Shown here: piece after piece, positions 1-64,000 of the stretch | Layout of the letters: each line of letters begins with the position of its first letter | How positions within the stretch are numbered: position 1 is the stretch's first letter | Origin: Desulfatitalea sp. BRH_c12 | GTDB lineage: Bacteria; Desulfobacterota; Desulfobacteria; Desulfobacterales; Desulfosarcinaceae | DNA length: 64,000 nucleotides | NCBI GenBank assembly: GCA_000961655.1 | Contig: LADR01000023.1 | Coordinates: 186,001 to 250,000 of the forward strand | Direction: 5' to 3' | Notes under the pieces: generated by a model | What the model was told of the DNA's origin: nothing | Seen by the model: only the letters and a program-made list of their open reading frames with translations | Databases searched by the model: none | Position numbers and translations under genes: made by a program

Positions 1-9
1 GACCGTTAC

Positions 10-870
10 ATGGATGTATATGATAAAATCCGTAGTCAAACCAATATGGCTGAACGCCAATTATCCGTTTCTTCGCTATCGCAATTGTTGATATCCGCGG
101 TGGTTTTGGTGGTAGCTGCATTTGCGGCTGTCATCAACTATAATATGGTGACTTCGCCCATGTCCGAAATGGTAGGAGGCAACAGTACCATCGGCAACTT
201 CAAAATCGCCGAGGTGGCCGGAATGCTCATTGTCGGTTTGCAGATTGTCCTGGGTTTTTTCTTGATGGACACATTGCGCATTACACGGCTCTTTTCCGCA
301 TTCGGTGGTATGGAAGACGGTAAACGCCGGGTCTTTTTTTGGGTCTTTTTTTGTTTTCTGGTAATGCTTGCCGGTGTTGAATCGACCCTGGCATTAATGC
401 GCTATCAAATGGCCGCTAACATGGAAACGCTTCGTCAATCATTGGCCGGAGTGGAAAATGCAGAGATCTTGAGAAGTAAAATTCCCATGTTCGGGCAAAT
501 GCTCTTGGGTTTTATCCTGCCGTTTGTTTTGACCTTTGTCGCTATTGCTTTTGAGTCTTTCGTCATCGCCCTGCGCACATCGGCAGGTATCGTGGGCATC
601 TGCATACTGCGCGCAACTGTGTTCATTCTGAGACTCATTGGCAATTTCGGTTTTTATGTAGCTCTCCTGATGACCCGGTTTTATGATCTTATCATTTTCC
701 CAGCTTTGTGGTTGGAAGAATTAGTCATTCAAAAATTCCAAGCAAAAGTTGGCAATGAAGAAAAAAGAATCGAAGAATGCAGGGAAATCGAAGGCGTGAC
801 CGATCATGCACCGCAGTCGAATCACCATTCTGATCATGTGCTTCCGATAGTGAGCCGGGCGGCCGAATGA
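10..870 (+). CDS. integral membrane protein of unknown function, probably cut at its 5' end
   Basis: I do not recognise the family. The product has at least four hydrophobic segments (about residues 25-45, 70-90, 107-127 and 160-225 as a long or double segment), separated by a loop rich in Met, Glu and Ala. The tail from about residue 245 is charged and hydrophilic and probably cytoplasmic. The reading frame stays open to the window edge upstream of the ATG at position 10 and no ribosome binding site can be seen, so the true start may lie outside the window. It faces mtaB tail to tail across about 45 bases with no clear terminator between them. A membrane location is well supported; no function can be assigned. 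Confidence 0.6.
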   Translation: MDVYDKIRSQTNMAERQLSVSSLSQLLISAVVLVVAAFAAVINYNMVTSPMSEMVGGNSTIGNFKIAEVAGMLIVGLQIVLGFFLMDTLRITRLFSAFGGMEDGKRRVFFWVFFCFLVMLAGVESTLALMRYQMAANMETLRQSLAGVENAEILRSKIPMFGQMLLGFILPFVLTFVAIAFESFVIALRTSAGIVGICILRATVFILRLIGNFGFYVALLMTRFYDLIIFPALWLEELVIQKFQAKVGNEEKRIEECREIEGVTDHAPQSNHHSDHVLPIVSRAAE

Positions 871-914
871 GACGCATGGCGCCTGCCACGCACCCATTGG
901 GGGGTAGCGAAAAC

Positions 915-2222
915 CTATACCCTGTGGCCGTAAACGGTGCCGTCCTGATCGATGCGTTCAATGTGTACAGTCACCAAACTGTTTTCTTTAACATTTATGC
1001 CTGATATAAATACCTGTACATAGTTATCACTCAATCCGCTGGCATAGCCAGTAGATTGATCGGCCTTTTCAATAAGCACGGTCAAGGTGCGGCCGATCAT
1101 TGACCTGTGAAATGCCGAGCGTTTTTTTTCCCCTAACTCGCGTAGTCGCTTGGAACGTTCTTTGGTGATCTTTTGGGGCACTTTCTCCTTGAAGGCAGCT
1201 GCCGGCGTGCCCTTGCGCGGTGAAAATGGAAATACGTGCAGATAGCTGATCGGCAAGCTTTCGATGAGACCATAGGTTTGCATGAAGGCTTCTTCGCTTT
1301 CGCCCGGAAATCCGGCGATCACGTCCACACCGATTGCAACGTCACGGATATGATGATGTATTTTTTCAATGGTTTGCTTGAAAAAATCCCGGTCGTATGG
1401 ACGGCCCATCCGTTGCAACAGTTCATTTGCGCCGCTTTGCAGCGGAATGTGAAAATGACGACATATCAAACGGTCAGGGTGATTGATCAATTGTATCATC
1501 CGGCTGTCGATTTCAGTCGGCTCGATCGAGCTGATCCGAATACGGTCAACCGAAGGCGCATCCACCAGAGATGCCAAAAGCGCGGTCAGATGCGTTGAAG
1601 GGTCAAGGTCCATGCCATAAGCGCCGAGATGGATACCCGTCAGCACCACTTCCCGTAAGCCAGCAGCACCCAGTCGACTCAGGTGAGCGCGCACGTCTTC
1701 GGGCGGCATGCTGCGTGAGCGTCCGCGGGCATACGGGACGATGCAGTATGTGCAACGGGTATCGCATCCATCCTGAATTTTAAGAAAAGCACGGGTACGT
1801 GCCTGATCGGCCACTGCGGGCATGGCAGGAAAAATAGCTTGGTCGTGCGGCGATCCGGTCGAGCCTGTTAGGCAACTACCAGGGGCAGACACGGACAATA
1901 AATCGGCAATGCGCATTTTATCACGGTGGCCGATGATCTGATCGACACCTTCGATCACACGGACTTCGTCAGCGGCGGTTTGCGCGTAACAACCGGTGAC
2001 AACCACTTTTGCATCGGGATTATTGCGGATGGCCTGCCGTATGGCCTGGCGCGATTGCATGCCAGCCTTGCTCGTGACGGTGCACGTATTGACGACCAGC
2101 ACATCCGGCAATTCAGCGTCAGATGTTCGGGTCCAGCCGTGCGCTTCCAGCAAATGCCCCATTGCCGCCGATTCGCACTGATTGACCTTGCACCCCAGGG
2201 TGATGATGCGGTACGTTTTCAT
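915..2222 (-). CDS. mtaB: tRNA t6A37 methylthiotransferase MtaB
   Basis: A radical SAM methylthiotransferase that adds a methylthio group to t6A at position 37 of ANN-decoding tRNAs. From the ATG at 2222 (435 aa) it has the N-terminal UPF0004 domain with cluster cysteines near residues 11, 47 and 78 (TLGCKVNQ, NTCTV, VTGCYAQ). The radical SAM core follows with CDTRCTYC near 153-160, and a C-terminal TRAM domain closes the protein. The sequence is closer to MtaB than to MiaB or RimO because of TLGCKVNQCES. The ATG overlaps the mnmA stop as ATGA, which argues for it over the in-frame GTG at 2231. It is the last gene of an operon with the NIL-ferredoxin gene and mnmA, so three sulfur/Fe-S functions tied to tRNA modification sit together. 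Confidence 0.93.
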   Translation of the reverse strand: MKTYRIITLGCKVNQCESAAMGHLLEAHGWTRTSDAELPDVLVVNTCTVTSKAGMQSRQAIRQAIRNNPDAKVVVTGCYAQTAADEVRVIEGVDQIIGHRDKMRIADLLSVSAPGSCLTGSTGSPHDQAIFPAMPAVADQARTRAFLKIQDGCDTRCTYCIVPYARGRSRSMPPEDVRAHLSRLGAAGLREVVLTGIHLGAYGMDLDPSTHLTALLASLVDAPSVDRIRISSIEPTEIDSRMIQLINHPDRLICRHFHIPLQSGANELLQRMGRPYDRDFFKQTIEKIHHHIRDVAIGVDVIAGFPGESEEAFMQTYGLIESLPISYLHVFPFSPRKGTPAAAFKEKVPQKITKERSKRLRELGEKKRSAFHRSMIGRTLTVLIEKADQSTGYASGLSDNYVQVFISGINVKENSLVTVHIERIDQDGTVYGHRV

Positions 2223-3304
2223 TCGATCCACCCGCCGCCGAGCACTTCATCGTCCTGGTAGAAGACTGCGCCCTGACCGGGCGTCACCGCCGGCTCCGGG
2301 GCGTCAAAGCGAATTTCAACCCTGTTCGTGTCGATCGGCGAAAGCAACGCGGAAACCGCCTTGTGCCGGTAGCGCACCCGGACCATGACCTGCAAGGGGC
2401 GCTGTGGGGCAGGGGCGATCCAATTGATATGGTCGACGCGGCATCGATCGGTCAGCAGGTCCTCTTTGTTGCCAACGCGAAGGCAGTTGCGCTGTTGATC
2501 GATCTGAACGACATAGTAAGGTTCAGCGGCAGGACAATTGATGCCGCGTCGTTGACCCACGGTATAATGATGCAGCCCTTTATGGCTGCCGATGACATGG
2601 CCGCCCATATCTTCGATGCTGCCGGGCTGACTGCGAAATCCGGGTTGTCGGGCTAAAAAATCGTTGTAGGTGCCTTCATTAATGAAACAGATATCCTGGC
2701 TTTCAGTGGTCGTCGCCGGGATCAGCCCCTTGCTGTGAGCAATGCGCCGTGTCTGTTCTTTGGTTAATTTGCCAAGTGGCAACACCGCGGAGGCAAGCTG
2801 CTGCTGAGACAAGCGCGCCAGGAAATAAGATTGATCCTTGCGTTTGTCGATCCCGGCCAGCAATCGCATGCGGCCGTCATCGGCAGCCTCTATGGTAGCA
2901 TAGTGTCCGCTGGCAATGTGCGTTGCGCCCCAGATGCGCGCTTTCTCCAGCAAAATGGTGAACTTGATCGCAGGATTGCATACCAGACAGGGATTGGGCG
3001 TTTGGCCGCGGCCATACGTATCCACGAAATAGTCCACGACTTGTTCTTGGAACTCCTTGCGCAAATCGATGATATGCAAAGGGATGTCCAACTGATCGGC
3101 CAGTGGCAGAATGGAACGGCGTGCGCGGTTTTCAAGGGCGGCAAAATTGGCATCATCACCATGCGTGCCACAAAGCCCGCCCCCGGCTTCGTATCCGCTG
3201 AGAAAATGGAGCGCAATCAGGCGGCAACCCCGGTCTCTGAGCAATGCCGCGGCCACCAGAGAATCGATGCCGCCGCTAAGGGCAATGGCAGTACATGCCT
3301 GCAT
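2219..3304 (-). CDS. mnmA: tRNA-specific 2-thiouridylase MnmA
   Basis: Activates U34 of Lys, Glu and Gln tRNAs with ATP and replaces O2 by sulfur (s2U34). The 361-residue product has the PP-loop SGGIDS at 10-15. The first cysteine pair is at 106/109 (NPCLVCN) and the second catalytic cysteine at 206 (SQDICF), matching the two-cysteine persulfide/disulfide mechanism of bacterial MnmA. The length is normal for the family. The ATG directly follows the TAA of the NIL-ferredoxin gene with no spacer, and the stop overlaps mtaB, so the three genes are almost certainly co-translated. This context suggests the ferredoxin helps deliver sulfur or electrons to MnmA, which is inference. Confidence 0.95.
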   Translation of the reverse strand: MQACTAIALSGGIDSLVAAALLRDRGCRLIALHFLSGYEAGGGLCGTHGDDANFAALENRARRSILPLADQLDIPLHIIDLRKEFQEQVVDYFVDTYGRGQTPNPCLVCNPAIKFTILLEKARIWGATHIASGHYATIEAADDGRMRLLAGIDKRKDQSYFLARLSQQQLASAVLPLGKLTKEQTRRIAHSKGLIPATTTESQDICFINEGTYNDFLARQPGFRSQPGSIEDMGGHVIGSHKGLHHYTVGQRRGINCPAAEPYYVVQIDQQRNCLRVGNKEDLLTDRCRVDHINWIAPAPQRPLQVMVRVRYRHKAVSALLSPIDTNRVEIRFDAPEPAVTPGQGAVFYQDDEVLGGGWIE

Positions 3305-3730
3305 TTAGAAAAAGGCCTGCCGGATCGGACGCACCTTCATCGCGCGGGGAGGGCAAGCGGGGACACATAGCTCACACACGCTGCATTTCTGCTGTTCGAA
3401 GGTGACGGTCATTTCCGGACGCAGAATGGACAATGCGCCCGTCGGGCAAACAGCCGTGCAGGCACCGCATTGGATGCAGGTAGTGTCATCGCGTTTGACT
3501 TCCTGGGATGCGTTTTGTACATCCACACCTTGAGATTTAAGGTACTGCACACCTTCTTTGAAATTCTTGCGCGTGCCCGAAAGATCCAGTACCATATAGC
3601 CTTCTTTGCGAGGCAGAATGCCCGCATTGAGGATATTGAACACCAGGTCGAAATTGCGTGCGAGATTGCACACCAAAGGTTTTTGTACCTCTGTTCTGGG
3701 AAACCGTAAAATGAGTATTTTAGAGTACAC
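3305..3730 (-). CDS. NIL-domain 4Fe-4S ferredoxin
   Basis: A 141-residue protein with an N-terminal NIL domain (about residues 3-78), the ACT-like fold also found on methionine ABC transporter ATPases. Behind it is a 2[4Fe-4S] ferredoxin module with cysteines at 85, 88, 91, 95 and 116, 119, 122, 126. It starts at GTG (3730) behind a strong GGAGG site. In methanogens and sulfate reducers, NIL-ferredoxins are linked to sulfide-dependent homocysteine or sulfur assimilation. Here it abuts mnmA with no spacer and heads the operon, so a role in supplying sulfur or electrons for tRNA thiolation is a reasonable inference. Domain identity is secure; the role is not. Confidence 0.88.
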   Translation of the reverse strand: MYSKILILRFPRTEVQKPLVCNLARNFDLVFNILNAGILPRKEGYMVLDLSGTRKNFKEGVQYLKSQGVDVQNASQEVKRDDTTCIQCGACTAVCPTGALSILRPEMTVTFEQQKCSVCELCVPACPPRAMKVRPIRQAFF

Positions 3731-3814
3731 TAAGGACCTCCAAAGGTTCTTGGGCTGTGGATTCGACCGTTTAATGTAATTGGAACCCCTATTTATGTCA
3801 ACAGCATTAACATT

Positions 3815-6028
3815 ATGAACCCATTAGCGTATCGCACCACCAGTCTGGCCATTCAAACGCTCTCGAATTTCTTTAAAGCCAGGGTCAACTTGCACGGCAC
3901 AGAGAATATCCCTGTCGGCGCCAAGATTTTTGTCGTCAATCACTTTACGCGCCTGGAAACGATTCTGGTCCCTTATTATCTGCACAAATTACTAAAGGTG
4001 CCGATGTGGTCTCTGGCGTCATCTGAATTTTTCGGTGGCACCCTGGGGCGGTTTCTGGAAACGCTCGGTGCAGTATCGACCAACCATCCTGACCGCGATC
4101 GTCTGATCGTAAAATCCTTGCTCACAAACGAGGCCGGCTGGATCATCTTTCCCGAAGGGCGCATGGTCAAAAATAAAAAGATTATCGAAAAAGGGCGCTA
4201 CATGGTCTCCTATGCGGGTGGCAAACACCCGCCCCACACGGGCGCCGCGCACCTTGCCTTGCGCACCGAGTTTTACCGCCAGCGCTTTATGTGGTTGTCC
4301 GAGCACGCACCGGACGAACTCGATCGCCTGAGGCCGCTTTTCAATCTTCAACCCTCTGCCGTGATCGACAACAAAGGCACGTACATCGTGCCGGTCAATC
4401 TGACCTATTATCCATTGCGCGCAAAAATAAATATTCTTCATAGGTTGGCCAAACGATGGGTCGAAGATCTCCCGGAAAAGTTTGTGGAGGAGTTGATGAC
4501 TGAAGGTTCCATGCTGACCGCCGGAGTGGACATTGATATCCGTTTCGGCACCCCGATCGAGATCGCCCCCTATCTGCAGGTGCGCCGCGTTGTCAAGGAT
4601 ATGTGCAAGCCGGATCCATTCGGTTTTGACGATCCTCTGCCGTGCCTGAAGTGCATGCGAAAGGCGGCCCTCGACATCATGCGACGTTATATGCGTGCCA
4701 TTTACGGTATGACCACGATCAACCACGATCATATTTTTGCGTCTCTGCTCAAGCACAGCCTGACGCGTCGCCTGCGCATGGAAAATCTGCGTCTGCGTGC
4801 CTTCCTCGCTATCCACAAGGGAACAACGCAAGCCTGGATGCATGCGCACAACAGTATGAAAGAGAATCAGAACCATCTTTTATTAAACGATCAGTATGGC
4901 AAGATAGCCGATTTTCTATCCATTGCGCAGGAAACGGGTGTCTTGCGCCAGGAGCGGTCCACGTTTTTGCTTGATCAGCGCAAACTGCGCACTATTTTCG
5001 ATTTTCACAGGGCGCGCATCGACAACCCTGTGGCTGTGATGGCCAATGAGGTGGAGCCATTGACACAGTTGCAACGGATGATTTCCAGAGCGTGCTGGCA
5101 ACCTGGTTTTTGGCTACGCCGTCGGGCGGCCCGCTATTTTCAGGAAAAAGCGGAACGAGAATTTGAGCATGATTATGAACAGTTTCATATCGTCGGCGAG
5201 AGCAAACCCAAGAGTATCGGGAAACCCATTTTGATCCGCGGCCGCTCCCGCAAAACAGGCATCTTATTATGCCACGGGTACATGGCCGCACCTGCGGAAG
5301 TCAAAACCCTGGCCGAATATCTGGGACGCAAAGGCTACTGGGTATACGCACCACGCCTGAAGGGACATGGGACAGCACCGGAAGATCTGGCATCCCGGTC
5401 TTACAAGGAGTGGATCAGTTCCTTGGAAGACGGATTTTTATTGATGCGCAACACGTGCCGCCATGTGGTGGTCGGTGGTTTCTCCACCGGCGCGGCGTTG
5501 GCGCTGGAACTGGCTGCCCGCACGCACGACATCGCTGGTGTTTTTGCCGTCGCCACGCCCTTGCGCCTGCAATATGCCGCTTCGCGTCTGGCGCCGGTAG
5601 TGGATACCTGGAACCGCTTGATGAAGCGGGTCCACTGGGAAGATGCCAAAAGGGAGTTTGTCGAGAACCAGGCGGAACACCCGCATATCAACTATTCGCG
5701 TAACCCCATTGCGGGAGTACGTGAATTGGAACGCTTGATGGATGTTATCGAACCCAAATTGGCCGACATTAAGATTCCGGCAATGGTGATCCAATCCCAG
5801 GAAGATCCTGTGGTGAATCCCAAAGGGTCTGAACGCATTTTCCAAAGGCTTGGTTCGGTCGACAAGCGCTATCTCGCTTTTAACTTCAAACGCCATGGCA
5901 TTTTGCTCGGTGATGGCTCCCAAAGCGTCCATCGCGCCATTGGGGATTTTATAGACCAGCTTTTCATCGAGGAAAGCCCGGTGGGTGTTGTGCCAGGTTC
6001 CGGCACGGAGGCTGAAGAACATCCATGA
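3815..6028 (+). CDS. two-domain protein: PlsC-type acyltransferase fused to an alpha/beta hydrolase
   Basis: The N-terminal half (about residues 15-250) looks like a lysophosphatidic-acid acyltransferase. It has an NHFTRLE motif at 42-48, where the usual HX4D becomes HX4E, and FPEGRM at 112-117. A linker of about 200 residues holds CLKCMRKAAL and helical stretches. The C-terminal part (about residues 490-715) is an alpha/beta hydrolase with LLCHGYMAAP, a nucleophile elbow GGFSTG (Ser 557), an acid in SQEDPVV and a His in KRHGILLG, similar to monoacylglycerol lipases and carboxylesterases. One chain could therefore both add and remove acyl groups in membrane lipid remodelling; this is inference. 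The stop overlaps the protease gene as ATGA. Glu in place of the catalytic Asp is a point to test. Confidence 0.85.
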   Translation: MNPLAYRTTSLAIQTLSNFFKARVNLHGTENIPVGAKIFVVNHFTRLETILVPYYLHKLLKVPMWSLASSEFFGGTLGRFLETLGAVSTNHPDRDRLIVKSLLTNEAGWIIFPEGRMVKNKKIIEKGRYMVSYAGGKHPPHTGAAHLALRTEFYRQRFMWLSEHAPDELDRLRPLFNLQPSAVIDNKGTYIVPVNLTYYPLRAKINILHRLAKRWVEDLPEKFVEELMTEGSMLTAGVDIDIRFGTPIEIAPYLQVRRVVKDMCKPDPFGFDDPLPCLKCMRKAALDIMRRYMRAIYGMTTINHDHIFASLLKHSLTRRLRMENLRLRAFLAIHKGTTQAWMHAHNSMKENQNHLLLNDQYGKIADFLSIAQETGVLRQERSTFLLDQRKLRTIFDFHRARIDNPVAVMANEVEPLTQLQRMISRACWQPGFWLRRRAARYFQEKAEREFEHDYEQFHIVGESKPKSIGKPILIRGRSRKTGILLCHGYMAAPAEVKTLAEYLGRKGYWVYAPRLKGHGTAPEDLASRSYKEWISSLEDGFLLMRNTCRHVVVGGFSTGAALALELAARTHDIAGVFAVATPLRLQYAASRLAPVVDTWNRLMKRVHWEDAKREFVENQAEHPHINYSRNPIAGVRELERLMDVIEPKLADIKIPAMVIQSQEDPVVNPKGSERIFQRLGSVDKRYLAFNFKRHGILLGDGSQSVHRAIGDFIDQLFIEESPVGVVPGSGTEAEEHP

Positions 6029-7254
6029 ACACTATCGCCCTTATCATTCTGGCGGCTCTGCTCCTCGATGCAGGGCTAAAATTTGCTGCGGACTGGCTGA
6101 ATCTTAAACGGCTGCACTCCGGGCTGCCCGAAGCTTTCGCAGACTGGTATGATCCTGGGCGCTATCGCCGCAGCCAGGACTATCTGCGGGTCAATACGCG
6201 CTTCGGATGGGTCGTCACGGGGGTCGATCTTCTACTTCTACTGACATTCTGGTTTGGCGGCGGGTTTGCATGGCTGGACGAATGGGTGCGGGGTTTTAAT
6301 TTGTCCACCCTGACCACCGGATTGCTTTTTATCGGCTTTCTGGTTGCACTCAAAGGGTTGCTGAACCTGCCGTTCGATGTTTACGCCACCTTTGGAATCG
6401 AGGCGCGTTTCGGATTCAACCGGACGACCTGGCGGACCTACCTGCTCGATCGCTGCAAGGCAGTGCTATTGGGCCTGGCTATCGGTGCCCCGTTGTTGGC
6501 GCTTGTGCTTCTTTTCTTTCAACATGCGGGACCGCATGCCTGGTGGTTGTGCTGGTTGATCGTGGTGATGGTCATGCTGGCGGTACACTATGTCGCACCC
6601 ACATGGATCATGCCGCTGTTCAATCGCTTCGAGCCACTATCGTCCGGCGAATTGCGCGACGCTATCACCGCTTATGCGCGCCGGATCGATTTCGCCTTGG
6701 ACAATATTTTTGTTATGGATGGTTCGAAACGCAGCAGCAAAGCCAACGCATTTTTTACCGGCTTCGGGAGACACAGGCGCATCGTCCTGTTCGATACGCT
6801 GATCAGCAACCACAGTGTGGATGAACTGGTCGCTGTATTAGCGCACGAAATGGGGCATTACAAACAGCGCCATGTCCTTAAAATGATGCTGGTCGGCATC
6901 GGCCAGTCCGGTCTGATGTTCTATATTCTTTCATGGTTTATCTCTTACCCGGGGCTATTCGAAGCGTTTCATGTTCAGCAAGTATCAGTGTATGCTGGTT
7001 TGGTTTTCTTCGGACTGCTATACACCCCCCTGGATGCCGTTTTGGGCCTGGCTATGCAGTATATGTCGCGGCGCCACGAATATGCCGCAGATCGTTTTGC
7101 CGTGCAAACCGCGCCGCAGGGTCGCTCACTGGCAACCGCACTCAAAAAAATGTCCGTAGATCATTTGAGCAATTTGGACCCGCACCCATTATACGTTTTT
7201 CTCAATTACTCACATCCACCAGTGATGCAGCGCGTAGAGGCGTTAAAGCGTTGA
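6025..7254 (+). CDS. M48-family (Ste24/CAAX protease 1-like) membrane zinc metallopeptidase
   Basis: A 409-residue multi-pass membrane protein resembling Ste24-type peptidases. The zinc site HEMGH is at 274-278 and the third ligand glutamate is at 352 in HEYAADRF. Further family signatures are MDGSKRSSKANAFFTG and a late SHPP motif. About seven hydrophobic segments surround the catalytic domain. In eukaryotes this family trims prenylated proteins; bacteria lack CAAX prenylation, so the target is probably a membrane or misfolded protein. It is translationally coupled (ATGA overlap) to the acyltransferase-hydrolase fusion, suggesting a shared membrane-maintenance role. Confidence 0.9.
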   Translation: MNTIALIILAALLLDAGLKFAADWLNLKRLHSGLPEAFADWYDPGRYRRSQDYLRVNTRFGWVVTGVDLLLLLTFWFGGGFAWLDEWVRGFNLSTLTTGLLFIGFLVALKGLLNLPFDVYATFGIEARFGFNRTTWRTYLLDRCKAVLLGLAIGAPLLALVLLFFQHAGPHAWWLCWLIVVMVMLAVHYVAPTWIMPLFNRFEPLSSGELRDAITAYARRIDFALDNIFVMDGSKRSSKANAFFTGFGRHRRIVLFDTLISNHSVDELVAVLAHEMGHYKQRHVLKMMLVGIGQSGLMFYILSWFISYPGLFEAFHVQQVSVYAGLVFFGLLYTPLDAVLGLAMQYMSRRHEYAADRFAVQTAPQGRSLATALKKMSVDHLSNLDPHPLYVFLNYSHPPVMQRVEALKR

Positions 7255-7267
7255 GGCGTAGAATAAC

Positions 7268-7350
7268 TCAACTTTCGGGCTTGGCACGTAGTGAGGTGAG
7301 CCGGGCGGACCACCCGCCCGGCTCACCCGCGTTTGGAACCCGAAATTGAA
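7268..7350. repeat. dispersed palindromic element, copy 1
   Basis: The ends TCAACTTTCGGG and CCCGAAATTGAA are near-perfect inverted repeats. The core contains TTGGCACGTAGTGAGG and GCGTTTGGAACCC, both shared with a second copy at 20621-20679. This copy has an extra 13-bp perfect stem (7296-7308 with 7314-7326, loop ACCAC) that copy 2 lacks. Confidence 0.75.
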
Positions 7351-7354
7351 GTTC

Positions 7355-7541
7355 TGGTTATGCACTTCGCCCCAGTAAGACACAGGTATGGGGTGTCATT
7401 AGTTGTAATTTAACAAAAGCCTGTACGCAAAAGCGTCAACATGGGGAGGTGAGCATATCAAATCGACAGAATGCCTCCCTTTACACTTTAAACTTTACAC
7501 TTAACACTTCACCCACATCACTTGAGCGAAGTGCATAACCA
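7355..7541. repeat. 16-bp perfect inverted repeat bounding a 155-bp segment
   Basis: TGGTTATGCACTTCGC at 7355-7370 is the exact reverse complement of GCGAAGTGCATAACCA at 7526-7541. The enclosed segment has no ORF of note and is rich in TTTACACTT-like words. This is compatible with a small non-autonomous element (MITE-like) or a long-range hairpin; no flanking target duplication is evident. Confidence 0.6.
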
Positions 7542-7596
7542 TATACTTAATTAATGCGTTCATTGAAAGTTCGTGAGGTAATGTCGGTGGGGTTAC

Positions 7597-7630
7597 ATTG
7601 CGTTCCCACGCAAGCGCATAGGAACGCAAT
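7597..7630. repeat. GCGTTCC palindrome, copy 1
   Basis: A 10-bp perfect stem, ATTGCGTTCC (7597-7606) with GGAACGCAAT (7621-7630), lies about 20 bases past the stop of the minus-strand ATPase gene. It shares the GCGTTCCCA core with hairpins at 22058-22092 and 49143-49167. There is no T-run, so it is a repeat or RNA-stabilising hairpin rather than a classic terminator. Confidence 0.6.
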
Positions 7631-7649
7631 CAGCTTTATCTGGCAGGTC

Positions 7650-8477
7650 TCACTGTTTGACAGAATCAACGACCAACATCGTTGCTGGATCCAGGATGAG
7701 TTGCGGTTGCGTTTCCGCCTGTGAACACCCTTTCAGCGCTTTGATGTGGATGGTATTTTCCACAGATTGAAGGGCGATGGCCACATCGAAAAGGGATTGC
7801 ACCGGTGACAACTGAATGGGCAGGCCGTCCGGCGCCGGCGCCTCGTGGCGATGGGTCGTGACAGTAAACCAAATCGGCAGTCCCAGTCTCTCGGCAAGCA
7901 TTTTCAATTCACCCAAGACTTCCGATACATCCTGGTCGAATGGCTGTCCGTCGATGATAATCATGTCCGGACTGAAAATGCCCTGCGAGGTCAGGTCGGT
8001 CAGACGCTCGTCCAGCTTGGGAGCGCTGAATCCCTCTACTTGAAAAGTCATGATAAACCGATGGGGCACGATAGTGTCCCAAAGCTGATCCAGCGGCGTC
8101 ACTTGGTACATTTGGGCCAGACGCCCCAAAACTTCTTGGTACCACAGGTTGACCTTGCCCACCGGTTCATTGAGGCTGATATGAAGAACATTTTTATCGC
8201 GCAGCATACTGTTGAGCGCAATTTGAATAACCAGGGCGGTTTTTCCTACGCCGGCTCGGGCCAGCACGGCGCCGAACCGACCGGGTCCGATGATATCGTC
8301 ACTTTCATGACCCAGTAAGCGCAGCGGATTGCGCATGATGAGATCTTGTTTCAGCATGACCAAATTCCTTTCCTTCAGGTGAATGACCCGCGCGGGCATT
8401 TCGGCCCGGGGTGGCGCCAAGCGCATCTGCCGACGGCTCCTGCGATTGGGGATCGCTTCCGAATCCATGTTCAGCAT
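7650..8477 (-). CDS. RecA/RadA-like P-loop ATPase of unknown role, downstream of fusA
   Basis: A 275-residue protein with Walker A ARAGVGKT (73-80) and Walker B DMIIIDGQ (about 171-178), in a compact RecA/KaiC-like ATPase core without extra DNA-binding or zinc domains. The first 50 residues are basic and probably flexible. A GGAG motif precedes the ATG by 9 bases, and the start is only 16 bases after the fusA stop, so the two genes very probably form an operon. I cannot name a function. RecA-fold identity is good; DNA repair, regulation or ribosome-linked roles are all open. Confidence 0.75.
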   Translation of the reverse strand: MLNMDSEAIPNRRSRRQMRLAPPRAEMPARVIHLKERNLVMLKQDLIMRNPLRLLGHESDDIIGPGRFGAVLARAGVGKTALVIQIALNSMLRDKNVLHISLNEPVGKVNLWYQEVLGRLAQMYQVTPLDQLWDTIVPHRFIMTFQVEGFSAPKLDERLTDLTSQGIFSPDMIIIDGQPFDQDVSEVLGELKMLAERLGLPIWFTVTTHRHEAPAPDGLPIQLSPVQSLFDVAIALQSVENTIHIKALKGCSQAETQPQLILDPATMLVVDSVKQ

Positions 8478-8493
8478 GAAAGTTTACTCCACA

Positions 8494-10578
8494 CTAAGCT
8501 ACTTTCTGCTTCTTTTCAGCAGCCTTTTTGGCGATCTCCTCCGCAATAGCCTGCGGTACCTGTTTGTAGGCGGCAAATTCCATGGTAAACTGCGCCTTGC
8601 CCTGGGTGAGGGAACGCAGCACGGTGGAGTAACCGAACATTTCGGCCAACGGTACCTGGGCTTCGATGCTGCACATGACACCTTCATCCTGGGCGCCCAG
8701 GATAATGCCGCGGCGCTGATTCAGCGATCCCATGGCTGGTCCCTGGAACTCCGTTGGCGTTTCCACCACCACTTTCATGATGGGCTCCTGGATAACCGGC
8801 TTGGCTTTCGGAAAGGCCTGCAGGAAAGCGCCTCTGGCAGCTGCCTGGAAGGCCATATCCGAAGAGTCCACGCTGTGGGAGGCGCCATCGTTGAGCACCA
8901 CACGGATGTTGGTCAGCGGGAACTCCAGTTTAGGCCCCTTGGCCATGCAATTTTTGAAGCCTTTTTCACACGCGGGGATAAACTGGGTCGGTACCGTGCC
9001 ACCGGTCACCTGGCTATCGAAAATAAAGTCTTCTTCACACGGTTCGATGAAGCCTGCCACACGGCCGTATTGACCCGAGCCGCCGGTCTGCTTCTTGTGG
9101 ATATAGTCGTATTCAGCTTTTTGAGTGATGGTTTCACGATAGGCCACCTGGGGTGCGCCAGTGGTCACTTCAGCATTGTACTCGCGCCGCATGCGCTCGA
9201 TGTACACCTCGAGATGCAGCTCGCCCATGCCCGAGATGATGGTTTCATTGGTTTCATCATTTACGTACGTTTTGAACGTCGGGTCTTCCTTGCTGAAGCG
9301 GTTGAGCGCCTTTGACATGTTGATTTCAGCCTTGTGGTCTTTGGGCGCGATGGCCAACGAAATGACCGGCTCGGGCACGTACATGGAGGTCATGGTCAAA
9401 GTGACACCCGGCGAGACGAATGTGTCGCCCGACGCGCAATCGACCCCGAACATGGCCCCGATGAAACCGGCCGGCAATTCAGTAATGTCTTCCATTTGGT
9501 CGGCATGCATTCGGACGAGCCGTCCGATTTTGATTTTTTTGCCGGTGCGCACGTTGATCACGGTGTCGCCCTTGGCCATCTTGCCCTGGTATACGCGGAT
9601 ATACGTTAATTGACCGTATTGGCCGTCTTCCAACTTGAATGCCAGAGCCACGGTAGGCAGGTTCGTTTCGGTCTTAAGCGTCACCGGCGCTTCATCCGCG
9701 CTCAGGTCCAAGGCCGTATTGACCACCTCGGCCGGGCTGGGCAGCAATTCCGTCACGCCGTCGAGCAGCAGTTGAACACCTTTGTTTTTATATGCGGAAC
9801 CCATGAAAACCGGGGTCAATTGGCGTTTCAAGGCGCCGGCGCGAATGGCGCTTTTCAGCAGTTCTTCGGAAACCGGTTTTTCTTCCAGGACAGCTTCGGT
9901 AAGTTCGTCGGAAAAAAGCGTGGCGGAATCGATCAGTTCCTCGCGTTTTTGTTCAGCCATCTTACGCATATTGTCAGGGATTTCTTTTTCCTCGATGACC
10001 TCCCCGTTTTCACCGGTAAAATAAAAGGCTTTCATGCGCACCAGATCGACGACGCCCTGATGATCGACTTCCAGGCCGATGGGAATTTGCATGGCCACCG
10101 CATTATGTCCTAATTTGGACTTAAGCTGTTCGATGACGCGGAAAGGGCTGGCGCCGTTGCGATCACACTTGTTGATGAAAGCGATACAGGGCACATTGTA
10201 GCGTTTCATCTGCTGATCGACCGTAATCGACTGGGATTGAACGCCGCCTACCGAGCACAACACCAAAATGGCGCCATCCAGAACACGCAGGGAACGCTCC
10301 ACCTCTATCGTGAAATCAACATGGCCCGGCGTATCGATGATGTTGATCTGGTACCCCTTCCACTGGCAGAAGGTCGCCGCCGACGCAATGGTGATGCCGC
10401 GCTCCTTTTCCAATTCCATGGAGTCCATGGTGGCCCCTACGCCATCTTTGCCTTTGACATCGTGGATGGCATGGATCCGCTGGGTATAAAAAAGCACTCG
10501 CTCCGTCAACGTCGTTTTGCCGGAATCGATGTGGGCACTGATGCCGATATTGCGTACATTCTGAGTGTTGGTGGTCAT
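8494..10578 (-). CDS. fusA: elongation factor G, mitochondrial-EFG1-like (spdEFG1-like) type
   Basis: A 694-residue translational GTPase that moves tRNA and mRNA through the ribosome. The G motifs are AHIDSGKT (15-22), RGITI (60-64), DTPGHVDFT (82-90) and NKCD (136-139). Domains II to V follow, including the domain IV region around GQYGRV. Several features resemble mitochondrial EFG1 and the spd-type EF-Gs of spirochaetes, planctomycetes and deltaproteobacteria more than canonical [12 protein letters not shown] in place of [25 protein letters not shown], and the stretch [17 protein letters not shown]. It stands outside any str operon and is followed by a RecA-like ATPase gene. A GAGGA site precedes the ATG. 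Confidence 0.93.
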
Positions 10579-10620
10579 TGCTCGTTTTCCTCTTAAACCT
10601 TCCTCTTAATTGACTGAATT

Positions 10621-10649
10621 AGTCTACTGTGTCGTTTCGCTTCGTCCAA
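10621..10649 (-). promoter_or_regulatory. possible sigma-70 promoter of fusA
   Basis: On the minus strand, TTGGAC (10649-10644) and TAGACT (10626-10621) are 17 bases apart, about 45 bases upstream of the fusA ATG. Each matches four of six consensus positions, so this is only a candidate. Confidence 0.35.
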
Positions 10650-10802
10650 TTGTACCCCTTCGGCAGCCCTTATGGTGAAGACAGCCGTCGGTCTTTTCCG
10701 CCGGAAATGAAAAGGTTTCGTTTCCTACCCGCCATTTTCTATGAGAGCTGATGGAGAATGGTTAGCGCGGATGAGCGTTTCAGTGACCTGAACTATATGG
10801 AA

Positions 10803-10839
10803 AAATAAAACCCTCATCTGGGATGACGCCAAATGAGGG
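10803..10839 (-). terminator. rho-independent terminator of the NUDIX gene
   Basis: On the minus strand, the inverted arms CCCTCAT and ATGAGGG are followed directly by TTTTATTTTT. It lies about 130 bases past the NUDIX stop and isolates fusA from that transcript. Confidence 0.8.
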
Positions 10840-10966
10840 AAATTTGGACTATATTTAAAAACGCGATTAATAGTGTCGTTTGGGATCATTGTCAATGAAA
10901 AAAATACCGGCTTTCACCTGTCGTGCAGCAAAAGAGGAACCCTGATCGCAACTGTTGATTTTAAGG

Positions 10967-11392
10967 TTAATATCCAAATACCTGCTGACGGGACATTCCA
11001 GCTTTATATTTATAATAATCGTTCAGAATGCGGCCATGATCGAATACCAGCGGTTCCGGCAGTTGCCCGTGCCTGAAAACCACTGCCCGGCGGGCATCAT
11101 CCGATCCTTTGGGCGATTCAGCGGCAGCGGCAATAAAGACGACAGATGCCGTGTACATACGCGGATCGCGTTGCGGATCGGAGTAGGTATGCATCTGCTC
11201 GATCAGTTTGACATCCAAAGAGGTTTCTTCTTTGGCTTCACGCGTCGCCGCTTGTTCCACGGATTCTCCGCGGTCCACGAAACCGCCTGGCAGCGCCCAA
11301 CCGTGGGGTGGGTTCTTGCGTTCGATCAACACAATGCCCCCTTGGCATTCGATGATAATATCAACGGTCAACAATGGCGTTTCAATAGGCAT
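10967..11392 (-). CDS. NUDIX hydrolase
   Basis: A 141-residue single-domain NUDIX protein. The NUDIX box runs from about residue 36 to 58 (GGFVDRGES then REAKEE), with Ser replacing the usual Gly near its end. The text [12 protein letters not shown] is typical of ADP-ribose pyrophosphatase-like and general housecleaning NUDIX enzymes that hydrolyse nucleoside diphosphates linked to another moiety. The substrate cannot be read from the sequence. It is a single-gene unit with its own terminator downstream. Confidence 0.88.
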
Positions 11393-11461
11393 GTTTAAAA
11401 ATAAGTGTAAAGTCTCAAGTGTAAAGAATTAAGGACTCTAAAGGGTCACCCGCAAGCATCA

Positions 11462-11481
11462 CTGCTCCGTTTCCGGAGCAG
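11462..11481. promoter_or_regulatory. short perfect hairpin upstream of the acetyl-CoA hydrolase/GNAT gene
   Basis: CTGCTCCG and CGGAGCAG form an 8-bp perfect stem with a TTTC loop, about 155 bases before the downstream start codon. No T-run follows. It may be a leader structure or a protein-binding palindrome; role unknown. Confidence 0.35.
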
Positions 11482-11635
11482 ACAGGTGAATTGAATTCTT
11501 GACTAACTCCGGCAACTTGGGACAAATAGACGATTCAATGATGAGAGGCGGCCATTCGCCTACGCAAAAAGTCACTGGCGATCCTATTCGCTTGCTAATC
11601 ATCAGGCTTGCAGCTGGTGCATGAAGGAGAAACGA

Positions 11636-13537
11636 ATGAATCTAACGGATCATTGCCCGGAAAAGGTCGTCTCTGCTCAGGATGCGATTTCGAAAATAAA
11701 AAACGGCAGCCGAATTTTCATCGGTACAGGGTGCGGTGAACCCCAGCATTTGATACGCGCCATGGTAGCCAATCCCATCATACAGGATGTGGTGATCTAC
11801 CAAATGCTTTCATTTACGCTGTCCAAGTATGTGGATGATCCCAAATTTCTGAAACGGTTTGCGCTCAAGTTGTTTTTCATCAGTACCAGCATGCGCAAAG
11901 CGGCTTTCGAGGGCAAAATTGATTATTTGCCGGCCTATCTGTCGCAAATCCCCCACATGTTCACCAGCCAGCGCATCGGCCTGGATGTGGCCCTGGTGCA
12001 AGTCAGCCCACCGGACCGTTTCGGGTATTGCAGCCTGGGCGTTTCCGTGGATATCACCAAACCCGGATTGCAAGCTGCGCGCATGGTAATCGCACAAGTC
12101 AACCCGCGCATGCCACGCACTTGGGGCGATTGCATGGTGCACGTAGACCAGATCGACTATTTTGTGCCTTTCGAAGAGCCCCTGGTCGAGACTTTGCCCA
12201 TGGCCAAGAATCAGGAAGTGGCCATGCGTATCGGGTACTATGTCAATCAGTTGGTGGATGACGGGGCGACCCTTCAAATCGGTTTCGGCCATCTGCCCAA
12301 TGCGATTTTGTCTTCGCTGATGGATAAAAAGGATCTGGGTGTGCATACGCAGGTGATCACCGATGCGTTTCTGCCCCTGTTTAAACGCAATGTGATCACC
12401 AACACAAAAAAGAGCCTGTTGCCCGGGCGCGTGGTGGCGGCTTTGTGCATGGGATCGGAAAAGCTGTACCGGTATGTGGACGACAACCCCAAATTTTATT
12501 TTCGCTCATCGGATTTTGTCAACGACCCGACGGTTATCGCCCGCAACGACAATCTGATCTCGATCTCATCGGCGCTGGAGGTCGATTTGACCGGGCAGGT
12601 CTGCACGGACTCCATGGGATACCTTTTTTATAGCGGCATCGGCGATCAGGTCGACTTTCTGCGGGGCAGCACGATGTCCAAAGGTGGTTTTTCAATCATT
12701 GCATTGCCCTCGACGGCCCAGGGTGGCAAGGTGTCGCGTATTGTGCCCAGTCTCAGTGAAGGCGCCGGCGTGGCGACCACCCGTGGTGACGTCAACTTCG
12801 TGGTCACTGAGTACGGTATCGCCGAGTTAAAGGGGAAAAGCATCTATCAGCGTGTGATGGAGCTGGCCCAGATCGCCCATCCCAAGTTCCGCGAGGAACT
12901 GATCGATGTGGCCAAAAAGCGCCGCTACATATTTGCGGACCAACTGCCTCCGGCCCAGGACGACTTGATTTTTCTGGAAGGTTACAAATCGCGCGTGACG
13001 CTTCGCAACGGTAAAACCATTGAATTTCGACCGCTGCTGCCCTCCGACGAGTTTGCTTATCGCAACTTTTTCTACTCACTCAAGGAAGAAACCATATATC
13101 TTCGTTTTTTTTACAAAATGAAACTCTTTTCCCACGAACACGCGCAACAGCAGTGGGCCAACGTGGATTATCGTAAAAACATGTCGATCATCGGCCTGGC
13201 GCAAAAAGGCGGGTACCAGGAGATTATGGCCATCGGTTCCTATGCCGACGAAGGTACCGGCCGGGCCGAAGTGGCGTTTGTGGTCCGTGAAGATTTCCAG
13301 GGATTGGGCATTACCTCGCACATGCTGCCGCAGTTGGAGGCCATCGCCAAGGAAAATGGTTTTACGGGATTTATCGCTTCGGTGTTGAAAGAAAATCAGG
13401 CTATGCTGAGAGTCTTCAAGAAAAGATACCCGCATGCCCGCATCGAAGCCGGCGGCGGCATCGATTACACCCTGATCATGGATTTCGACCAGTCGGCCGA
13501 AGCAGTGGTCAAGCCTGCTGATTCGGAACAGGCCTGA
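11636..13537 (+). CDS. acetyl-CoA hydrolase/CoA-transferase fused to a C-terminal GNAT acetyltransferase domain
   Basis: Residues about 10-440 form an acetyl-CoA hydrolase/transferase (class I CoA-transferase fold) with GGFSIIALPSTAQGGK, SRIVPSL and VTEYGIAELKGKS, as in 4-hydroxybutyrate, succinate or acetate CoA-transferases. Residues about 455-620 form a GNAT domain (VAFVVREDFQGLGI carries the acetyl-CoA-binding loop). This two-domain layout recurs in sulfate reducers and syntrophs. The likely role is CoA transfer to or from acetate or another acyl group, with the GNAT part possibly sensing acetyl-CoA or acetylating a protein; that is inference. The ATG at 11636 has AAGGAG six bases upstream and is preferred over the ATG at 11621, which overlaps that site. 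Confidence 0.88.
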   Translation: MNLTDHCPEKVVSAQDAISKIKNGSRIFIGTGCGEPQHLIRAMVANPIIQDVVIYQMLSFTLSKYVDDPKFLKRFALKLFFISTSMRKAAFEGKIDYLPAYLSQIPHMFTSQRIGLDVALVQVSPPDRFGYCSLGVSVDITKPGLQAARMVIAQVNPRMPRTWGDCMVHVDQIDYFVPFEEPLVETLPMAKNQEVAMRIGYYVNQLVDDGATLQIGFGHLPNAILSSLMDKKDLGVHTQVITDAFLPLFKRNVITNTKKSLLPGRVVAALCMGSEKLYRYVDDNPKFYFRSSDFVNDPTVIARNDNLISISSALEVDLTGQVCTDSMGYLFYSGIGDQVDFLRGSTMSKGGFSIIALPSTAQGGKVSRIVPSLSEGAGVATTRGDVNFVVTEYGIAELKGKSIYQRVMELAQIAHPKFREELIDVAKKRRYIFADQLPPAQDDLIFLEGYKSRVTLRNGKTIEFRPLLPSDEFAYRNFFYSLKEETIYLRFFYKMKLFSHEHAQQQWANVDYRKNMSIIGLAQKGGYQEIMAIGSYADEGTGRAEVAFVVREDFQGLGITSHMLPQLEAIAKENGFTGFIASVLKENQAMLRVFKKRYPHARIEAGGGIDYTLIMDFDQSAEAVVKPADSEQA

Positions 13538-13556
13538 AGGTTTGGAAGGTAAAATC

Positions 13557-14210
13557 ATGCAAGTCGGTTCCGATGCCTGGAAGACATTGTTGATCGAGGG
13601 GGCGGCTCAGTCAGGATTGGCCATCGACCGGGGGCAAGCCGATCGTATGGCGGTTCACGCAAAGGCGCTGGTCGAATGGAACCGTAAAATCAACTTGACT
13701 GCCATCACCAATGCAACCGAAATCGCGATCAAACATTTTCTGGATGCCGTTTTGCCAATGGTCCATATCCCTTCACAAGGATGGCTCCTCGATATGGGCA
13801 CCGGCGGCGGGTTCCCCGGTATTCCGCTGAAAATCATGCGGTCCGCACAACCCATGACGCTCATCGACGGGTCTCGTAAAAAGATCAATTTTGTGAAACA
13901 TGTCCTACGCCAGTTGGCTGCAACGGATATTGACGCCCTGCAGATGCGTGCTGAGGCCTTAGGCCGGGAAGCCGCCTTCCGGCAACGCTTTCAGGTTGTT
14001 GTCTGTCGTGCGCTCGCCGACTTGGAGACAATCGCCGATATGGCAGCGGAACTGCTGTCCCCCGCCGGCCGAATTTATGTCTACCAGGGGCCTGGAGACG
14101 ATGTTGCCAACGCGCAGGCAGGCAACTTCCAACTCGTTGACACTTTCGATTATACGTTGCCTGTTTTGGGAGATCGCCGGCGACTGACGGTCATCTCTTT
14201 GATGCGTTAG
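13557..14210 (+). CDS. rsmG: 16S rRNA (guanine-527-N7)-methyltransferase RsmG
   Basis: Methylates N7 of G527 in 16S rRNA with SAM. The 217-residue product has the Rossmann SAM site LLDMGTGGGFPGIPLKI, then LIDGSRKKINFVKHV and RALADLETI, all typical of RsmG/GidB. The ATG at 13557 has GGAAGG at a proper distance, so the in-frame TTG at 13542 is probably not the start. It follows the acetyl-CoA hydrolase gene by about 20 bases and may be co-transcribed. The usual gidA/mnmE neighbours are absent. Confidence 0.93.
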   Translation: MQVGSDAWKTLLIEGAAQSGLAIDRGQADRMAVHAKALVEWNRKINLTAITNATEIAIKHFLDAVLPMVHIPSQGWLLDMGTGGGFPGIPLKIMRSAQPMTLIDGSRKKINFVKHVLRQLAATDIDALQMRAEALGREAAFRQRFQVVVCRALADLETIADMAAELLSPAGRIYVYQGPGDDVANAQAGNFQLVDTFDYTLPVLGDRRRLTVISLMR

Positions 14211-14310
14211 TTTGCTTAACGACTCAACAAACTAACGAATTAAACGAATTGACAATTCGCTGAACTGCCATTAAAAATGCAGGGCTATTACACAGTATAC
14301 GGAGAAGATG

Positions 14311-17112
14311 ATGGATTATAAAAAGACACTCAATTTGCCGGTCACCGATTTTCCCATGAAGGCCAATCTTTCGCAACGGGAACCCGAACAGCTCAAGCAC
14401 TGGGCGGAGCGCCGGATGTATGCCCACACCCGGGATCTTTCCAAGGGCAGACCCCGATTCATTTTGCACGATGGTCCGCCATATGCCAACGGCAACATCC
14501 ATATCGGCACGGCCCTGAATAAAATTCTGAAGGATTTTATCGTCCGTTCGCGCCAGATGGCAGGGTTTGATGCTGTGTATGTGCCTGGCTGGGATTGTCA
14601 CGGCCTGCCCATCGAGCACAATGTCGAAAAAGAATTGGGCTCTCTCAAGAAGGAGATGAACCAGGCTGAGATCCGTCAGCACTGCCGCGCCTATGCCGAA
14701 AAATTCATCGCCATTCAGCGCAATGAATTTAAGCGACTCGGCGTGCAGGGCGATTGGGACGATCCTTACCTGACCATGAACTACCCGTATGAAGCCATCA
14801 TTGCCAAAGAGTGCTGTAAATTTGCGTTGAACGGCGGATTATTTCGCAGCAAAAAACCGATCTACTGGTGCTGCAGCTGTCAGACGGCGCTGGCCGAAGC
14901 CGAAATCGAGTACAAGGACGAATCCTCGCCGTCTATCTTCGTTAAATTCCCGGTCATCGACGACTGGTCCGATCTTCTCCCTGCCCTGGCAGGACGCCAG
15001 CTTCATGTGGTGATTTGGACCACTACCCCCTGGACCTTGCCGGCCAACTTGGCTATCGCCGTGCATCCGGAGTTCGAATATGTTGCCGTGGAAAGTGCCG
15101 ATGGGCAGGTACTCGTGCTGGCCAAAGAGTTGGTCGACCAGTGCATGGCCGCGTTTGCGATCACCGATTACACGGTACTGGGCGCTATCGATCCGCAGGG
15201 CATGGAAAAGCGGCGTTGCCGGCACCCCCTGTACGATCGCGAGTCGATCATCGTGCTGGGCCGTCATGTCACTCTGGAAGCCGGCAGCGGCTGCGTCCAC
15301 ACCGCGCCCGGTCACGGCCGCGAAGACTATGAAGTCGGTCTGCAATATGGCTTGGATGCCTATTCTCCAGTAGACGATCAGGGGCGCTTCACAGATGAGG
15401 TGGAAAACTTCAACGGTCAGTTCGTCTTCAAAGCCAACGCCGGAATCATCCAGACCCTCGAACAAAAGGGTCTGCTGCTCGCGCAGGCGAAGATCAGCCA
15501 TTCTTATCCGCACTGCTGGCGCTGCAAACAGCCCGTGATCTTCCGCGCCACACCCCAGTGGTTCATCTCTATGGAAAAGAACGACCTGCGGCAAAAATCA
15601 TTGCAAGCCATCGATCAGGTCCGTTGGATTCCGCATTGGGGACGTGAGCGTATCTACGGCATGATCGAGAATCGTCCGGACTGGTGCGTGTCGCGCCAAC
15701 GCGCCTGGGGCGTGCCGATCACGGTATTCACCTGCAGCAGCTGCGGTGCGGCCCATATGACTCCCGAACTGATGCAGGCCATTCATGACCTGTTTGTAGA
15801 AAAGGGTGCGGACGCCTGGTTCGAAGAGGCAGCCGACAAGCTGTTGCCTCAAGGCACCACCTGTCATGCATGCGGTGGGACGGCGTTCGAGAAAGAGACC
15901 GACATTTTGGATGTGTGGTTCGATTCAGGTGTCAGCCATGCAGCCGTGCTCGAAGCGCGCGACAATTTGAATTGGCCGGCCGACCTTTACCTGGAAGGCA
16001 CCGATCAGCATCGCGGATGGTTCCACAGTTCACTGCTCACTGCCGTGGGCACACGCGCCACCGCGCCATACAAGGCGGTGTTGACGCACGGCTTCGTGGT
16101 GGATGCCGAGGGCAAGAAGATGTCCAAATCCCTGGGCAATGTGATCGCACCCGAACAGGTCATCAAGAAATACGGTGCGGAAATTCTGCGCTTGTGGGTG
16201 TCGGCTTCGGATTACCGCGACGATGTACGCATTTCCGACAACATCCTCAAGCAGCTGACCGACGCCTACCGCCGCATCCGCAACACCAGTCGTTTTTTGC
16301 TCGGCAACTTGAGCGATTTCGATCCGGATGTCCATGCCGTGCCCTATGAACAGTTGCTGCCGATCGACCGTTATGCACTGCACAGCCTGCGTGAGCTGAT
16401 CGTTCGCGCGCGCAAGGCATATGTATCATTCGATTTCCATGTCATCTACCATGGGCTGTACAATTACTGTACACTGGATCTATCGGCCTTTTATCTCGAT
16501 ATTCTCAAGGATCGCCTCTATACTTCGGCCCCCGATTCTTCGGAACGGCGTAGCGCACAGACCGTGCTCTATCATATCGCCGATAGTTTGGCCCGGTTGA
16601 TGGCGCCGATTATGGTGTTTACCGCCGAAGAGATCTGGCGCTATCTGCCGGCCCGTGCCGACAAGTCCGAGAGCATCCATTTAGACCGCCTGCCCGAAGT
16701 CGATGACCATTGGCAAGATGTGGCGCTGGCCGAGCAGTGGCAAGCGATCAAGCTGGTGCGCGCCGAAGTGACCAAGACCCTGGAAGAAGCGCGTGCGCAA
16801 AAGCACATCGGCCATTCGCTCGAAGCCGTGGTGACCTTGGGCCTGAGCGATGTGTTATACAATCAGCTGGCGCCCTATAAAGACGACCTGCGGTCCATTT
16901 TGATCGTGTCCGAAACGCAGCTGCATAAAGGCGATATCGAGGGCGCGCGCAGCTCGGAAACACCCGGTATCACCGTGCGGGTAGCCCGGGCGCCGAGTGC
17001 AAAATGCGAGCGCTGCTGGGTACACGATGCCAGCGTGGGTCACCGCTCCGACCATCCGGCGATTTGCGACCGCTGTCATGGCGCCTTACAGCGCATGGGG
17101 CACGTATCATGA
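14311..17112 (+). CDS. ileS: isoleucyl-tRNA synthetase
   Basis: Class I aminoacyl-tRNA synthetase charging tRNA-Ile, about 933 residues, of the bacterial (mupirocin-sensitive type) branch. It has HIGT for the HIGH motif (64-67), an editing CP1 domain ([11 protein letters not shown]), KMSKS at about 603-607, and a C-terminal zinc finger (CERC and CDRC). The second of two adjacent ATGs (14311) has GGAG six bases upstream and gives the usual [10 protein letters not shown] start. lspA overlaps its stop by the ATGA arrangement; ileS-lspA is a widespread gene pair. Confidence 0.97.
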
Positions 17113-17621
17113 CCGGTGCCACAGCCGATGGGGAAACTGTGATCAGGAAATATGGCCGCTTTTTCGCTATCAGCGGGGCGGTCATTGTACTGGACCAATT
17201 GACCAAAGCGCTTGTGCTGCAACATCTGCCGCTGCATCAATCCATTCCTGTGATTCCCGGTTTCTTCAGTTTCACCCATGTCCATAATCCAGGCGGCGCA
17301 TTCGGCTTCATGGCTCAGCACAGTTCACCAATGCGCCACTGGCTTTTTTTGGTGGCAGCTTTTTTTGCGTTGGGCATGATTCTCTATTTTTACCATCAAA
17401 CCCCTAAATCACACTCGCTTTTCGGTGGGGCGCTGGCCTTGATTTTTGGCGGGGCCGTGGGCAATATGATTGATCGCTTGCGGTTCGGAGAAGTGGTCGA
17501 CTTTCTGGATGTCTACATTGGCTACATGCATTGGCCGACTTTCAATATCGCCGACAGCGGTGTCACCGTAGGTGTGGCTATTTTTATATTTCACATCCTG
17601 TTCAAGAAAATGCCAATTTAA
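17109..17621 (+). CDS. lspA: lipoprotein signal peptidase (signal peptidase II)
   Basis: Inner-membrane aspartyl protease that removes lipoprotein signal peptides. The 170-residue product has four membrane segments, the HNPGGAFG motif, the first catalytic Asp in GNMIDRL and the second in FNIADSGV. The ATG overlaps the ileS stop (ATGA), which identifies the start although the frame is open further upstream. It would process lipoproteins such as the branched-chain amino-acid binding protein encoded at 20787. Confidence 0.95.
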
Positions 17622-17672
17622 CCGCTGTCGACCAAACCACCATGCGGAAGAGAGCGGAAAAAGCATCATGTC

Positions 17673-19127
17673 ATGACTGAAATCCCGCACACCCAATTTG
17701 CCGATCAACTTCAAAAACCGGATGCGCTGGCGCAGTACGCAACCTTTTTGGTCCATGGCGAACCAGTGCTCGTCGAGCAATGTGCAGGTCCGCTGATCGA
17801 CGCTTTGCTGAAAGGCGCCGTCCGGCAGATCCATTGCGAAGTCGTGGACGGCATGCCTGAAAATATCCCCGATGCATTGGAACGCATCAACACTTACGCT
17901 CTGTCGGCCGGTCCCAAGATCATCTGGTTCAAGGATGCCAAGCTTTTCGATGCCACAGGCAGCCAACAGCGTATGATCGATCACATACAGGAGGCCCTGG
18001 AGAACGATCAGATCGATCGCGCGGCCAAAGGGTTGGCCCAGATGTGCGCCAAACTGGGACTGGCGCTTTCGGTCGACCTGCATCATGCTTTGCCCGCTGA
18101 ACTGCAGGCCTTGCAAACCGCTGTTGGCGACGATGCTATCGGGCGGTTGATTGATCACTGCCAGGCGATGGGCGGGGGCGGGCCAGTCGCCGATTATGTT
18201 CAGGTGCTCGAACAAGCTATCCAGAAAGGTTTTCCTTCCCAGCATGCGCTGGTTATCACCGCGGGCATGAAAATACCCAAAAACCGTAAGTTATACAAGA
18301 CACTGCAAGGGCATGGACTGGTGATAGACTGCAGTGTGCCGACCGGCGAACGGCGCGCCGACAAAATGGCCCAGGAAGCGGTCCTGCGGCAGATCATGGA
18401 GGCGGTCTTGCGCAAAGCAGGCAAGCGCATGTCCCCGGCACTTTTTGTCCAACTCAGTCAATCGACCGGTTTCGACCCAGCCACCTTTCGCGATAATCTC
18501 GAAAAACTTATTGCCTATACCGGTCAGCGCAGCGAGATAGGGGCTGCCGATCTTGAAAAAGTGGTCAGACGCACCAAGGTGGATCCAATTTTCGAGTTGA
18601 CCAATGCAGTGGCCGAGCGTCACCTGCTCAACGCTCTTTTTTATCTGCAGGCACTGCTCAAAGCCGAATGGCATCCCCTGCAAATCCTTACCGCTTTGGC
18701 CAACCAGATCCGAAAGCTGATGATCGCAAAAATCTTTACGCAGTCACCCCATGGCCGTAGCTGGCATGGCGGTATCAGCTATGCGCACTTTCAAGCGGAA
18801 GTATTGCCAGCCCTCCAGTCCTATGACGCACATGTGAGCGAACAGGTTAACGGCTGGAAACCGGTCGAAGGGCAACCCTCCGCGACCAAAGGCAAGCAGG
18901 CCGGCAAAAAGGATGCTACCGATCTGGCCCTTGCATCCAACCCCGCCAACCCATATCCTGTGTACCAAACATTGCTGAAATCCGAAAATTACGCGCGCGA
19001 GGAACTGGTAAGGGCGCTGGCACATCTGAGCGAAGCGGATCTGCGACTTAAATCGACCGGACCGGATGCCGCGGCGCTCATGAAAACAGTTGTCATGGCC
19101 ATTTGTGGCAAGGCTTTGGTTCGTTGA
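17673..19127 (+). CDS. holA: DNA polymerase III delta subunit-like clamp-loader protein (HolA family), extended
   Basis: The N-terminal region (LVHGEPVLVEQCAGPLIDAL) and the middle block (FRDNLEKLIAYTG, DLEKVVRRTKVDPIFELTNAV, LKAEWHPLQILTALANQIRKL) match the delta subunit that opens the beta clamp. At 484 residues it is about 140 longer than usual. Part of the excess is an extra N-terminal segment, and part is a basic insertion near residues 395-415 (GKQAGKKDA) before the final helical domain. Family identity rests on pattern, not on a unique catalytic motif. Confidence 0.8.
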   Translation: MTEIPHTQFADQLQKPDALAQYATFLVHGEPVLVEQCAGPLIDALLKGAVRQIHCEVVDGMPENIPDALERINTYALSAGPKIIWFKDAKLFDATGSQQRMIDHIQEALENDQIDRAAKGLAQMCAKLGLALSVDLHHALPAELQALQTAVGDDAIGRLIDHCQAMGGGGPVADYVQVLEQAIQKGFPSQHALVITAGMKIPKNRKLYKTLQGHGLVIDCSVPTGERRADKMAQEAVLRQIMEAVLRKAGKRMSPALFVQLSQSTGFDPATFRDNLEKLIAYTGQRSEIGAADLEKVVRRTKVDPIFELTNAVAERHLLNALFYLQALLKAEWHPLQILTALANQIRKLMIAKIFTQSPHGRSWHGGISYAHFQAEVLPALQSYDAHVSEQVNGWKPVEGQPSATKGKQAGKKDATDLALASNPANPYPVYQTLLKSENYAREELVRALAHLSEADLRLKSTGPDAAALMKTVVMAICGKALVR

Positions 19128-19196
19128 TTCGTTAACCCGAAACCCTAATCAAACAAATTGCCCCCCCGGCGTAGCCCGGACAGGAGGAGACAATTC

Positions 19197-20606
<1,410 letters not shown>

Positions 20607-20620
20607 AATAGATTAAAATC

Positions 20621-20679
20621 TCAACTTTTGGGATTGGCACGTAGTGAGGAGGTCCGGGCGTTTGGAACCCGAAAGTTGA
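20621..20679. repeat. dispersed palindromic element, copy 2
   Basis: TCAACTTTTGGG and CCCGAAAGTTGA form the outer inverted repeat (one wobble). The core TTGGCACGTAGTGAGG and GCGTTTGGAACCC is shared with the element at 7268-7350. It lies just past pyk and upstream of the transporter operon. Confidence 0.75.
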
Positions 20680-20786
20680 ATTAAAATCGAATTACGGATT
20701 GAAGAAGCTGGTTTTGCATGTTACCAAGATACGATTGTCGATTGAATGGGTTTTCTCAGGGCTTAACGCAAGAAGGAGGAGGGGTT

Positions 20787-21965
20787 ATGCGTAAATGGAA
20801 AACGGCTCTTGTTCTCGCACTCACGGTCATGATCGCATTCGTCTTTATCGCCTGCGGCAAGAAACGGCAAGCCGTCATTAAAATCGGCGTCAATGCCCCC
20901 ATTACCGGTGATATCCCCAAAGTGGGCGAGGGCACCAAGTATGCCGCCCAAATGTGGCTGGAAGATGTTCAAAAGGCCGGCGGACTCAAGGTCGGTGACC
21001 AGATATACCCGGTAGAGCTGGCCATCGAAGACAATGAATCCAAGCCCGATTCGGCCGTAAAAGGCAATACCAAGATGATTTCCGAAGACGGCGTTCTGGT
21101 GATCGTCGGACCTCAGGCTTCCAAGCAGGCGATTCCGGCCGGCGGCGTGGCCAATGACTATCAAACCCCCATGATCAGTCCCTGGTCGACCAATCCCGAT
21201 ACCACCTTGAATCGTCCTTTTGTCTTCCGCGGCTGCTTTCTTGATCCGTTCCAAGGGCCCGTGGTCGCCAAGTTCGTCAAAGAAGAGTTTGACTTCACCA
21301 AGGCGGCCGTCTTGTACGATGTGGCCAGCGACTATCCCAAAGGTCTGGCCGAATTTTTCAAAAAGTCCTGGGAAGAAATCAACGGACCCGGCTCCGTTAC
21401 TGCTTATGAAAGCTTTACGACCAAGGACACCGATTTTAGTTCGCAGCTGACCAAGATCAAGGATAGCGGCGCGGAGTTCTTGTTTACACCGCAGTACTAC
21501 AACGAGGTGGCCCTGATCGTGAAGCAGGCGCATGAGTTGGGTTTTAACAACCCCATCGTGGGCAGTGACAGCTGGGGGTCGGCCGAAACCGTTAATCTAT
21601 GTGGTGCCGATTGCCACGGCCTTTTCTTCAGTACCCATTACGCCGCAGCCGGCGCCCAGGGGGCCACAAAGGAATTCATCGACCGCTACCAGCAAAAGTA
21701 CGGCTATGTGCCTGACGATGTGGCGGCACTGACCTGGGATGCGATGCGTCTGGCGCAGCAAGCCATTGAAAGTACAGGCGGGCTGAGCGGCGACATCAAA
21801 AAAGACCGCCAGGCTGTGCGCGATCAATTGGCTCAGATCAAGGACTTCCAAGGGATCACCGGGAATATGACGTTCACCGAAGAAGGTGATCCGATCAAAT
21901 GCGCGGTGATCGTGCGCATCAGCGAGCAAGGCCAGTTCGAGTTCTATAAGCAGGTCTGCCCGTAA
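20787..21965 (+). CDS. branched-chain amino-acid ABC transporter, substrate-binding lipoprotein
   Basis: A LivJ/LivK-type periplasmic binding protein of about 392 residues. It has a lipoprotein signal peptide with a hydrophobic core ending FVFIAC, where the Cys would be lipidated. Next comes KIGVNAPITGDIPKVGEG, the typical start of the peripheral-binding fold. The ATG at 20787 follows AAGGAGGAGG; the longer frame from 20718 has no site. It heads a full transporter set (two permeases and two ATPases) but is separated from the permeases by a 230-base gap with a strong hairpin, which probably keeps its expression higher. The exact ligand (Leu/Ile/Val or another amide or acid) is not decidable here. 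Confidence 0.92.
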   Translation: MRKWKTALVLALTVMIAFVFIACGKKRQAVIKIGVNAPITGDIPKVGEGTKYAAQMWLEDVQKAGGLKVGDQIYPVELAIEDNESKPDSAVKGNTKMISEDGVLVIVGPQASKQAIPAGGVANDYQTPMISPWSTNPDTTLNRPFVFRGCFLDPFQGPVVAKFVKEEFDFTKAAVLYDVASDYPKGLAEFFKKSWEEINGPGSVTAYESFTTKDTDFSSQLTKIKDSGAEFLFTPQYYNEVALIVKQAHELGFNNPIVGSDSWGSAETVNLCGADCHGLFFSTHYAAAGAQGATKEFIDRYQQKYGYVPDDVAALTWDAMRLAQQAIESTGGLSGDIKKDRQAVRDQLAQIKDFQGITGNMTFTEEGDPIKCAVIVRISEQGQFEFYKQVCP

Positions 21966-22057
21966 CCGGCTTTGCCGGGGTCGAATGCGCCTCATTAAAG
22001 GTGGCAAGCGAAGGTGCCCCTCGACTTTCTCCATGATATTGTCCCCAATCCTTTCCG

Positions 22058-22092
22058 CCGCGCGTTCCCACCTTTTGGATGGGAACGCGCGG
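22058..22092. repeat. GCGTTCCCA palindrome, copy 2
   Basis: A 13-bp perfect stem, CCGCGCGTTCCCA (22058-22070) with TGGGAACGCGCGG (22080-22092), and a 9-base loop. It lies between the binding-protein gene and livH, where such hairpins often protect the upstream mRNA from 3' decay. Confidence 0.7.
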
Positions 22093-22196
22093 TGGCGATG
22101 AGATGAAAGTGGATACGGCCATCATTCGGCGCCTGCACGCAAAACGATACTAACAGCCGTGGCATTGCAGCGGTAGGAGGCCTTCTCGGGATTGAT

Positions 22197-23120
22197 ATGG
22201 CATTCTTCTTACAAAATGTAATCAATGCGCTGCAGTGGGGCAGTTTCTATGCCCTCATCGCTTTGGGCTATTCCATGGTCTATAGCATCCTGATGCTGTT
22301 TAATTTCACCCATGGCGATATTTTCATGACCGGCGCGTACATCGGATTGGGCGTGGCGACCGCGTTGCTGGCGCTTTCGGGCGTAATGGGCGTGGTCGTG
22401 CCGGGATGGCTGCTACTGATATTTACCATTGTTTTGGCCATGATGCTCACGTCGTTATTAGGGGTTTTGGTCGAACGGGTTGGTTACCGGCCGTTGCGTG
22501 ACGCGCCGCGAGCGTCGGCCGCCATAACCGGTTTAATGATCGGCATCATTCTGGAATACTCAAATTTGGCCATTCTGGGAACCCGACGCCTCAACTTTCC
22601 AACCCTTATCGAAACGACCACTTATACGGTTGGCGGCGTTTTCTTTACCAATAAGAAGATTTTGATTGTGGGCATCGCCCTGCTGCTCATGCTGGCCCTG
22701 CACCTGTTTATTCAGAAGAGTCGCTGGGGAATGGCCATGCGTGCGATGTCTTTCGATTATCAGATTGTTCCGTTGATGGGCGTTTCCTTGAACGTTATCG
22801 CACCGCTGACATTCGCCATCGGTTCATCGCTGGCTGCGGCCGGTGGTATTTTGTACGGCATGGCTTATCCCGTGCTGGACCCATTCATGGGGATTGTTCT
22901 GGGCTGGAAATCCTTTGTAGCCGCTATCCTCGGTGGCCGCGGCTCGATTCTGGGGGCTGCGTTGGCAGGATTTTTGCTCGGTTTTATCGAGATCTTTACG
23001 CCTATGATCTTCCCCTCTACGTTCAGGGATCTTATCGCGTACAGCATTATTCTTCTGATACTGACGTTCCGACCCTACGGCTTTTTCGGGCAAGCCCACA
23101 GCACACAACTGCGGTTGTAG
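22197..23120 (+). CDS. livH: branched-chain amino-acid ABC transporter permease LivH
   Basis: A 307-residue inner-membrane permease with about eight hydrophobic segments and the LivH pattern: ALIALGYSMVYSIL near the N-terminus, MRAMSFDYQIVPLMGV for the cytoplasmic coupling loop, and LGGRGSILGAALAGFLLG towards the end. It pairs with LivM in the channel. It is the first of four closely spaced transporter genes. Confidence 0.95.
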   Translation: MAFFLQNVINALQWGSFYALIALGYSMVYSILMLFNFTHGDIFMTGAYIGLGVATALLALSGVMGVVVPGWLLLIFTIVLAMMLTSLLGVLVERVGYRPLRDAPRASAAITGLMIGIILEYSNLAILGTRRLNFPTLIETTTYTVGGVFFTNKKILIVGIALLLMLALHLFIQKSRWGMAMRAMSFDYQIVPLMGVSLNVIAPLTFAIGSSLAAAGGILYGMAYPVLDPFMGIVLGWKSFVAAILGGRGSILGAALAGFLLGFIEIFTPMIFPSTFRDLIAYSIILLILTFRPYGFFGQAHSTQLRL

Positions 23121-23248
23121 GGGCATTTGCCCGTTAGGCCCTCGCCTTGTTTTTATGAGATGGGGCAATAGCCAACGGTGAATGATACCTGATTTGAAAC
23201 GGAGAATGCATTGATCTTGAAGCCATTGAACACTATGAATGAGCACGC

Positions 23249-24538
23249 ATGGAACTATTGAAAGCGAAAACTCTCTCTTCTCCGGTCGCCTGGCGTTCCG
23301 GTATTCGCCAGGCATTTGCCGATGTCCCTGCTTTGGCTTGGTTGCTGGGCATGCTGGGGGCTGTGCTGATTGAATACCTGTGGGGTGACACACTGGCGGT
23401 GATGCTCTACCTGCCCAAAGTGCCGCCGCTATTTGGCGCAACGCTCGTGCTCAAAAAACCGCTCCTTTTCCCCTGGGCGTTGTTGTATGGCCTCTTGATC
23501 TACGTTCTGCCTATTGGTGTAATCGCGCGCGTGTCGGCTGCCACCGCCAATCGGGTGGCCAAAGCCCTTGAGCGGCTGCCCGTCTCTGTATCGGCATTGC
23601 TGCACCTGGTGCTGCTGTATGCTGTCTTGAGTATCTGGACCGAAAACAGCGACTACCGACTGCAAGTGAGTAAATTGATCATGATTGCCGTGATGCTGAC
23701 TTTGAGCATCAATGTGATCAACGGCTACATGGGAGAGTTCTCCTGTTCGCATCCCGGTTTCATGGCCTTGGGGGCCTACGTGGCATCGGTGTTGACCTTG
23801 GTGCTGTTTAAGGACAACCGCTTGTTCGGCCCGGCGTTGCTGCCAGAATCGTTGGGCCCGTTTTTGTTTCCCCTGGTGCTTTTCATCGGAGGAATGGCCG
23901 CCGCGTTTGGCGCGCTGATTGTAGCGATTCCATCGTTTCGTACGCGCGGCGATTACCTGGCGATCATCTCACTGGCCTTCCTGTTCATAGTCAAAAGCGC
24001 CATTGAAAACATTGAATGGGTCGGCGGACCGCGCGGGCTGGGTGGCCAGCCCCATTGGTCGACCCTGCCCGCGGTTTTTGCCGGCATGATTCTTTGTATT
24101 TGGATCATTAACAATTTCGTGCGCTCCACGTTAGGGAAAGCCCTCAATGCGGTGCGCGACAATGAAATCGCCGCTGATGCCATGACGGTCGATACACGCC
24201 GCACCAAAATGGTGGCCTTCATGTTCGGCGCTTTCTGGGCCGGTGTTGCCGGTGGGCTCTATGCCCATGAAGTACGCCATGTCACCCCGGGCAGCTTCGG
24301 TATTCAGATGTTGGCGGAGATCCTGGCAATGGTTTACTTCGGCGGGTTAAACTCGGTCATCGGATCCATCGTGGGGGCCGTAAGCATCAGCATGATCAGT
24401 GAAATATTGAAACCGCTGGGTTTGTACAAGTGGATTGTCGTCCCATTGATTTTGATTCTGGTCATGATATTCAGGCCAACCGGGCTTTTCGCTTTCCGGG
24501 ATTTCAATGTCCGAAAAATTTTGCGTCACAAAGGATGA
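23249..24538 (+). CDS. livM: branched-chain amino-acid ABC transporter permease LivM
   Basis: A 429-residue permease. The N-terminal third carries extra membrane segments before the conserved LivM core, which begins near NVINGYMGEFSCSHPGFMALGAY. It contains the coupling region ALNAVRDNEIAADAMTVDT and the late GGLNSVIGSIVGA. The length is towards the long end for LivM. It partners with LivH; a weak ribosome site precedes the ATG. The stop lies 15 bases before the livG start. Confidence 0.94.
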   Translation: MELLKAKTLSSPVAWRSGIRQAFADVPALAWLLGMLGAVLIEYLWGDTLAVMLYLPKVPPLFGATLVLKKPLLFPWALLYGLLIYVLPIGVIARVSAATANRVAKALERLPVSVSALLHLVLLYAVLSIWTENSDYRLQVSKLIMIAVMLTLSINVINGYMGEFSCSHPGFMALGAYVASVLTLVLFKDNRLFGPALLPESLGPFLFPLVLFIGGMAAAFGALIVAIPSFRTRGDYLAIISLAFLFIVKSAIENIEWVGGPRGLGGQPHWSTLPAVFAGMILCIWIINNFVRSTLGKALNAVRDNEIAADAMTVDTRRTKMVAFMFGAFWAGVAGGLYAHEVRHVTPGSFGIQMLAEILAMVYFGGLNSVIGSIVGAVSISMISEILKPLGLYKWIVVPLILILVMIFRPTGLFAFRDFNVRKILRHKG

Positions 24539-24555
24539 CCGGCACGGAGCAATGC

Positions 24556-25326
24556 ATGAGTTTGCTGCACGTAAAAGACATGACCCACTATTTTGGCGGC
24601 CTGCGCGCGGTCTACCAATATCATCTGACCATCGCACCCGGGGAAATCCACGGGTTGATCGGTCCCAACGGCGCTGGTAAAACCACTGTTTTCAATTTGA
24701 TCACCGGCATTCATCAGCCCAGCGAAGGTACCATCAGCCTCCAAGGGAAAAGTTTGCTCGGGCTTCGGCCGCACCAGGTGGCGGCCAGCGGATTAGGCCG
24801 CACTTTCCAAAACATGTTGCTGTGGCGCCACATGACCGTTCTGGAGCATGTCAAACTGGCCCACTATGCCCAGATTCAATACGGATTGGCCGGTGCATTT
24901 TTCGGATCGCGACGGCGCAATGCGGAAGAAGCGCGCATTGAAGAAAACGCCTACCGGCTGCTGGACGCATTCAACATCACGCGCTTCGCTGATCAGATCG
25001 TGACGTTTCTGCCATATGGCGTCCAGCGTCGTGTGGAAATGGCCCGGGCCATGGCCATCCGGCCTAAAATTCTCTTTCTGGACGAACCGACCGCCGGGAT
25101 GACACCAGAAGAGTTGGATCAGATGATCGGCATCATCCGCAAGCTGCATGACGAATTCAAGGTTGCCATTCTGCTCATCGAGCACCGGCTCAAGTTCGTC
25201 ATGGAACTTTGCCAGCGCGTTCAGACCTTGGTTTTCGGAGAGGTTATCGCCGAAGGCACCCCATCTGAAATCAAGAAAAATCCGGCCGTGATCGAGGCGT
25301 ATCTCGGCAAGGAAGAGGTGGCCTGA
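24556..25326 (+). CDS. livG: branched-chain amino-acid ABC transporter ATPase LivG
   Basis: A 256-residue ABC ATPase with Walker A GPNGAGKTT, the LivG-type signature FLPYGVQRRVEMARA in place of LSGGQ, and Walker B ILFLDEPTAGM. It powers LivHM together with LivF. The ATG at 24556 has GGAG six bases upstream. An alternative ATG at 24535 overlaps the livM stop (ATGA) and would add seven residues. Confidence 0.94.
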   Translation: MSLLHVKDMTHYFGGLRAVYQYHLTIAPGEIHGLIGPNGAGKTTVFNLITGIHQPSEGTISLQGKSLLGLRPHQVAASGLGRTFQNMLLWRHMTVLEHVKLAHYAQIQYGLAGAFFGSRRRNAEEARIEENAYRLLDAFNITRFADQIVTFLPYGVQRRVEMARAMAIRPKILFLDEPTAGMTPEELDQMIGIIRKLHDEFKVAILLIEHRLKFVMELCQRVQTLVFGEVIAEGTPSEIKKNPAVIEAYLGKEEVA

Positions 25327-26039
25327 TGCAGCTGCGTGTCGAAAATCTGCATGTCTCTTATGACCGCATCAAAGCCTTGTATGGACTTGATTTCGTCATC
25401 GATAAAGGAGAAATCGTCTGCATTATCGGTGCTAACGGCGCCGGAAAAAGCACGACTTTGCGTGCCATTTCGCGGATGATTCCAGCCGAAAAGGGCGCAC
25501 GCATGCTATTTGAAGGCAACGATTTGCTCGACTATTCGGCCGATAAGGTCGTGCGCAAGTTGGGTATCTCGCATGTGCCCGAAGGACGCAGGCTGTTCGG
25601 CAATCTGACGGTAATGGAAAATTTGCAGCTGGCGACCTATGCGCGCAAGGATCACACGGCCATAAAACAGGACATGGATTTGGTATTTTCTATTTTTCCG
25701 CGCCTCAAGGAACGCCGAACACAACTCAGCGCAACACTCAGTGGCGGCGAACAGCAGATGGTGGCCGTGGGTCGCGCCTACATGACTGGACGAAAAATGA
25801 TGCTGCTCGACGAACCCTCGATGGGACTGGCGCCGCTTATGATGCTGGGCATGTTCGATGCCTTGAAAGAGATCAACCGGGCCGGCACGACCATTTTGCT
25901 GGTCGAGCAAAATGCGCGTCTGGCGCTCAAGTTCGCCCAGCGCGGCTATGTGATCGAAAACGGGCGCATCGTACTGGAAGGCAAATCGGGTGATCTGCTC
26001 CATGATCCCGAAGTCCGCAAAGCCTATTTGGGCGGATAG
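25326..26039 (+). CDS. livF: branched-chain amino-acid ABC transporter ATPase LivF
   Basis: A 237-residue ABC ATPase with Walker A GANGAGKST, signature LSGGEQQMVAVGRAY and Walker B MMLLDEPSMGLAP, typical of LivF. Its ATG shares one base with the livG stop (TGATG), so the two ATPases are translationally coupled. It ends the transporter operon, about 130 bases before argC. Confidence 0.95.
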   Translation: MQLRVENLHVSYDRIKALYGLDFVIDKGEIVCIIGANGAGKSTTLRAISRMIPAEKGARMLFEGNDLLDYSADKVVRKLGISHVPEGRRLFGNLTVMENLQLATYARKDHTAIKQDMDLVFSIFPRLKERRTQLSATLSGGEQQMVAVGRAYMTGRKMMLLDEPSMGLAPLMMLGMFDALKEINRAGTTILLVEQNARLALKFAQRGYVIENGRIVLEGKSGDLLHDPEVRKAYLGG

Positions 26040-26169
26040 GGCAGGTGAGCGCGTAAATAGTGGGCAACGTGGACCAGGTGGCCGGTGTGTTGCAGGGCAC
26101 TGCGTTTCCGGCGAAGTGATAAAAGCGATTGCACGTAAGAATGTGCAGGTTAGATAAAGGAGCTCCAAA

Positions 26170-27204
26170 ATGATACGGGTTGGTATAATTGGCGCTTCCG
26201 GCTACGCCGGAGCCGAGTTGGTACGTATTCTGGCCGGCCACCCCCAAGTGTCTCTGGCCGCGCTGACCTGTCGGCAAGATGCCGGCCAGCGGTTCGATCA
26301 AATCTATCCGGCTATGACCGGCTGGGTGGACCTGATGTGTGAAAAGTACGATGCTGCTAAATTGGCCCGGTCGGTGGACCTGGTGTTCACGGCACTACCC
26401 CATCAGCTGCCAATGGCTATCGTGCCCGAGTTGCTGGACAAGGGATTGAAAGTGATCGATCTGTCCGCGGATTTTCGTTTCAAAGATGCCCTCACCTATG
26501 AAGCCCATTATCAGCCCCACAGCGCCAAAACCCTTCTGGCACAGGCGGTCTATGGGCTCAGTGAAGTTTATGCCGAGGCCATCCGAAACTGCACACTGGT
26601 CGGCAATCCCGGCTGTTATCCGACCAGCGTCCTGTTGCCGCTCGTCCCGCTCATCAAAGAACACCTGATCGACATGGGTTTGTTGATCGCCGATGCCAAA
26701 TCGGGCGTCAGCGGTGCCGGACGCGGCGCCAGCGCCGCCACCCATTTTTGCCATGTCAATGAATCGTTCAAGGCTTACAAGGTCGGCGGCCACCGCCACA
26801 CACCCGAAATGGAGGCCATCCTCGGCGAATTCGCTTCAAGTCCAGTTCATTTGAACTTCGTGCCGCACCTGGTCCCCATGATCCGTGGCATGCAGACCAC
26901 CATCTATACCCAGCCACGTGCGGGTGTCGACATCCGGCAGATTGAAGAATGCCTTAAAACCTTTTATGCCGGACGCCCCTTCGTGCGGTTGCGCGGTGCC
27001 ACGCCGCCCGACACACTGAATGTTAAAGGAACGAATTACTGCGATATCGGCTACACGCTGGATGCACGCAACAATCGATTGATACTGATGTCGGCCATTG
27101 ACAACTTGGTCAAAGGCGCCGCCGGCCAGGCTGTTCAGAACATGAACATTATGCTCGGGCTGGATGAAAGCACTGGACTGCGGCTGCCTCCGCTTCCGAT
27201 CTGA
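26170..27204 (+). CDS. argC: N-acetyl-gamma-glutamyl-phosphate reductase
   Basis: Third step of arginine synthesis: reduces N-acetylglutamyl phosphate with NADPH to the semialdehyde. The 344-residue product has the Rossmann motif GASGYAGAEL, the catalytic Cys 149 in GNPGCYPT, and VGGHRHTPEME with the second catalytic His. AAGGAG lies eight bases before the ATG. No other arg genes are adjacent. Confidence 0.96.
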   Translation: MIRVGIIGASGYAGAELVRILAGHPQVSLAALTCRQDAGQRFDQIYPAMTGWVDLMCEKYDAAKLARSVDLVFTALPHQLPMAIVPELLDKGLKVIDLSADFRFKDALTYEAHYQPHSAKTLLAQAVYGLSEVYAEAIRNCTLVGNPGCYPTSVLLPLVPLIKEHLIDMGLLIADAKSGVSGAGRGASAATHFCHVNESFKAYKVGGHRHTPEMEAILGEFASSPVHLNFVPHLVPMIRGMQTTIYTQPRAGVDIRQIEECLKTFYAGRPFVRLRGATPPDTLNVKGTNYCDIGYTLDARNNRLILMSAIDNLVKGAAGQAVQNMNIMLGLDESTGLRLPPLPI

Positions 27205-27599
27205 GTGACTTTATGCCAGGTTAAAAAAGCCTGGCCATAAAAAAAACCGCATTTTGGTTAACTTTTCACAAAACCCGGCGATATGTATCGTGAAGATAGC
27301 TTTTCACCTCGTCACATTCTTTTGGTCAGGGTGAAGTGAGTGAGCGCGGCGGATAGTCGGCATTTCCCGGGAATTGCTGAAAGAAATCCGATATCTTGAC
27401 ATTCGGGTCTGTTTGGAATATGGAAAAACGTCGTCTTTGCGGCTTGTTCCGCCTGTGCTCCCCAATGGCATTATGGCCGCTTTAAGCGATGCTGATTCGC
27501 GCAATGCCAGAGCAGACATTCAAGCCCCTGACCTGGTCAGGACGGCTTTTCCGAATGCGAAACTTACTTCCATGACTTTAAAAAAGGAGAGGAGTGCAG
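27205..27599. other. intergenic region upstream of folD
   Basis: About 395 bases. Near 27215-27236 GCCAGG and CCTGGC form a short hairpin past argC, without a downstream T-run. A candidate promoter lies at 27396-27424. Short reading frames here (on both strands) lack ribosome sites and recognisable domains. Confidence 0.5.
27396..27424 (+). promoter_or_regulatory. possible sigma-70 promoter of folD
   Basis: A perfect TTGACA (27396-27401), 17 bases, then TATGGA (27419-27424), which matches half of the -10 consensus. It would give a leader of about 170 bases before folD. Confidence 0.35.
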
Positions 27600-28508
27600 A
27601 TGACCGCAAAACTTATTAAAGGCACCGACATCAGAGAACAAATCCTTGAAGAGATTACGGCCGAAGTGGCACAGATCAAAGAAAAATACGGCAAAGTACC
27701 CGGCTTGGTCACCATCCTGGTAGGCGAGAATCCTGCCTCCATGTCCTACGTCACCTTAAAAATAAAAACCGCTCACCGTGTGGGATTCAACGAAATCCAG
27801 GATAGCCAGCCAATTGACATTTCGGAAGAAGCTTTACTCGCCTTGATCGACAAGTACAATAAGGATGACGCTATCAACGGCATTCTGGTTCAATTGCCTC
27901 TGCCCAAGCATATCGATGAAAAAAAGGTGCTCAATGCGATCGACCCGGACAAGGATGTGGATGGTTTCCATCCGGTCAACGTCGGCCGCTTGATGATCGG
28001 CGGTAAGGAAGTTAAATTTCCGCCCTGCACCCCGGCTGGTATTCAGGAGATGATCGTGCGCGCCGGTGTTGAAACCAAGGGTGCCGAAGTGGTTGTGGTA
28101 GGGCGTTCCAACATCGTGGGGAAACCTATTGCCAACATGATGGTGCAGAAAGGTCCGGGTGCCAACGCTACGGTTACCATCGTGCATACCGGCACCAAGG
28201 ATCTGGCAGGACACTGCAAACGGGCCGACATCCTCATCGTGGCGGCCGGCGTTCCCGGGTTGGTCAAACCAGAGTGGATCAAGCCGGGGGCCTGTGTTAT
28301 CGATGTAGGGGTCAACCGGGTTGGTGAAGCGGTCAGTGAAAAAACCGGCAAAAAAGTGGCCGTGCTCAGAGGCGATGTCGACTTCGATGCGGCCAAGGAG
28401 ATCGCGGGCTATATTACCCCGGTTCCCGGTGGTGTCGGACCGATGACCATTACCATGTTGATGCTCAATACACTCAAGGCCTTGAAGTTCAAACTGGGCA
28501 TCGCTTAA
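27600..28508 (+). CDS. folD: bifunctional methylenetetrahydrofolate dehydrogenase/methenyltetrahydrofolate cyclohydrolase
   Basis: Interconverts methylene-, methenyl- and formyl-tetrahydrofolate; in sulfate reducers it also serves the methyl branch of the Wood-Ljungdahl pathway. The 302-residue product has SYVTLKIKTA with the catalytic Lys, VQLPLPKHI, KDVDGFHPVN, the NADP loop VVGRSNIVGKP and the late PVPGGVGPMT signature. The ATG at 27600 follows AAGGAGAGGAG. The length and all motifs are normal. Confidence 0.96.
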   Translation: MTAKLIKGTDIREQILEEITAEVAQIKEKYGKVPGLVTILVGENPASMSYVTLKIKTAHRVGFNEIQDSQPIDISEEALLALIDKYNKDDAINGILVQLPLPKHIDEKKVLNAIDPDKDVDGFHPVNVGRLMIGGKEVKFPPCTPAGIQEMIVRAGVETKGAEVVVVGRSNIVGKPIANMMVQKGPGANATVTIVHTGTKDLAGHCKRADILIVAAGVPGLVKPEWIKPGACVIDVGVNRVGEAVSEKTGKKVAVLRGDVDFDAAKEIAGYITPVPGGVGPMTITMLMLNTLKALKFKLGIA

Positions 28509-28891
28509 GTTCGTGCGCTGCTTTCCTCGATTGTAACACTATGGGCGGGGTTTACCCCGCCCATCATAGGGAGTGACACCCCTATATCGCAGGTGTTGGT
28601 TTCGACCAACCAATAATGCCCGAACCATTTTGTTCAGCGGTTCTTTTGGCTCCAAACCTCATCGGTCATGCAAAGCCTTACCATTTTAGCGAGGGAATGG
28701 TTCGTGTCAGAAGCGGCATGTTTATCGAGAACATAGTGTAACATCCTGATTCGAATTACTAAGTTGCTCTGTCTGTTGAAAATCAATGGGGTGAGGTGAC
28801 GGCACCCCCCATGCGACTACAGTTTCTCCGCGGCAATTAACGCAGGCAATAGGTATATCCATAACTGAAACAGATTTCGTCAGGGTTGACT
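28509..28891. other. intergenic region between folD and the M23 peptidase gene
   Basis: About 383 bases. It holds a very stable hairpin (28541-28564) and a second small stem with a TTCG tetraloop (GTTGGT and ACCAAC, 28595-28610). I see no gene in the remainder. Confidence 0.55.
28541..28564 (+). terminator. strong hairpin after folD
   Basis: ATGGGCGGGG and CCCCGCCCAT form a perfect 10-bp GC-rich stem with a TTTA loop, about 32 bases past the folD stop. No T-run follows, so it may act as a pause or mRNA-end stabiliser rather than an intrinsic terminator. Confidence 0.5.
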
Positions 28892-29818
28892 ATGCGACAC
28901 AATTTTTCTCTTATCGTATTAGGTGGGTCCGGATCTAGAATCAAACAAATTCATCTAACGATAAAACATTATATCTTTTTGATACTGACGATTGGCATGG
29001 TCCTCAGCGCCATAACCTATGGCTGTATCGACTATATGATCCTGCATTCGAAAGCTTCGGGAAAAACACAATTAGAAAAAAAATTGAAAGAGCAAAACAA
29101 TGAAGTCGTTATGCAAAGAAAGCAGATCCAGAAATTTGCCTCTAAAATCAACGATCTTAACGAGCGCATTCTTGCGCTGAACAAAATAGAAGAACGTGTT
29201 CGTGATCTGGCCAGCATTGATCAAACCGGTAATGCAGAAGGGGTATTCGGGGTGGGCGGGTCGGCCCCGGAAGGTCTCGATCCCCATGTTGAGCTGACCC
29301 AAAGTCATCACCAGTTAATCCGGGATATGCACCGCAAGATCGAACTTCTGGATGATGTTGCCTACAATCAGCACACCACGTTTGCCAATCTGTTGGATAA
29401 ATTGGAAGAACAAAAGAACCTGATGGCGCACATGCCGGCAATTCGACCGGCGCAGGGATGGGTGACGTCTACCTTCTCCTACCGCCAATCCCCATTCACC
29501 AGCAAACGTGAGTTTCACAAGGGCATTGATATTGCCAACCGTCATGGCACCCTTATTGTTGCCACTGCAGATGGGGTTGTCTCTTTTTCCGGCAAACAGG
29601 GATCGTTCGGACAGATGCTGGTCATCGACCATGGTCATGGGGTCACGACGCGCTACGCGCATGTTAAGGAAGGACTCAAGAAAAGAGGTGAGCGTGTGCG
29701 CCGCGGAGATAGCATTGCATTGATGGGCAATACCGGTCGCAGTACCGGACCTCACGTGCATTATGAAGTGCGCATGAACGGTGTACCGGTCAATCCTGAA
29801 AAATATATTCTCAACTAA
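28892..29818 (+). CDS. M23-family (LytM) peptidoglycan peptidase with membrane anchor and coiled coil
   Basis: A 308-residue bitopic membrane protein. It has a short basic N-terminus, one membrane segment at about residues 25-45, a coiled coil at about 55-110 and a helical linker. A C-terminal LytM domain from about residue 190 has zinc ligands in HKGIDIA and HVHYEV, plus HGHGVTTRYAHV. All metal ligands look present, so it may cut peptide cross-links directly instead of acting as an EnvC/NlpD-type activator. The layout resembles MepM and similar division or elongation hydrolases. The ATG at 28892 is preferred to the TTG two codons upstream. Confidence 0.9.
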   Translation: MRHNFSLIVLGGSGSRIKQIHLTIKHYIFLILTIGMVLSAITYGCIDYMILHSKASGKTQLEKKLKEQNNEVVMQRKQIQKFASKINDLNERILALNKIEERVRDLASIDQTGNAEGVFGVGGSAPEGLDPHVELTQSHHQLIRDMHRKIELLDDVAYNQHTTFANLLDKLEEQKNLMAHMPAIRPAQGWVTSTFSYRQSPFTSKREFHKGIDIANRHGTLIVATADGVVSFSGKQGSFGQMLVIDHGHGVTTRYAHVKEGLKKRGERVRRGDSIALMGNTGRSTGPHVHYEVRMNGVPVNPEKYILN

Positions 29819-30166
29819 CCATCGGATGCTTTCCATGATATTGGCGGAATGCCGCCCTCGCGCGTGCTGAATTCAAATTCCCGCCTCCATTCGATTACGG
29901 CCACTTTCTGAATCACGGATGTGCGTTTGTATCGTCCAGCAAGTGCACGGAACCGGATTGTGTTTGCCGCACTCATTGCCACGAAGCACGCCTGGCCAAA
30001 AATACCTTGAGTATGGTCTAAAAATATCTTATTTTACGACGATTTAGCATTGGTATGTTTGTAAAAACGCTCCCTCGGCAATGTGTGTACCTGTCCATAT
30101 CGATATGATGCACGCCCGATGCGCTTTGAAACAAAACGAAAGTAATCAGGAAGGACCTGTTGGCAT
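29819..30166. other. intergenic region upstream of secA
   Basis: About 348 bases with no supportable gene or strong hairpin. TTGAGT and TATTTT, 17 bases apart near 30007-30035, could be a weak promoter for secA. Confidence 0.4.
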
Positions 30167-32704
30167 ATGATTTGGAATTTGCTGACCCGACTGTTCGGAA
30201 GTCAAAATGAACGTGAAATTAAGGCCATGATGCCTCTGGTGGATGCCATCAACCAGTTGGAACCCAAGATGCAGGCCATGAGCGACGATCAACTCAGGGG
30301 ACAAACCCCTCTTTTGAAAGATAAACTGGCGCAAGGGGCCGACTTGGACAGCCTGTTGCCGGAAGCTTTCGCAACCGTGCGTGAAGCGTCCGTGCGCAGC
30401 GTGCAGATGCGGCACTTCGATGTCCAATTGATCGGCGGCATTTTCCTGCACAGAGGGCGGATATCGGAGATGAAAACCGGCGAAGGCAAAACATTGGTAG
30501 CCACTTTGCCCGCCTATCTCAATGCACTTACCGGAAGGGGCGTGCATATCATCACTGTGAATGATTACCTTGCCCGGCGCGACACGGAGTGGATGGGCAA
30601 GATCTACTCGTTTCTGGGAATGTCGGTCGGGTCCATTCTGCACGGTCTGAACGACACCGAACGGCGAGCCGCCTACAATGCGGATATAACTTACGGAACT
30701 AATAACGAATTTGGTTTCGACTACCTGCGCGACAACATGAAATTCGATCTGGATACCATCGTGCAGCGTGACCTGCACTACGCCATCGTGGATGAGGTGG
30801 ACAGTATCCTTGTTGATGAGGCGCGTACACCGCTGATCATATCAGGTCCGGCGGAAAAATCGACCCATCTGTACTACCAGGTCAACAGCATCATTCCGCA
30901 CCTCAAAAACGATCAGCACTATGCCAAAGATGAAAAAGCCCGCAGTGTGGCGCTGACCGAGGAGGGCGTCGTTCAAGCCGAAAAACTGCTTCAGGTCGAA
31001 AACCTGTATGACCCGCGCAATATTGAGATTCTGCATCATGTCAATCAAGCCCTCAAGGCGCATACCCTTTTTCAGCTGGATGTGGATTATATCGTCAAAG
31101 ACGGGCAGGTCATTATCGTCGATGAATTTACCGGACGCCTGATGCCCGGGCGGCGCTACAGCGATGGTTTGCACCAGGCTCTCGAAGCCAAGGAAAGTGT
31201 CAAAATTGAAAATGAAAACCAAACGCTTGCGACGATTACCTTTCAGAACTACTTTCGCATGTATGACAAATTGTCGGGTATGACCGGCACAGCGGATACC
31301 GAGGCAGCTGAGTTCAAGAAAATATACAATCTGGATGTCAATGTTATTCCCACCCATCAGCCGATGATCCGCAAGGATTTTCCCGATGTGATCTATAAAA
31401 CCAGGCGCGAAAAATATGAGGCCGCGCTCGATGAGATCGAAGCGCTGAATGAAAAAGGACAGCCTGTGCTGGTCGGCACGATCTCGATCGATGTCTCGGA
31501 GCAGATCTCCAAAAAGCTGCAGAAAAGGGGCATCAAGCATACAGTGCTCAACGCCAAGAACCACGAGGCCGAAGCCGAAATCATCGCCATGGCCGGACAG
31601 AAAGGCGGTGTGACCATTTCGACCAACATGGCCGGCCGCGGCACAGATATTAAACTGGGTGAGGGGGTGACCGAACTGGGTGGCCTGCATATTCTCGGCA
31701 CAGAACGGCATGAGAGCCGGCGCATCGACAACCAGTTGCGCGGCCGTTCGGGCCGTCAGGGCGACCCTGGCTCGTCGCGTTTTTATCTTTCCCTGGAAGA
31801 CGATTTGCTGCGGATTTTCGGCGGTGAACGCATCGGCAACATCATGGAACGGCTCGGCTTGCAAGATGGCGAACCCATTGAGCACAACCTGATCAGTCGG
31901 GCCATCGAAAATGCCCAGACTAAGGTCGAGGCGCACAACTTCGATATCCGCAAACATTTGCTGGAGTACGACGATGTGATGAACCAGCAGCGTGAGGTGA
32001 TCTACCGCCAGCGCCGCGAACTGCTGACCGGACAGGATATCCGCGAGACAGTCACTGACATGATCATGGAAAAAACTGGCGAGATCGCTGCTCAATTTGC
32101 CGACGAAAAAGCCTTGCCCGAAGATTGGGACCATAAAGGGCTCTCCGATGCCGTCTTCCAGCAATTCAACTACCGTCTGAAAGATTTCGCGCCCGACACC
32201 TTGGACGGTCTGACCGAGGAAGGCCTGACTCAGGAAATTTACGATCAAACCATGGCCGTCCACCAGGAACGCGAGAATCAGTTCGGCGCCGATACCATGC
32301 GCCATCTGGAACGGGTGATCATGCTGCAGACCGTGGACAACTTGTGGAAAGACCACTTGCTCAGCATGGATCATCTGAAGGAGGGTATCGGTCTGCGTGG
32401 CTATGCCCAGCAAAACCCCTTGTTGGTTTATAAAAAAGAGGGATTTGAAAGCTTTCAGGATTTGATTGAGAGAATAAAGTCGGAAACCCTGAATATCCTT
32501 TTCCGGGTTCAATTGGCCGAGCCGGCGACATCCTTGGAACAGATGCAGCGCCAGCAGGAAAAGGAGTTGGTGTTTTCAGCCGGTGGCGACGGCTCGCCAC
32601 CCCCCAAAAAAAAGACCGTCCGCCGCAGCGATGACAAGGTAGGGCGCAACGATCCCTGTCCCTGCGGCAGTGGAAAGAAATACAAGAAATGTTGCGGCAA
32701 ATGA
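30167..32704 (+). CDS. secA: preprotein translocase ATPase SecA
   Basis: The motor that pushes unfolded preproteins through SecYEG. The 845-residue product has Walker A MKTGEGKT (102-109), [15 protein letters not shown] for motif [28 protein letters not shown], and a C-terminal zinc-binding SEC-C motif [15 protein letters not shown] that binds SecB and lipid. All motor and scaffold regions are present. The phosphoesterase gene overlaps its stop (ATGA), so the two are coupled. Confidence 0.97.
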
Positions 32705-33159
32705 TTTTGGGGATTATCTCCGACACGCATGGTGTGCTGCGCCAAAATGTCCTGGATGCGCTTAGGGGCGTCAACCATGTCATCCACGCCGGCGATATCG
32801 GGAACCCAGAGGTGATTGCCGCCCTGGAACAGGTGGCTCCGACAACGGCCGTGCGCGGCAATACCGATCGGGAATCCTGGGCCGAGTCATTGCCCTCGGA
32901 AGAGATTCTAACGCTCGCTGATACCACCTTTTTCATTCTGCACGACCTGTACAACCTTAGTCTCGATCCGGCTGCGGCCGGCATTCAGGTGGTTATCAGC
33001 GGTCACACCCATCAACCGATGGTTCAGATGCTCAAGGATGTTCTGTATTTCAATCCGGGCTCGGCCAGTCAACGCCGGCGCGGTGGGCCGCTGGCCATCG
33101 GGCGCATCAGAATCGCCGCACACGGAATACTCCCTGAAATTATCCAGTTGGATCGATAA
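32701..33159 (+). CDS. YfcE/MJ0936-type metallophosphoesterase
   Basis: A 152-residue calcineurin-like phosphodiesterase with ordered metal-binding motifs SDTHG, HAGDIG, RGNTD and SGHTHQP, ending with NPGSASQRR. The family hydrolyses phosphodiesters such as 2',3'-cAMP in vitro; the physiological substrate is usually unknown. The ATG overlaps the secA stop (ATGA), which fixes the start. Confidence 0.9.
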
Positions 33160-33377
33160 AGAGGTGACCGGTCGCGGTTTTTTCACCCGCCTAACGCGAT
33201 GCTCGCCGTGCTGTCTTTCTCGTATGCGCCACATGCGCGTGATCGGGCTCACCCCACAAATAGAGTCGGAACGGACTTGCTTTTTAAAGAACAACATGCA
33301 TTTTATAATCAATTTGGTAAGATCTATTGCGAACAGCCTTGGCCGTGTATTGCTATGTTTTCAAGCCAATCAGGCCC

Positions 33378-33407
33378 TTTACAAAGACAGACCCTGATGC
33401 TTATAAT
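33378..33407 (+). promoter_or_regulatory. candidate sigma-70 promoter of clpS-clpA
   Basis: TTTACA (33378-33383), 18 bases, then a perfect TATAAT (33402-33407). The predicted start of transcription is about 40 bases before the clpS ATG. No heat-shock (sigma-32) pattern is obvious. Confidence 0.5.
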
Positions 33408-33455
33408 GAACCCAAACAAAGGCAAAGTTAACGACGCCGATGACTGTTCGATCAA

Positions 33456-33770
33456 ATGAGTCAGTATTTGCCTGAGACTATAAGGGACGTTGATGCCAGG
33501 GCCGAACGCGGTCTCAAAGAGCCGCCCCTGTATAAGGTTCTGTTGCACAACGATGACTACACCACCATGGAATTCGTGGTGCACGTCCTTATGCTGGTTT
33601 TTCACAAGTCCGTGGAGCAGGCCACGCAGATCATGTTGAATGTGCATAAGCGTGGTACTGGACTGTGTGGCCTTTTCACCTATGAAGTGGCGGAAACCAA
33701 AGTTGAAACAGTCACGCGTTTGGCCCGCGAAAACGGGCATCCGCTAAAATGCACCATGGAGAAAGCATAG
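33456..33770 (+). CDS. clpS: ClpS adaptor of the ClpAP protease
   Basis: Binds N-terminal Leu, Phe, Trp or Tyr of N-degron substrates and hands them to ClpA. The 104-residue protein has the family core [17 protein letters not shown] with the substrate-pocket residues N-D-D and M, then [10 protein letters not shown] and the His-containing C-terminal loop. It lies four bases upstream of clpA. A canonical ribosome site is not visible. Confidence 0.95.
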
Positions 33771-33774
33771 AGAC

Positions 33775-36018
33775 ATGATCAGCAAAGAACTTAGTGTAAC
33801 ATTAGGATTTGCGGTAAGAGAGGCCAAGCGCCGCCGGCACGAGTATGTCGGTATCGAGCACATCCTATTTGCCATCCTTCACGACAGCAACGGAATTGAG
33901 ATTATTAGCGGCTGTGGTGGCGATGTGGACCACCTTAAGGGTGCCTTAGAAAACTTTTTCAGTGAAAAGATGGAGGTCATTCCCGAGGGCGATGAGTATG
34001 TGCTGCAGCAGACCATCGGATTTCAGCGGGTGATTCAGCGCGCCGTCAATCATGTGCGTTCGGCTGAAAAATCCGAAGTATCCGTCAGCGACATACTGGC
34101 CTCCATTTTTATGGAAAAAGATTCGCATGCCTCCTTTTTTCTGAATCAGGAAGGCATCACGCGCTTGGATGTATTGAACTATATTTCGCATGATTTGCCG
34201 GCGGAACCACCAGCGGGCGATCAGGCCGGATTTGGGAAAACGGACAGCGATACAGACAAAGATAAAAAGAAGTCCAACCCCCTGGAAACCTATACGGTCG
34301 ACATGATGAAAATGGCCGCCGAAGGTAAGCTTGATCCGCTCATCGGGCGTGAAAGCGAGCTTCAGCGGACGATGCAGGTGCTCTGTCGACGGCGCAAGAA
34401 CAACCCGGTATTTGTGGGTGAACCGGGCGTGGGTAAAACCGCCATGGCGGAAGGATTGGCCCAGAAAATCTACAGTGGCGAAGTACCGCAAATGCTCAAA
34501 GACATGCGTGTCTATAGTCTTGATTTGGGCGGCATGCTGGCGGGGTCTAAATTCAGAGGCGATTTCGAACAGCGGTTGAAGGGTGTCATCTCCGAACTGC
34601 AGAAACGAAAAAATGTCATTTTGTTCATAGATGAGATCCACACGATCGTCGGCGCTGGTGCCACGAGCAGCGGTTCGATGGATGCCTCTAATATCCTGAA
34701 GCCGGTTTTGGCCAATGGAGAAATTCGTTGTATCGGTTCAACCACCTATGAAGAGTATAAAAATCACTTCGAAAAAGACCGGGCGCTATCCAGAAGGTTT
34801 GAAAAGATTGAAGTCTCGGAACCTACCATCGAAGAGAGTGTAAAAATACTCAAGGGGTTGCGTTCCCGTTATGAAGAGCATCATGACATCGTCTATACCG
34901 ATTCGGCGCTGAGAACGGCCTGCGAACTTTCATCCAAATATCTCAATGACCGTTTCCTGCCCGACAAGGCCATAGATGTCATCGATGAGGCTGGCGCCTA
35001 TGTACGCCTGTCGGGGGGTGCCCACCGGACCAAGATCAATCCGGTCGATGTCGAGAAAATAGTAGCCAAAATGGCAAGGGTGCCGACTGTCAGTGTATCC
35101 ACCCCCGATCGCGCCAAGCTGGAAACCCTTGATGGCCGGTTAAAGCAGGTCGTCTTTGGACAGGATGATGCCATTTCTGCTTTGGTGACTGCTATCAAGC
35201 GGCAACGTGCCGGCTTGGGACAGCCTGAAAAACCGGTGGGCTCTTTTCTGTTCACCGGTCCGACAGGGGTAGGCAAGACAGAAGTGGCTCGTCAGGTGGC
35301 GTTGAACTTGGGTGTGGAATTCATGCGCTTCGATATGAGTGAATACATGGAAAAGCATGCGGTCGCCAGGCTTATCGGGGCGCCTCCCGGATACATCGGT
35401 TTCGACCAGGGCGGATTGCTCACGGACGGCGTCCGCAAGCACCCTTATAGCGTGCTCTTGCTGGATGAAATTGAAAAGGCACATCCCGATCTGTTCAATA
35501 TCCTGCTTCAAGTGATGGATCATGCAACACTTACGGACAACAACGGGAAAAAGGCCGATTTCAGAAACGTCATCCTCATGATGACCTCCAATGCAGGCAG
35601 TCGTGAAATGAGTTCGGCGACCATCGGTTTCGCGGATCCCAAAAAAGATTCTTCGCGGAAAAGCAAGAAGGCCATCGAAAAATATTTCAGCCCCGAATTT
35701 CGCAACCGTTTGGACGGGGTCATTACTTTCAATGGTCTGGATCTGCAAATCATGGAGCAGATCGTGGACAAGTTCATGTCCGAGTTTGCCGTGCAATTGG
35801 CCGTAAAAAAAGTGGAGTTGACTTATACCGACGCTGCACGGCAATGGATGGCGAAAAGAGGATTTGATCCCGATTACGGCGCTCGTCCCCTTGCCAGAGT
35901 CATTCAGACCGAAATCAAGGATATCCTGGCTGATGAAATTCTATTTGGCCGTCTCGAAAAAGGGGGCAAAGTCACCATCGATCTGGAAGAAGAAAAAATG
36001 ACATTCAGCTATAATTAG
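33775..36018 (+). CDS. clpA: ClpA unfoldase of the ClpAP protease
   Basis: A 747-residue AAA+ unfoldase with an N-domain of two Clp repeats (about 1-145), a Lys/Asp-rich linker and two ATPase modules (Walker A GEPGVGKT and GPTGVGKT, Walker [11 protein letters not shown] and [10 protein letters not shown]). The second module ends with the [14 protein letters not shown] sensor-2 region. A ClpP-binding IGL-type loop is expected from IGFADPKK near residue 620. The middle domain of ClpB is absent, so this is ClpA and not a disaggregase. It is followed by a strong terminator. Confidence 0.95.
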
Positions 36019-36045
36019 TGACTGTTCGTGTTCCACATACATCAG

Positions 36046-36078
36046 GAGGGCAAGGCCCCAAGCCTTGCCCTTATTTTA
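36046..36078 (+). terminator. rho-independent terminator of clpS-clpA
   Basis: GGGCAAGGC and GCCTTGCCC form a 9-bp perfect stem with a CCCAA loop, followed by TTATTTTAT, about 30 bases after the clpA stop. Confidence 0.9.
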
Positions 36079-36250
36079 TAGCCTGATTTCAATTTTATTT
36101 GCCCGTTCCCAGTTGAAGGAAGACGATGGCGCAGCGATCACGGAAAGCGTCCAGACACCGCGCTATTATTTGTCGCATGGCACACGCGGCAACGGTCCTG
36201 CCAGTTCACGGGCAACGGACAAACATGCCTAAGGTCAACGGCGGTCGCAG

Positions 36251-36943
36251 ATGCCCATTTTTCGGTTGTCCGATAAACTTGCTTTTCCCCCACCGCATCT
36301 GGCTACCAAGGAAGGACTGCTCGCAGTTGGCGGTGACTTGCAGCCTGAGCGACTTTTACTTGCCTACAAAAACGGTATTTTCCCATGGTATTCCGAAGGT
36401 GATCCCATCCTCTGGTGGTCCCCCGACCCGAGACTGGTGCTGTATCCCGAAGAAATCAATGTATCCAAATCACTCCGGCGCACTCTCCGGCGCAATACTT
36501 ACCAGATAACCATCGACACCGCTTTTGCGCGGACGATCGATTTGTGCGCGCGAATCCGAATAGAAAAAGAGGGTACATGGATTACCCAGGAGATGACAAC
36601 CGCATACTGCCTGTTACACGATCTTGGTTTTGCACATTCGGTGGAAGCTTGGCACGCCGGAGAACTGGTGGGCGGATTGTACGGCATCGCGCTTGGTCGC
36701 GCTTTTTTCGGAGAATCGATGTTCTCCCTGATGAGTGACGCTTCTAAAGTTTGCTTGGTGCATCTGGCCCGATTCTTAAACGAGCGCCATTTTGCTTTTA
36801 TCGATTGCCAGGTGCCCACCGAGCATCTTGTGCGAATGGGCGCACGCAACATCTCCAGGAAAAGTTTTATTGTGCAGTTGCGAAAAGCAACCCGCTGCTC
36901 ATCCCTAAAAACTATCTGGGCTGCCGAAAAGCATACCTTATGA
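36251..36943 (+). CDS. aat: leucyl/phenylalanyl-tRNA--protein transferase
   Basis: Adds Leu or Phe from charged tRNA to N-terminal Arg or Lys of target proteins, making them ClpS substrates. The 230-residue product has the family signature GLLAVGGDLQPERLLLAY, GIFPWYSEGDPILWWSPDPR, and the later GGLYGIALGRAFFGESMFS. It follows clpS-clpA, so adaptor, unfoldase and tagging enzyme lie together. The terminator after clpA suggests it has its own promoter, in the 230-base gap. Confidence 0.95.
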   Translation: MPIFRLSDKLAFPPPHLATKEGLLAVGGDLQPERLLLAYKNGIFPWYSEGDPILWWSPDPRLVLYPEEINVSKSLRRTLRRNTYQITIDTAFARTIDLCARIRIEKEGTWITQEMTTAYCLLHDLGFAHSVEAWHAGELVGGLYGIALGRAFFGESMFSLMSDASKVCLVHLARFLNERHFAFIDCQVPTEHLVRMGARNISRKSFIVQLRKATRCSSLKTIWAAEKHTL

Positions 36944-37112
36944 ATCCTCATATCGGGTCAATCCAATTATGAAAACTTTTACATAAGTGATATGAAAATG
37001 GATTTAAATTTACATAACTTCATGATCCATTTTCAATGCACTGGTTAATCAATTTCTTTCCGTTAAGGCCTATCTATAAGTAAAAACAACACAAATTAAA
37101 TTTCTTCTCTGG

Positions 37113-37128
37113 TGGCATCTATATTGCT
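37113..37128 (+). promoter_or_regulatory. sigma-54 promoter of the small PEP-CTERM-like gene
   Basis: TGGCAT, five bases, then TTGCT: the -24 and -12 elements with exact GG-N10-GC spacing and only one -24 base away from TGGCAC. Transcription would start near 37139, about 37 bases before the ATG at 37176. Confidence 0.75.
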
Positions 37129-37175
37129 TTAAAGGTTGTCGGTTACACAATGTATGCGAATAGAGAGAGGAAATG

Positions 37176-37370
37176 ATGCATAAATTCATACGCTACTTGA
37201 TACCTGCAATTGGAACAGTGTCGGTATTATTGTTTTGTGTGAGCGCTACGGCAAGTTTTGCTGAGGCGCGCACCCTGGTTGGGTACTCTTTTTCCGAACC
37301 ATTCAACATGCTCTTGATTGGTTTCGGCTTGATTGGCGCCGCTAGCTTTTTGAAAAGAAAATCGATATAA
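37176..37370 (+). CDS. very small secreted protein with PEP-CTERM-like C-terminus
   Basis: Only 64 residues. A Sec signal peptide (basic MHKFIRY, hydrophobic core, then ATASFAEA) is followed by about 12 residues. Then comes a tail with the tripartite PEP-CTERM layout: SEP, a hydrophobic stretch LLIGFGLIGAASF, and a basic KRK end. PEP-CTERM proteins are cut by an exosortase in the inner membrane. If both cleavages occur, the mature product would be a peptide of only about 10-15 residues. A sigma-54 promoter lies upstream and a polysaccharide locus of the exosortase-A type follows. GAGAGG lies five bases before the second of two adjacent ATGs. Function unknown; a matrix- or signal-related role is inference. 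Confidence 0.7.
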   Translation: MHKFIRYLIPAIGTVSVLLFCVSATASFAEARTLVGYSFSEPFNMLLIGFGLIGAASFLKRKSI

Positions 37371-37492
37371 AGCGCCTACACGGTAGCAGAACATTTATGT
37401 GCTTTCTGATACAACATACACCAATCCCATAGTCCTATCTGGATGGGCAAAAATATCGTTGTCAGACATATTGAATCGATTAATGAGTAGCC

Positions 37493-37526
37493 AGCCTGTT
37501 TCTTGCTGAGAAACAGGCTGTTTTTG
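37493..37526 (+). terminator. rho-independent terminator of the small PEP-CTERM-like gene
   Basis: AGCCTGTTTCT and AGAAACAGGCT form an 11-bp perfect stem with loop TGCTG, then GTTTTTGTG. It lies about 120 bases past the stop and makes the small gene a separate transcript. Confidence 0.85.
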
Positions 37527-37651
37527 TGTGCGCTGCACCCCATCTACTCATGCTTTAGCGTTAAGTAATAGATGTTTGATGCAACGTTGATGATCTCGTA
37601 AAAAGTCTACATTGTGCCATTCGAATAGTTCTGGAATTGTCGTTCGGGTGG

Positions 37652-37745
37652 AGGGGCGAACCTTGTGTTCGCCCCGTGCGTTTTATAGGGATGCGTGTTT
37701 AAGATGCCCTTGCGTTTGACGAGGGCGAACACAAGCTTCGCCCCT
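37652..37745. repeat. REPIN-like pair of inverted palindromes
   Basis: The arm at 37652-37674 and the arm at 37723-37745 are reverse complements over 23 bases with one mismatch. Each arm is itself a hairpin: GGGGCGAAC and GTTCGCCCC around CTTGT in the first, GGGCGAA and TTCGCCC in the second. Two REP units in opposite orientation 48 bases apart match the definition of a REPIN. Confidence 0.7.
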
Positions 37746-37954
37746 ACGGGTGAGGGGCAGACTTCAGCGATCGTATCCGCCTATAATCTCTTCAGCGGTG
37801 ATTCTAGGGGCAATCGTGTATGTTTCTGATAAAGGATCTGAAACATGTTTAGGATAGTGTTGCTATGATTCAAATATTATTGTATGTAAAGGATGTTAGC
37901 TAAATTTGTCGGTGGGGCTGATCAATCAGGATAATCACTTTCCAGGAGCGGCAG

Positions 37955-38326
37955 ATGTGTCCGGCACCCAAACTGCTTATTATTGATGATACAGAGGAGG
38001 TCCTGTCGGCTCTCTGTAAATATTTCAAGCAAAAAGGGTATGATGTCATTTCCGCTTCCAATGGATTGGATGGTCTGAAAATGATCGAGGCTGAAAAGGA
38101 TGATCTGGATATCATCATCACTGACTTAGTCCTACCCAATATCAGCGGTGTGGCCGTCATCTCGATCGTCAAGAACAAATACCCGCAGCTGCCGGTGATC
38201 GCGATCACCGGATGGGGTGAACATCCTGAAGCATTGGCAAAAGAGGCCAAGGCAGATCTTGTGATGGAAAAACCTTTTAAACTGCCGGAGCTTGAAAAGG
38301 CCGCAAGGGATCTTCTTGTCAGATAA
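37955..38326 (+). CDS. stand-alone response-regulator receiver domain (split from the next gene)
   Basis: A 123-residue CheY-like domain with the acidic pair in LLIIDDTEE, the phosphorylation Asp in IIITDLVLPN (about residue 55), the Thr in AITGWGEHP and the Lys in MEKPFKL. All active-site residues are present. CAGGAG precedes the ATG. It stops with TAA at 38324, and the next gene starts in the same frame after only one more codon. Domain order and sequence therefore match an NtrC/PrsR-type regulator cut in two. A sensor kinase is not in the window. Confidence 0.9.
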   Translation: MCPAPKLLIIDDTEEVLSALCKYFKQKGYDVISASNGLDGLKMIEAEKDDLDIIITDLVLPNISGVAVISIVKNKYPQLPVIAITGWGEHPEALAKEAKADLVMEKPFKLPELEKAARDLLVR

Positions 38327-38329
38327 ATT

Positions 38330-39385
38330 ATGGCTGCTATGGGACCACCTATTATAGGCGTCAGCGACAATATCCGACGCATCAAAGAGCTTGTCGAGCA
38401 TGTCGCCCATACTGGCTTCAATACCGTCATTTTTGGTGAGAGCGGTGTGGGCAAGGAAGTTATTGCCCAAAATCTCTACCAGCGTTCTCCGCGAGTGGGC
38501 AAACCCTTCATAAAAATCAATTGTGCAGCGCTGCCGGAAGGGCTATTGGAAAGCGAACTCTTCGGGTACGAAAGAGGAGCGTTTACCGGGGCCGAGCAAA
38601 AGCGGAGAGGCAAATTTCAACTCGCCCATGGCGGCGTGCTACTGCTTGACGAAATCGGCGACATGTCTCTGGTGCTGCAAGCCAAACTGCTGCATGTACT
38701 GCAAAGCGGCGAGTTTGCCCCATTGGGTTCGGAAAAAGACGTTAAAACGGATACATGGGTTCTTGCGGCCACAAATCATGATCTGAAACAGGATATCAGT
38801 GAGGGCAAGTTCAGGGAGGATTTGTACTATCGCCTGAATATCATAAAGATTTATGTCAGTCCGCTACGGGAACGCCCCGAGGATATCGTGCCGCTCATTG
38901 AATATTATCTTGCGGAATATTCAACCCAACTCGGCGGAACGGATATCATCAGACCCACACAAGCCGTCATCGAAAAATTGACAACTTACCATTGGCCCGG
39001 CAATGTGCGTGAACTGCAAAATGTCCTTAAACGCATGCTCGTGTTGGGCGAATGCGAAAAGATCGCTGATGAATTATTTGAAAGCACCGGTAAGCAGCAG
39101 GCGATGCGCTCGGCGGCCTCCTCCGAAAACAGCGCTGGCGCCATTCATTCCCTGCTTGATCTCAACGGCAAGGAATTGTCCGGCAATAACTCATTTTCCT
39201 TGAAAGAAGCCAAGAAAAAAGCGGTCGATAAAGTCGAAAAAGAAATCATTTCCTACGTCCTGAAGAAAACGGACTGGAATCGCAGCAAAGCCTCTCGAAT
39301 TTTAAAAGTCAGTTACAAAACACTTCTGAACAAGATCACCGAACTGAATATAAGTCCTCCCGGACACGGTGATTTCCAGCAGTAA
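38330..39385 (+). CDS. sigma-54-dependent activator (AAA+ and Fis-type HTH), PrsR-like, receiver supplied by the preceding gene
   Basis: A 351-residue bacterial enhancer-binding protein. It has Walker A GESGVGKE (36-43), an intact GAFTGA loop (83-88) that contacts sigma-54, Walker B LLLDE (104-108), the arginine-finger region FREDLYYRLN and a C-terminal Fis-type helix-turn-helix (WNRSKASRILKVSYKTLLNK). There is no N-terminal sensor domain of its own. It closely resembles the PEP-CTERM-associated regulator PrsR, which drives exopolysaccharide and PEP-CTERM genes from sigma-54 promoters. It is in frame with the receiver gene, with only TAA-ATT between. No clear ribosome site precedes the ATG, suggesting translational coupling or readthrough. 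The likely targets are the GG-N10-GC promoters in this region. Confidence 0.9.
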   Translation: MAAMGPPIIGVSDNIRRIKELVEHVAHTGFNTVIFGESGVGKEVIAQNLYQRSPRVGKPFIKINCAALPEGLLESELFGYERGAFTGAEQKRRGKFQLAHGGVLLLDEIGDMSLVLQAKLLHVLQSGEFAPLGSEKDVKTDTWVLAATNHDLKQDISEGKFREDLYYRLNIIKIYVSPLRERPEDIVPLIEYYLAEYSTQLGGTDIIRPTQAVIEKLTTYHWPGNVRELQNVLKRMLVLGECEKIADELFESTGKQQAMRSAASSENSAGAIHSLLDLNGKELSGNNSFSLKEAKKKAVDKVEKEIISYVLKKTDWNRSKASRILKVSYKTLLNKITELNISPPGHGDFQQ

Positions 39386-39736
39386 AGCTTCCTTAAACTA
39401 CAAATTTCCGGTAAAAGCCCACGAAAATACCATCTCTTAGTGTGTCCGAGCACCTATACTTGCCACTTTGGCAACGCCGGATAGCGCTCTCTCTGGAAAA
39501 ATAATTCCTATCGACCTATTTCCTTCGTTACACACCCTTGTCCTGTTTATTGCCGATAGATCAATTTCCGTTCAGCTATCAATTAAATTAAATTATGATT
39601 TTTCGATTACTTATAGTGTGCGTCGAAAACTTCATACACTTTTCGGCACCATGGGTATCATATTTGCATAGTAAACGCGCATGGCTGATGTAAGCAACCT
39701 AATCCAAGGCCCATTTTTTTTGCAAAAGGAACGACA
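39386..39736. other. intergenic region upstream of the small Arg/Asp-rich gene
   Basis: About 351 AT-rich bases. TTGCCACTTTGGCAA (near 39460) is a short palindrome and a sigma-54-like promoter lies at 39653-39668. The only long frame (39468-39671) has no ribosome site or recognisable domain. Confidence 0.5.
39653..39668 (+). promoter_or_regulatory. possible sigma-54 promoter of the small Arg/Asp-rich gene
   Basis: GGGTAT, five bases, then a perfect TTGCA, with GG-N10-GC spacing. The -24 half is weaker than at 37113. The start would be about 58 bases before the GTG at 39737. Confidence 0.45.
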
Positions 39737-39937
39737 GTGATCGACTTATCGGAAAGGCTATTGGGCGTGAACGTGAATTGTCCCGATAACGGCGGTCGCC
39801 GAAAAGACTCCGATAGGCGTCAATTCACATACACCTTCCACATACCGGAAAGAAGGAGTGGCGTTGACAGGCGCACAGGAAAAGACAGGCGTGAATCCAT
39901 CCGCAAAGAAGATAATAACTTGGTTCTGACACTTTGA
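39737..39937 (+). CDS. small hydrophilic protein with Arg/Asp repeats
   Basis: A 66-residue protein with repeated GGRRKDSDRRQ, PERRSGVDRR and GKDRRES units, a pattern seen in many short uncharacterised proteins of sulfate reducers and other proteobacteria. It starts at GTG with AAAAGGA upstream. No signal peptide or membrane segment. It lies between two NtrC-family genes and behind a possible sigma-54 promoter. The repeats could bind nucleic acid, nucleotide or polyanion; no function can be assigned. Confidence 0.65.
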   Translation: MIDLSERLLGVNVNCPDNGGRRKDSDRRQFTYTFHIPERRSGVDRRTGKDRRESIRKEDNNLVLTL

Positions 39938-40417
39938 ATTACTTCATGCGTGATATCCTTGCATGTTCCGATGCCATTTCCGGGTTCCTGACCTCAGTTT
40001 CCGCTTCCGAAAATGAAAATAACTTTTACATTTTGGAGCTTCCCAATCCCACTGATGAATCGTTTCCCCCGCACCAACAAATGACACCAGGGTCGGGGCG
40101 CTGCTGCGTAATTACAAAGTGGTAAAATATTTCATATATAGGCAAACTGTTTCCGTTTTAAATGCTGCATTTTAAGTTTTATTGATCGTAACATTTGCCT
40201 CTAATCATATAAGGTTCTTATTTTTATACATTTTTGATATTTCAAAAACCCTTAGTGATAGAACGAAAATGTAGGCATGTTCCTTGCTGTAGTAGGGCTG
40301 AATGCATCAAGATGTCAAAAGCCATCGTGCCAGGGCATCATCGATACGGCTCCGGCGGATACACCCTCAGCAAGCACTTTTTGGAACAGAAGCAGGCTAA
40401 TCAAATAAGTTGAACGA
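39938..40417. other. intergenic region upstream of the degenerate activator
   Basis: About 480 bases, AT-rich. It has a good sigma-54 promoter (40273-40288) and a leader of about 115 bases. A 63-codon frame at 39934-40125 begins at TTG over the previous stop but has no supporting features. Confidence 0.55.
40273..40288 (+). promoter_or_regulatory. sigma-54 promoter of the degenerate activator / polysaccharide operon
   Basis: AGGCAT, five bases, then TTGCT, with exact GG-N10-GC spacing; it differs from the 37113 site only by the first base and the spacer. Transcription would start near 40299, about 119 bases before the ATG at 40418. Confidence 0.6.
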
Positions 40418-41815
40418 ATGGTCGAGATAACCCAAAACAGGCCGATCATCGTTTTTGCCAAGTCCTCCGGTGAAAGGGATTATCTGCGCAATATTTTGGC
40501 CGCGAGTGGTTGGCGGATTTTGTGCTTCGAAAACGAGACCACCTGCTATGACAATTTGGCTTCAATCGAGCCGGAAGCCATTGTATTGGGGACTGATTCC
40601 CGGGCTGTAGCGTGGCGGTTTATATTTTCCTTAGACGCTTTCGCAAGTGATGCGCAAGTGATCATCCGGTCGAATGTTTTGAATGGATCGACGTTCAGCG
40701 CATTCCACCTTGTAAGGCGCAAGATCATTTGTATGGATTTGCAAACTGAATTGAAAGATATCCAGTTTATAATTGAAACTGGTCGTTATCGAAGTGATCG
40801 GTACAATCAGTCCGAAACTGGATCGCTGGTGGGAGAATCGGTTGCAATTAAAAACATACAAGCAATGTTGCCTAATTTGACGCAGACCCTGGACCCGGTC
40901 CTGATCATCGGGCAACCCGGAACAGGCAAAGAATTGCTGGCGCGCATCATCGGCCGGCATGCAAAACACGGATCTCTTATTATTAAGATAGATTGTGAAG
41001 CGCTCCGAATGACAAGCATCGATGAAGAATGGCACACGTCATCGCGCGATTACAACAAAAGCAGCTTGGTGCAGCCGGGTGGCTTGACGTACCCGAGGCG
41101 GGCAACTATTCTATTGCATAAAATCGATCAATTGGATTTAAAGTCACAATCCGAAATGTTGCTTCTGCTGGAGAAAGGCACTCATTATTTTCCACCGTCT
41201 TTTCTCATTGATGACACACATAGCCGGGTGATTGCGACCTCAGAGCGCGATCTGGAAGATATGGTTCGATGCAATGGTTTCAGGAAGGACCTATACTACC
41301 GATTGAACGTCATACCGTTATATATGCCGCTGCTATCCGAAAGAAAAGAGGATCTACCATTATTGACGGATTACTTTTCCATTGGGGAGTGCGTTAGAAT
41401 GAAGCGAAGTTTTCTGATCGCTTCCGATCAGATCAAAAACAGAGCGTGTGATTATCATTGGCCCGGCAACATGGAAGAGCTAAAGAGTGCTGTTCGTCGA
41501 TATGTTCTGTCGGGAGATGAGCGTCAACTTCTCGCACACACGGGTTTTAAATCGGAAAGCATGTCAAATAAACACCTTTGCAATGCATTTGATAATGAAA
41601 TACTTCCCGATGCCTCGGAAATCCGAAACTATTGGGCTGTTACCGGCAATGGATCGTTGAAATCCATTTGCAATAAATTTGTTTGCCGCACTGAAAAGAA
41701 GTTGATGGAAACAGCGTTGCAAGCGACGAATTGGAATAGAAAGAAGGCTGCGGCGCTGCTCAATATCAGTTATAAATCGATGTTGAACAAAATGAAAATG
41801 TATCAGATCGTATAA
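40418..41815 (+). CDS. degenerate NtrC-family protein (pseudo-receiver, AAA+ without GAFTGA or Walker B acids, Fis-type HTH)
   Basis: A 465-residue protein with the layout of a sigma-54 activator but key residues lost. The N-terminal receiver-like domain (about 8-120) has IVLGTDSR where the phosphorylation site should be and no acidic pair. The AAA+ domain keeps Walker A GQPGTGKE (165-172) and the arginine-finger region FRKDLYYRLN (288-297). The GAFTGA loop is missing: the segment after IDCEAL reads quite differently. Walker B is ILLHKI (231-236), with His-Lys replacing Asp-Glu. The Fis-type helix-turn-helix (WNRKKAAALLNISYKSMLNK) is intact and resembles that of the regulator at 38330. It probably binds DNA and perhaps ATP but should not remodel sigma-54 holoenzyme. 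A role as anti-activator, co-regulator or sigma-54-independent regulator is inference. It precedes the chain-length gene by 38 bases. Confidence 0.8.
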   Translation: MVEITQNRPIIVFAKSSGERDYLRNILAASGWRILCFENETTCYDNLASIEPEAIVLGTDSRAVAWRFIFSLDAFASDAQVIIRSNVLNGSTFSAFHLVRRKIICMDLQTELKDIQFIIETGRYRSDRYNQSETGSLVGESVAIKNIQAMLPNLTQTLDPVLIIGQPGTGKELLARIIGRHAKHGSLIIKIDCEALRMTSIDEEWHTSSRDYNKSSLVQPGGLTYPRRATILLHKIDQLDLKSQSEMLLLLEKGTHYFPPSFLIDDTHSRVIATSERDLEDMVRCNGFRKDLYYRLNVIPLYMPLLSERKEDLPLLTDYFSIGECVRMKRSFLIASDQIKNRACDYHWPGNMEELKSAVRRYVLSGDERQLLAHTGFKSESMSNKHLCNAFDNEILPDASEIRNYWAVTGNGSLKSICNKFVCRTEKKLMETALQATNWNRKKAAALLNISYKSMLNKMKMYQIV

Positions 41816-41853
41816 GTATTTGAAATCTAATAGAAAATTGCGAGGAAACGACG

Positions 41854-43410
41854 ATGGCCGATACTTCTTTCAAAATAACTCCTGAGCTCGCTATCGATAT
41901 TATCCGCAGAAGGCGCTGGTTCTTGTTGGTGCCCCTGTGCGCGGCGCTAATCGTTGGGATCTATCTGGCGATTACACTTCCCAGGGTCTACGAGGCAAAG
42001 ACGTTGATTCTGATTGAAAGCCAGCGAGTCCCCCAGAATTATGTTCAATCGATCGTCACCGAAGATACTGCGCAACGCATCAATACGATATCCCAGCAAA
42101 TTATGAGTAGGACCAATCTGGAGAAAGTAATTCATGAATTCGGGCTGAATTCCAATGCCGAACAAAAACCGGCGTATCTCGAAGATATCGTCGGAAATCT
42201 TCGTGAGCGCATTTCCGTAGAGGTTTTCAAAGGGGGAAGAGAAGCCAATGCGTTTACGGTTTCTTTCAAAGACAAAGACCCTCAACGTGTGATGCGCATC
42301 GCTAACCGGCTTGCTGCCTATTTTATCGATGAGAATCTCAAAAATCGGGAATCGCAAGCCATCGGGACCAGCGCCTTTCTAGAGGCCGAACTTGAAACGA
42401 TGCGTGTGCGCCTGGAGCAACATGAAGAAAGTCTCAAAAATTACCGCAAAGCAAACATGGGTGAACTGCCCGGGCAGCTTGAAACCAACCTGAGAATTCT
42501 GGAACGCTTGCAGCAGGATCTGGTAAGCAGGCAGCAAGTTCTACGAGATGCCAAAATCAGACTCTCGGACCTGAATAGTCAAGCTACATCGCGAGAGCCT
42601 ACGGTTGTCGTATTGAATGGCGATCGGCGGCGCGACGATGGCGCCCCTTCGTTGGAACAGCTTCGGTCACAGCTTGAATCGATGCAGGCACGCTATACTG
42701 AAAAACATCCTGACATTCAGGCCATTAAGAAACAAATCGCTGAACTCGATGCAAGATCCGATGAGTCCCCGAACGGTGGGGCCAAAGTGCCTATCCGCAT
42801 ACCGCTGGAACTGCGATTAAGGATTGCGGATGCTCAGCGTGAAATCCAGGTGACTGAATCAGAGGTGGATAATCTCAGGGCGCAAATAGCGGAATATCAG
42901 AAAAAGGTCGAGAATATACCGAAACGAGAGCAGGAACTCCTGGGGCTTAACAGGGATTATGAAAATATCAAGACTACCTATGAATCCCTGCTGAATCGCA
43001 AATTGGAAGCCGACATCGCGGTGAATATGGAGCGCAAGCAAAAAGGCGAACAATTCAGGATCCTCGATCAGGCCCGGGTCCCTGAACGCCCTACTGAACC
43101 AGATATGCGCAAATTGTTCTTGCTTTCAGTCGCAATTGGTTTGGGTATCGGCGCAGGATTGGCACTGCTGCTGGAATTTGCCCGGCCAGTTTTTAGAAAA
43201 CCGGATGAGGTCGAGGAACAATGTGGATTGCCGGTCCTTGCGTCGATCCCGAGATTGCTCCTGCCTAAGCAGATGCTGTTGATCAAAATAAACAATCAAT
43301 TGAGTATTGCGTTCTCTGTGATTGTGTTCGGGTTGCTCGGAGTACTGGCGCTGATGACCGTGAAGGGGTCGGAATTCGCGGTTGACCTCTTAAAAGGGTT
43401 GATGGGCTAA
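41854..43410 (+). CDS. polysaccharide chain-length determinant (Wzz/GNVR family, exosortase-A locus type)
   Basis: A 518-residue inner-membrane co-polymerase. The Wzz domain follows a membrane segment at about residues 25-45. Long periplasmic coiled coils run from about 185 to 380. A GNVR-type region (LLNRKLEADIAVNMERKQKG, then FRILDQARVPERP) leads into a second membrane segment near 420-440, and a third hydrophobic stretch lies near the C-terminus. It lacks a kinase domain; the separate tyrosine kinase follows after 50 bases. This split pair is the usual layout in exosortase-A loci. GAGGA precedes the ATG. Confidence 0.9.
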   Translation: MADTSFKITPELAIDIIRRRRWFLLVPLCAALIVGIYLAITLPRVYEAKTLILIESQRVPQNYVQSIVTEDTAQRINTISQQIMSRTNLEKVIHEFGLNSNAEQKPAYLEDIVGNLRERISVEVFKGGREANAFTVSFKDKDPQRVMRIANRLAAYFIDENLKNRESQAIGTSAFLEAELETMRVRLEQHEESLKNYRKANMGELPGQLETNLRILERLQQDLVSRQQVLRDAKIRLSDLNSQATSREPTVVVLNGDRRRDDGAPSLEQLRSQLESMQARYTEKHPDIQAIKKQIAELDARSDESPNGGAKVPIRIPLELRLRIADAQREIQVTESEVDNLRAQIAEYQKKVENIPKREQELLGLNRDYENIKTTYESLLNRKLEADIAVNMERKQKGEQFRILDQARVPERPTEPDMRKLFLLSVAIGLGIGAGLALLLEFARPVFRKPDEVEEQCGLPVLASIPRLLLPKQMLLIKINNQLSIAFSVIVFGLLGVLALMTVKGSEFAVDLLKGLMG

Positions 43411-43459
43411 GATATGCGATTAGCCTTTTCTTTCATACTTTTAAAAAGCAGGTGAGTCG

Positions 43460-44290
43460 ATGGGAAAAATTTTCGATGCCCTTGAAAAATCAAACACACA
43501 GGCAGCTAAATCTGTGCCTTTGCCGCACGTTCGAACCGACATCGTGAATGGCAAGGGGGCCGACAGAATCGTGCCGATTTCCAATTCCAATAAACTTACA
43601 TCGGAGCATAAACTCGATGTGAACCTGATTACCTATCATGCGCCGCAATCGGTCGAAGCCGAACTGTTCAAAGTGTTGCGCACCAATCTGCTTTTTCCAC
43701 CGAAAGGGCAACCCCCTCGGAAGATCCTGGTGACCAGCCCCTTGCCCAGTGATGGGAAATCGTTCATTAGTTCCAATCTTGCCATCAGCATTGCCTTGGG
43801 TATCGAGGAATATGTACTGCTGGTCGATTGCGATGTGCGCAGACCAACCATTCATTCCTATTTTGGTTTCGGAAAGGTGACAGGACTGAGCGAACATCTC
43901 TCGATGGGCATAGACCTTTCGAAAACATTGCTCAAAAGTCCCATACCCAAGTTGACAATATTGCCTGCGGGCCATCCCCCTGGCAACCCAACCGAATTGT
44001 TGACTTCTAAAAGAATGAAAACGCTTTTAGAGGAAGTGGCCAATCGGTATGATGACCGCTACATTCTTATCGACTCGCCGCCGCCTTCCATGGCCGCCGA
44101 AACGAATGCCATGATCAACATCGTCGATGGCGTCATCCTTGTCGTAAAGGCCGGTGTTACACCCAAAAACGCCGTTAACGAAACGATCGAGCAGATCGGC
44201 AAGGAGAAGTTATTGGGCGTTGTTCTGAATTATGCAGACCAATCAGTGAAAAAATACTATGGCTACGGAAGATCTTATTATCACGGATAG
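43460..44290 (+). CDS. bacterial tyrosine kinase (CpsD/CapB type, exosortase-A locus type)
   Basis: A 276-residue cytoplasmic BY-kinase. The start MGKIFDALEKS is typical of the exosortase-associated subfamily. It has Walker A SPLPSDGKS (93-101), Walker A' LVDCDVRRP (121-129) and Walker B ILIDSPPP. A tyrosine-rich tail (KKYYGYGRSYYHG) supplies the autophosphorylation cluster. It works with the preceding chain-length protein to control polymer length and export through phosphorylation cycles. Confidence 0.92.
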   Translation: MGKIFDALEKSNTQAAKSVPLPHVRTDIVNGKGADRIVPISNSNKLTSEHKLDVNLITYHAPQSVEAELFKVLRTNLLFPPKGQPPRKILVTSPLPSDGKSFISSNLAISIALGIEEYVLLVDCDVRRPTIHSYFGFGKVTGLSEHLSMGIDLSKTLLKSPIPKLTILPAGHPPGNPTELLTSKRMKTLLEEVANRYDDRYILIDSPPPSMAAETNAMINIVDGVILVVKAGVTPKNAVNETIEQIGKEKLLGVVLNYADQSVKKYYGYGRSYYHG

Positions 44291-44338
44291 GTATCCAAAA
44301 GGGCAGGGGCGAACGCAAACCAAACTGCTGGAATAATT

Positions 44339-45730
44339 ATGCTAAGACTCTTCAAACAGTATTATCCCATAAGGAATGCGCTCTTTGTATTAGGAGAGGG
44401 TTGCATTATTTTTCTTTCCGTGATTGCTGCCTGCTGGATAATTTTGGGTGAAAAGATTCTGCAAGCTGAAATCTCATTGTTCATGAAAGCCCTTCTGATT
44501 ACTTTTTCGTGCCAGCTATGCCTATATTACAATGACCTTTATGACCTGAAAATTACAAGCACTTTTTCTGAGTTGGGGATTCGTTTGCTGCAGGCACTAG
44601 GCGCCGCCGCAATCATTCTTGCCATTTTATATTTTTTATTTCCGAACGTGATTATCAGTGAAGGTATTTTTCTTGTCAGTACCGTCATTGTCATTTTGTT
44701 TGTAGTATCCTGGCGCGTCGCTTACACTCAGGTTTTGAATAAAGGGTTGTTTAATCAGCGCATCATTATTCTCGGATCAAGTGAAACCGCAAAGGAAATC
44801 GCCAGGCAAATTCAGGAAACAAAGGATTGCGGATACGAGATCGCCGCTGCAATCAGTAAAGATGCATGGCATGATGTCTCATGCTCTGAAAATTTCGGCG
44901 TGATATGTCTAAACTCCTACGAAAATATTTGCGAACTGGCAACCCAAATGAAAGTTGAGAGGATCGTCGTTGCTTTGAAAGAAAAGCGGGGTGACTTCCC
45001 GATTGAAGAGCTTCTGAAATGCCGCGTTAACGGCATCGATATCATCGAGGGTAACAGTTTTTACGAAATGCTTACGGGAAAGCTTATCGTTGAACAAATT
45101 AACCCGGGCTGGCTGATCTTCGCGCAAGGTTTCCAAAAGAGCAAGTCACAAAGATTCGTCAAACGAACGATCGATTTAATTCTCTCCATTACAATGTTGA
45201 TATTGTTGATGCCGTTGCTTGTCGTTATTGCCATTATCATCAAACTGGATTCAAAGGGACCGATCATCTTCTCGCAGGAAAGGGTCGGCGAAAAACATAA
45301 ACCTTACATGGTGCACAAATTTCGTTCAATGCGCTGCGATGCCGAAAAAGATACCGGACCGGTTTGGGCCCAGGCGAATGATGACCGCATTACCCGCATC
45401 GGGCATTTTATGCGCAAGTGGCGCATCGATGAAATACCCCAACTCTGGAATGTCTTGAAAGGTGAGATGAGCTTTGTCGGACCTCGCCCTGAAAGGGAGT
45501 ATTTCGTAAAAGAATTGACCAAGACCATTCCTTACTATGGCGAACGATTTTCCGTCAAACCCGGCGTGACCGGTTGGGCGCAGGTTTGTTACGGTTATGG
45601 CGCATCGGTCAGGGATGCCATCGAAAAACTCAATTATGACCTGTTTTATATAAAAAATATGTCTATATTGATGGACATCATGATTTATGCACGGACCATA
45701 AAGACAGTGCTCTTCGGGAAGGGTAGATAA
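44339..45730 (+). CDS. initiating sugar-phosphate transferase (polyprenyl phosphoglycosyltransferase)
   Basis: A 463-residue membrane enzyme that puts the first sugar phosphate on undecaprenyl phosphate. It has four to five N-terminal membrane segments, a Rossmann-like CoA-binding region ([16 protein letters not shown]) and a C-terminal phosphoglycosyltransferase domain with [35 protein letters not shown] and FVGPRPERE. It matches the type found in exosortase-A loci (TIGR03013-like). The sugar is not decidable from sequence. Confidence 0.92.
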
Positions 45731-45997
45731 AATGAAGTAAATAAAGTAAAATGTAAAGACCGTTGTGCTCCTTTTTCTTATAAAATCCTTCTCGTGGCTG
45801 GTACATGGCGCCGGCAAGCATAATTCTTACAGGCCGTTTCAGTGGCGGCAGTGAAACGACTACACTTATGTAATCGACCAAGCGGAGCTATAGGGTCGAA
45901 TCTACCCCTCACTTGCCATGCGGATAATCTTGGCAGTCATCTATAAAGCATTTAAGTCACACGTGCCGCATGCGATAATATAGATCAGGATTTGATT

Positions 45998-47020
45998 ATG
46001 CATCTTAATTACCAAACCGCCCTCGTTACCGGCGCTGCCGGTTTCATCGGTTATCATCTTTGTAAACGCCTGTTATCCGAAGGGCGGCATGTTATCGGAA
46101 TCGATAACCTCAATGACTATTATGATGTTGAACTGAAAAATGCCCGTCTGCGCCAGTTGACCTCTGATCCGAACTTCGATTTTCATAAAATCGATTTGGT
46201 CGATTTGGAAAAGTTGAACGAGGTATTTGCCAAGTCTTCCATCGATGTGGTCGTCAATCTTGCGGCTCAGGCCGGCGTACGTTACTCACTCGAAAACCCG
46301 CATGCGTACGTAAATGCTAATATTGTCGGCTTTGTCAACATTCTCGAATGTTGCCGGCATAGCCATGTAAAACATCTCGTGTTTGCATCGTCCAGCTCGG
46401 TTTATGGCGCCAACACGAACATGCCTTTCTCCGTTCACCACAATGTGGATCACCCGGTTTCGCTTTATGCCGCTTCAAAAAAGGCGAACGAATTGATGGC
46501 GCATACATACAGCCACCTTTTTGATCTGCCCAGCACTGGATTGCGTTTCTTTACAGTCTACGGTCCATGGGGACGTCCCGATATGGCTTTGTTCCTTTTT
46601 ACCAAAGCCATTTTGGAGAACAAGCCCATACAAGTTTTCAATCACGGCCGGATGCAACGTGACTTTACCTATATCGATGATATCGTGGAAGGGGTCGTGC
46701 GCGTCATGGTCAACACTCCTGAACCCAATCCGGCTTGGAGTGGCAACACACCAGACCCCGGCACCTCATACAAAAGATACAAAATTTACAACATCGGCAA
46801 CAACAGCCCGGTCCAGCTTTCTGATTTCATAGTCGAAATAGAAAAAGCCCTCGGGAAAACAGCAAAAAAACAATACCTGGATATTCAACCGGGAGATGTT
46901 CCGGCAACCTATGCCGACATTGAGGATTTGATGAATGATGTGGGGTTTAAGCCCGCTACGCCGTTGTCCGAAGGCATCAAGAACTTTGTCGAATGGTACC
47001 GACATTATTATCACGTGTAA
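45998..47020 (+). CDS. UDP-glucuronate 4-epimerase-like NAD-dependent epimerase
   Basis: An extended SDR of 340 residues with GAAGFIG, the marker [30 protein letters not shown], the catalytic YAASKK and [12 protein letters not shown]. The NDYYDV-type marker and overall pattern match enzymes converting UDP-glucuronate to UDP-galacturonate. A UDP-glucose dehydrogenase gene lies 750 bases downstream and would supply the substrate. The ATG at 45998 has AGGA upstream and is preferred to the TTG two codons earlier. Confidence 0.9.
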
Positions 47021-47053
47021 ACTCTACCTACAAATTTTCTCAGGAGCAGATCT

Positions 47054-47632
47054 ATGAAAAAAGTCATTTTTTCAACCCTCGTAATACTTTTAACGATTAG
47101 CACTTATACTATCTGCGCTCACGCTCAGGAAGCCAAATCGCCGAAGCAAGAGTATCGGATTGGCGCAGGCGATATCCTTGAAATCGTTACCTGGAAAGAG
47201 CCTGACTTTTCCAGGCAAGAAGTATTGGTAAGATTGGACGGAAAAATTTCCTTTCCGCTTCTGGACGATCTTCAGGCTGCCGGGAAAACAACAACCGAAC
47301 TGAAAAATAATGTCGAAGCAGGCATCAAGCAATATGTTTCCACGCCGAACGTCACAGTAACTATACGCAATGCAGCCAGTCAACGATTTTATGTTTTGGG
47401 CGAAGTCATGCGTACCGGTGAATATCCGCTTCTGAAGGATCTCAGTGTCCTCCAGGCGTTTGCTTTGGCCGGAGGATTCACGGAATGGGCATCCAAGAAG
47501 GAAATTATCTTGTTCCGGCGCGAAGGCGGTAAGGAAACCGTCATCCAGATCAATTACAAGGACATTCTCAAGGACAAGGATTTCAGGCAAAATGTTAAAA
47601 TCAAACCGGACGATACCATCATCGTCCCTTGA
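47054..47632 (+). CDS. polysaccharide export protein (Wza/SLBB family)
   Basis: A 192-residue periplasmic or outer-membrane export protein. A Sec signal peptide ends ICAHA before QEAKS. The polysaccharide-export domain has YRIGAGDILEI and FPLLDDLQAAGKT. One SLBB domain follows (RFYVLGEVMRTGEYPLL). It has no lipobox Cys and is about half the length of Wza, so it probably needs the beta-barrel protein at 49274 or another partner to cross the outer membrane. AGGAG lies eight bases before the ATG. Confidence 0.92.
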   Translation: MKKVIFSTLVILLTISTYTICAHAQEAKSPKQEYRIGAGDILEIVTWKEPDFSRQEVLVRLDGKISFPLLDDLQAAGKTTTELKNNVEAGIKQYVSTPNVTVTIRNAASQRFYVLGEVMRTGEYPLLKDLSVLQAFALAGGFTEWASKKEIILFRREGGKETVIQINYKDILKDKDFRQNVKIKPDDTIIVP

Positions 47633-47767
47633 AATTAATCATGCTATTTGATAGCAATATATCAATTTGTGAGCTTTGAAGCACGGCATAATGCGGTTTA
47701 TTGGGGACGGTTTGCCATATCTTTGTGACAGTTCACCACAACCGGAAAAAAGCAAGGATCATGATCT

Positions 47768-49108
47768 ATGAATGTTTGTATCGTCGGAACCGGTTATGTA
47801 GGACTTGTGGCTGCTGCCAGTCTGGCTGAAATGGGAAACAACGTCCATTGCGTGGATGTCAACCCTACTATCGTCGAGCAGCTCAACAATGGCAATATCC
47901 ACATCTATGAGCCCGGACTGGAACCTATTGTAAAAAAGAACTTCGAAGAAGGACGGCTCAAATTCATCACCAGCCTCTCTGAAGGTATGGAAAACGCGTT
48001 GTTTGTGTTCAATTGTGTAGGGACACCTTCCAAAATCAATGGGGACTGCGATCTGTCCTATATTGAAACAGTGGCCCATGAAATCGGGCAGAATATCAAA
48101 GACTATAAAATAGTCGTCAATAAATCGACTGTGCCTGTCGGAACTGCCGACCGCGTTCGGGATATCATCAAAAGCGAAATTGAAAAGCGGGGGCTCAACA
48201 TCGAGTTTGACGTTGTGTCCAATCCGGAATTCCTGAAAGAGGGCGATGCCGTCAACGATTTTATGAAACCCGACCGGGTGATCGTCGGTACCGATAATGT
48301 GCGCACCGCTAAACTGCTGGAAACCCTCTATGCCCCGTTCGCCCGCAGCCGTGACAAGATGATTATCATGGGCATCCGCAGTGCTGAAATGACAAAATAC
48401 GCGGCCAATTGTATGCTGGCCACCAAAATCTCCTTCATGAATGAAATCGCCAACATCTGTGAAAAAGTCGGCGCCGATGTAAAAGACGTCCGTGTGGGGA
48501 TTGGCTCAGACCGGCGCATCGGCTATCATTTCATTTATCCCGGCGTTGGCTACGGCGGTTCCTGCTTTCCTAAAGATGTGAAGGCTTTGATCAATACAGC
48601 CAAGGAAAATGGCTATGATGCCGAACTTGTATCAGCGGTGGATTCGGTAAATAACCGTCAGAAACATGTGCTTGCCAGGAAAATTATAGATTACTTCAAT
48701 CAGCAGGGCGGAGTGAAAAACAAAACCCTCGCTCTCTGGGGCATTTCCTTCAAAGCAAACACGGATGACATTCGCGAGTCCGCTGCTATGGAAACCATAC
48801 GGATATTGACTGAAGCCGGGATGAAGGTGTGTGCTTTCGATCCGGAAGCCGGTCCGAACGCTACCAAGGCCTTGTCGGGCAATCCTTTCGTTAGGATTAT
48901 GAACGATCAGTACGGCCCAGTTGAAGGTGCCGACGCACTTGCGATTTTGACCGACTGGAACCAATTCCGCAACCCCGACTTCACGCGAATAAAAAAATTG
49001 CTCAAAGCCCCTATCGTTTTCGATGGTCGCAACTTGTATTCCTCCAGCTTGCTTGCAAGTCAGGGATTCGCCTATTTCGGCATCGGACGCCCTGTAAATA
49101 AAAATTGA
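47768..49108 (+). CDS. ugd: UDP-glucose 6-dehydrogenase
   Basis: Oxidises UDP-glucose to UDP-glucuronate with two NAD+. The 446-residue product has the NAD site GTGYVGLVAA, NKSTVPVGTADRV, and the catalytic Cys at about 266 in GYGGSCFPKD, followed by the C-terminal UDP-binding domain. With the epimerase at 45998 it supplies acidic sugars for the polymer. UDP-ManNAc dehydrogenase activity is a less likely alternative. Confidence 0.92.
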   Translation: MNVCIVGTGYVGLVAAASLAEMGNNVHCVDVNPTIVEQLNNGNIHIYEPGLEPIVKKNFEEGRLKFITSLSEGMENALFVFNCVGTPSKINGDCDLSYIETVAHEIGQNIKDYKIVVNKSTVPVGTADRVRDIIKSEIEKRGLNIEFDVVSNPEFLKEGDAVNDFMKPDRVIVGTDNVRTAKLLETLYAPFARSRDKMIIMGIRSAEMTKYAANCMLATKISFMNEIANICEKVGADVKDVRVGIGSDRRIGYHFIYPGVGYGGSCFPKDVKALINTAKENGYDAELVSAVDSVNNRQKHVLARKIIDYFNQQGGVKNKTLALWGISFKANTDDIRESAAMETIRILTEAGMKVCAFDPEAGPNATKALSGNPFVRIMNDQYGPVEGADALAILTDWNQFRNPDFTRIKKLLKAPIVFDGRNLYSSSLLASQGFAYFGIGRPVNKN

Positions 49109-49142
49109 AAATACCCGCTTTGAAAGCCATTAGGGTCGGTTG

Positions 49143-49167
49143 CGTTCCCATCTTTATGGTGGGAACG
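49143..49167. repeat. GCGTTCCCA palindrome, copy 3
   Basis: CGTTCCCA (49143-49150) and TGGGAACG (49160-49167) form an 8-bp stem 35 bases past the ugd stop, followed by TTTCCCCC. Same core as the hairpins at 7597 and 22058. Confidence 0.6.
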
Positions 49168-49273
49168 TTTCCCCCTCTCGTGTTTGAGTATAAAACATGG
49201 TCCTCGCCACGATCCGACCAATAATGTCCTTCTCAAGCAAACTCGTTCCGGACCTCTCTTAAGAAAGGAAAAG

Positions 49274-50620
49274 GTGTTGAAATTAACCTGGTTCAAAATA
49301 CTGACGATTATCACCTCGATAGGCGTGGTCGTTTCCAATGCCCAGTTCCAAGCAGAGGCCGCCCAAGTTCTTTTCACGCCTGAACTACTGCTCACCGAAG
49401 AGTATTCGGACAACGTTTACCTGACACACGAAAATGAAGAAGATGATTTTATCACTTCAGCAGGATTGAGCCTCACCGCTCAAGTTGTCGGCCGTACCGC
49501 CGGTGTGGAACTGAATTATACCCCTACCTACAATGCTTTTGCCGACAACTCGGATTTGAATTACTGGCGCCATGCCGCCCGACTGCGTGCATGGAACGAT
49601 TTTTCACGCAATACGCGGTTCGAATTCATCAACGACTATTTAGAAAGTGAAGATCCCTTGGACGAGACAGCCGACTTTACACCGGATGATCCGCTTCAGG
49701 GGCCGAGTATCGATCCAGATTACAACCGGCGCGGTCGTGGCCGTTACCGCATCAATGCTGCCGAAGCGAGTCTAACTCATCAATTCGGGGCAAAAGACCG
49801 CATCTATGGCACCTTTCAATACAGTTTTCTTGAAGATGTTGATACTTTCGCTGGCCAACCAGTAGATGATTACACCAACCTGCGCCCCGCATTCGGACTG
49901 GATTACTGGTTTTCACAAAATTGGGGAACGGAAATTGAAGGATTCTATTCGAACCGTGATTATGAGGAAAAGAATGACCGTCAAGAATATACCGGCTATT
50001 TTCGGTTGCTTTATTCGATCCAGCGGAATCTGTCCGCCTTTGCCGAATATCGTCATACCTTCCTTGATTATGATGAAGAAACGGATGATGATTACCATAT
50101 CTATTTCCCTACAGTTGGTATTCGGTATCAGTTTCAAGAAACAGCGCATGTTCTTTTAGGCGCTGGATATTTCATCCAGGATGTCGATAATCAAGAAGAC
50201 AATGAAGAAGGTTGGGGGGTTAATGCGGAAATTTATAAACGGTGGGCTTTTCGATCCAGCTACATCGATGTCGCCGGAAGCGGTGGTTATGATATAGATG
50301 ACACCGGCACCGCAGACCTGGGTTTTGCCCTGATCTATTTGGGCAGGTTGGGGGTAGGGTATAACTTTACTTCACGTTTTTCAGCTGAAGCCAATGCTGC
50401 CTATATATACAAGAACTATCCGAATCGAGAGCCGGAACGCACCGATAACATTATCGACGCAGGTGCCGGTATCAGGTACCAAGCTCTAACCTGGATGTTT
50501 TTGGGTCTGAATTACCGATACAGGGATTTTCAATCCGATATAATCACCCAGGAATATACTGAAAACAGAGTGATATTCAGTATTACCATGCGCCCCGCCA
50601 CAGCTTACCGCTGGAACTGA
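49274..50620 (+). CDS. outer-membrane beta-barrel protein of the polysaccharide locus
   Basis: About 448 residues. A signal peptide (LKLTWFKILTIITSIGVVV, ending AEAAQ) is followed by short amphipathic strands with alternating aromatic residues and acidic loops (for example YSDNVYLTHENEEDD), as expected for a barrel of 16 or more strands. The text LTEEYSDNVYLT is typical of the PEP-CTERM-locus outer-membrane family (TIGR03016-like). It may be the channel missing from the short export protein, which is inference. The start is GTG 49274 or TTG 49277 behind AAAGGAA; the frame is open further upstream to 49184 without a site. Confidence 0.8.
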   Translation: MLKLTWFKILTIITSIGVVVSNAQFQAEAAQVLFTPELLLTEEYSDNVYLTHENEEDDFITSAGLSLTAQVVGRTAGVELNYTPTYNAFADNSDLNYWRHAARLRAWNDFSRNTRFEFINDYLESEDPLDETADFTPDDPLQGPSIDPDYNRRGRGRYRINAAEASLTHQFGAKDRIYGTFQYSFLEDVDTFAGQPVDDYTNLRPAFGLDYWFSQNWGTEIEGFYSNRDYEEKNDRQEYTGYFRLLYSIQRNLSAFAEYRHTFLDYDEETDDDYHIYFPTVGIRYQFQETAHVLLGAGYFIQDVDNQEDNEEGWGVNAEIYKRWAFRSSYIDVAGSGGYDIDDTGTADLGFALIYLGRLGVGYNFTSRFSAEANAAYIYKNYPNREPERTDNIIDAGAGIRYQALTWMFLGLNYRYRDFQSDIITQEYTENRVIFSITMRPATAYRWN

Positions 50621-50684
50621 TCCCTGCGCTATTTTTATGCTGCGTTCGTTGGAGGCAAGTATATAAAATCAACATGATGGATTT

Positions 50685-51554
50685 ATGACACCAAGCGCCC
50701 CTGTTATTCTCATCACCATTGATGTCGAGGAGTGGTTTCAGGTCGAAAACCTGCGTCCATGGTTCCCTCCAGATCAGTGGGATTTTCAAAGCTCACGTGT
50801 CGAGTCTGCAACAAAAAGGCTTCTCGACCTGTTCGATTCATTTGATAACAGCGTCAGGGTGACTTTTTTTGTATTGGGCTGGGTGGCACAGCGGCATCCC
50901 AACCTGGTATCGTACATTAAAAAGCGCGGGCATGAGATAGCTTCTCATGGATACAACCATCTGCTAAATTACCAGATGAAGCGCGAAGTATTGAAAGAGG
51001 ATCTCAGTAGAAGCAAACAACTCCTCGAAGATATCACGGGCGAACCCGTTGCAGGCTATCGTGCACCCTGCTTTTCAATCGATAAGGATATTTTGAAAGC
51101 TATTCAGGATGCCGGCTACCACTATGATTCCAGCTACAATTCGTTTGCCGGAAACGGCCGCTACGGCACCATCGATACCTCGGGTATGTACCAGCGTGGT
51201 ATGGCTTTGCAGATTTCTTCAAAGTTCATCGAACTTCCGATCAGCAATATCATTACCATGGGGCAAACCATACCGTGGGGAGGAGGGGGATATTTCAGAT
51301 TGATCCCGCCTGTCTTCTTCAGAAGTGGTATTCGGCATATTTTAAATAGAGAGAAAGCCTATATGCTCTATCTGCACCCCTGGGAGTTAGATCCTGCGCA
51401 ACCTAAAGTGCCGCACATTCGCAACCTGCCGCGGTTTCGTCACTACCTGAATATTGCTAAAACTCACAAACGATTGCGCGAACTGATATTAACTTTCCGG
51501 TACTGCAGATTCTTGACCTGCAGTCAGTATATACATTCGCTGCGGACCTGTTGA
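50685..51554 (+). CDS. polysaccharide deacetylase, exosortase-A locus type
   Basis: A 289-residue NodB-type carbohydrate esterase. It has TIDVEEWFQ with the catalytic and metal Asp, GHEIASHGYNH with the two metal His residues, and GYRAPCFSI. The C-terminal LYLHPWELDPAQP belongs to the extension typical of the PEP-CTERM-locus subfamily (TIGR03006-like). It would remove N-acetyl groups from the polymer or its lipid-linked precursor. No signal peptide is visible, so it probably acts in the cytoplasm. Confidence 0.92.
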   Translation: MTPSAPVILITIDVEEWFQVENLRPWFPPDQWDFQSSRVESATKRLLDLFDSFDNSVRVTFFVLGWVAQRHPNLVSYIKKRGHEIASHGYNHLLNYQMKREVLKEDLSRSKQLLEDITGEPVAGYRAPCFSIDKDILKAIQDAGYHYDSSYNSFAGNGRYGTIDTSGMYQRGMALQISSKFIELPISNIITMGQTIPWGGGGYFRLIPPVFFRSGIRHILNREKAYMLYLHPWELDPAQPKVPHIRNLPRFRHYLNIAKTHKRLRELILTFRYCRFLTCSQYIHSLRTC

Positions 51555-51687
51555 AATGAATTTTTGACTGAATAGCAGCTGCTTAACCAGTTTTTTCCTT
51601 GACTTTCCGACAGTACCTACCCTTACGAACTCACCTCTTTCTATACGTCTCAAAGATGGATCGCTACTTTAAACAACAGAGGTGTGT

Positions 51688-52677
51688 ATGTCCAACCCGC
51701 CTTTTTCAAAGGATATTCTCAAGATCGATTCGGATAGTGAAACGCGCAGAATCACTGCCGGCATACGGTCGATTCTTTCTAAAAAACTGAATCGCCGTGG
51801 ACTGATCGTCGCATTGTCCGGAGGAATCGACAGCAGTGTTTCTTTAGGGTTGGCAGTCAAAGCTTTAGGCGCTGAACGCGTATTCGCCCTTCTCATGCCG
51901 GAACGCGATTCCTCCGCCGATACGCTTGAGCTCAGCATTGCAGTGGCCGATACATTCAAAGTGGATCGCGCACATGAAAGTATCTCTGGTATTCTCGAAT
52001 CCCTTGGTTTTTACCGACGCTATGACGATGCCGTGCGCAAAGCGATTCCGGAATACGGACCAGGATGGAAGTCCAAAATCGTTATTTCCAATGTGATCGA
52101 ACACAGGGGGTTCAATTTTTTTTCGATCAGCGCCCAGGCACCGGATGGTCGCGTCATCCGGGAAAGACTGCCACTGCAGGCATACCTGGAGATCGTCGCT
52201 GCCACCAATTTCAAGCAACGCACGCGAAAAATGCTCGAATACTATCACGCCGACCGGCTCAACTATGCCGTAGCAGGCACCCCCAATCGTCTGGAATACG
52301 ACCAGGGCTTTTTCGTTAAATTGGGCGACGGAGCCGCGGATCTAAAGCCCATCGCGCATCTTTACAAAACCCAAGTATATCAGTTGGCAGCCTATCTCGG
52401 TGTGCCCGAACGCATCCTCGAAAGGCCGCCCACTACCGACACGTACTCCTTGCCTCAGGGCCAGGATGAATTCTATTTTTCGTTACCCTACGACAAAATG
52501 GACCTCTGTCTATACGCCAAAAACAATGGCTATTCCCCTTCTGAAATCGCCCATATCCTTGAATTGACTCCCGAGCAAGTACAACGCGCCTACGACGACA
52601 TCGACATCAAGCGCTCTACCACGCGTTATTTGCATCTGAAGCCACAGCTAATCGAAGAAGTTTCGGAGATATTATAG
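51688..52677 (+). CDS. NAD synthetase (NadE)-like PP-loop enzyme in the polysaccharide locus
   Basis: A 329-residue ATP-pyrophosphatase with SGGIDSS, AGTPNRLEYDQGFFVKLGDG, DLKPIAHLYKTQVYQLA and RPPTTDTYSLPQGQDE. These match ammonia-dependent NAD synthetase. No glutaminase domain is fused. The central part (IEHRGFNFFSISAQAPDGR) differs from the usual NadE. It sits between a deacetylase and CDP-sugar genes, so it may amidate or otherwise modify a carboxylate on a sugar or carrier instead of making NAD; this is inference. AGAGG precedes the ATG at 51688. Confidence 0.8.
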   Translation: MSNPPFSKDILKIDSDSETRRITAGIRSILSKKLNRRGLIVALSGGIDSSVSLGLAVKALGAERVFALLMPERDSSADTLELSIAVADTFKVDRAHESISGILESLGFYRRYDDAVRKAIPEYGPGWKSKIVISNVIEHRGFNFFSISAQAPDGRVIRERLPLQAYLEIVAATNFKQRTRKMLEYYHADRLNYAVAGTPNRLEYDQGFFVKLGDGAADLKPIAHLYKTQVYQLAAYLGVPERILERPPTTDTYSLPQGQDEFYFSLPYDKMDLCLYAKNNGYSPSEIAHILELTPEQVQRAYDDIDIKRSTTRYLHLKPQLIEEVSEIL

Positions 52678-52970
52678 CTTCAAAGAATTTTCCAATTTCA
52701 GCGTTTCGTGTATTGAATCGCTCTATAGAAAAGTCGTTCAATGCTAAAAATGTCTATACCCCCTTCTATCTACCCCCTTTAAATCTGATCGCACTCTTCC
52801 CTTCTGTTATCTGTTGTCTGCATTTTGCCCTTAACCTTTGTAATCCGAATTCAGAATAACCGTGCGTGTGCGTACAGGCTCTATGCTCATGCCAATGAAA
52901 ACGCGGCTATATCTGTTTTTGCCAACAGATGCAGCCATGGCAGCGCTATTTATAAAAAAAAGGGAATGCC

Positions 52971-53747
52971 ATGAAAACGGTTATACTCGCAGGCGGGTAT
53001 GGAACCCGGATCAGCGAAGAGAGTACCGTTCGCCCCAAACCGATGGTCGAGATCGGCGATCAACCGATTCTCTGGCACATCATGAAAATATATTCATGCT
53101 ATGGTTTGAACGACTTTATTATTTGCTGCGGCTACAAGTCATTTATGATCAAGGATTACTTCGCCAATTATTTTCTGCACCGTTCTGATGTAACTTTTGA
53201 CATCCGGAACAACAAGATGGAAATTTTGCACAACAACGTCGAACCTTGGCGCGTGACGCTTATCTATACTGGCGAAAAAACGATGACGGGCGGGCGCCTC
53301 AAAAGAGTCAGGGAGCATCTCGGACAGGAGACCTTCTGCATGACTTACGGAGATGGTGTATCGGATATTAAAATCGATCAGTTGATTGCGTTCCACCGCC
53401 AACAGAAAACACTGGCGACGTTGACGGCTGTTCAGCCTCCGGGGCGCTTCGGCGCTTTTAATCTAGACAAGGACCAAAACAGGATTTCATCCTTCAAAGA
53501 AAAGCCTCAGGGCGATAGCGCTTGGGTGAATGGGGGTTTTTTTGTACTGGAGCCGAAGATAATCGATTATATCGAGGGCGATGAAACCGTCTGGGAGCAG
53601 GCCCCCATGGAGAGACTGGCACGCGAAGATCAGTTGGCCGCTTATCGTCATCAAGGGTTTTGGCAACCCATGGACACATTGCGCGACAAGAATGTTCTTG
53701 AAGATTTATGGCAGAGTGGCTCGGCACCTTGGAAGATCTGGCCATGA
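52971..53747 (+). CDS. rfbF: glucose-1-phosphate cytidylyltransferase
   Basis: Makes CDP-glucose from CTP and glucose 1-phosphate. The 258-residue nucleotidyltransferase has [37 protein letters not shown] and the late [24 protein letters not shown] (cited as two parts: PMERLARED and QGFWQPMDT). It opens a coupled set: its stop overlaps the next start as ATGA. AAGGGA lies before the ATG. Confidence 0.95.
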
Positions 53748-54820
53748 ATCGAATGTTTTGGCATACTAAAAAAGTATTTATCACCGGCCACACCGGATTT
53801 AAGGGCAGCTGGATCTCCCTTTGGCTGCAACTTTTGGGGGCACAAGCCAGTGGTTTTGCCCTGCAGCCGCCGACCAGTCCCAGCCTTTTCGATTTGGGCG
53901 AGGTCTCCCGGGGGATGCATTCGCAAATCGGCGACATCCGCGATCTTCCGGCACTGCAATCGGCCATGAAGAGGGAACAGCCGGATATTGTCATCCATAT
54001 GGCAGCGCAACCGTTGGTGCGGTATGCCTACCAGAATCCAGTGGAAACTTTTGACACCAACGTTATGGGAACTGTTCATGTGCTTGAAGCCGCACGCCAT
54101 TGCGACTCGGTGCGGGTAGTCCTGTGTGTTACCAGTGATAAATGTTATGAAAATCGTGAATGGGTTTGGGGGTACCGTGAGAACGACCCCATGGGCGGCC
54201 ATGATCCATACTCCGGCAGCAAGGGATGTTCAGAGTTGGTGGTCGCGGCCTATCGCAGATCCTTTTTTTCATCGGAGCGTCAGGACAGGCACACAGCGGC
54301 AATCGCCAGTGTGCGGGCCGGCAACGTCATTGGCGGCGGCGATTGGGCGAAAGACCGCCTCGTTCCCGACGCCTTGAAGGCATTCATGGAAAGTCGTCCC
54401 GTTTGTGTGCGAAACCCGCATGCCGTTCGTCCCTGGCAGTTCGTACTTGATCCTCTTGCCGGATATCTTCGCCTGGTTGAAAAACTGTGGGACTCGGGGG
54501 GTGCCTTTGCCGAGGGATGGAACTTTGGCCCCGGAGACGAGGATGCCCGCCCGGTTCAATGGGTCGTAGAAAAACTGGCCGAATTCTGGTCTGAACGTGC
54601 TTCATGGCAGGTGGCCGAAGGCCAGCACGCTCACGAAGCCCACTACCTCAAGCTTGACTGCTCCAAGGCACGCGAACACCTGCAATGGAAACCCCGCCTT
54701 TCCTTGACAGAGGCATTGGCGTGGACGGTCGCTTGGTACCGCGGATTTCAGGATGGAAAAAAAATGGCTATTCTGACCAAAAAACAGATCACCGATTACG
54801 AAATGTTGGATAGGACATGA
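53744..54820 (+). CDS. rfbG: CDP-glucose 4,6-dehydratase
   Basis: Converts CDP-glucose to CDP-4-keto-6-deoxyglucose, the branch point for CDP-linked 3,6-dideoxyhexoses and 6-deoxyheptoses. The 358-residue SDR has the NAD site GHTGFKGSW, the [18 protein letters not shown] marker, the catalytic region DPYSGSKG and [16 protein letters not shown]. The ATG overlaps the rfbF stop (ATGA), which sets the start although the frame is open upstream. Confidence 0.95.
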
Positions 54821-55353
54821 TCTTCAAGGAAACCAGACTCAAAGGGGCTTATCTGGTCGAACTGGAAAAGCGTGAAGATCACAGGGGGTTTTTCGCGCGT
54901 GGGTGGTGCCGCCACGAGGCCGAGGGACTTGGCCTGAAGGGGGAAATGGTTCAGTTCAATATCTCTTACAACAGCAAAAAAGGCACCTTGCGCGGGATGC
55001 ATTATCAGGCCGCGCCTTACCAGGAGGCCAAGTTGGTGCGGTGCATTCGCGGCGCTGTCTACGATGTCATCATAGACTTGCGTCCTGGGTCTTTCACCTA
55101 CCGACAGTGGTTCGGCGTGACGTTGTCGCAGCAAGATGATGTGCTGCTGTACGTGCCTGAAAATTTCGCGCACGGTTACCAGACCCTTGCCGACGATACT
55201 GAAGTGAACTATTTTGTGTCACAATATTATACCCCAGAGGCTGAAAGGGGTGTGCGTTTCGATGATCCGGCGCTTGGCATCGCGTGGCCGGAAACCACCG
55301 AGCGCATTATCACCGCCAAAGATCGGAACTGGCCCGACTTGCATTCAGTATAG
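54817..55353 (+). CDS. RmlC-like 3,5-epimerase acting on a CDP-4-keto sugar
   Basis: A 178-residue cupin epimerase of the dTDP-4-dehydrorhamnose 3,5-epimerase family. It has RGMHYQ with the catalytic His, DLRPGSFTY, PENFAHGYQ and the substrate-side RFDDPALGI. The ATG overlaps the rfbG stop (ATGA). Since the neighbours make CDP-sugars and no dTDP-glucose genes are present, a CDP-linked substrate is more likely than dTDP. The product sugar is not decidable. Confidence 0.88.
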   Translation: MIFKETRLKGAYLVELEKREDHRGFFARGWCRHEAEGLGLKGEMVQFNISYNSKKGTLRGMHYQAAPYQEAKLVRCIRGAVYDVIIDLRPGSFTYRQWFGVTLSQQDDVLLYVPENFAHGYQTLADDTEVNYFVSQYYTPEAERGVRFDDPALGIAWPETTERIITAKDRNWPDLHSV

Positions 55354-55391
55354 CTGCAAATCGGCAAATGGCATTGCCGGCGGGAGACGAC

Positions 55392-56684
55392 ATGATCATT
55401 GTGGATCAGGCCCTGAAAAGGCGTCAAAGTGAAGGGTGCCCTATCCGGGTTGGGCTGATCGGCGCAGGCTATATGGGGCGGGGGATTGCGTTGCAAATTC
55501 TGACGGCCATCCCGGGAATGACATTGGTCGCCGTTTATAACCGCCATATCCCGGATGCTCTGCGTGCCTATCAAAATGCTGGTGTCAATGATGTGCGGGT
55601 GGTGGAAACTGCCGCCCAGCTTTCCGTGGCCATCAGGGCCGGCCACTGCGCTGTCACCGAGAACGCCATGGCCATTTGCGAAGCCGAAGGGGTCGATGCC
55701 ATCATCGAAGTGACCGGCACCATTGAATTCGGGGCGCAGGTTGTGCTGGCCGCGGCCCATGCAGGCAAACAGATCATTCTGATGAACGCCGAGCTCGATG
55801 CCACGCTCGGCCCGATACTCAAAGTGTATGCCGAGCGGGTCGGGGTTGCGCTGTCCACAGCTGACGGCGACCAGCCAGGGGTGATCATGAATCTCATTCG
55901 CCATGTCCGCTCTATCGGTTTTAAACCCGTTCTGGCCGGCAACATGAAAGGGCTTCATGATCCCTACCGCACACCTGAAACACAAAAAGAATTTGCCGCC
56001 CGCAACAAACAAAAGCCGGCCATGGTGACATCGTTCGCCGATGGCACCAAAATCTCCATGGAGATGGCGGTCGTCGCCAACGCAACCGGTTTCCGCGTCG
56101 GCCGACGCGGAATGTACGGACCGCGTTGCAATCATGTCAGAAAGGCAGCGGAACTTTTCAATGAGGAACAGATGCTGCAGGGGGGCCTTGTGGATTACAT
56201 TCTGGGTGCCGAACCCGCTCCCGGCGTATTTGTCATCGGGTATAACGACAATCCCCTGCAGCAGCAATACATGCAGTATTACAAGATGGGAGATGGCCCT
56301 TTTTATGTTTTCTATGCGCCCTACCATCTGTGTCACCTCGAAGCGCCGCTGACTGTCGCCAGAGTGGTTCTGTTCGGCGATACAGCGGCAACGCCGCAAG
56401 GTGCCCCCGTCTGCGAGGTCATCGCCATCGCCAAGCGTGATTTGAAAGCTGGTGAAATCATTGATGGCTTGGGAGGCTTCTGTTGCTATGGGGTTCTGGA
56501 AAATACCGATGTGCGAAAGGCTGAGAACCTGTTGCCCCAGGGGTTGGCGGAAGGATGCCGGCTCAAGCGTCGCATTTTGAAAGATCAGGCCTTGTCATAT
56601 GCGGATATTGATATCCCAACAGGCAGGCTGTGTGATCGATTATGGGGTGAACAGAACTCACTTGGAGGTGGTATTGTCGCCTGA
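55392..56684 (+). CDS. NAD(P)-dependent oxidoreductase with C-terminal SAF domain
   Basis: A 430-residue protein. An N-terminal Rossmann domain (RVGLIGAGYMGRGIA) resembles homoserine dehydrogenase and related enzymes. A central catalytic-like region contains NMKGLHDPYRTPE and VANATGF. A C-terminal SAF domain covers about 340-410 (IAKRDLKAGEIID, GLAEGCRLKRRILKDQA). The family is often found beside CDP-glucose pathway genes but its reaction is not established to my knowledge. The ATG at 55392 follows GGGAG, 38 bases after the epimerase gene. It probably acts on the CDP-keto-sugar or builds a branch substituent, which is inference. Confidence 0.8.
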   Translation: MIIVDQALKRRQSEGCPIRVGLIGAGYMGRGIALQILTAIPGMTLVAVYNRHIPDALRAYQNAGVNDVRVVETAAQLSVAIRAGHCAVTENAMAICEAEGVDAIIEVTGTIEFGAQVVLAAAHAGKQIILMNAELDATLGPILKVYAERVGVALSTADGDQPGVIMNLIRHVRSIGFKPVLAGNMKGLHDPYRTPETQKEFAARNKQKPAMVTSFADGTKISMEMAVVANATGFRVGRRGMYGPRCNHVRKAAELFNEEQMLQGGLVDYILGAEPAPGVFVIGYNDNPLQQQYMQYYKMGDGPFYVFYAPYHLCHLEAPLTVARVVLFGDTAATPQGAPVCEVIAIAKRDLKAGEIIDGLGGFCCYGVLENTDVRKAENLLPQGLAEGCRLKRRILKDQALSYADIDIPTGRLCDRLWGEQNSLGGGIVA

Positions 56685-56738
56685 TTCATGCTCCTAAAAT
56701 TCTGAACGGATCGAATGAAAGGTGTCGAGGGCGCCCAT

Positions 56739-57761
56739 ATGTCGCAAGCGGCTAATATGAGGACAGGACCTCTGGTCAGTATCGTTACGCCAGTATATAA
56801 TGGAGAAACGTTCATCGGCGAATGTATCGAAAGCATATTGAGGCAAACGTATTCCAATTTCGAATATGGCATTGTCAACAATAGAAGCACTGATAACACG
56901 CTCGATATCGTGCTGAAGTACGCGGAATTGGATGACCGCATCACGGTTTATGAAAACGACCTGTTCTTGCCCGTTATGCAAAACTTCAACAATGCGATTT
57001 CCAAAGTATCTCGAAAAGCAAAATATTGTAAAATCGTATGTGCCGACGATTGGATCTCTGATGACTACCTCTTAAAGACTGTAGAATTGGCTGAAAAAAA
57101 TCCTCGTGTTGGTATCGTGTCTTCCTATCGTCTTGTGGGACAGCGAATTGTCCCCGCAATAATGCCCTATCAAAAAACCGTATTCAGTGGCCGTGAAATG
57201 GCCAGAATGAATTTGCTGGACGGTCCATATACGTTCGGATCGCCCACCGCACTTCTATACCGAACCAAAATTGTGTTCAAAAAAGAAAAATTTTATAATG
57301 AGGAAAGAACGGTCGGTGATACGGAAGCCTGTTATGAAATACTAAAAGAATGGGATTTCGGTTTCGTGCATCAAATACTCTCTTTTAACAGGGTGCATGA
57401 TTCTTCTGTAACGTCCAAAGGTTTGTATTTGAAGAAAAACATACCTGATCATATCTACATGTTACGCAATTATGGAAAATTTTACCTTGATGATGCGGAA
57501 TTCGCATGCAAAAAAAAAATGTTAACGAATAAATACTTTATGTTTTTGGGACAGAATGTAGGCAGATTCCGTGATGCCGAATTTAGAAAGTATCACGAAG
57601 AAAACTTCGAACAATTGAATCTGAAAAGGCATTGCTATCTCAATATTTTGAAGTTTTTTATAATTTATCACTTAAAAAAAATGATCGACTTGAAATCGCA
57701 TCTCAAATCACTGTTTTCCAGGTTGTCCAAAAAAAGATACTCACGCATTAATTTGAAATGA
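56739..57761 (+). CDS. family 2 glycosyltransferase
   Basis: A GT-A glycosyltransferase of about 340 residues with PLVSIVTPVYNGE, ECIESILRQTY and the acidic metal site CADDWISDDYL. The usual VDDGSTD is VNNRSTD here. The gene is clearly more AT-rich than its neighbours, with many AAA, ATT and TTT codons, suggesting separate acquisition. The ATG at 56739 has GAGGG eight bases upstream; the ATG at 56715 is also possible. Donor and acceptor sugars are unknown. Confidence 0.85.
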   Translation: MSQAANMRTGPLVSIVTPVYNGETFIGECIESILRQTYSNFEYGIVNNRSTDNTLDIVLKYAELDDRITVYENDLFLPVMQNFNNAISKVSRKAKYCKIVCADDWISDDYLLKTVELAEKNPRVGIVSSYRLVGQRIVPAIMPYQKTVFSGREMARMNLLDGPYTFGSPTALLYRTKIVFKKEKFYNEERTVGDTEACYEILKEWDFGFVHQILSFNRVHDSSVTSKGLYLKKNIPDHIYMLRNYGKFYLDDAEFACKKKMLTNKYFMFLGQNVGRFRDAEFRKYHEENFEQLNLKRHCYLNILKFFIIYHLKKMIDLKSHLKSLFSRLSKKRYSRINLK

Positions 57762-57790
57762 TTATAGCGGCAAATTACAGGAGTAGGTCC

Positions 57791-58042
57791 GTGAGTGATC
57801 CAAAGGGCAGAATCAAAATGTTTATCGTTGAGAATTTCCTCTTCGGTAATGCCGAAGGGTTGATGGACGACACTTCCTTTCTCGAAGATGGCATCATCGA
57901 TTCCACAGGCGTACTTGAACTTGTGAATTTTCTCGAAGAAGAATTTTCGATCAAAGTCGAAGACGAAGAACTCGTTCCGGAAAATCTGGATTCGATCAAC
58001 AATTTGTCCGCCTATCTCCAGAAAAAAATTCCTTTGAACTGA
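57791..58042 (+). CDS. acyl carrier protein of the polysaccharide locus
   Basis: An 83-residue ACP with the phosphopantetheine Ser in DGIIDSTGVLEL (about residue 42) and the acidic helices of the family. It starts at GTG (57791) with GGAG upstream; the longer frame from 57758 overlaps the glycosyltransferase stop. It lies 350 bases before an AMP-forming acyl ligase. Such ACP/ligase pairs are recurrent members of exosortase-A polysaccharide loci and probably carry an acyl group for sugar or protein acylation. Confidence 0.92.
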   Translation: MSDPKGRIKMFIVENFLFGNAEGLMDDTSFLEDGIIDSTGVLELVNFLEEEFSIKVEDEELVPENLDSINNLSAYLQKKIPLN

Positions 58043-58393
58043 TCGACAGTATCTGCCTACGGAGAGAACGAATCCCGTGCCCTGGATGATGGGACGTGCA
58101 AACCTACCCCCCAAGTTATAACATCGACTTCCCATTTGTGGTAAATTAGTACATACTAACAGTATGGGGCGTTCCCTGTTCTGCATATATCCTCCTGCAT
58201 AGGTATATATAACTATCCGGATAATAGGATAAAAATACTAAATGACCGTGTGGCATGGAAGGTGCTTTAAGGTAAAGTACCCTTGCTGTTGAATTGATAG
58301 ACTCTTTTGCAATCGCTCTATCAGGAATCAACCAAGCGGAGCCATGCACTTGCTCAAAATAGAACCTTCTTACGCGGCAATATTTCGACACAT
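58043..58393. other. intergenic region upstream of the acyl ligase
   Basis: About 351 AT-rich bases with a sigma-54-like site at 58251-58266. The frame of the next gene is open back to a TTG at 58307, but that stretch has no family similarity. Confidence 0.5.
58251..58266 (+). promoter_or_regulatory. possible sigma-54 promoter of the acyl ligase
   Basis: TGGCAT, five bases, then GTGCT: exact GG-N10-GC spacing and the same -24 hexamer as at 37113. Transcription would start near 58277, about 117 bases before the ATG at 58394. Confidence 0.55.
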
Positions 58394-59956
58394 ATGCTTG
58401 TCTACCAATTCCTTGAACGATCAGCAAATCGGCATCCTGACAAAATTGCCGTTGTCCACGATGAAGAGCGTGTCACATACGGACAGTTGGACAAACAGGT
58501 CGAAAGCGTATCCGGGCACCTGTTGAACCATGGTATCGCAAAGGGGGATCGTGTAGCGCTGCTGCTTGAAAACAGCATCGCATACATCATCGCATATTAT
58601 GCCATCCTTAAAGCCGGAGCTGTGGCAGCACCCTTAAATCCCGGCCTGAAACCGGATGGCCTGCAAATTTTACTCGGTGATCTTGAGCCTTCTGCCATCA
58701 TCGCGAATTTCAAGAGCGAGCGCCTGTTAAAAGCGATCGACCTTGGACGTTGTGCGCTAAAACTGATCGTTCTCAACAAGCCCCAGCAACGCTGGGGGCC
58801 ATTCACATTTCCGGTTTTAACTTTCCAGGAATGTCATTCGGACCGCGGCCGAACGATTTTCCCAGGCGGTATCGCCTCGACGGATCTTGCCAGTATCATC
58901 TATACCTCCGGTTCCACCGGCCAATCTAAGGGGGTCATGCTGAGTCACGGCAATATCGTCTCAAATACGCAAGCCATTTGCGAGTACTTGACGCTTACTC
59001 CGTCCGACATCCAGATGGTGGTATTGCCTTTTTCTTATGTCATGGGCAAATCTCTGTTGAATACCCATATTGCCGCTGGCGGCACGATTGTCATCAACAA
59101 TCGTTTTCTATATCCGGCCGATGTGATCAAACAGATGATCGATGAGCAGGTAACCGGCTTTTCAGGGGTCCCATCGACCTACGCATATCTACTTGACAGA
59201 TCTCCTTTGGCGAGCAGCCGTGACAAACTATCCGCATTACGCTACTGCACCCAGGCCGGCGGACATATGGCTGGCTCCCTGAAACGCGCCTTGCGCCAAA
59301 CGTTGCCCGATCATACCCGGATCTATATTATGTATGGCGCTACAGAAGCTTCGGCACGCTTGACCTATCTGGACCCGGAACACTTTGAGGACAAAATTGA
59401 TTCCATCGGCAAACCCATATCCAATGTCAGCATCCGGATTATGGACGATCAAGGCCGGCAAGTGCCGGACGGCATTGAAGGGGAACTGGTCGCGTCGGGT
59501 CCCAATATCATGCAGGGATATTGGAAAGATCCCCAGGATACCGCGCGCGTACTCTCCGAACACGGTTATCATACCGGTGATATCGGGTATCGTGATCCAG
59601 ACGGTTTTTTATATGTTTTAAGGCGAAAAGATGGACTTCTTAAAGTCGGCGGGCATCGCATCAATCCAGTGGAAATCGAGGAATTTCTCATGTCTACGGA
59701 TCTGTTGATCGAAGTGGCCGTAATGGGTTTGCCCGATCAACTATTAGGCCAAAAACTGGTTGCCTTGGTCGTACCCAAAGAAGAAATATATTCTCCCAAA
59801 ACAGTATTCGAAAAATGTGTTGTCGGTTTGCCCAATTACAAAATACCAGCGGCAATTGTGTTTACCCGCGTATTGCCCAAAACTGCCAGCGGTAAAACAG
59901 ATTTGGAAAAATGCATTGAAATAGTTGAAAAATCAAAATCATCCGATAGCCAGTAG
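58394..59956 (+). CDS. AMP-forming acyl-CoA/acyl-ACP ligase, exosortase-A locus type
   Basis: A 520-residue ANL-family enzyme that adenylates a carboxylic acid and loads it on CoA or the nearby ACP. It has the P-loop YTSGSTGQSKGVMLSH, YGATEASARL, the hinge region YHTGDIGYRD and the late catalytic Lys in PKTASGKTD. The ATG at 58394 begins MLVYQFLERSANRHPDK, the normal family start. It resembles the TIGR03098 group tied to exosortase-A systems. The acid used is unknown. Confidence 0.9.
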   Translation: MLVYQFLERSANRHPDKIAVVHDEERVTYGQLDKQVESVSGHLLNHGIAKGDRVALLLENSIAYIIAYYAILKAGAVAAPLNPGLKPDGLQILLGDLEPSAIIANFKSERLLKAIDLGRCALKLIVLNKPQQRWGPFTFPVLTFQECHSDRGRTIFPGGIASTDLASIIYTSGSTGQSKGVMLSHGNIVSNTQAICEYLTLTPSDIQMVVLPFSYVMGKSLLNTHIAAGGTIVINNRFLYPADVIKQMIDEQVTGFSGVPSTYAYLLDRSPLASSRDKLSALRYCTQAGGHMAGSLKRALRQTLPDHTRIYIMYGATEASARLTYLDPEHFEDKIDSIGKPISNVSIRIMDDQGRQVPDGIEGELVASGPNIMQGYWKDPQDTARVLSEHGYHTGDIGYRDPDGFLYVLRRKDGLLKVGGHRINPVEIEEFLMSTDLLIEVAVMGLPDQLLGQKLVALVVPKEEIYSPKTVFEKCVVGLPNYKIPAAIVFTRVLPKTASGKTDLEKCIEIVEKSKSSDSQ

Positions 59957-60089
59957 CATGCCCGCAGCCCCGTTTGAGGCACTGCGCACATGATTTAGAA
60001 AAGACTCTAAGCAAAGCTTCCGAACCATCCGCATCAAAATGAGACACGGAAAGGTTTCGTTTGCTCAAAAAAGTACACGAAAAGAAGCG

Positions 60090-61349
60090 ATGGATAAAAA
60101 GTTAAAAGCATTGGTGATTGCGCCCCAACCGTTCTTCACGCCACGGGGAACACCCTTCAGTGTGTATTACAGAACGCTGGTGATGGCAGAAAAGAATATT
60201 GAGATCGACCTGCTGACCTATGGTGAAGGGCGCGATGTGGAGATTTCAGGGGTTCGTATCATCCGAATACCCAAAGTCAGATGGTTGGGTGAAATCAAGA
60301 TCGGACCTTCCTTTGCAAAGCTCGTACTAGACCTTCTGATGATTGTGTGGACCTTTTCGCAACTGATCCGCCGTCGATACGACTTTGTGCATGCCCATGA
60401 AGAGGCCGTCTTTTTTTGCCTGCTTCTCAAGCCCATTTTCGGCTTCAAACTGATCTATGATATGCATTCGAGCCTGCCACAGCAGTTGAGCAATTTCGCT
60501 TTTACAAAGTCCGGATTGTTGATCCGGCTTTTCACGATGCTTGAAGATGCCAGCCTGCGCGCTTGCGACGTCGTGATTACGATCTGCCCTGACCTGTCCG
60601 ACTATGTTCGCGGGCGCATTCGTGACCTTGGAAAGCATTTCCTGGTGGAAAATTCTATTTTCGATCCGGTGCGCATCGCTAACGACACCTCCACTCCGTC
60701 AGAATCGGTTTCGGCCGTTAAGCCCACTGAATGCCGGAAGCAGGCTTCTTTCTTGCCGGCAGGCAAGCGCATCATTCTGTATGCCGGAACCCTGGAGTCT
60801 TACCAGGGCATCGACATTCTGGTGCAAGCCTGCGCACTCTTGAAAAACAGGGCGCCCGATGCTTTTTTGCTGGTCGTCGGCGGCAGTCCCGCCCAGGTTC
60901 AGATGTATCGTGATATGACCAAACGTCTGGGAATAGAAAGCGTTGTGACATTTACAGGCCAGGTGCCTCAGACTGCCGCACAGGAATTTACCCTTAATGC
61001 AGAGGTCCTCGTCTCACCGCGCATCAAGGGGACCAACACACCTTTGAAAATCTATCAGCAACTCGCCAGCGGCAAACCCCTTGTCGCGACACGCATCTAT
61101 TCACATACGCAGGTTCTATCGGATGATGTGGCCTTTCTCGTGGATGCGACCGCCGAAGGTCTGGCCGCCGGCATCTCGCAAGCCCTTGCGGACAGGGCAG
61201 GAAGTGCTGCGCGGGCCGCCAGGGCGGTCGATCTGTATCATCGTCGATATGCGCGCGCGATTTATGAATATAAAATCGACCAGATACTCTCCAGGTTAGC
61301 CCTGGTGAAAAAGCGGATAAACAACACTGTCGCTGGTGAACTGTTATGA
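60090..61349 (+). CDS. family 4 glycosyltransferase
   Basis: A GT-B glycosyltransferase of 419 residues. It has a long N-terminal acceptor domain beginning LVIAPQPFFTPRGTPFSVYYR. The donor domain has ILYAGTLESYQGIDIL, VTFTGQVPQ and SPRIKGTNTPLKIYQQLASG, where the usual E-X7-E motif is modified. The ATG at 60090 is preceded by AAAGAAG. The next gene overlaps its stop (ATGA). Confidence 0.9.
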   Translation: MDKKLKALVIAPQPFFTPRGTPFSVYYRTLVMAEKNIEIDLLTYGEGRDVEISGVRIIRIPKVRWLGEIKIGPSFAKLVLDLLMIVWTFSQLIRRRYDFVHAHEEAVFFCLLLKPIFGFKLIYDMHSSLPQQLSNFAFTKSGLLIRLFTMLEDASLRACDVVITICPDLSDYVRGRIRDLGKHFLVENSIFDPVRIANDTSTPSESVSAVKPTECRKQASFLPAGKRIILYAGTLESYQGIDILVQACALLKNRAPDAFLLVVGGSPAQVQMYRDMTKRLGIESVVTFTGQVPQTAAQEFTLNAEVLVSPRIKGTNTPLKIYQQLASGKPLVATRIYSHTQVLSDDVAFLVDATAEGLAAGISQALADRAGSAARAARAVDLYHRRYARAIYEYKIDQILSRLALVKKRINNTVAGELL

Positions 61350-62191
61350 TTTTCGTCGATGCCCATGTCCATGTATACCCCTGTTTCGAGCTGTCATCCT
61401 TCTTTTCATCAGCATACAGGAACTTTCGTTCGGCAACTGCACATTTGCCGCATCAGGAGCCACTGCTGCCGGTCATCATTCTTGCGGATTGGTCGCGCCA
61501 GTCATGGTTCCGCCAGTTCCTGCAAAGTGCCGAGAATCCCAATGACCCTCAACGCCTGAAGGTTGCGGGTTGGTCCTTTCTCCCGACCGACGAGGCGCAA
61601 TCGGTTATTGTGGAAAACGCGCAAGGCCATCAGATGATCGTATTGGCCGGGAAAAAAATCATTTCTGCGGAAAATCTCGAAGTGCTCGCCCTGGGCACGA
61701 CGGCTGCTTTCCAAGACGGCTTGTCTCTGCAGACGACCTTGGAGGAAATCCGCCGGCATCCGGATGCGCCCATTCCGGTGGTTCCCTGGGCGGTAGGCAA
61801 ATGGTGGGGGCGGCGCGGGGAAATTCTCGAAGGCGTCATGCGCGGTGCAGACGAACCTTATTTCTACTTATGCGACAATGGCAACCGGCCTTTTTTCTGG
61901 CGTCGGCCCTCGCATTTCAATGTGGCTGACGAACTGGGCATCGGGGTCCTGGCCGGCAGCGATCCGTTGCATTTTCGCTCAGATGCCCTGCGAGTTGGCA
62001 GGTTTGGTTTTTGTCTGCCCGGCCAACTTCCCGCGCATCGTCCGGGAACTGCCTTTAAAAAGATTCTGGCTGACGCCAAGCCTGCGTCCATTCCATTGTT
62101 CGGACACCTGGAGTCAGGTGGCAGGTTCATTAAGAATCAGATCCGCATGCAAATTTTCAAAAAAAAATGGAAAAAGGAGCTGCTGAGATAA
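61346..62191 (+). CDS. conserved-looking protein with N-terminal HxH motif, possible metal-dependent hydrolase
   Basis: A 281-residue protein with no confident family match. It opens with VDAHVHVYP (His 7 and His 9), as in PHP and amidohydrolase metal sites. Later segments VVPWAVGKWWGRRGE, YLCDNGNRPFFW and VLAGSDPLHF would fit other metal or substrate positions of such a barrel. The ATG overlaps the GT4 stop (ATGA) and the next gene starts four bases after its end. Translational coupling on both sides implies a shared pathway with the glycosyltransferase and the FAD enzyme. Function unknown. Confidence 0.7.
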   Translation: MIFVDAHVHVYPCFELSSFFSSAYRNFRSATAHLPHQEPLLPVIILADWSRQSWFRQFLQSAENPNDPQRLKVAGWSFLPTDEAQSVIVENAQGHQMIVLAGKKIISAENLEVLALGTTAAFQDGLSLQTTLEEIRRHPDAPIPVVPWAVGKWWGRRGEILEGVMRGADEPYFYLCDNGNRPFFWRRPSHFNVADELGIGVLAGSDPLHFRSDALRVGRFGFCLPGQLPAHRPGTAFKKILADAKPASIPLFGHLESGGRFIKNQIRMQIFKKKWKKELLR

Positions 62192-62194
62192 ATA

Positions 62195-63742
62195 ATGTCC
62201 AGCATTGATTGCGACAAGGGAAGGGCTGCCGCTGAAAAATTCGATTTGATCATTGTCGGTGGCGGTATCCACGGCACGATGCTGACTCTCGAAGCAAGTT
62301 TGCGCGGTATCCGCACGTTGCTGCTCGAGCAGGATGACTTTGGCGCCGCAACCAGTTTCAATAGCCTGCGGATTCTTCACGGCGGCTTTCGCTACCTTCA
62401 GCATCTTGACTACCAGCGCTTGGTGGTATCGGCGCGCGAGCGCCAGTGGTTTTTGCGATTTTTTCCGCAACTGGCCATGCCGTTGGCCTGCCTGATGCCA
62501 CTTTACGGGAGAGGTCTGCGACGCCCGCTGATTTTGGGCGGTGCCGTCAAACTTTACCAATTGTTAACCGAAAAATTTAACCGTGAACTTTCATCTGACC
62601 GAAAAATACCTGCAGGCAGAATCCTGTCTTGTGAAGAGACGGCTGCAAGTGCCCCCTGGATCATCCGAAAGGGCTTAAAAGGAGGGGCTGTCTGGTACGA
62701 TGGATTCATGCCGGATTCCCAGCGCATTCTGATTGGGGCGCTGCGTTGGGCGTGCGACCATGGCGCGACAGCCATCAACTATTGCCAGGCACGCTCATTG
62801 ATCACCCACGCAGGGCGTGTCGTGGGTGTGCGCGCGGGCGACCGGAAAGATGGGGCATCTTTCGAATTTCGGGGCGACGTTGTCATCAATGCCGCCGGAC
62901 CCTGGTGCAGGGAGGTCGCCGTTCGTTTTGATCGAGACCATCCGCGCCTGTTTAACACCATGGTGGCCTGGAACGTGCTGTTCGATCGTCCCTCCGTATC
63001 GCCCTACGCCATGGCCGTATCACCACCGCGGGCCGGTGCGCGCACCTATTTCGTGGTTCCGTGGAAGGGCCTTCTTTTTGCGGGAACCGGTCAGGTACCC
63101 TGGGCCGCCGGACGCGACACCACGCCGGTCAGGGAACACGAGCTGGATGCTTTTTGCCGAGACATCAACATGGCTCTGCCCGCACTCGCGTTGAAGCGCG
63201 AGGATATCGTACACGTTTATTCCGGGCAGCAATCGGCGAAACGGGCAGGCGGCAGTGATTTCACGCATCGCGATGTCTTTGTCGACCATTCGCAGCGAGG
63301 CGGTCCCCAAAAACTTTATAGCATTTCAGGGATTAAGTTCACCACCGCGCGGCGCATGGCGGAAAGAACGTTGAATAAAGTCTTTTTCCCCCGAAGGCAC
63401 GTGTATACGGGGAAGTCAACGCGCTTTTACGACCCTCCGCCGGATATTTCCCAAACGTTCATGTTGTTTGATTACGACTGGCAACCGCCTGCGGGAGACG
63501 ATTCCTGGCACCAAATGCTGCAGTCATTGATCGCCAGAGAGGCCGTTCAGCATTTGGACGATTTGGTCGTTCGGCGAAGCAATTTAGGTGATAATCCACA
63601 TCGGGCGCTTGCTCTAGCCGTTCGGTTATCTGAACTCTTCGATTGGGACGACGCCCGGCGAAAGATGGAAATCAAACGATTACAGGACTCGTATCGGCAG
63701 ACGGGCCCTGAAAAGGATACTCGAAACCCAACATTTAACTGA
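62195..63742 (+). CDS. FAD-dependent oxidoreductase, glycerol-3-phosphate dehydrogenase-like
   Basis: A 515-residue DAO-superfamily flavoprotein with the dinucleotide fold [13 protein letters not shown], then [20 protein letters not shown] and [11 protein letters not shown], similar to GlpD/GlpA. The second half has [13 protein letters not shown] and [15 protein letters not shown]. There is no membrane segment or Fe-S extension. It could oxidise glycerol 3-phosphate or a hydroxy- or amino-acid substituent of the polymer. Genomic context favours envelope-sugar chemistry over glycerol catabolism, which is inference. Confidence 0.85.
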
Positions 63743-63759
63743 TTGTGGAGGAGCGGGGC

Positions 63760-64000
63760 ATGAGGATTTTCGTTACCGGAGGAACCGGTTTCACAGGCGC
63801 GGCGCTGGTTATGCGGCTGATCAAAGAAGGACACGAAGTCGTGGCTCTGGATAATCAGAGGGGCATCCAGTTTGAAGCCCTGAAGAACGCTGGCGCAGAA
63901 TTGTTGATCGGAAGCATTACCGAAAAAGATGTCCTGATGAATGCTTGCAAGGACATCGATGTGGTCTTCCATCTTGCAGCCGCTTTTCGGCAATTGAATG
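63760..64000 (+). CDS. NAD-dependent sugar epimerase/dehydratase, cut by window end
   Basis: The first 80 residues of an extended [20 protein letters not shown] with the NAD-binding GGTGFTG, then ALDNQRG and [19 protein letters not shown] lies before the ATG, 17 bases after the FAD-enzyme stop. The catalytic YxxxK is beyond the window, so the substrate cannot be judged. Confidence 0.85.

Follow-up and report, generated by a model that had tools for sequence, protein, structure and literature searches.

A degenerate paralogue of an enhancer-binding protein at the head of an exopolysaccharide operon and its possible role in tempering an intact twin

What can an enhancer-binding protein (EBP) still do once the residues with which it remodels sigma54 have been lost? 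The question is raised by an open frame of 465 aa at positions 40418–41815 of the 64-kb window, the whole stretch of 64,000 nucleotides that was analysed; this and the other parts of the locus described below lie on its forward strand. The frame encodes an NtrC-type regulator, hereafter the pseudo-EBP, that lacks its sigma54-remodelling residues. An earlier note had placed it at the head of polysaccharide genes behind a sigma-54-like promoter, and this description holds: a -24/-12 site lies at 40273 and the next gene begins 38 bp downstream. The genes that follow (41854–51554) are XrtA/PEP-CTERM exopolysaccharide genes for a chain length determinant, a tyrosine kinase, an EpsB2 glycosyltransferase, an export protein, an outer-membrane protein and a deacetylase, together with UGE and UGD. 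They match TIGR03007, TIGR03018, TIGR03013, TIGR03027, TIGR03016 and TIGR03006 of NCBIfam, where the matches to TIGR03018, TIGR03027 and TIGR03016 score below the curated cut-offs. Upstream lies EBP1 (38330–39385), an intact AAA+ EBP with both GAFTGA and the Walker B DE and without a receiver of its own, preceded by a stand-alone receiver (37955–38326; PF00072, 76.6 bits) in whose alignment the DD and the phospho-Asp are present. Together these two genes (37955–39385) form a split response regulator; in the window they share a reading frame and a single stop separates them. The split is found across the order, and in some relatives the genes overlap.

We compared the pseudo-EBP with active EBPs, element by element. 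It has the three-domain architecture of NtrC (receiver, AAA+ and Fis-type helix-turn-helix, or HTH), as judged by Pfam, hhalign and AlphaFold with Foldseek. Its match to the Sigma54_activat family (PF00158) scores 78.7 bits versus 221 for EBP1, the weakest of the 61 such matches in the genome when generic AAA matches are left aside, and Pfam also detects the AAA lid and HTH_8. Walker A (GQPGTGKE, 40910–40933) is kept, as is the arginine-finger region (FRKDLYYRLN, within GFRKDLYYRLN, 41279–41308), and the Fis-type HTH (41690–41803; PF02954, 45.4 bits) carries an ISYKSMLNK recognition helix. The GAFTGA motif is absent from its expected place in the L1 region (41021–41089), which reads HTSSRDYNKSSL and is disordered in the AlphaFold model, and Walker B reads ILLHKI (41108–41125), with HK in place of DE. 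Consequently, the earlier claim that every sigma-54-activation element is degraded applies to the GAFTGA loop, Walker B and the receiver residues, but it does not extend to Walker A and the two finger arginines, both of which an active EBP also needs and which survive here.

The N-terminal domain (40418–40792) is a pseudo-receiver with a conserved signature of its own. Pfam detected no receiver in it; in hhalign, 124 columns of the family profile of this region could be aligned to stand-alone receivers (E = 1e-6, probability 91), and the AlphaFold model, whose alignment was made of generic EBP sequences and was thin under this domain, shows five receiver-like units in (beta-alpha)5 order. Global superpositions of the model gave an rmsd of 16–20, which indicates a flexible placement of the domains. 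The acidic pair is replaced (IVFAKS, with no DD) and glycine occupies the phospho-Asp position (AIVLGTDS), so the protein lacks both features that define NtrC-family response regulators. Conserved residues in the family are F37 and N46 (31/31 each) and R20, R24, C43, P52 and S85 (87–94%), a pattern that suggests a site for a partner or a ligand. The stretch from strand 2 to helix 2 follows the signature CF(E/D)xExxCx(D/E)N(L/I), which differs from phospho-receivers. Inspection by eye of the linker that precedes the AAA+ domain found no conserved Arg, and on this ground we discounted a c-di-GMP site of the FleQ type.

These losses extend across the order. A family-profile scan of the genome contigs returned generic EBPs only; the pseudo-EBP family came from a search of whole genomes of the order, in which about 48 neighbourhoods were read and 33 further members were sampled from many families (n = 34 in total). 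Members share a position: EBP1 is their neighbour, in most cases accompanied by the stand-alone receiver, and the XrtA/PEP-CTERM exopolysaccharide operon follows directly, while a few lie apart from EBP1 or at the head of other polysaccharide genes. The Walker A glycine is present in 34/34 and its lysine in 32/34, with Arg in the other two (94–100%); the finger arginines are found in 31/34 and 32/34 (91–94%). The SYK[S] recognition helix recurs in 33–34 of the 34 members and the HTH residues are 97–100% conserved, so the earlier proposal that the DNA-binding domain is kept appears sound for the family as a whole. An intact GAFTGA is found in one member and a Walker B DE in three, never both in the same protein; at the separate Walker B positions Glu remains in 10/34 and Asp in 15/34, the sensor I Asn is essentially never present and the sensor II Arg is present in 11/34. 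The exact ILLHKI, whose conservation in homologues the earlier note had proposed to examine, does not recur: the loss itself is conserved, and the replacement residues vary by lineage. Judged from these counts, selection has kept the residues needed to bind nucleotide and DNA and to contact other subunits, and it has released those for hydrolysis and sigma54 contact, a pattern that fits an ATP-binding, subunit-contacting, DNA-binding and non-remodelling protein.

A tree built without the loop and Walker B columns places all pseudo-EBPs in one clade (support 100/99), separate from EBP1 (98/95). Its nearest outgroup consists of intact second EBPs (EBP2; L188–L199) from families f41, f64 and f24, which likewise head an XrtA operon, have a pseudo-receiver already without its acidic pair and phospho-Asp and in some cases share the same promoter and palindrome. 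Unlike the pseudo-EBPs, they carry GAFTGA in 11/12 and DE in 12/12 and are presumably still activators. Inside the clade one member (L200) retains GAFTGA with a Walker B of EK; in the outgroup there is one gene (L199) from which GAFTGA is gone and in which DE is retained. Together these two patterns indicate that the loop and Walker B were lost separately and more than once, although the GAFTGA of L200 may reflect gene conversion. Since an intact EBP2 occupies the same spot in distant families, the residues were lost long ago and to some extent in parallel. The earlier note had reasoned that close relatives with an intact GAFTGA and DE would point to recent decay or a sequencing artefact; when sought, GAFTGA or DE at the locus was found in distant families only and in none of the members from the same genus or family, and in view of the many independent orthologues we reject both possibilities.

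We next consider the DNA in front of these genes. The pseudo-EBP and the exopolysaccharide genes are preceded by a sigma54 -24/-12 promoter, AGGCATGTTCCTTGCT (40273–40288), and about 30 of the 34 members have one outstanding -24/-12 site at the equivalent place, at most 500 bp upstream, with a -12 element that is mostly TTGA or TTGT in the Desulfosarcina-type members. Sigma54-like sites in the window as a whole show no excess over chance (35 versus 40 expected), and single sites were judged solely by conservation and a linked palindrome. Motif discovery upstream of the sigma54 sites found such a palindrome, TRKGnAAnnnnTTnCMYA (log-likelihood 146, versus 25–28 for shuffled sequences), in most cases 177–187 bp ahead of the promoter and frequently present as tandem copies at a spacing of 20–22 bp. 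At this operon the predicted activator site is GTGGTAAAATATTTCATA (40119–40136; score 16.4), followed 20 bp on by a weaker tandem copy, TAGGCAAACTGTTTCCGT (40139–40156; score 9.4). A second predicted site, TATGAAAACTTTTACATA (36968–36985), scores 17.8 with the motif derived from pseudo-EBP promoters, in whose training set it was not included; it lies 145 bp before a sigma54-like promoter, TGGCATCTATATTGCT (37113–37128), recognized by its composite pattern with the palindrome and belonging to a small gene at 37173.

The palindromic sites lie 145–180 bp upstream of the sigma54 sites. Two palindromes score at least 16 in the 64-kb window, versus 0.15 expected, and in the 6.0-Mb genome the composite of sigma54 site and palindrome at a fixed distance is present at two places and no more, both at this locus, with none in the reversed control. 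Further matches outside the training set were found at two promoters in G006 and one in G001, both of the same genus, and at the promoters of three intact EBP2 genes (L191, L196 and L197). A candidate third sigma54 site (58251–58266, upstream of the gene at 58307) was dropped for its poor -12 element and lack of a linked palindrome.

Would both proteins recognize this palindrome? After itself, the best match to the pseudo-EBP HTH in its own genome is EBP1 (E = 3e-8), and a tree sets EBP1, EBP2 and the pseudo-EBPs apart from 19 other EBPs of the genome with a support of 100/99; within the tree, the SYK helix is confined to these three groups. The SYK recognition helix occurs in the pseudo-EBP and EBP1 only among the 21 regulators of the genome that were compared, and in 0/19 of the others. 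The two helices are similar and not identical (SYKSMLNK versus SYKTLLNK), so the site preferences of the two proteins could differ. The earlier suggestion that the pseudo-EBP uses the same sites as the intact regulator at 38330 therefore gains from a recognition helix common to both and a palindrome at both locus promoters, which make shared sites plausible, while competition and the sign of any feedback are a matter of inference.

We propose, with roughly even confidence, that the pseudo-EBP is a selectively maintained, DNA- and ATP-binding, non-remodelling paralogue that tempers EBP1 as a governor of its output. EBP1, together with its separate receiver, would bind the palindromic upstream sites and remodel sigma54-RNA polymerase at two promoters, those of the small gene at 37173 and of the exopolysaccharide operon. 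The pseudo-EBP, made as the first gene from that same operon promoter, would bind the same palindromes and ATP and assemble on the DNA, and it would be unable to hydrolyse ATP normally or to grip sigma54. It would then either occupy the sites or join EBP1 rings as a dead subunit, and the operon would be tempered as the protein accumulates, with the pseudo-receiver tuning the effect through contact with a protein or ligand and without phosphorylation. The retained Walker A and finger arginines suggest ATP-dependent oligomerization, alone or possibly with EBP1 in mixed rings, in addition to competition for sites. In PspF, the E108Q substitution, which alters the Walker B Glu, yields hydrolysis-defective and constitutive hexamers, and protein remodelling requires that adjacent subunits both engage sigma54 (PMC4132715). 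By analogy with PspF, loop-less and hydrolysis-dead subunits on a common enhancer should temper EBP1.

The sign of the effect is not given by sequence alone, and a DNA-bound, ATP-locked partner could also aid the loading of EBP1. The pseudo-EBP might accordingly act as a helper, raising the activity or DNA loading of the receiver-less EBP1 within mixed rings or complexes on tandem sites. The finger arginines, which function across the interface between subunits, survive in 91–94% of members; tandem palindromes 20–22 bp apart are common; and within the same-family set the pseudo-EBP is found only where EBP1 is present, while EBP1 is also found alone. DNA remodelling by PspF rings also survives when alternating subunits are defective in hydrolysis (PMC4132715), and two EBPs at one promoter have a precedent in LuxO and SypG (PMC10162802). 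However, loop-less subunits would disturb the engagement of sigma54 by adjacent subunits that PspF requires (PMC4132715), and genome G029 carries an intact pseudo-EBP together with an EBP1 interrupted by a DDE transposase (PF13701; L158:10524-13311). We consider a helper unlikely.

A second possibility, to which we give similarly little credence, is a switch of the VpsR type, in which the pseudo-EBP would act independently of sigma54 at sigma70 promoters, at this or other loci, and its pseudo-receiver or ATP pocket would serve as the sensor of a small molecule. GAFTGA-less relatives that act at sigma70 promoters are known, namely VpsR of Vibrio cholerae and the NtrC proteins of Rhodobacter capsulatus and Caulobacter (PMC10274813; PMC9303241). 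VpsR is also a degenerate EBP with receiver, AAA+ and HTH domains that controls exopolysaccharide genes, and its crystal structure matches the pseudo-EBP model (rank 11). In contrast to the pseudo-EBP family, VpsR keeps its receiver Asp (PMC10274813) and responds to c-di-GMP; it is no specific sequence relative, ranking 23rd among solved structures by family profile. A further difference is the intact paralogue that adjoins the gene here. The NtrC-type proteins of R. capsulatus and Caulobacter likewise keep the phospho-Asp and have not been described as sharing a promoter with an intact twin; for the R. capsulatus protein, ATP binding is required and hydrolysis is not (PMC10274813).

The arrangement of the DNA also speaks against a sigma70 switch. 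A conserved sigma54 promoter stands in front of the gene, with the palindromes 145–180 bp upstream, an enhancer position rather than one beside a -35 element, and the composite of palindrome and sigma54 site occurs at just two promoters of the genome. Moreover, in the same-genus genome G006 (100% complete) the pseudo-EBP has been deleted, while EBP1 and the two exopolysaccharide genes that follow are kept, as are the palindrome and the sigma54 site. That the promoter is kept without the pseudo-EBP is easier to reconcile with a modulator in an accessory role than with an obligate activator. Against the governor model, two same-family genomes that lack the pseudo-EBP (L208 and L209) have neither palindrome nor promoter at that place. 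The G006 locus still holds a remnant directly before the chain-length gene (L204:11080-11133), the HTH end ISYKSMLNKIMIYENI followed by a stop.

Is the family instead slowly disappearing? A duplicate EBP2 made redundant when EBP1 took over could be undergoing loss, its fold and HTH lingering. The branches are long, GAFTGA and Walker B were lost independently with differing replacements, and G006 has deleted the gene. The rate of change was estimated mainly from one pair of members (L156/L157, dS 0.54), as synonymous sites are saturated in most pairs, and gave a dN/dS of 0.225 for the whole pseudo-EBP (N-terminal 0.13, AAA+ 0.26, HTH 0.12) versus 0.03 for EBP1. The family thus evolves several times faster than EBP1, and relaxed constraint explains part of the AAA+ change. 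Against slow decay, the ratio is well below 1, the frame is full-length in almost all of the roughly 33 lineages, which come from many families, Walker A, the finger arginines and the HTH have been selectively retained, and the promoter is conserved along with a new N-terminal signature whose F37 and N46 are invariant (31/31). We regard slow decay as quite improbable. Orthologues across the order, with matching losses at the same locus and a dN/dS of about 0.2, bear out the view of the earlier note that this is not random decay; the test of conservation and purifying selection that it proposed for homologues without GAFTGA points the same way, with 33 of 34 members lacking the intact motif and the ratio for L156/L157. 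The protein belongs with the GAFTGA-less EBPs, which keep the fold and the DNA-binding HTH, have lost the sigma54 loop and are under selection.

It is scarcely credible that an unorthodox loop and nucleotide site still let the pseudo-EBP activate sigma54: the fold is kept and non-consensus loops such as GVATGV in DVUA0100 of D. vulgaris are thought functional (PMC4641369), but most members have lost both the loop that contacts sigma54 and the residues for hydrolysis (Walker B Glu and sensor I Asn), and no alternative motif is conserved.

If the pseudo-EBP does temper EBP1, its history may have included a change of sign. We advance as a tentative idea, somewhat more doubtful than not, that an ancestral activator EBP2, giving positive feedback from the sigma54 promoter of its own regulon, turned into a dead subunit inside the operon that limits its twin, giving negative feedback on exopolysaccharide production, through parallel and order-wide loss of the remodelling residues, with DNA binding, ATP binding and subunit contacts retained. 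Such an inversion, if true, would make the whole family a dominant-negative EBP at sigma54 enhancers, and we know of no described example of this. GAFTGA-less EBPs as such have been described, each an isolated case that had shifted to sigma70 promoters; what appears new here is a vertically inherited, seemingly dead paralogue beside an active twin at the head of the operon, in dozens of lineages and at sigma54 enhancers. A literature search of incomplete coverage found no described inactive, vertically inherited EBP that is paired with an active paralogue and heads their operon. Together with relatives that are intact and a single intermediate of either kind, the family forms a natural series on the uses of an EBP after the loss of sigma54 remodelling, which bears on how dead subunits may govern live rings and on how feedback on biofilm polysaccharides evolves. 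From the locus also come a specific predicted binding site, a regulon of two promoters and, for comparison, a deletion that arose naturally.

Other systems share parts of this arrangement. The EBP PrsR (TIGR02915) governs PEP-CTERM/XrtA genes, whose sigma54 promoters have a motif upstream (PMC1569441), but the genome has its own, separate PrsR (C30:33072, 519 bits against a cut-off of 502.6), and EBP1 and the pseudo-EBP score 280 and 102 bits, both far below that cut-off. LuxO and SypG act as two EBPs on the one sigma54 promoter of qrr1 in Vibrio fischeri (PMC10162802); there both are active, as an OR gate, whereas at this locus one twin is inactive. In Aquincola, the PEP-CTERM gene pepA is under sigma54 control with an upstream site (PMC9850573).

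Two small genes complete the locus. Just downstream of EBP1 lies a putative accessory ORF (39737–39937) for an Arg-rich product (GRRKDSDRRQF...RRSGVDRRTGKDRR) with RRxxxDRR repeats, for which Pfam and NCBIfam gave no matches; an ORF of this kind recurs just 3′ of EBP1 in several relatives (L164, L166, L172, L180 and L184). The gene served by the second promoter (37173–37370) is flanked by aat and the receiver gene and has a sigma54 promoter and a palindrome to itself. By sequence reading, it encodes a mini-PEP-CTERM protein of 65 aa, a signal peptide followed by SEPFNMLLIGFGLIGAASFLKRKSI, with a Pfam PEP-CTERM match of 15.1 bits that is below the cut-off. The gene is conserved in G006 and G008, and homologues adjoin the locus in L162, L167 and L204.
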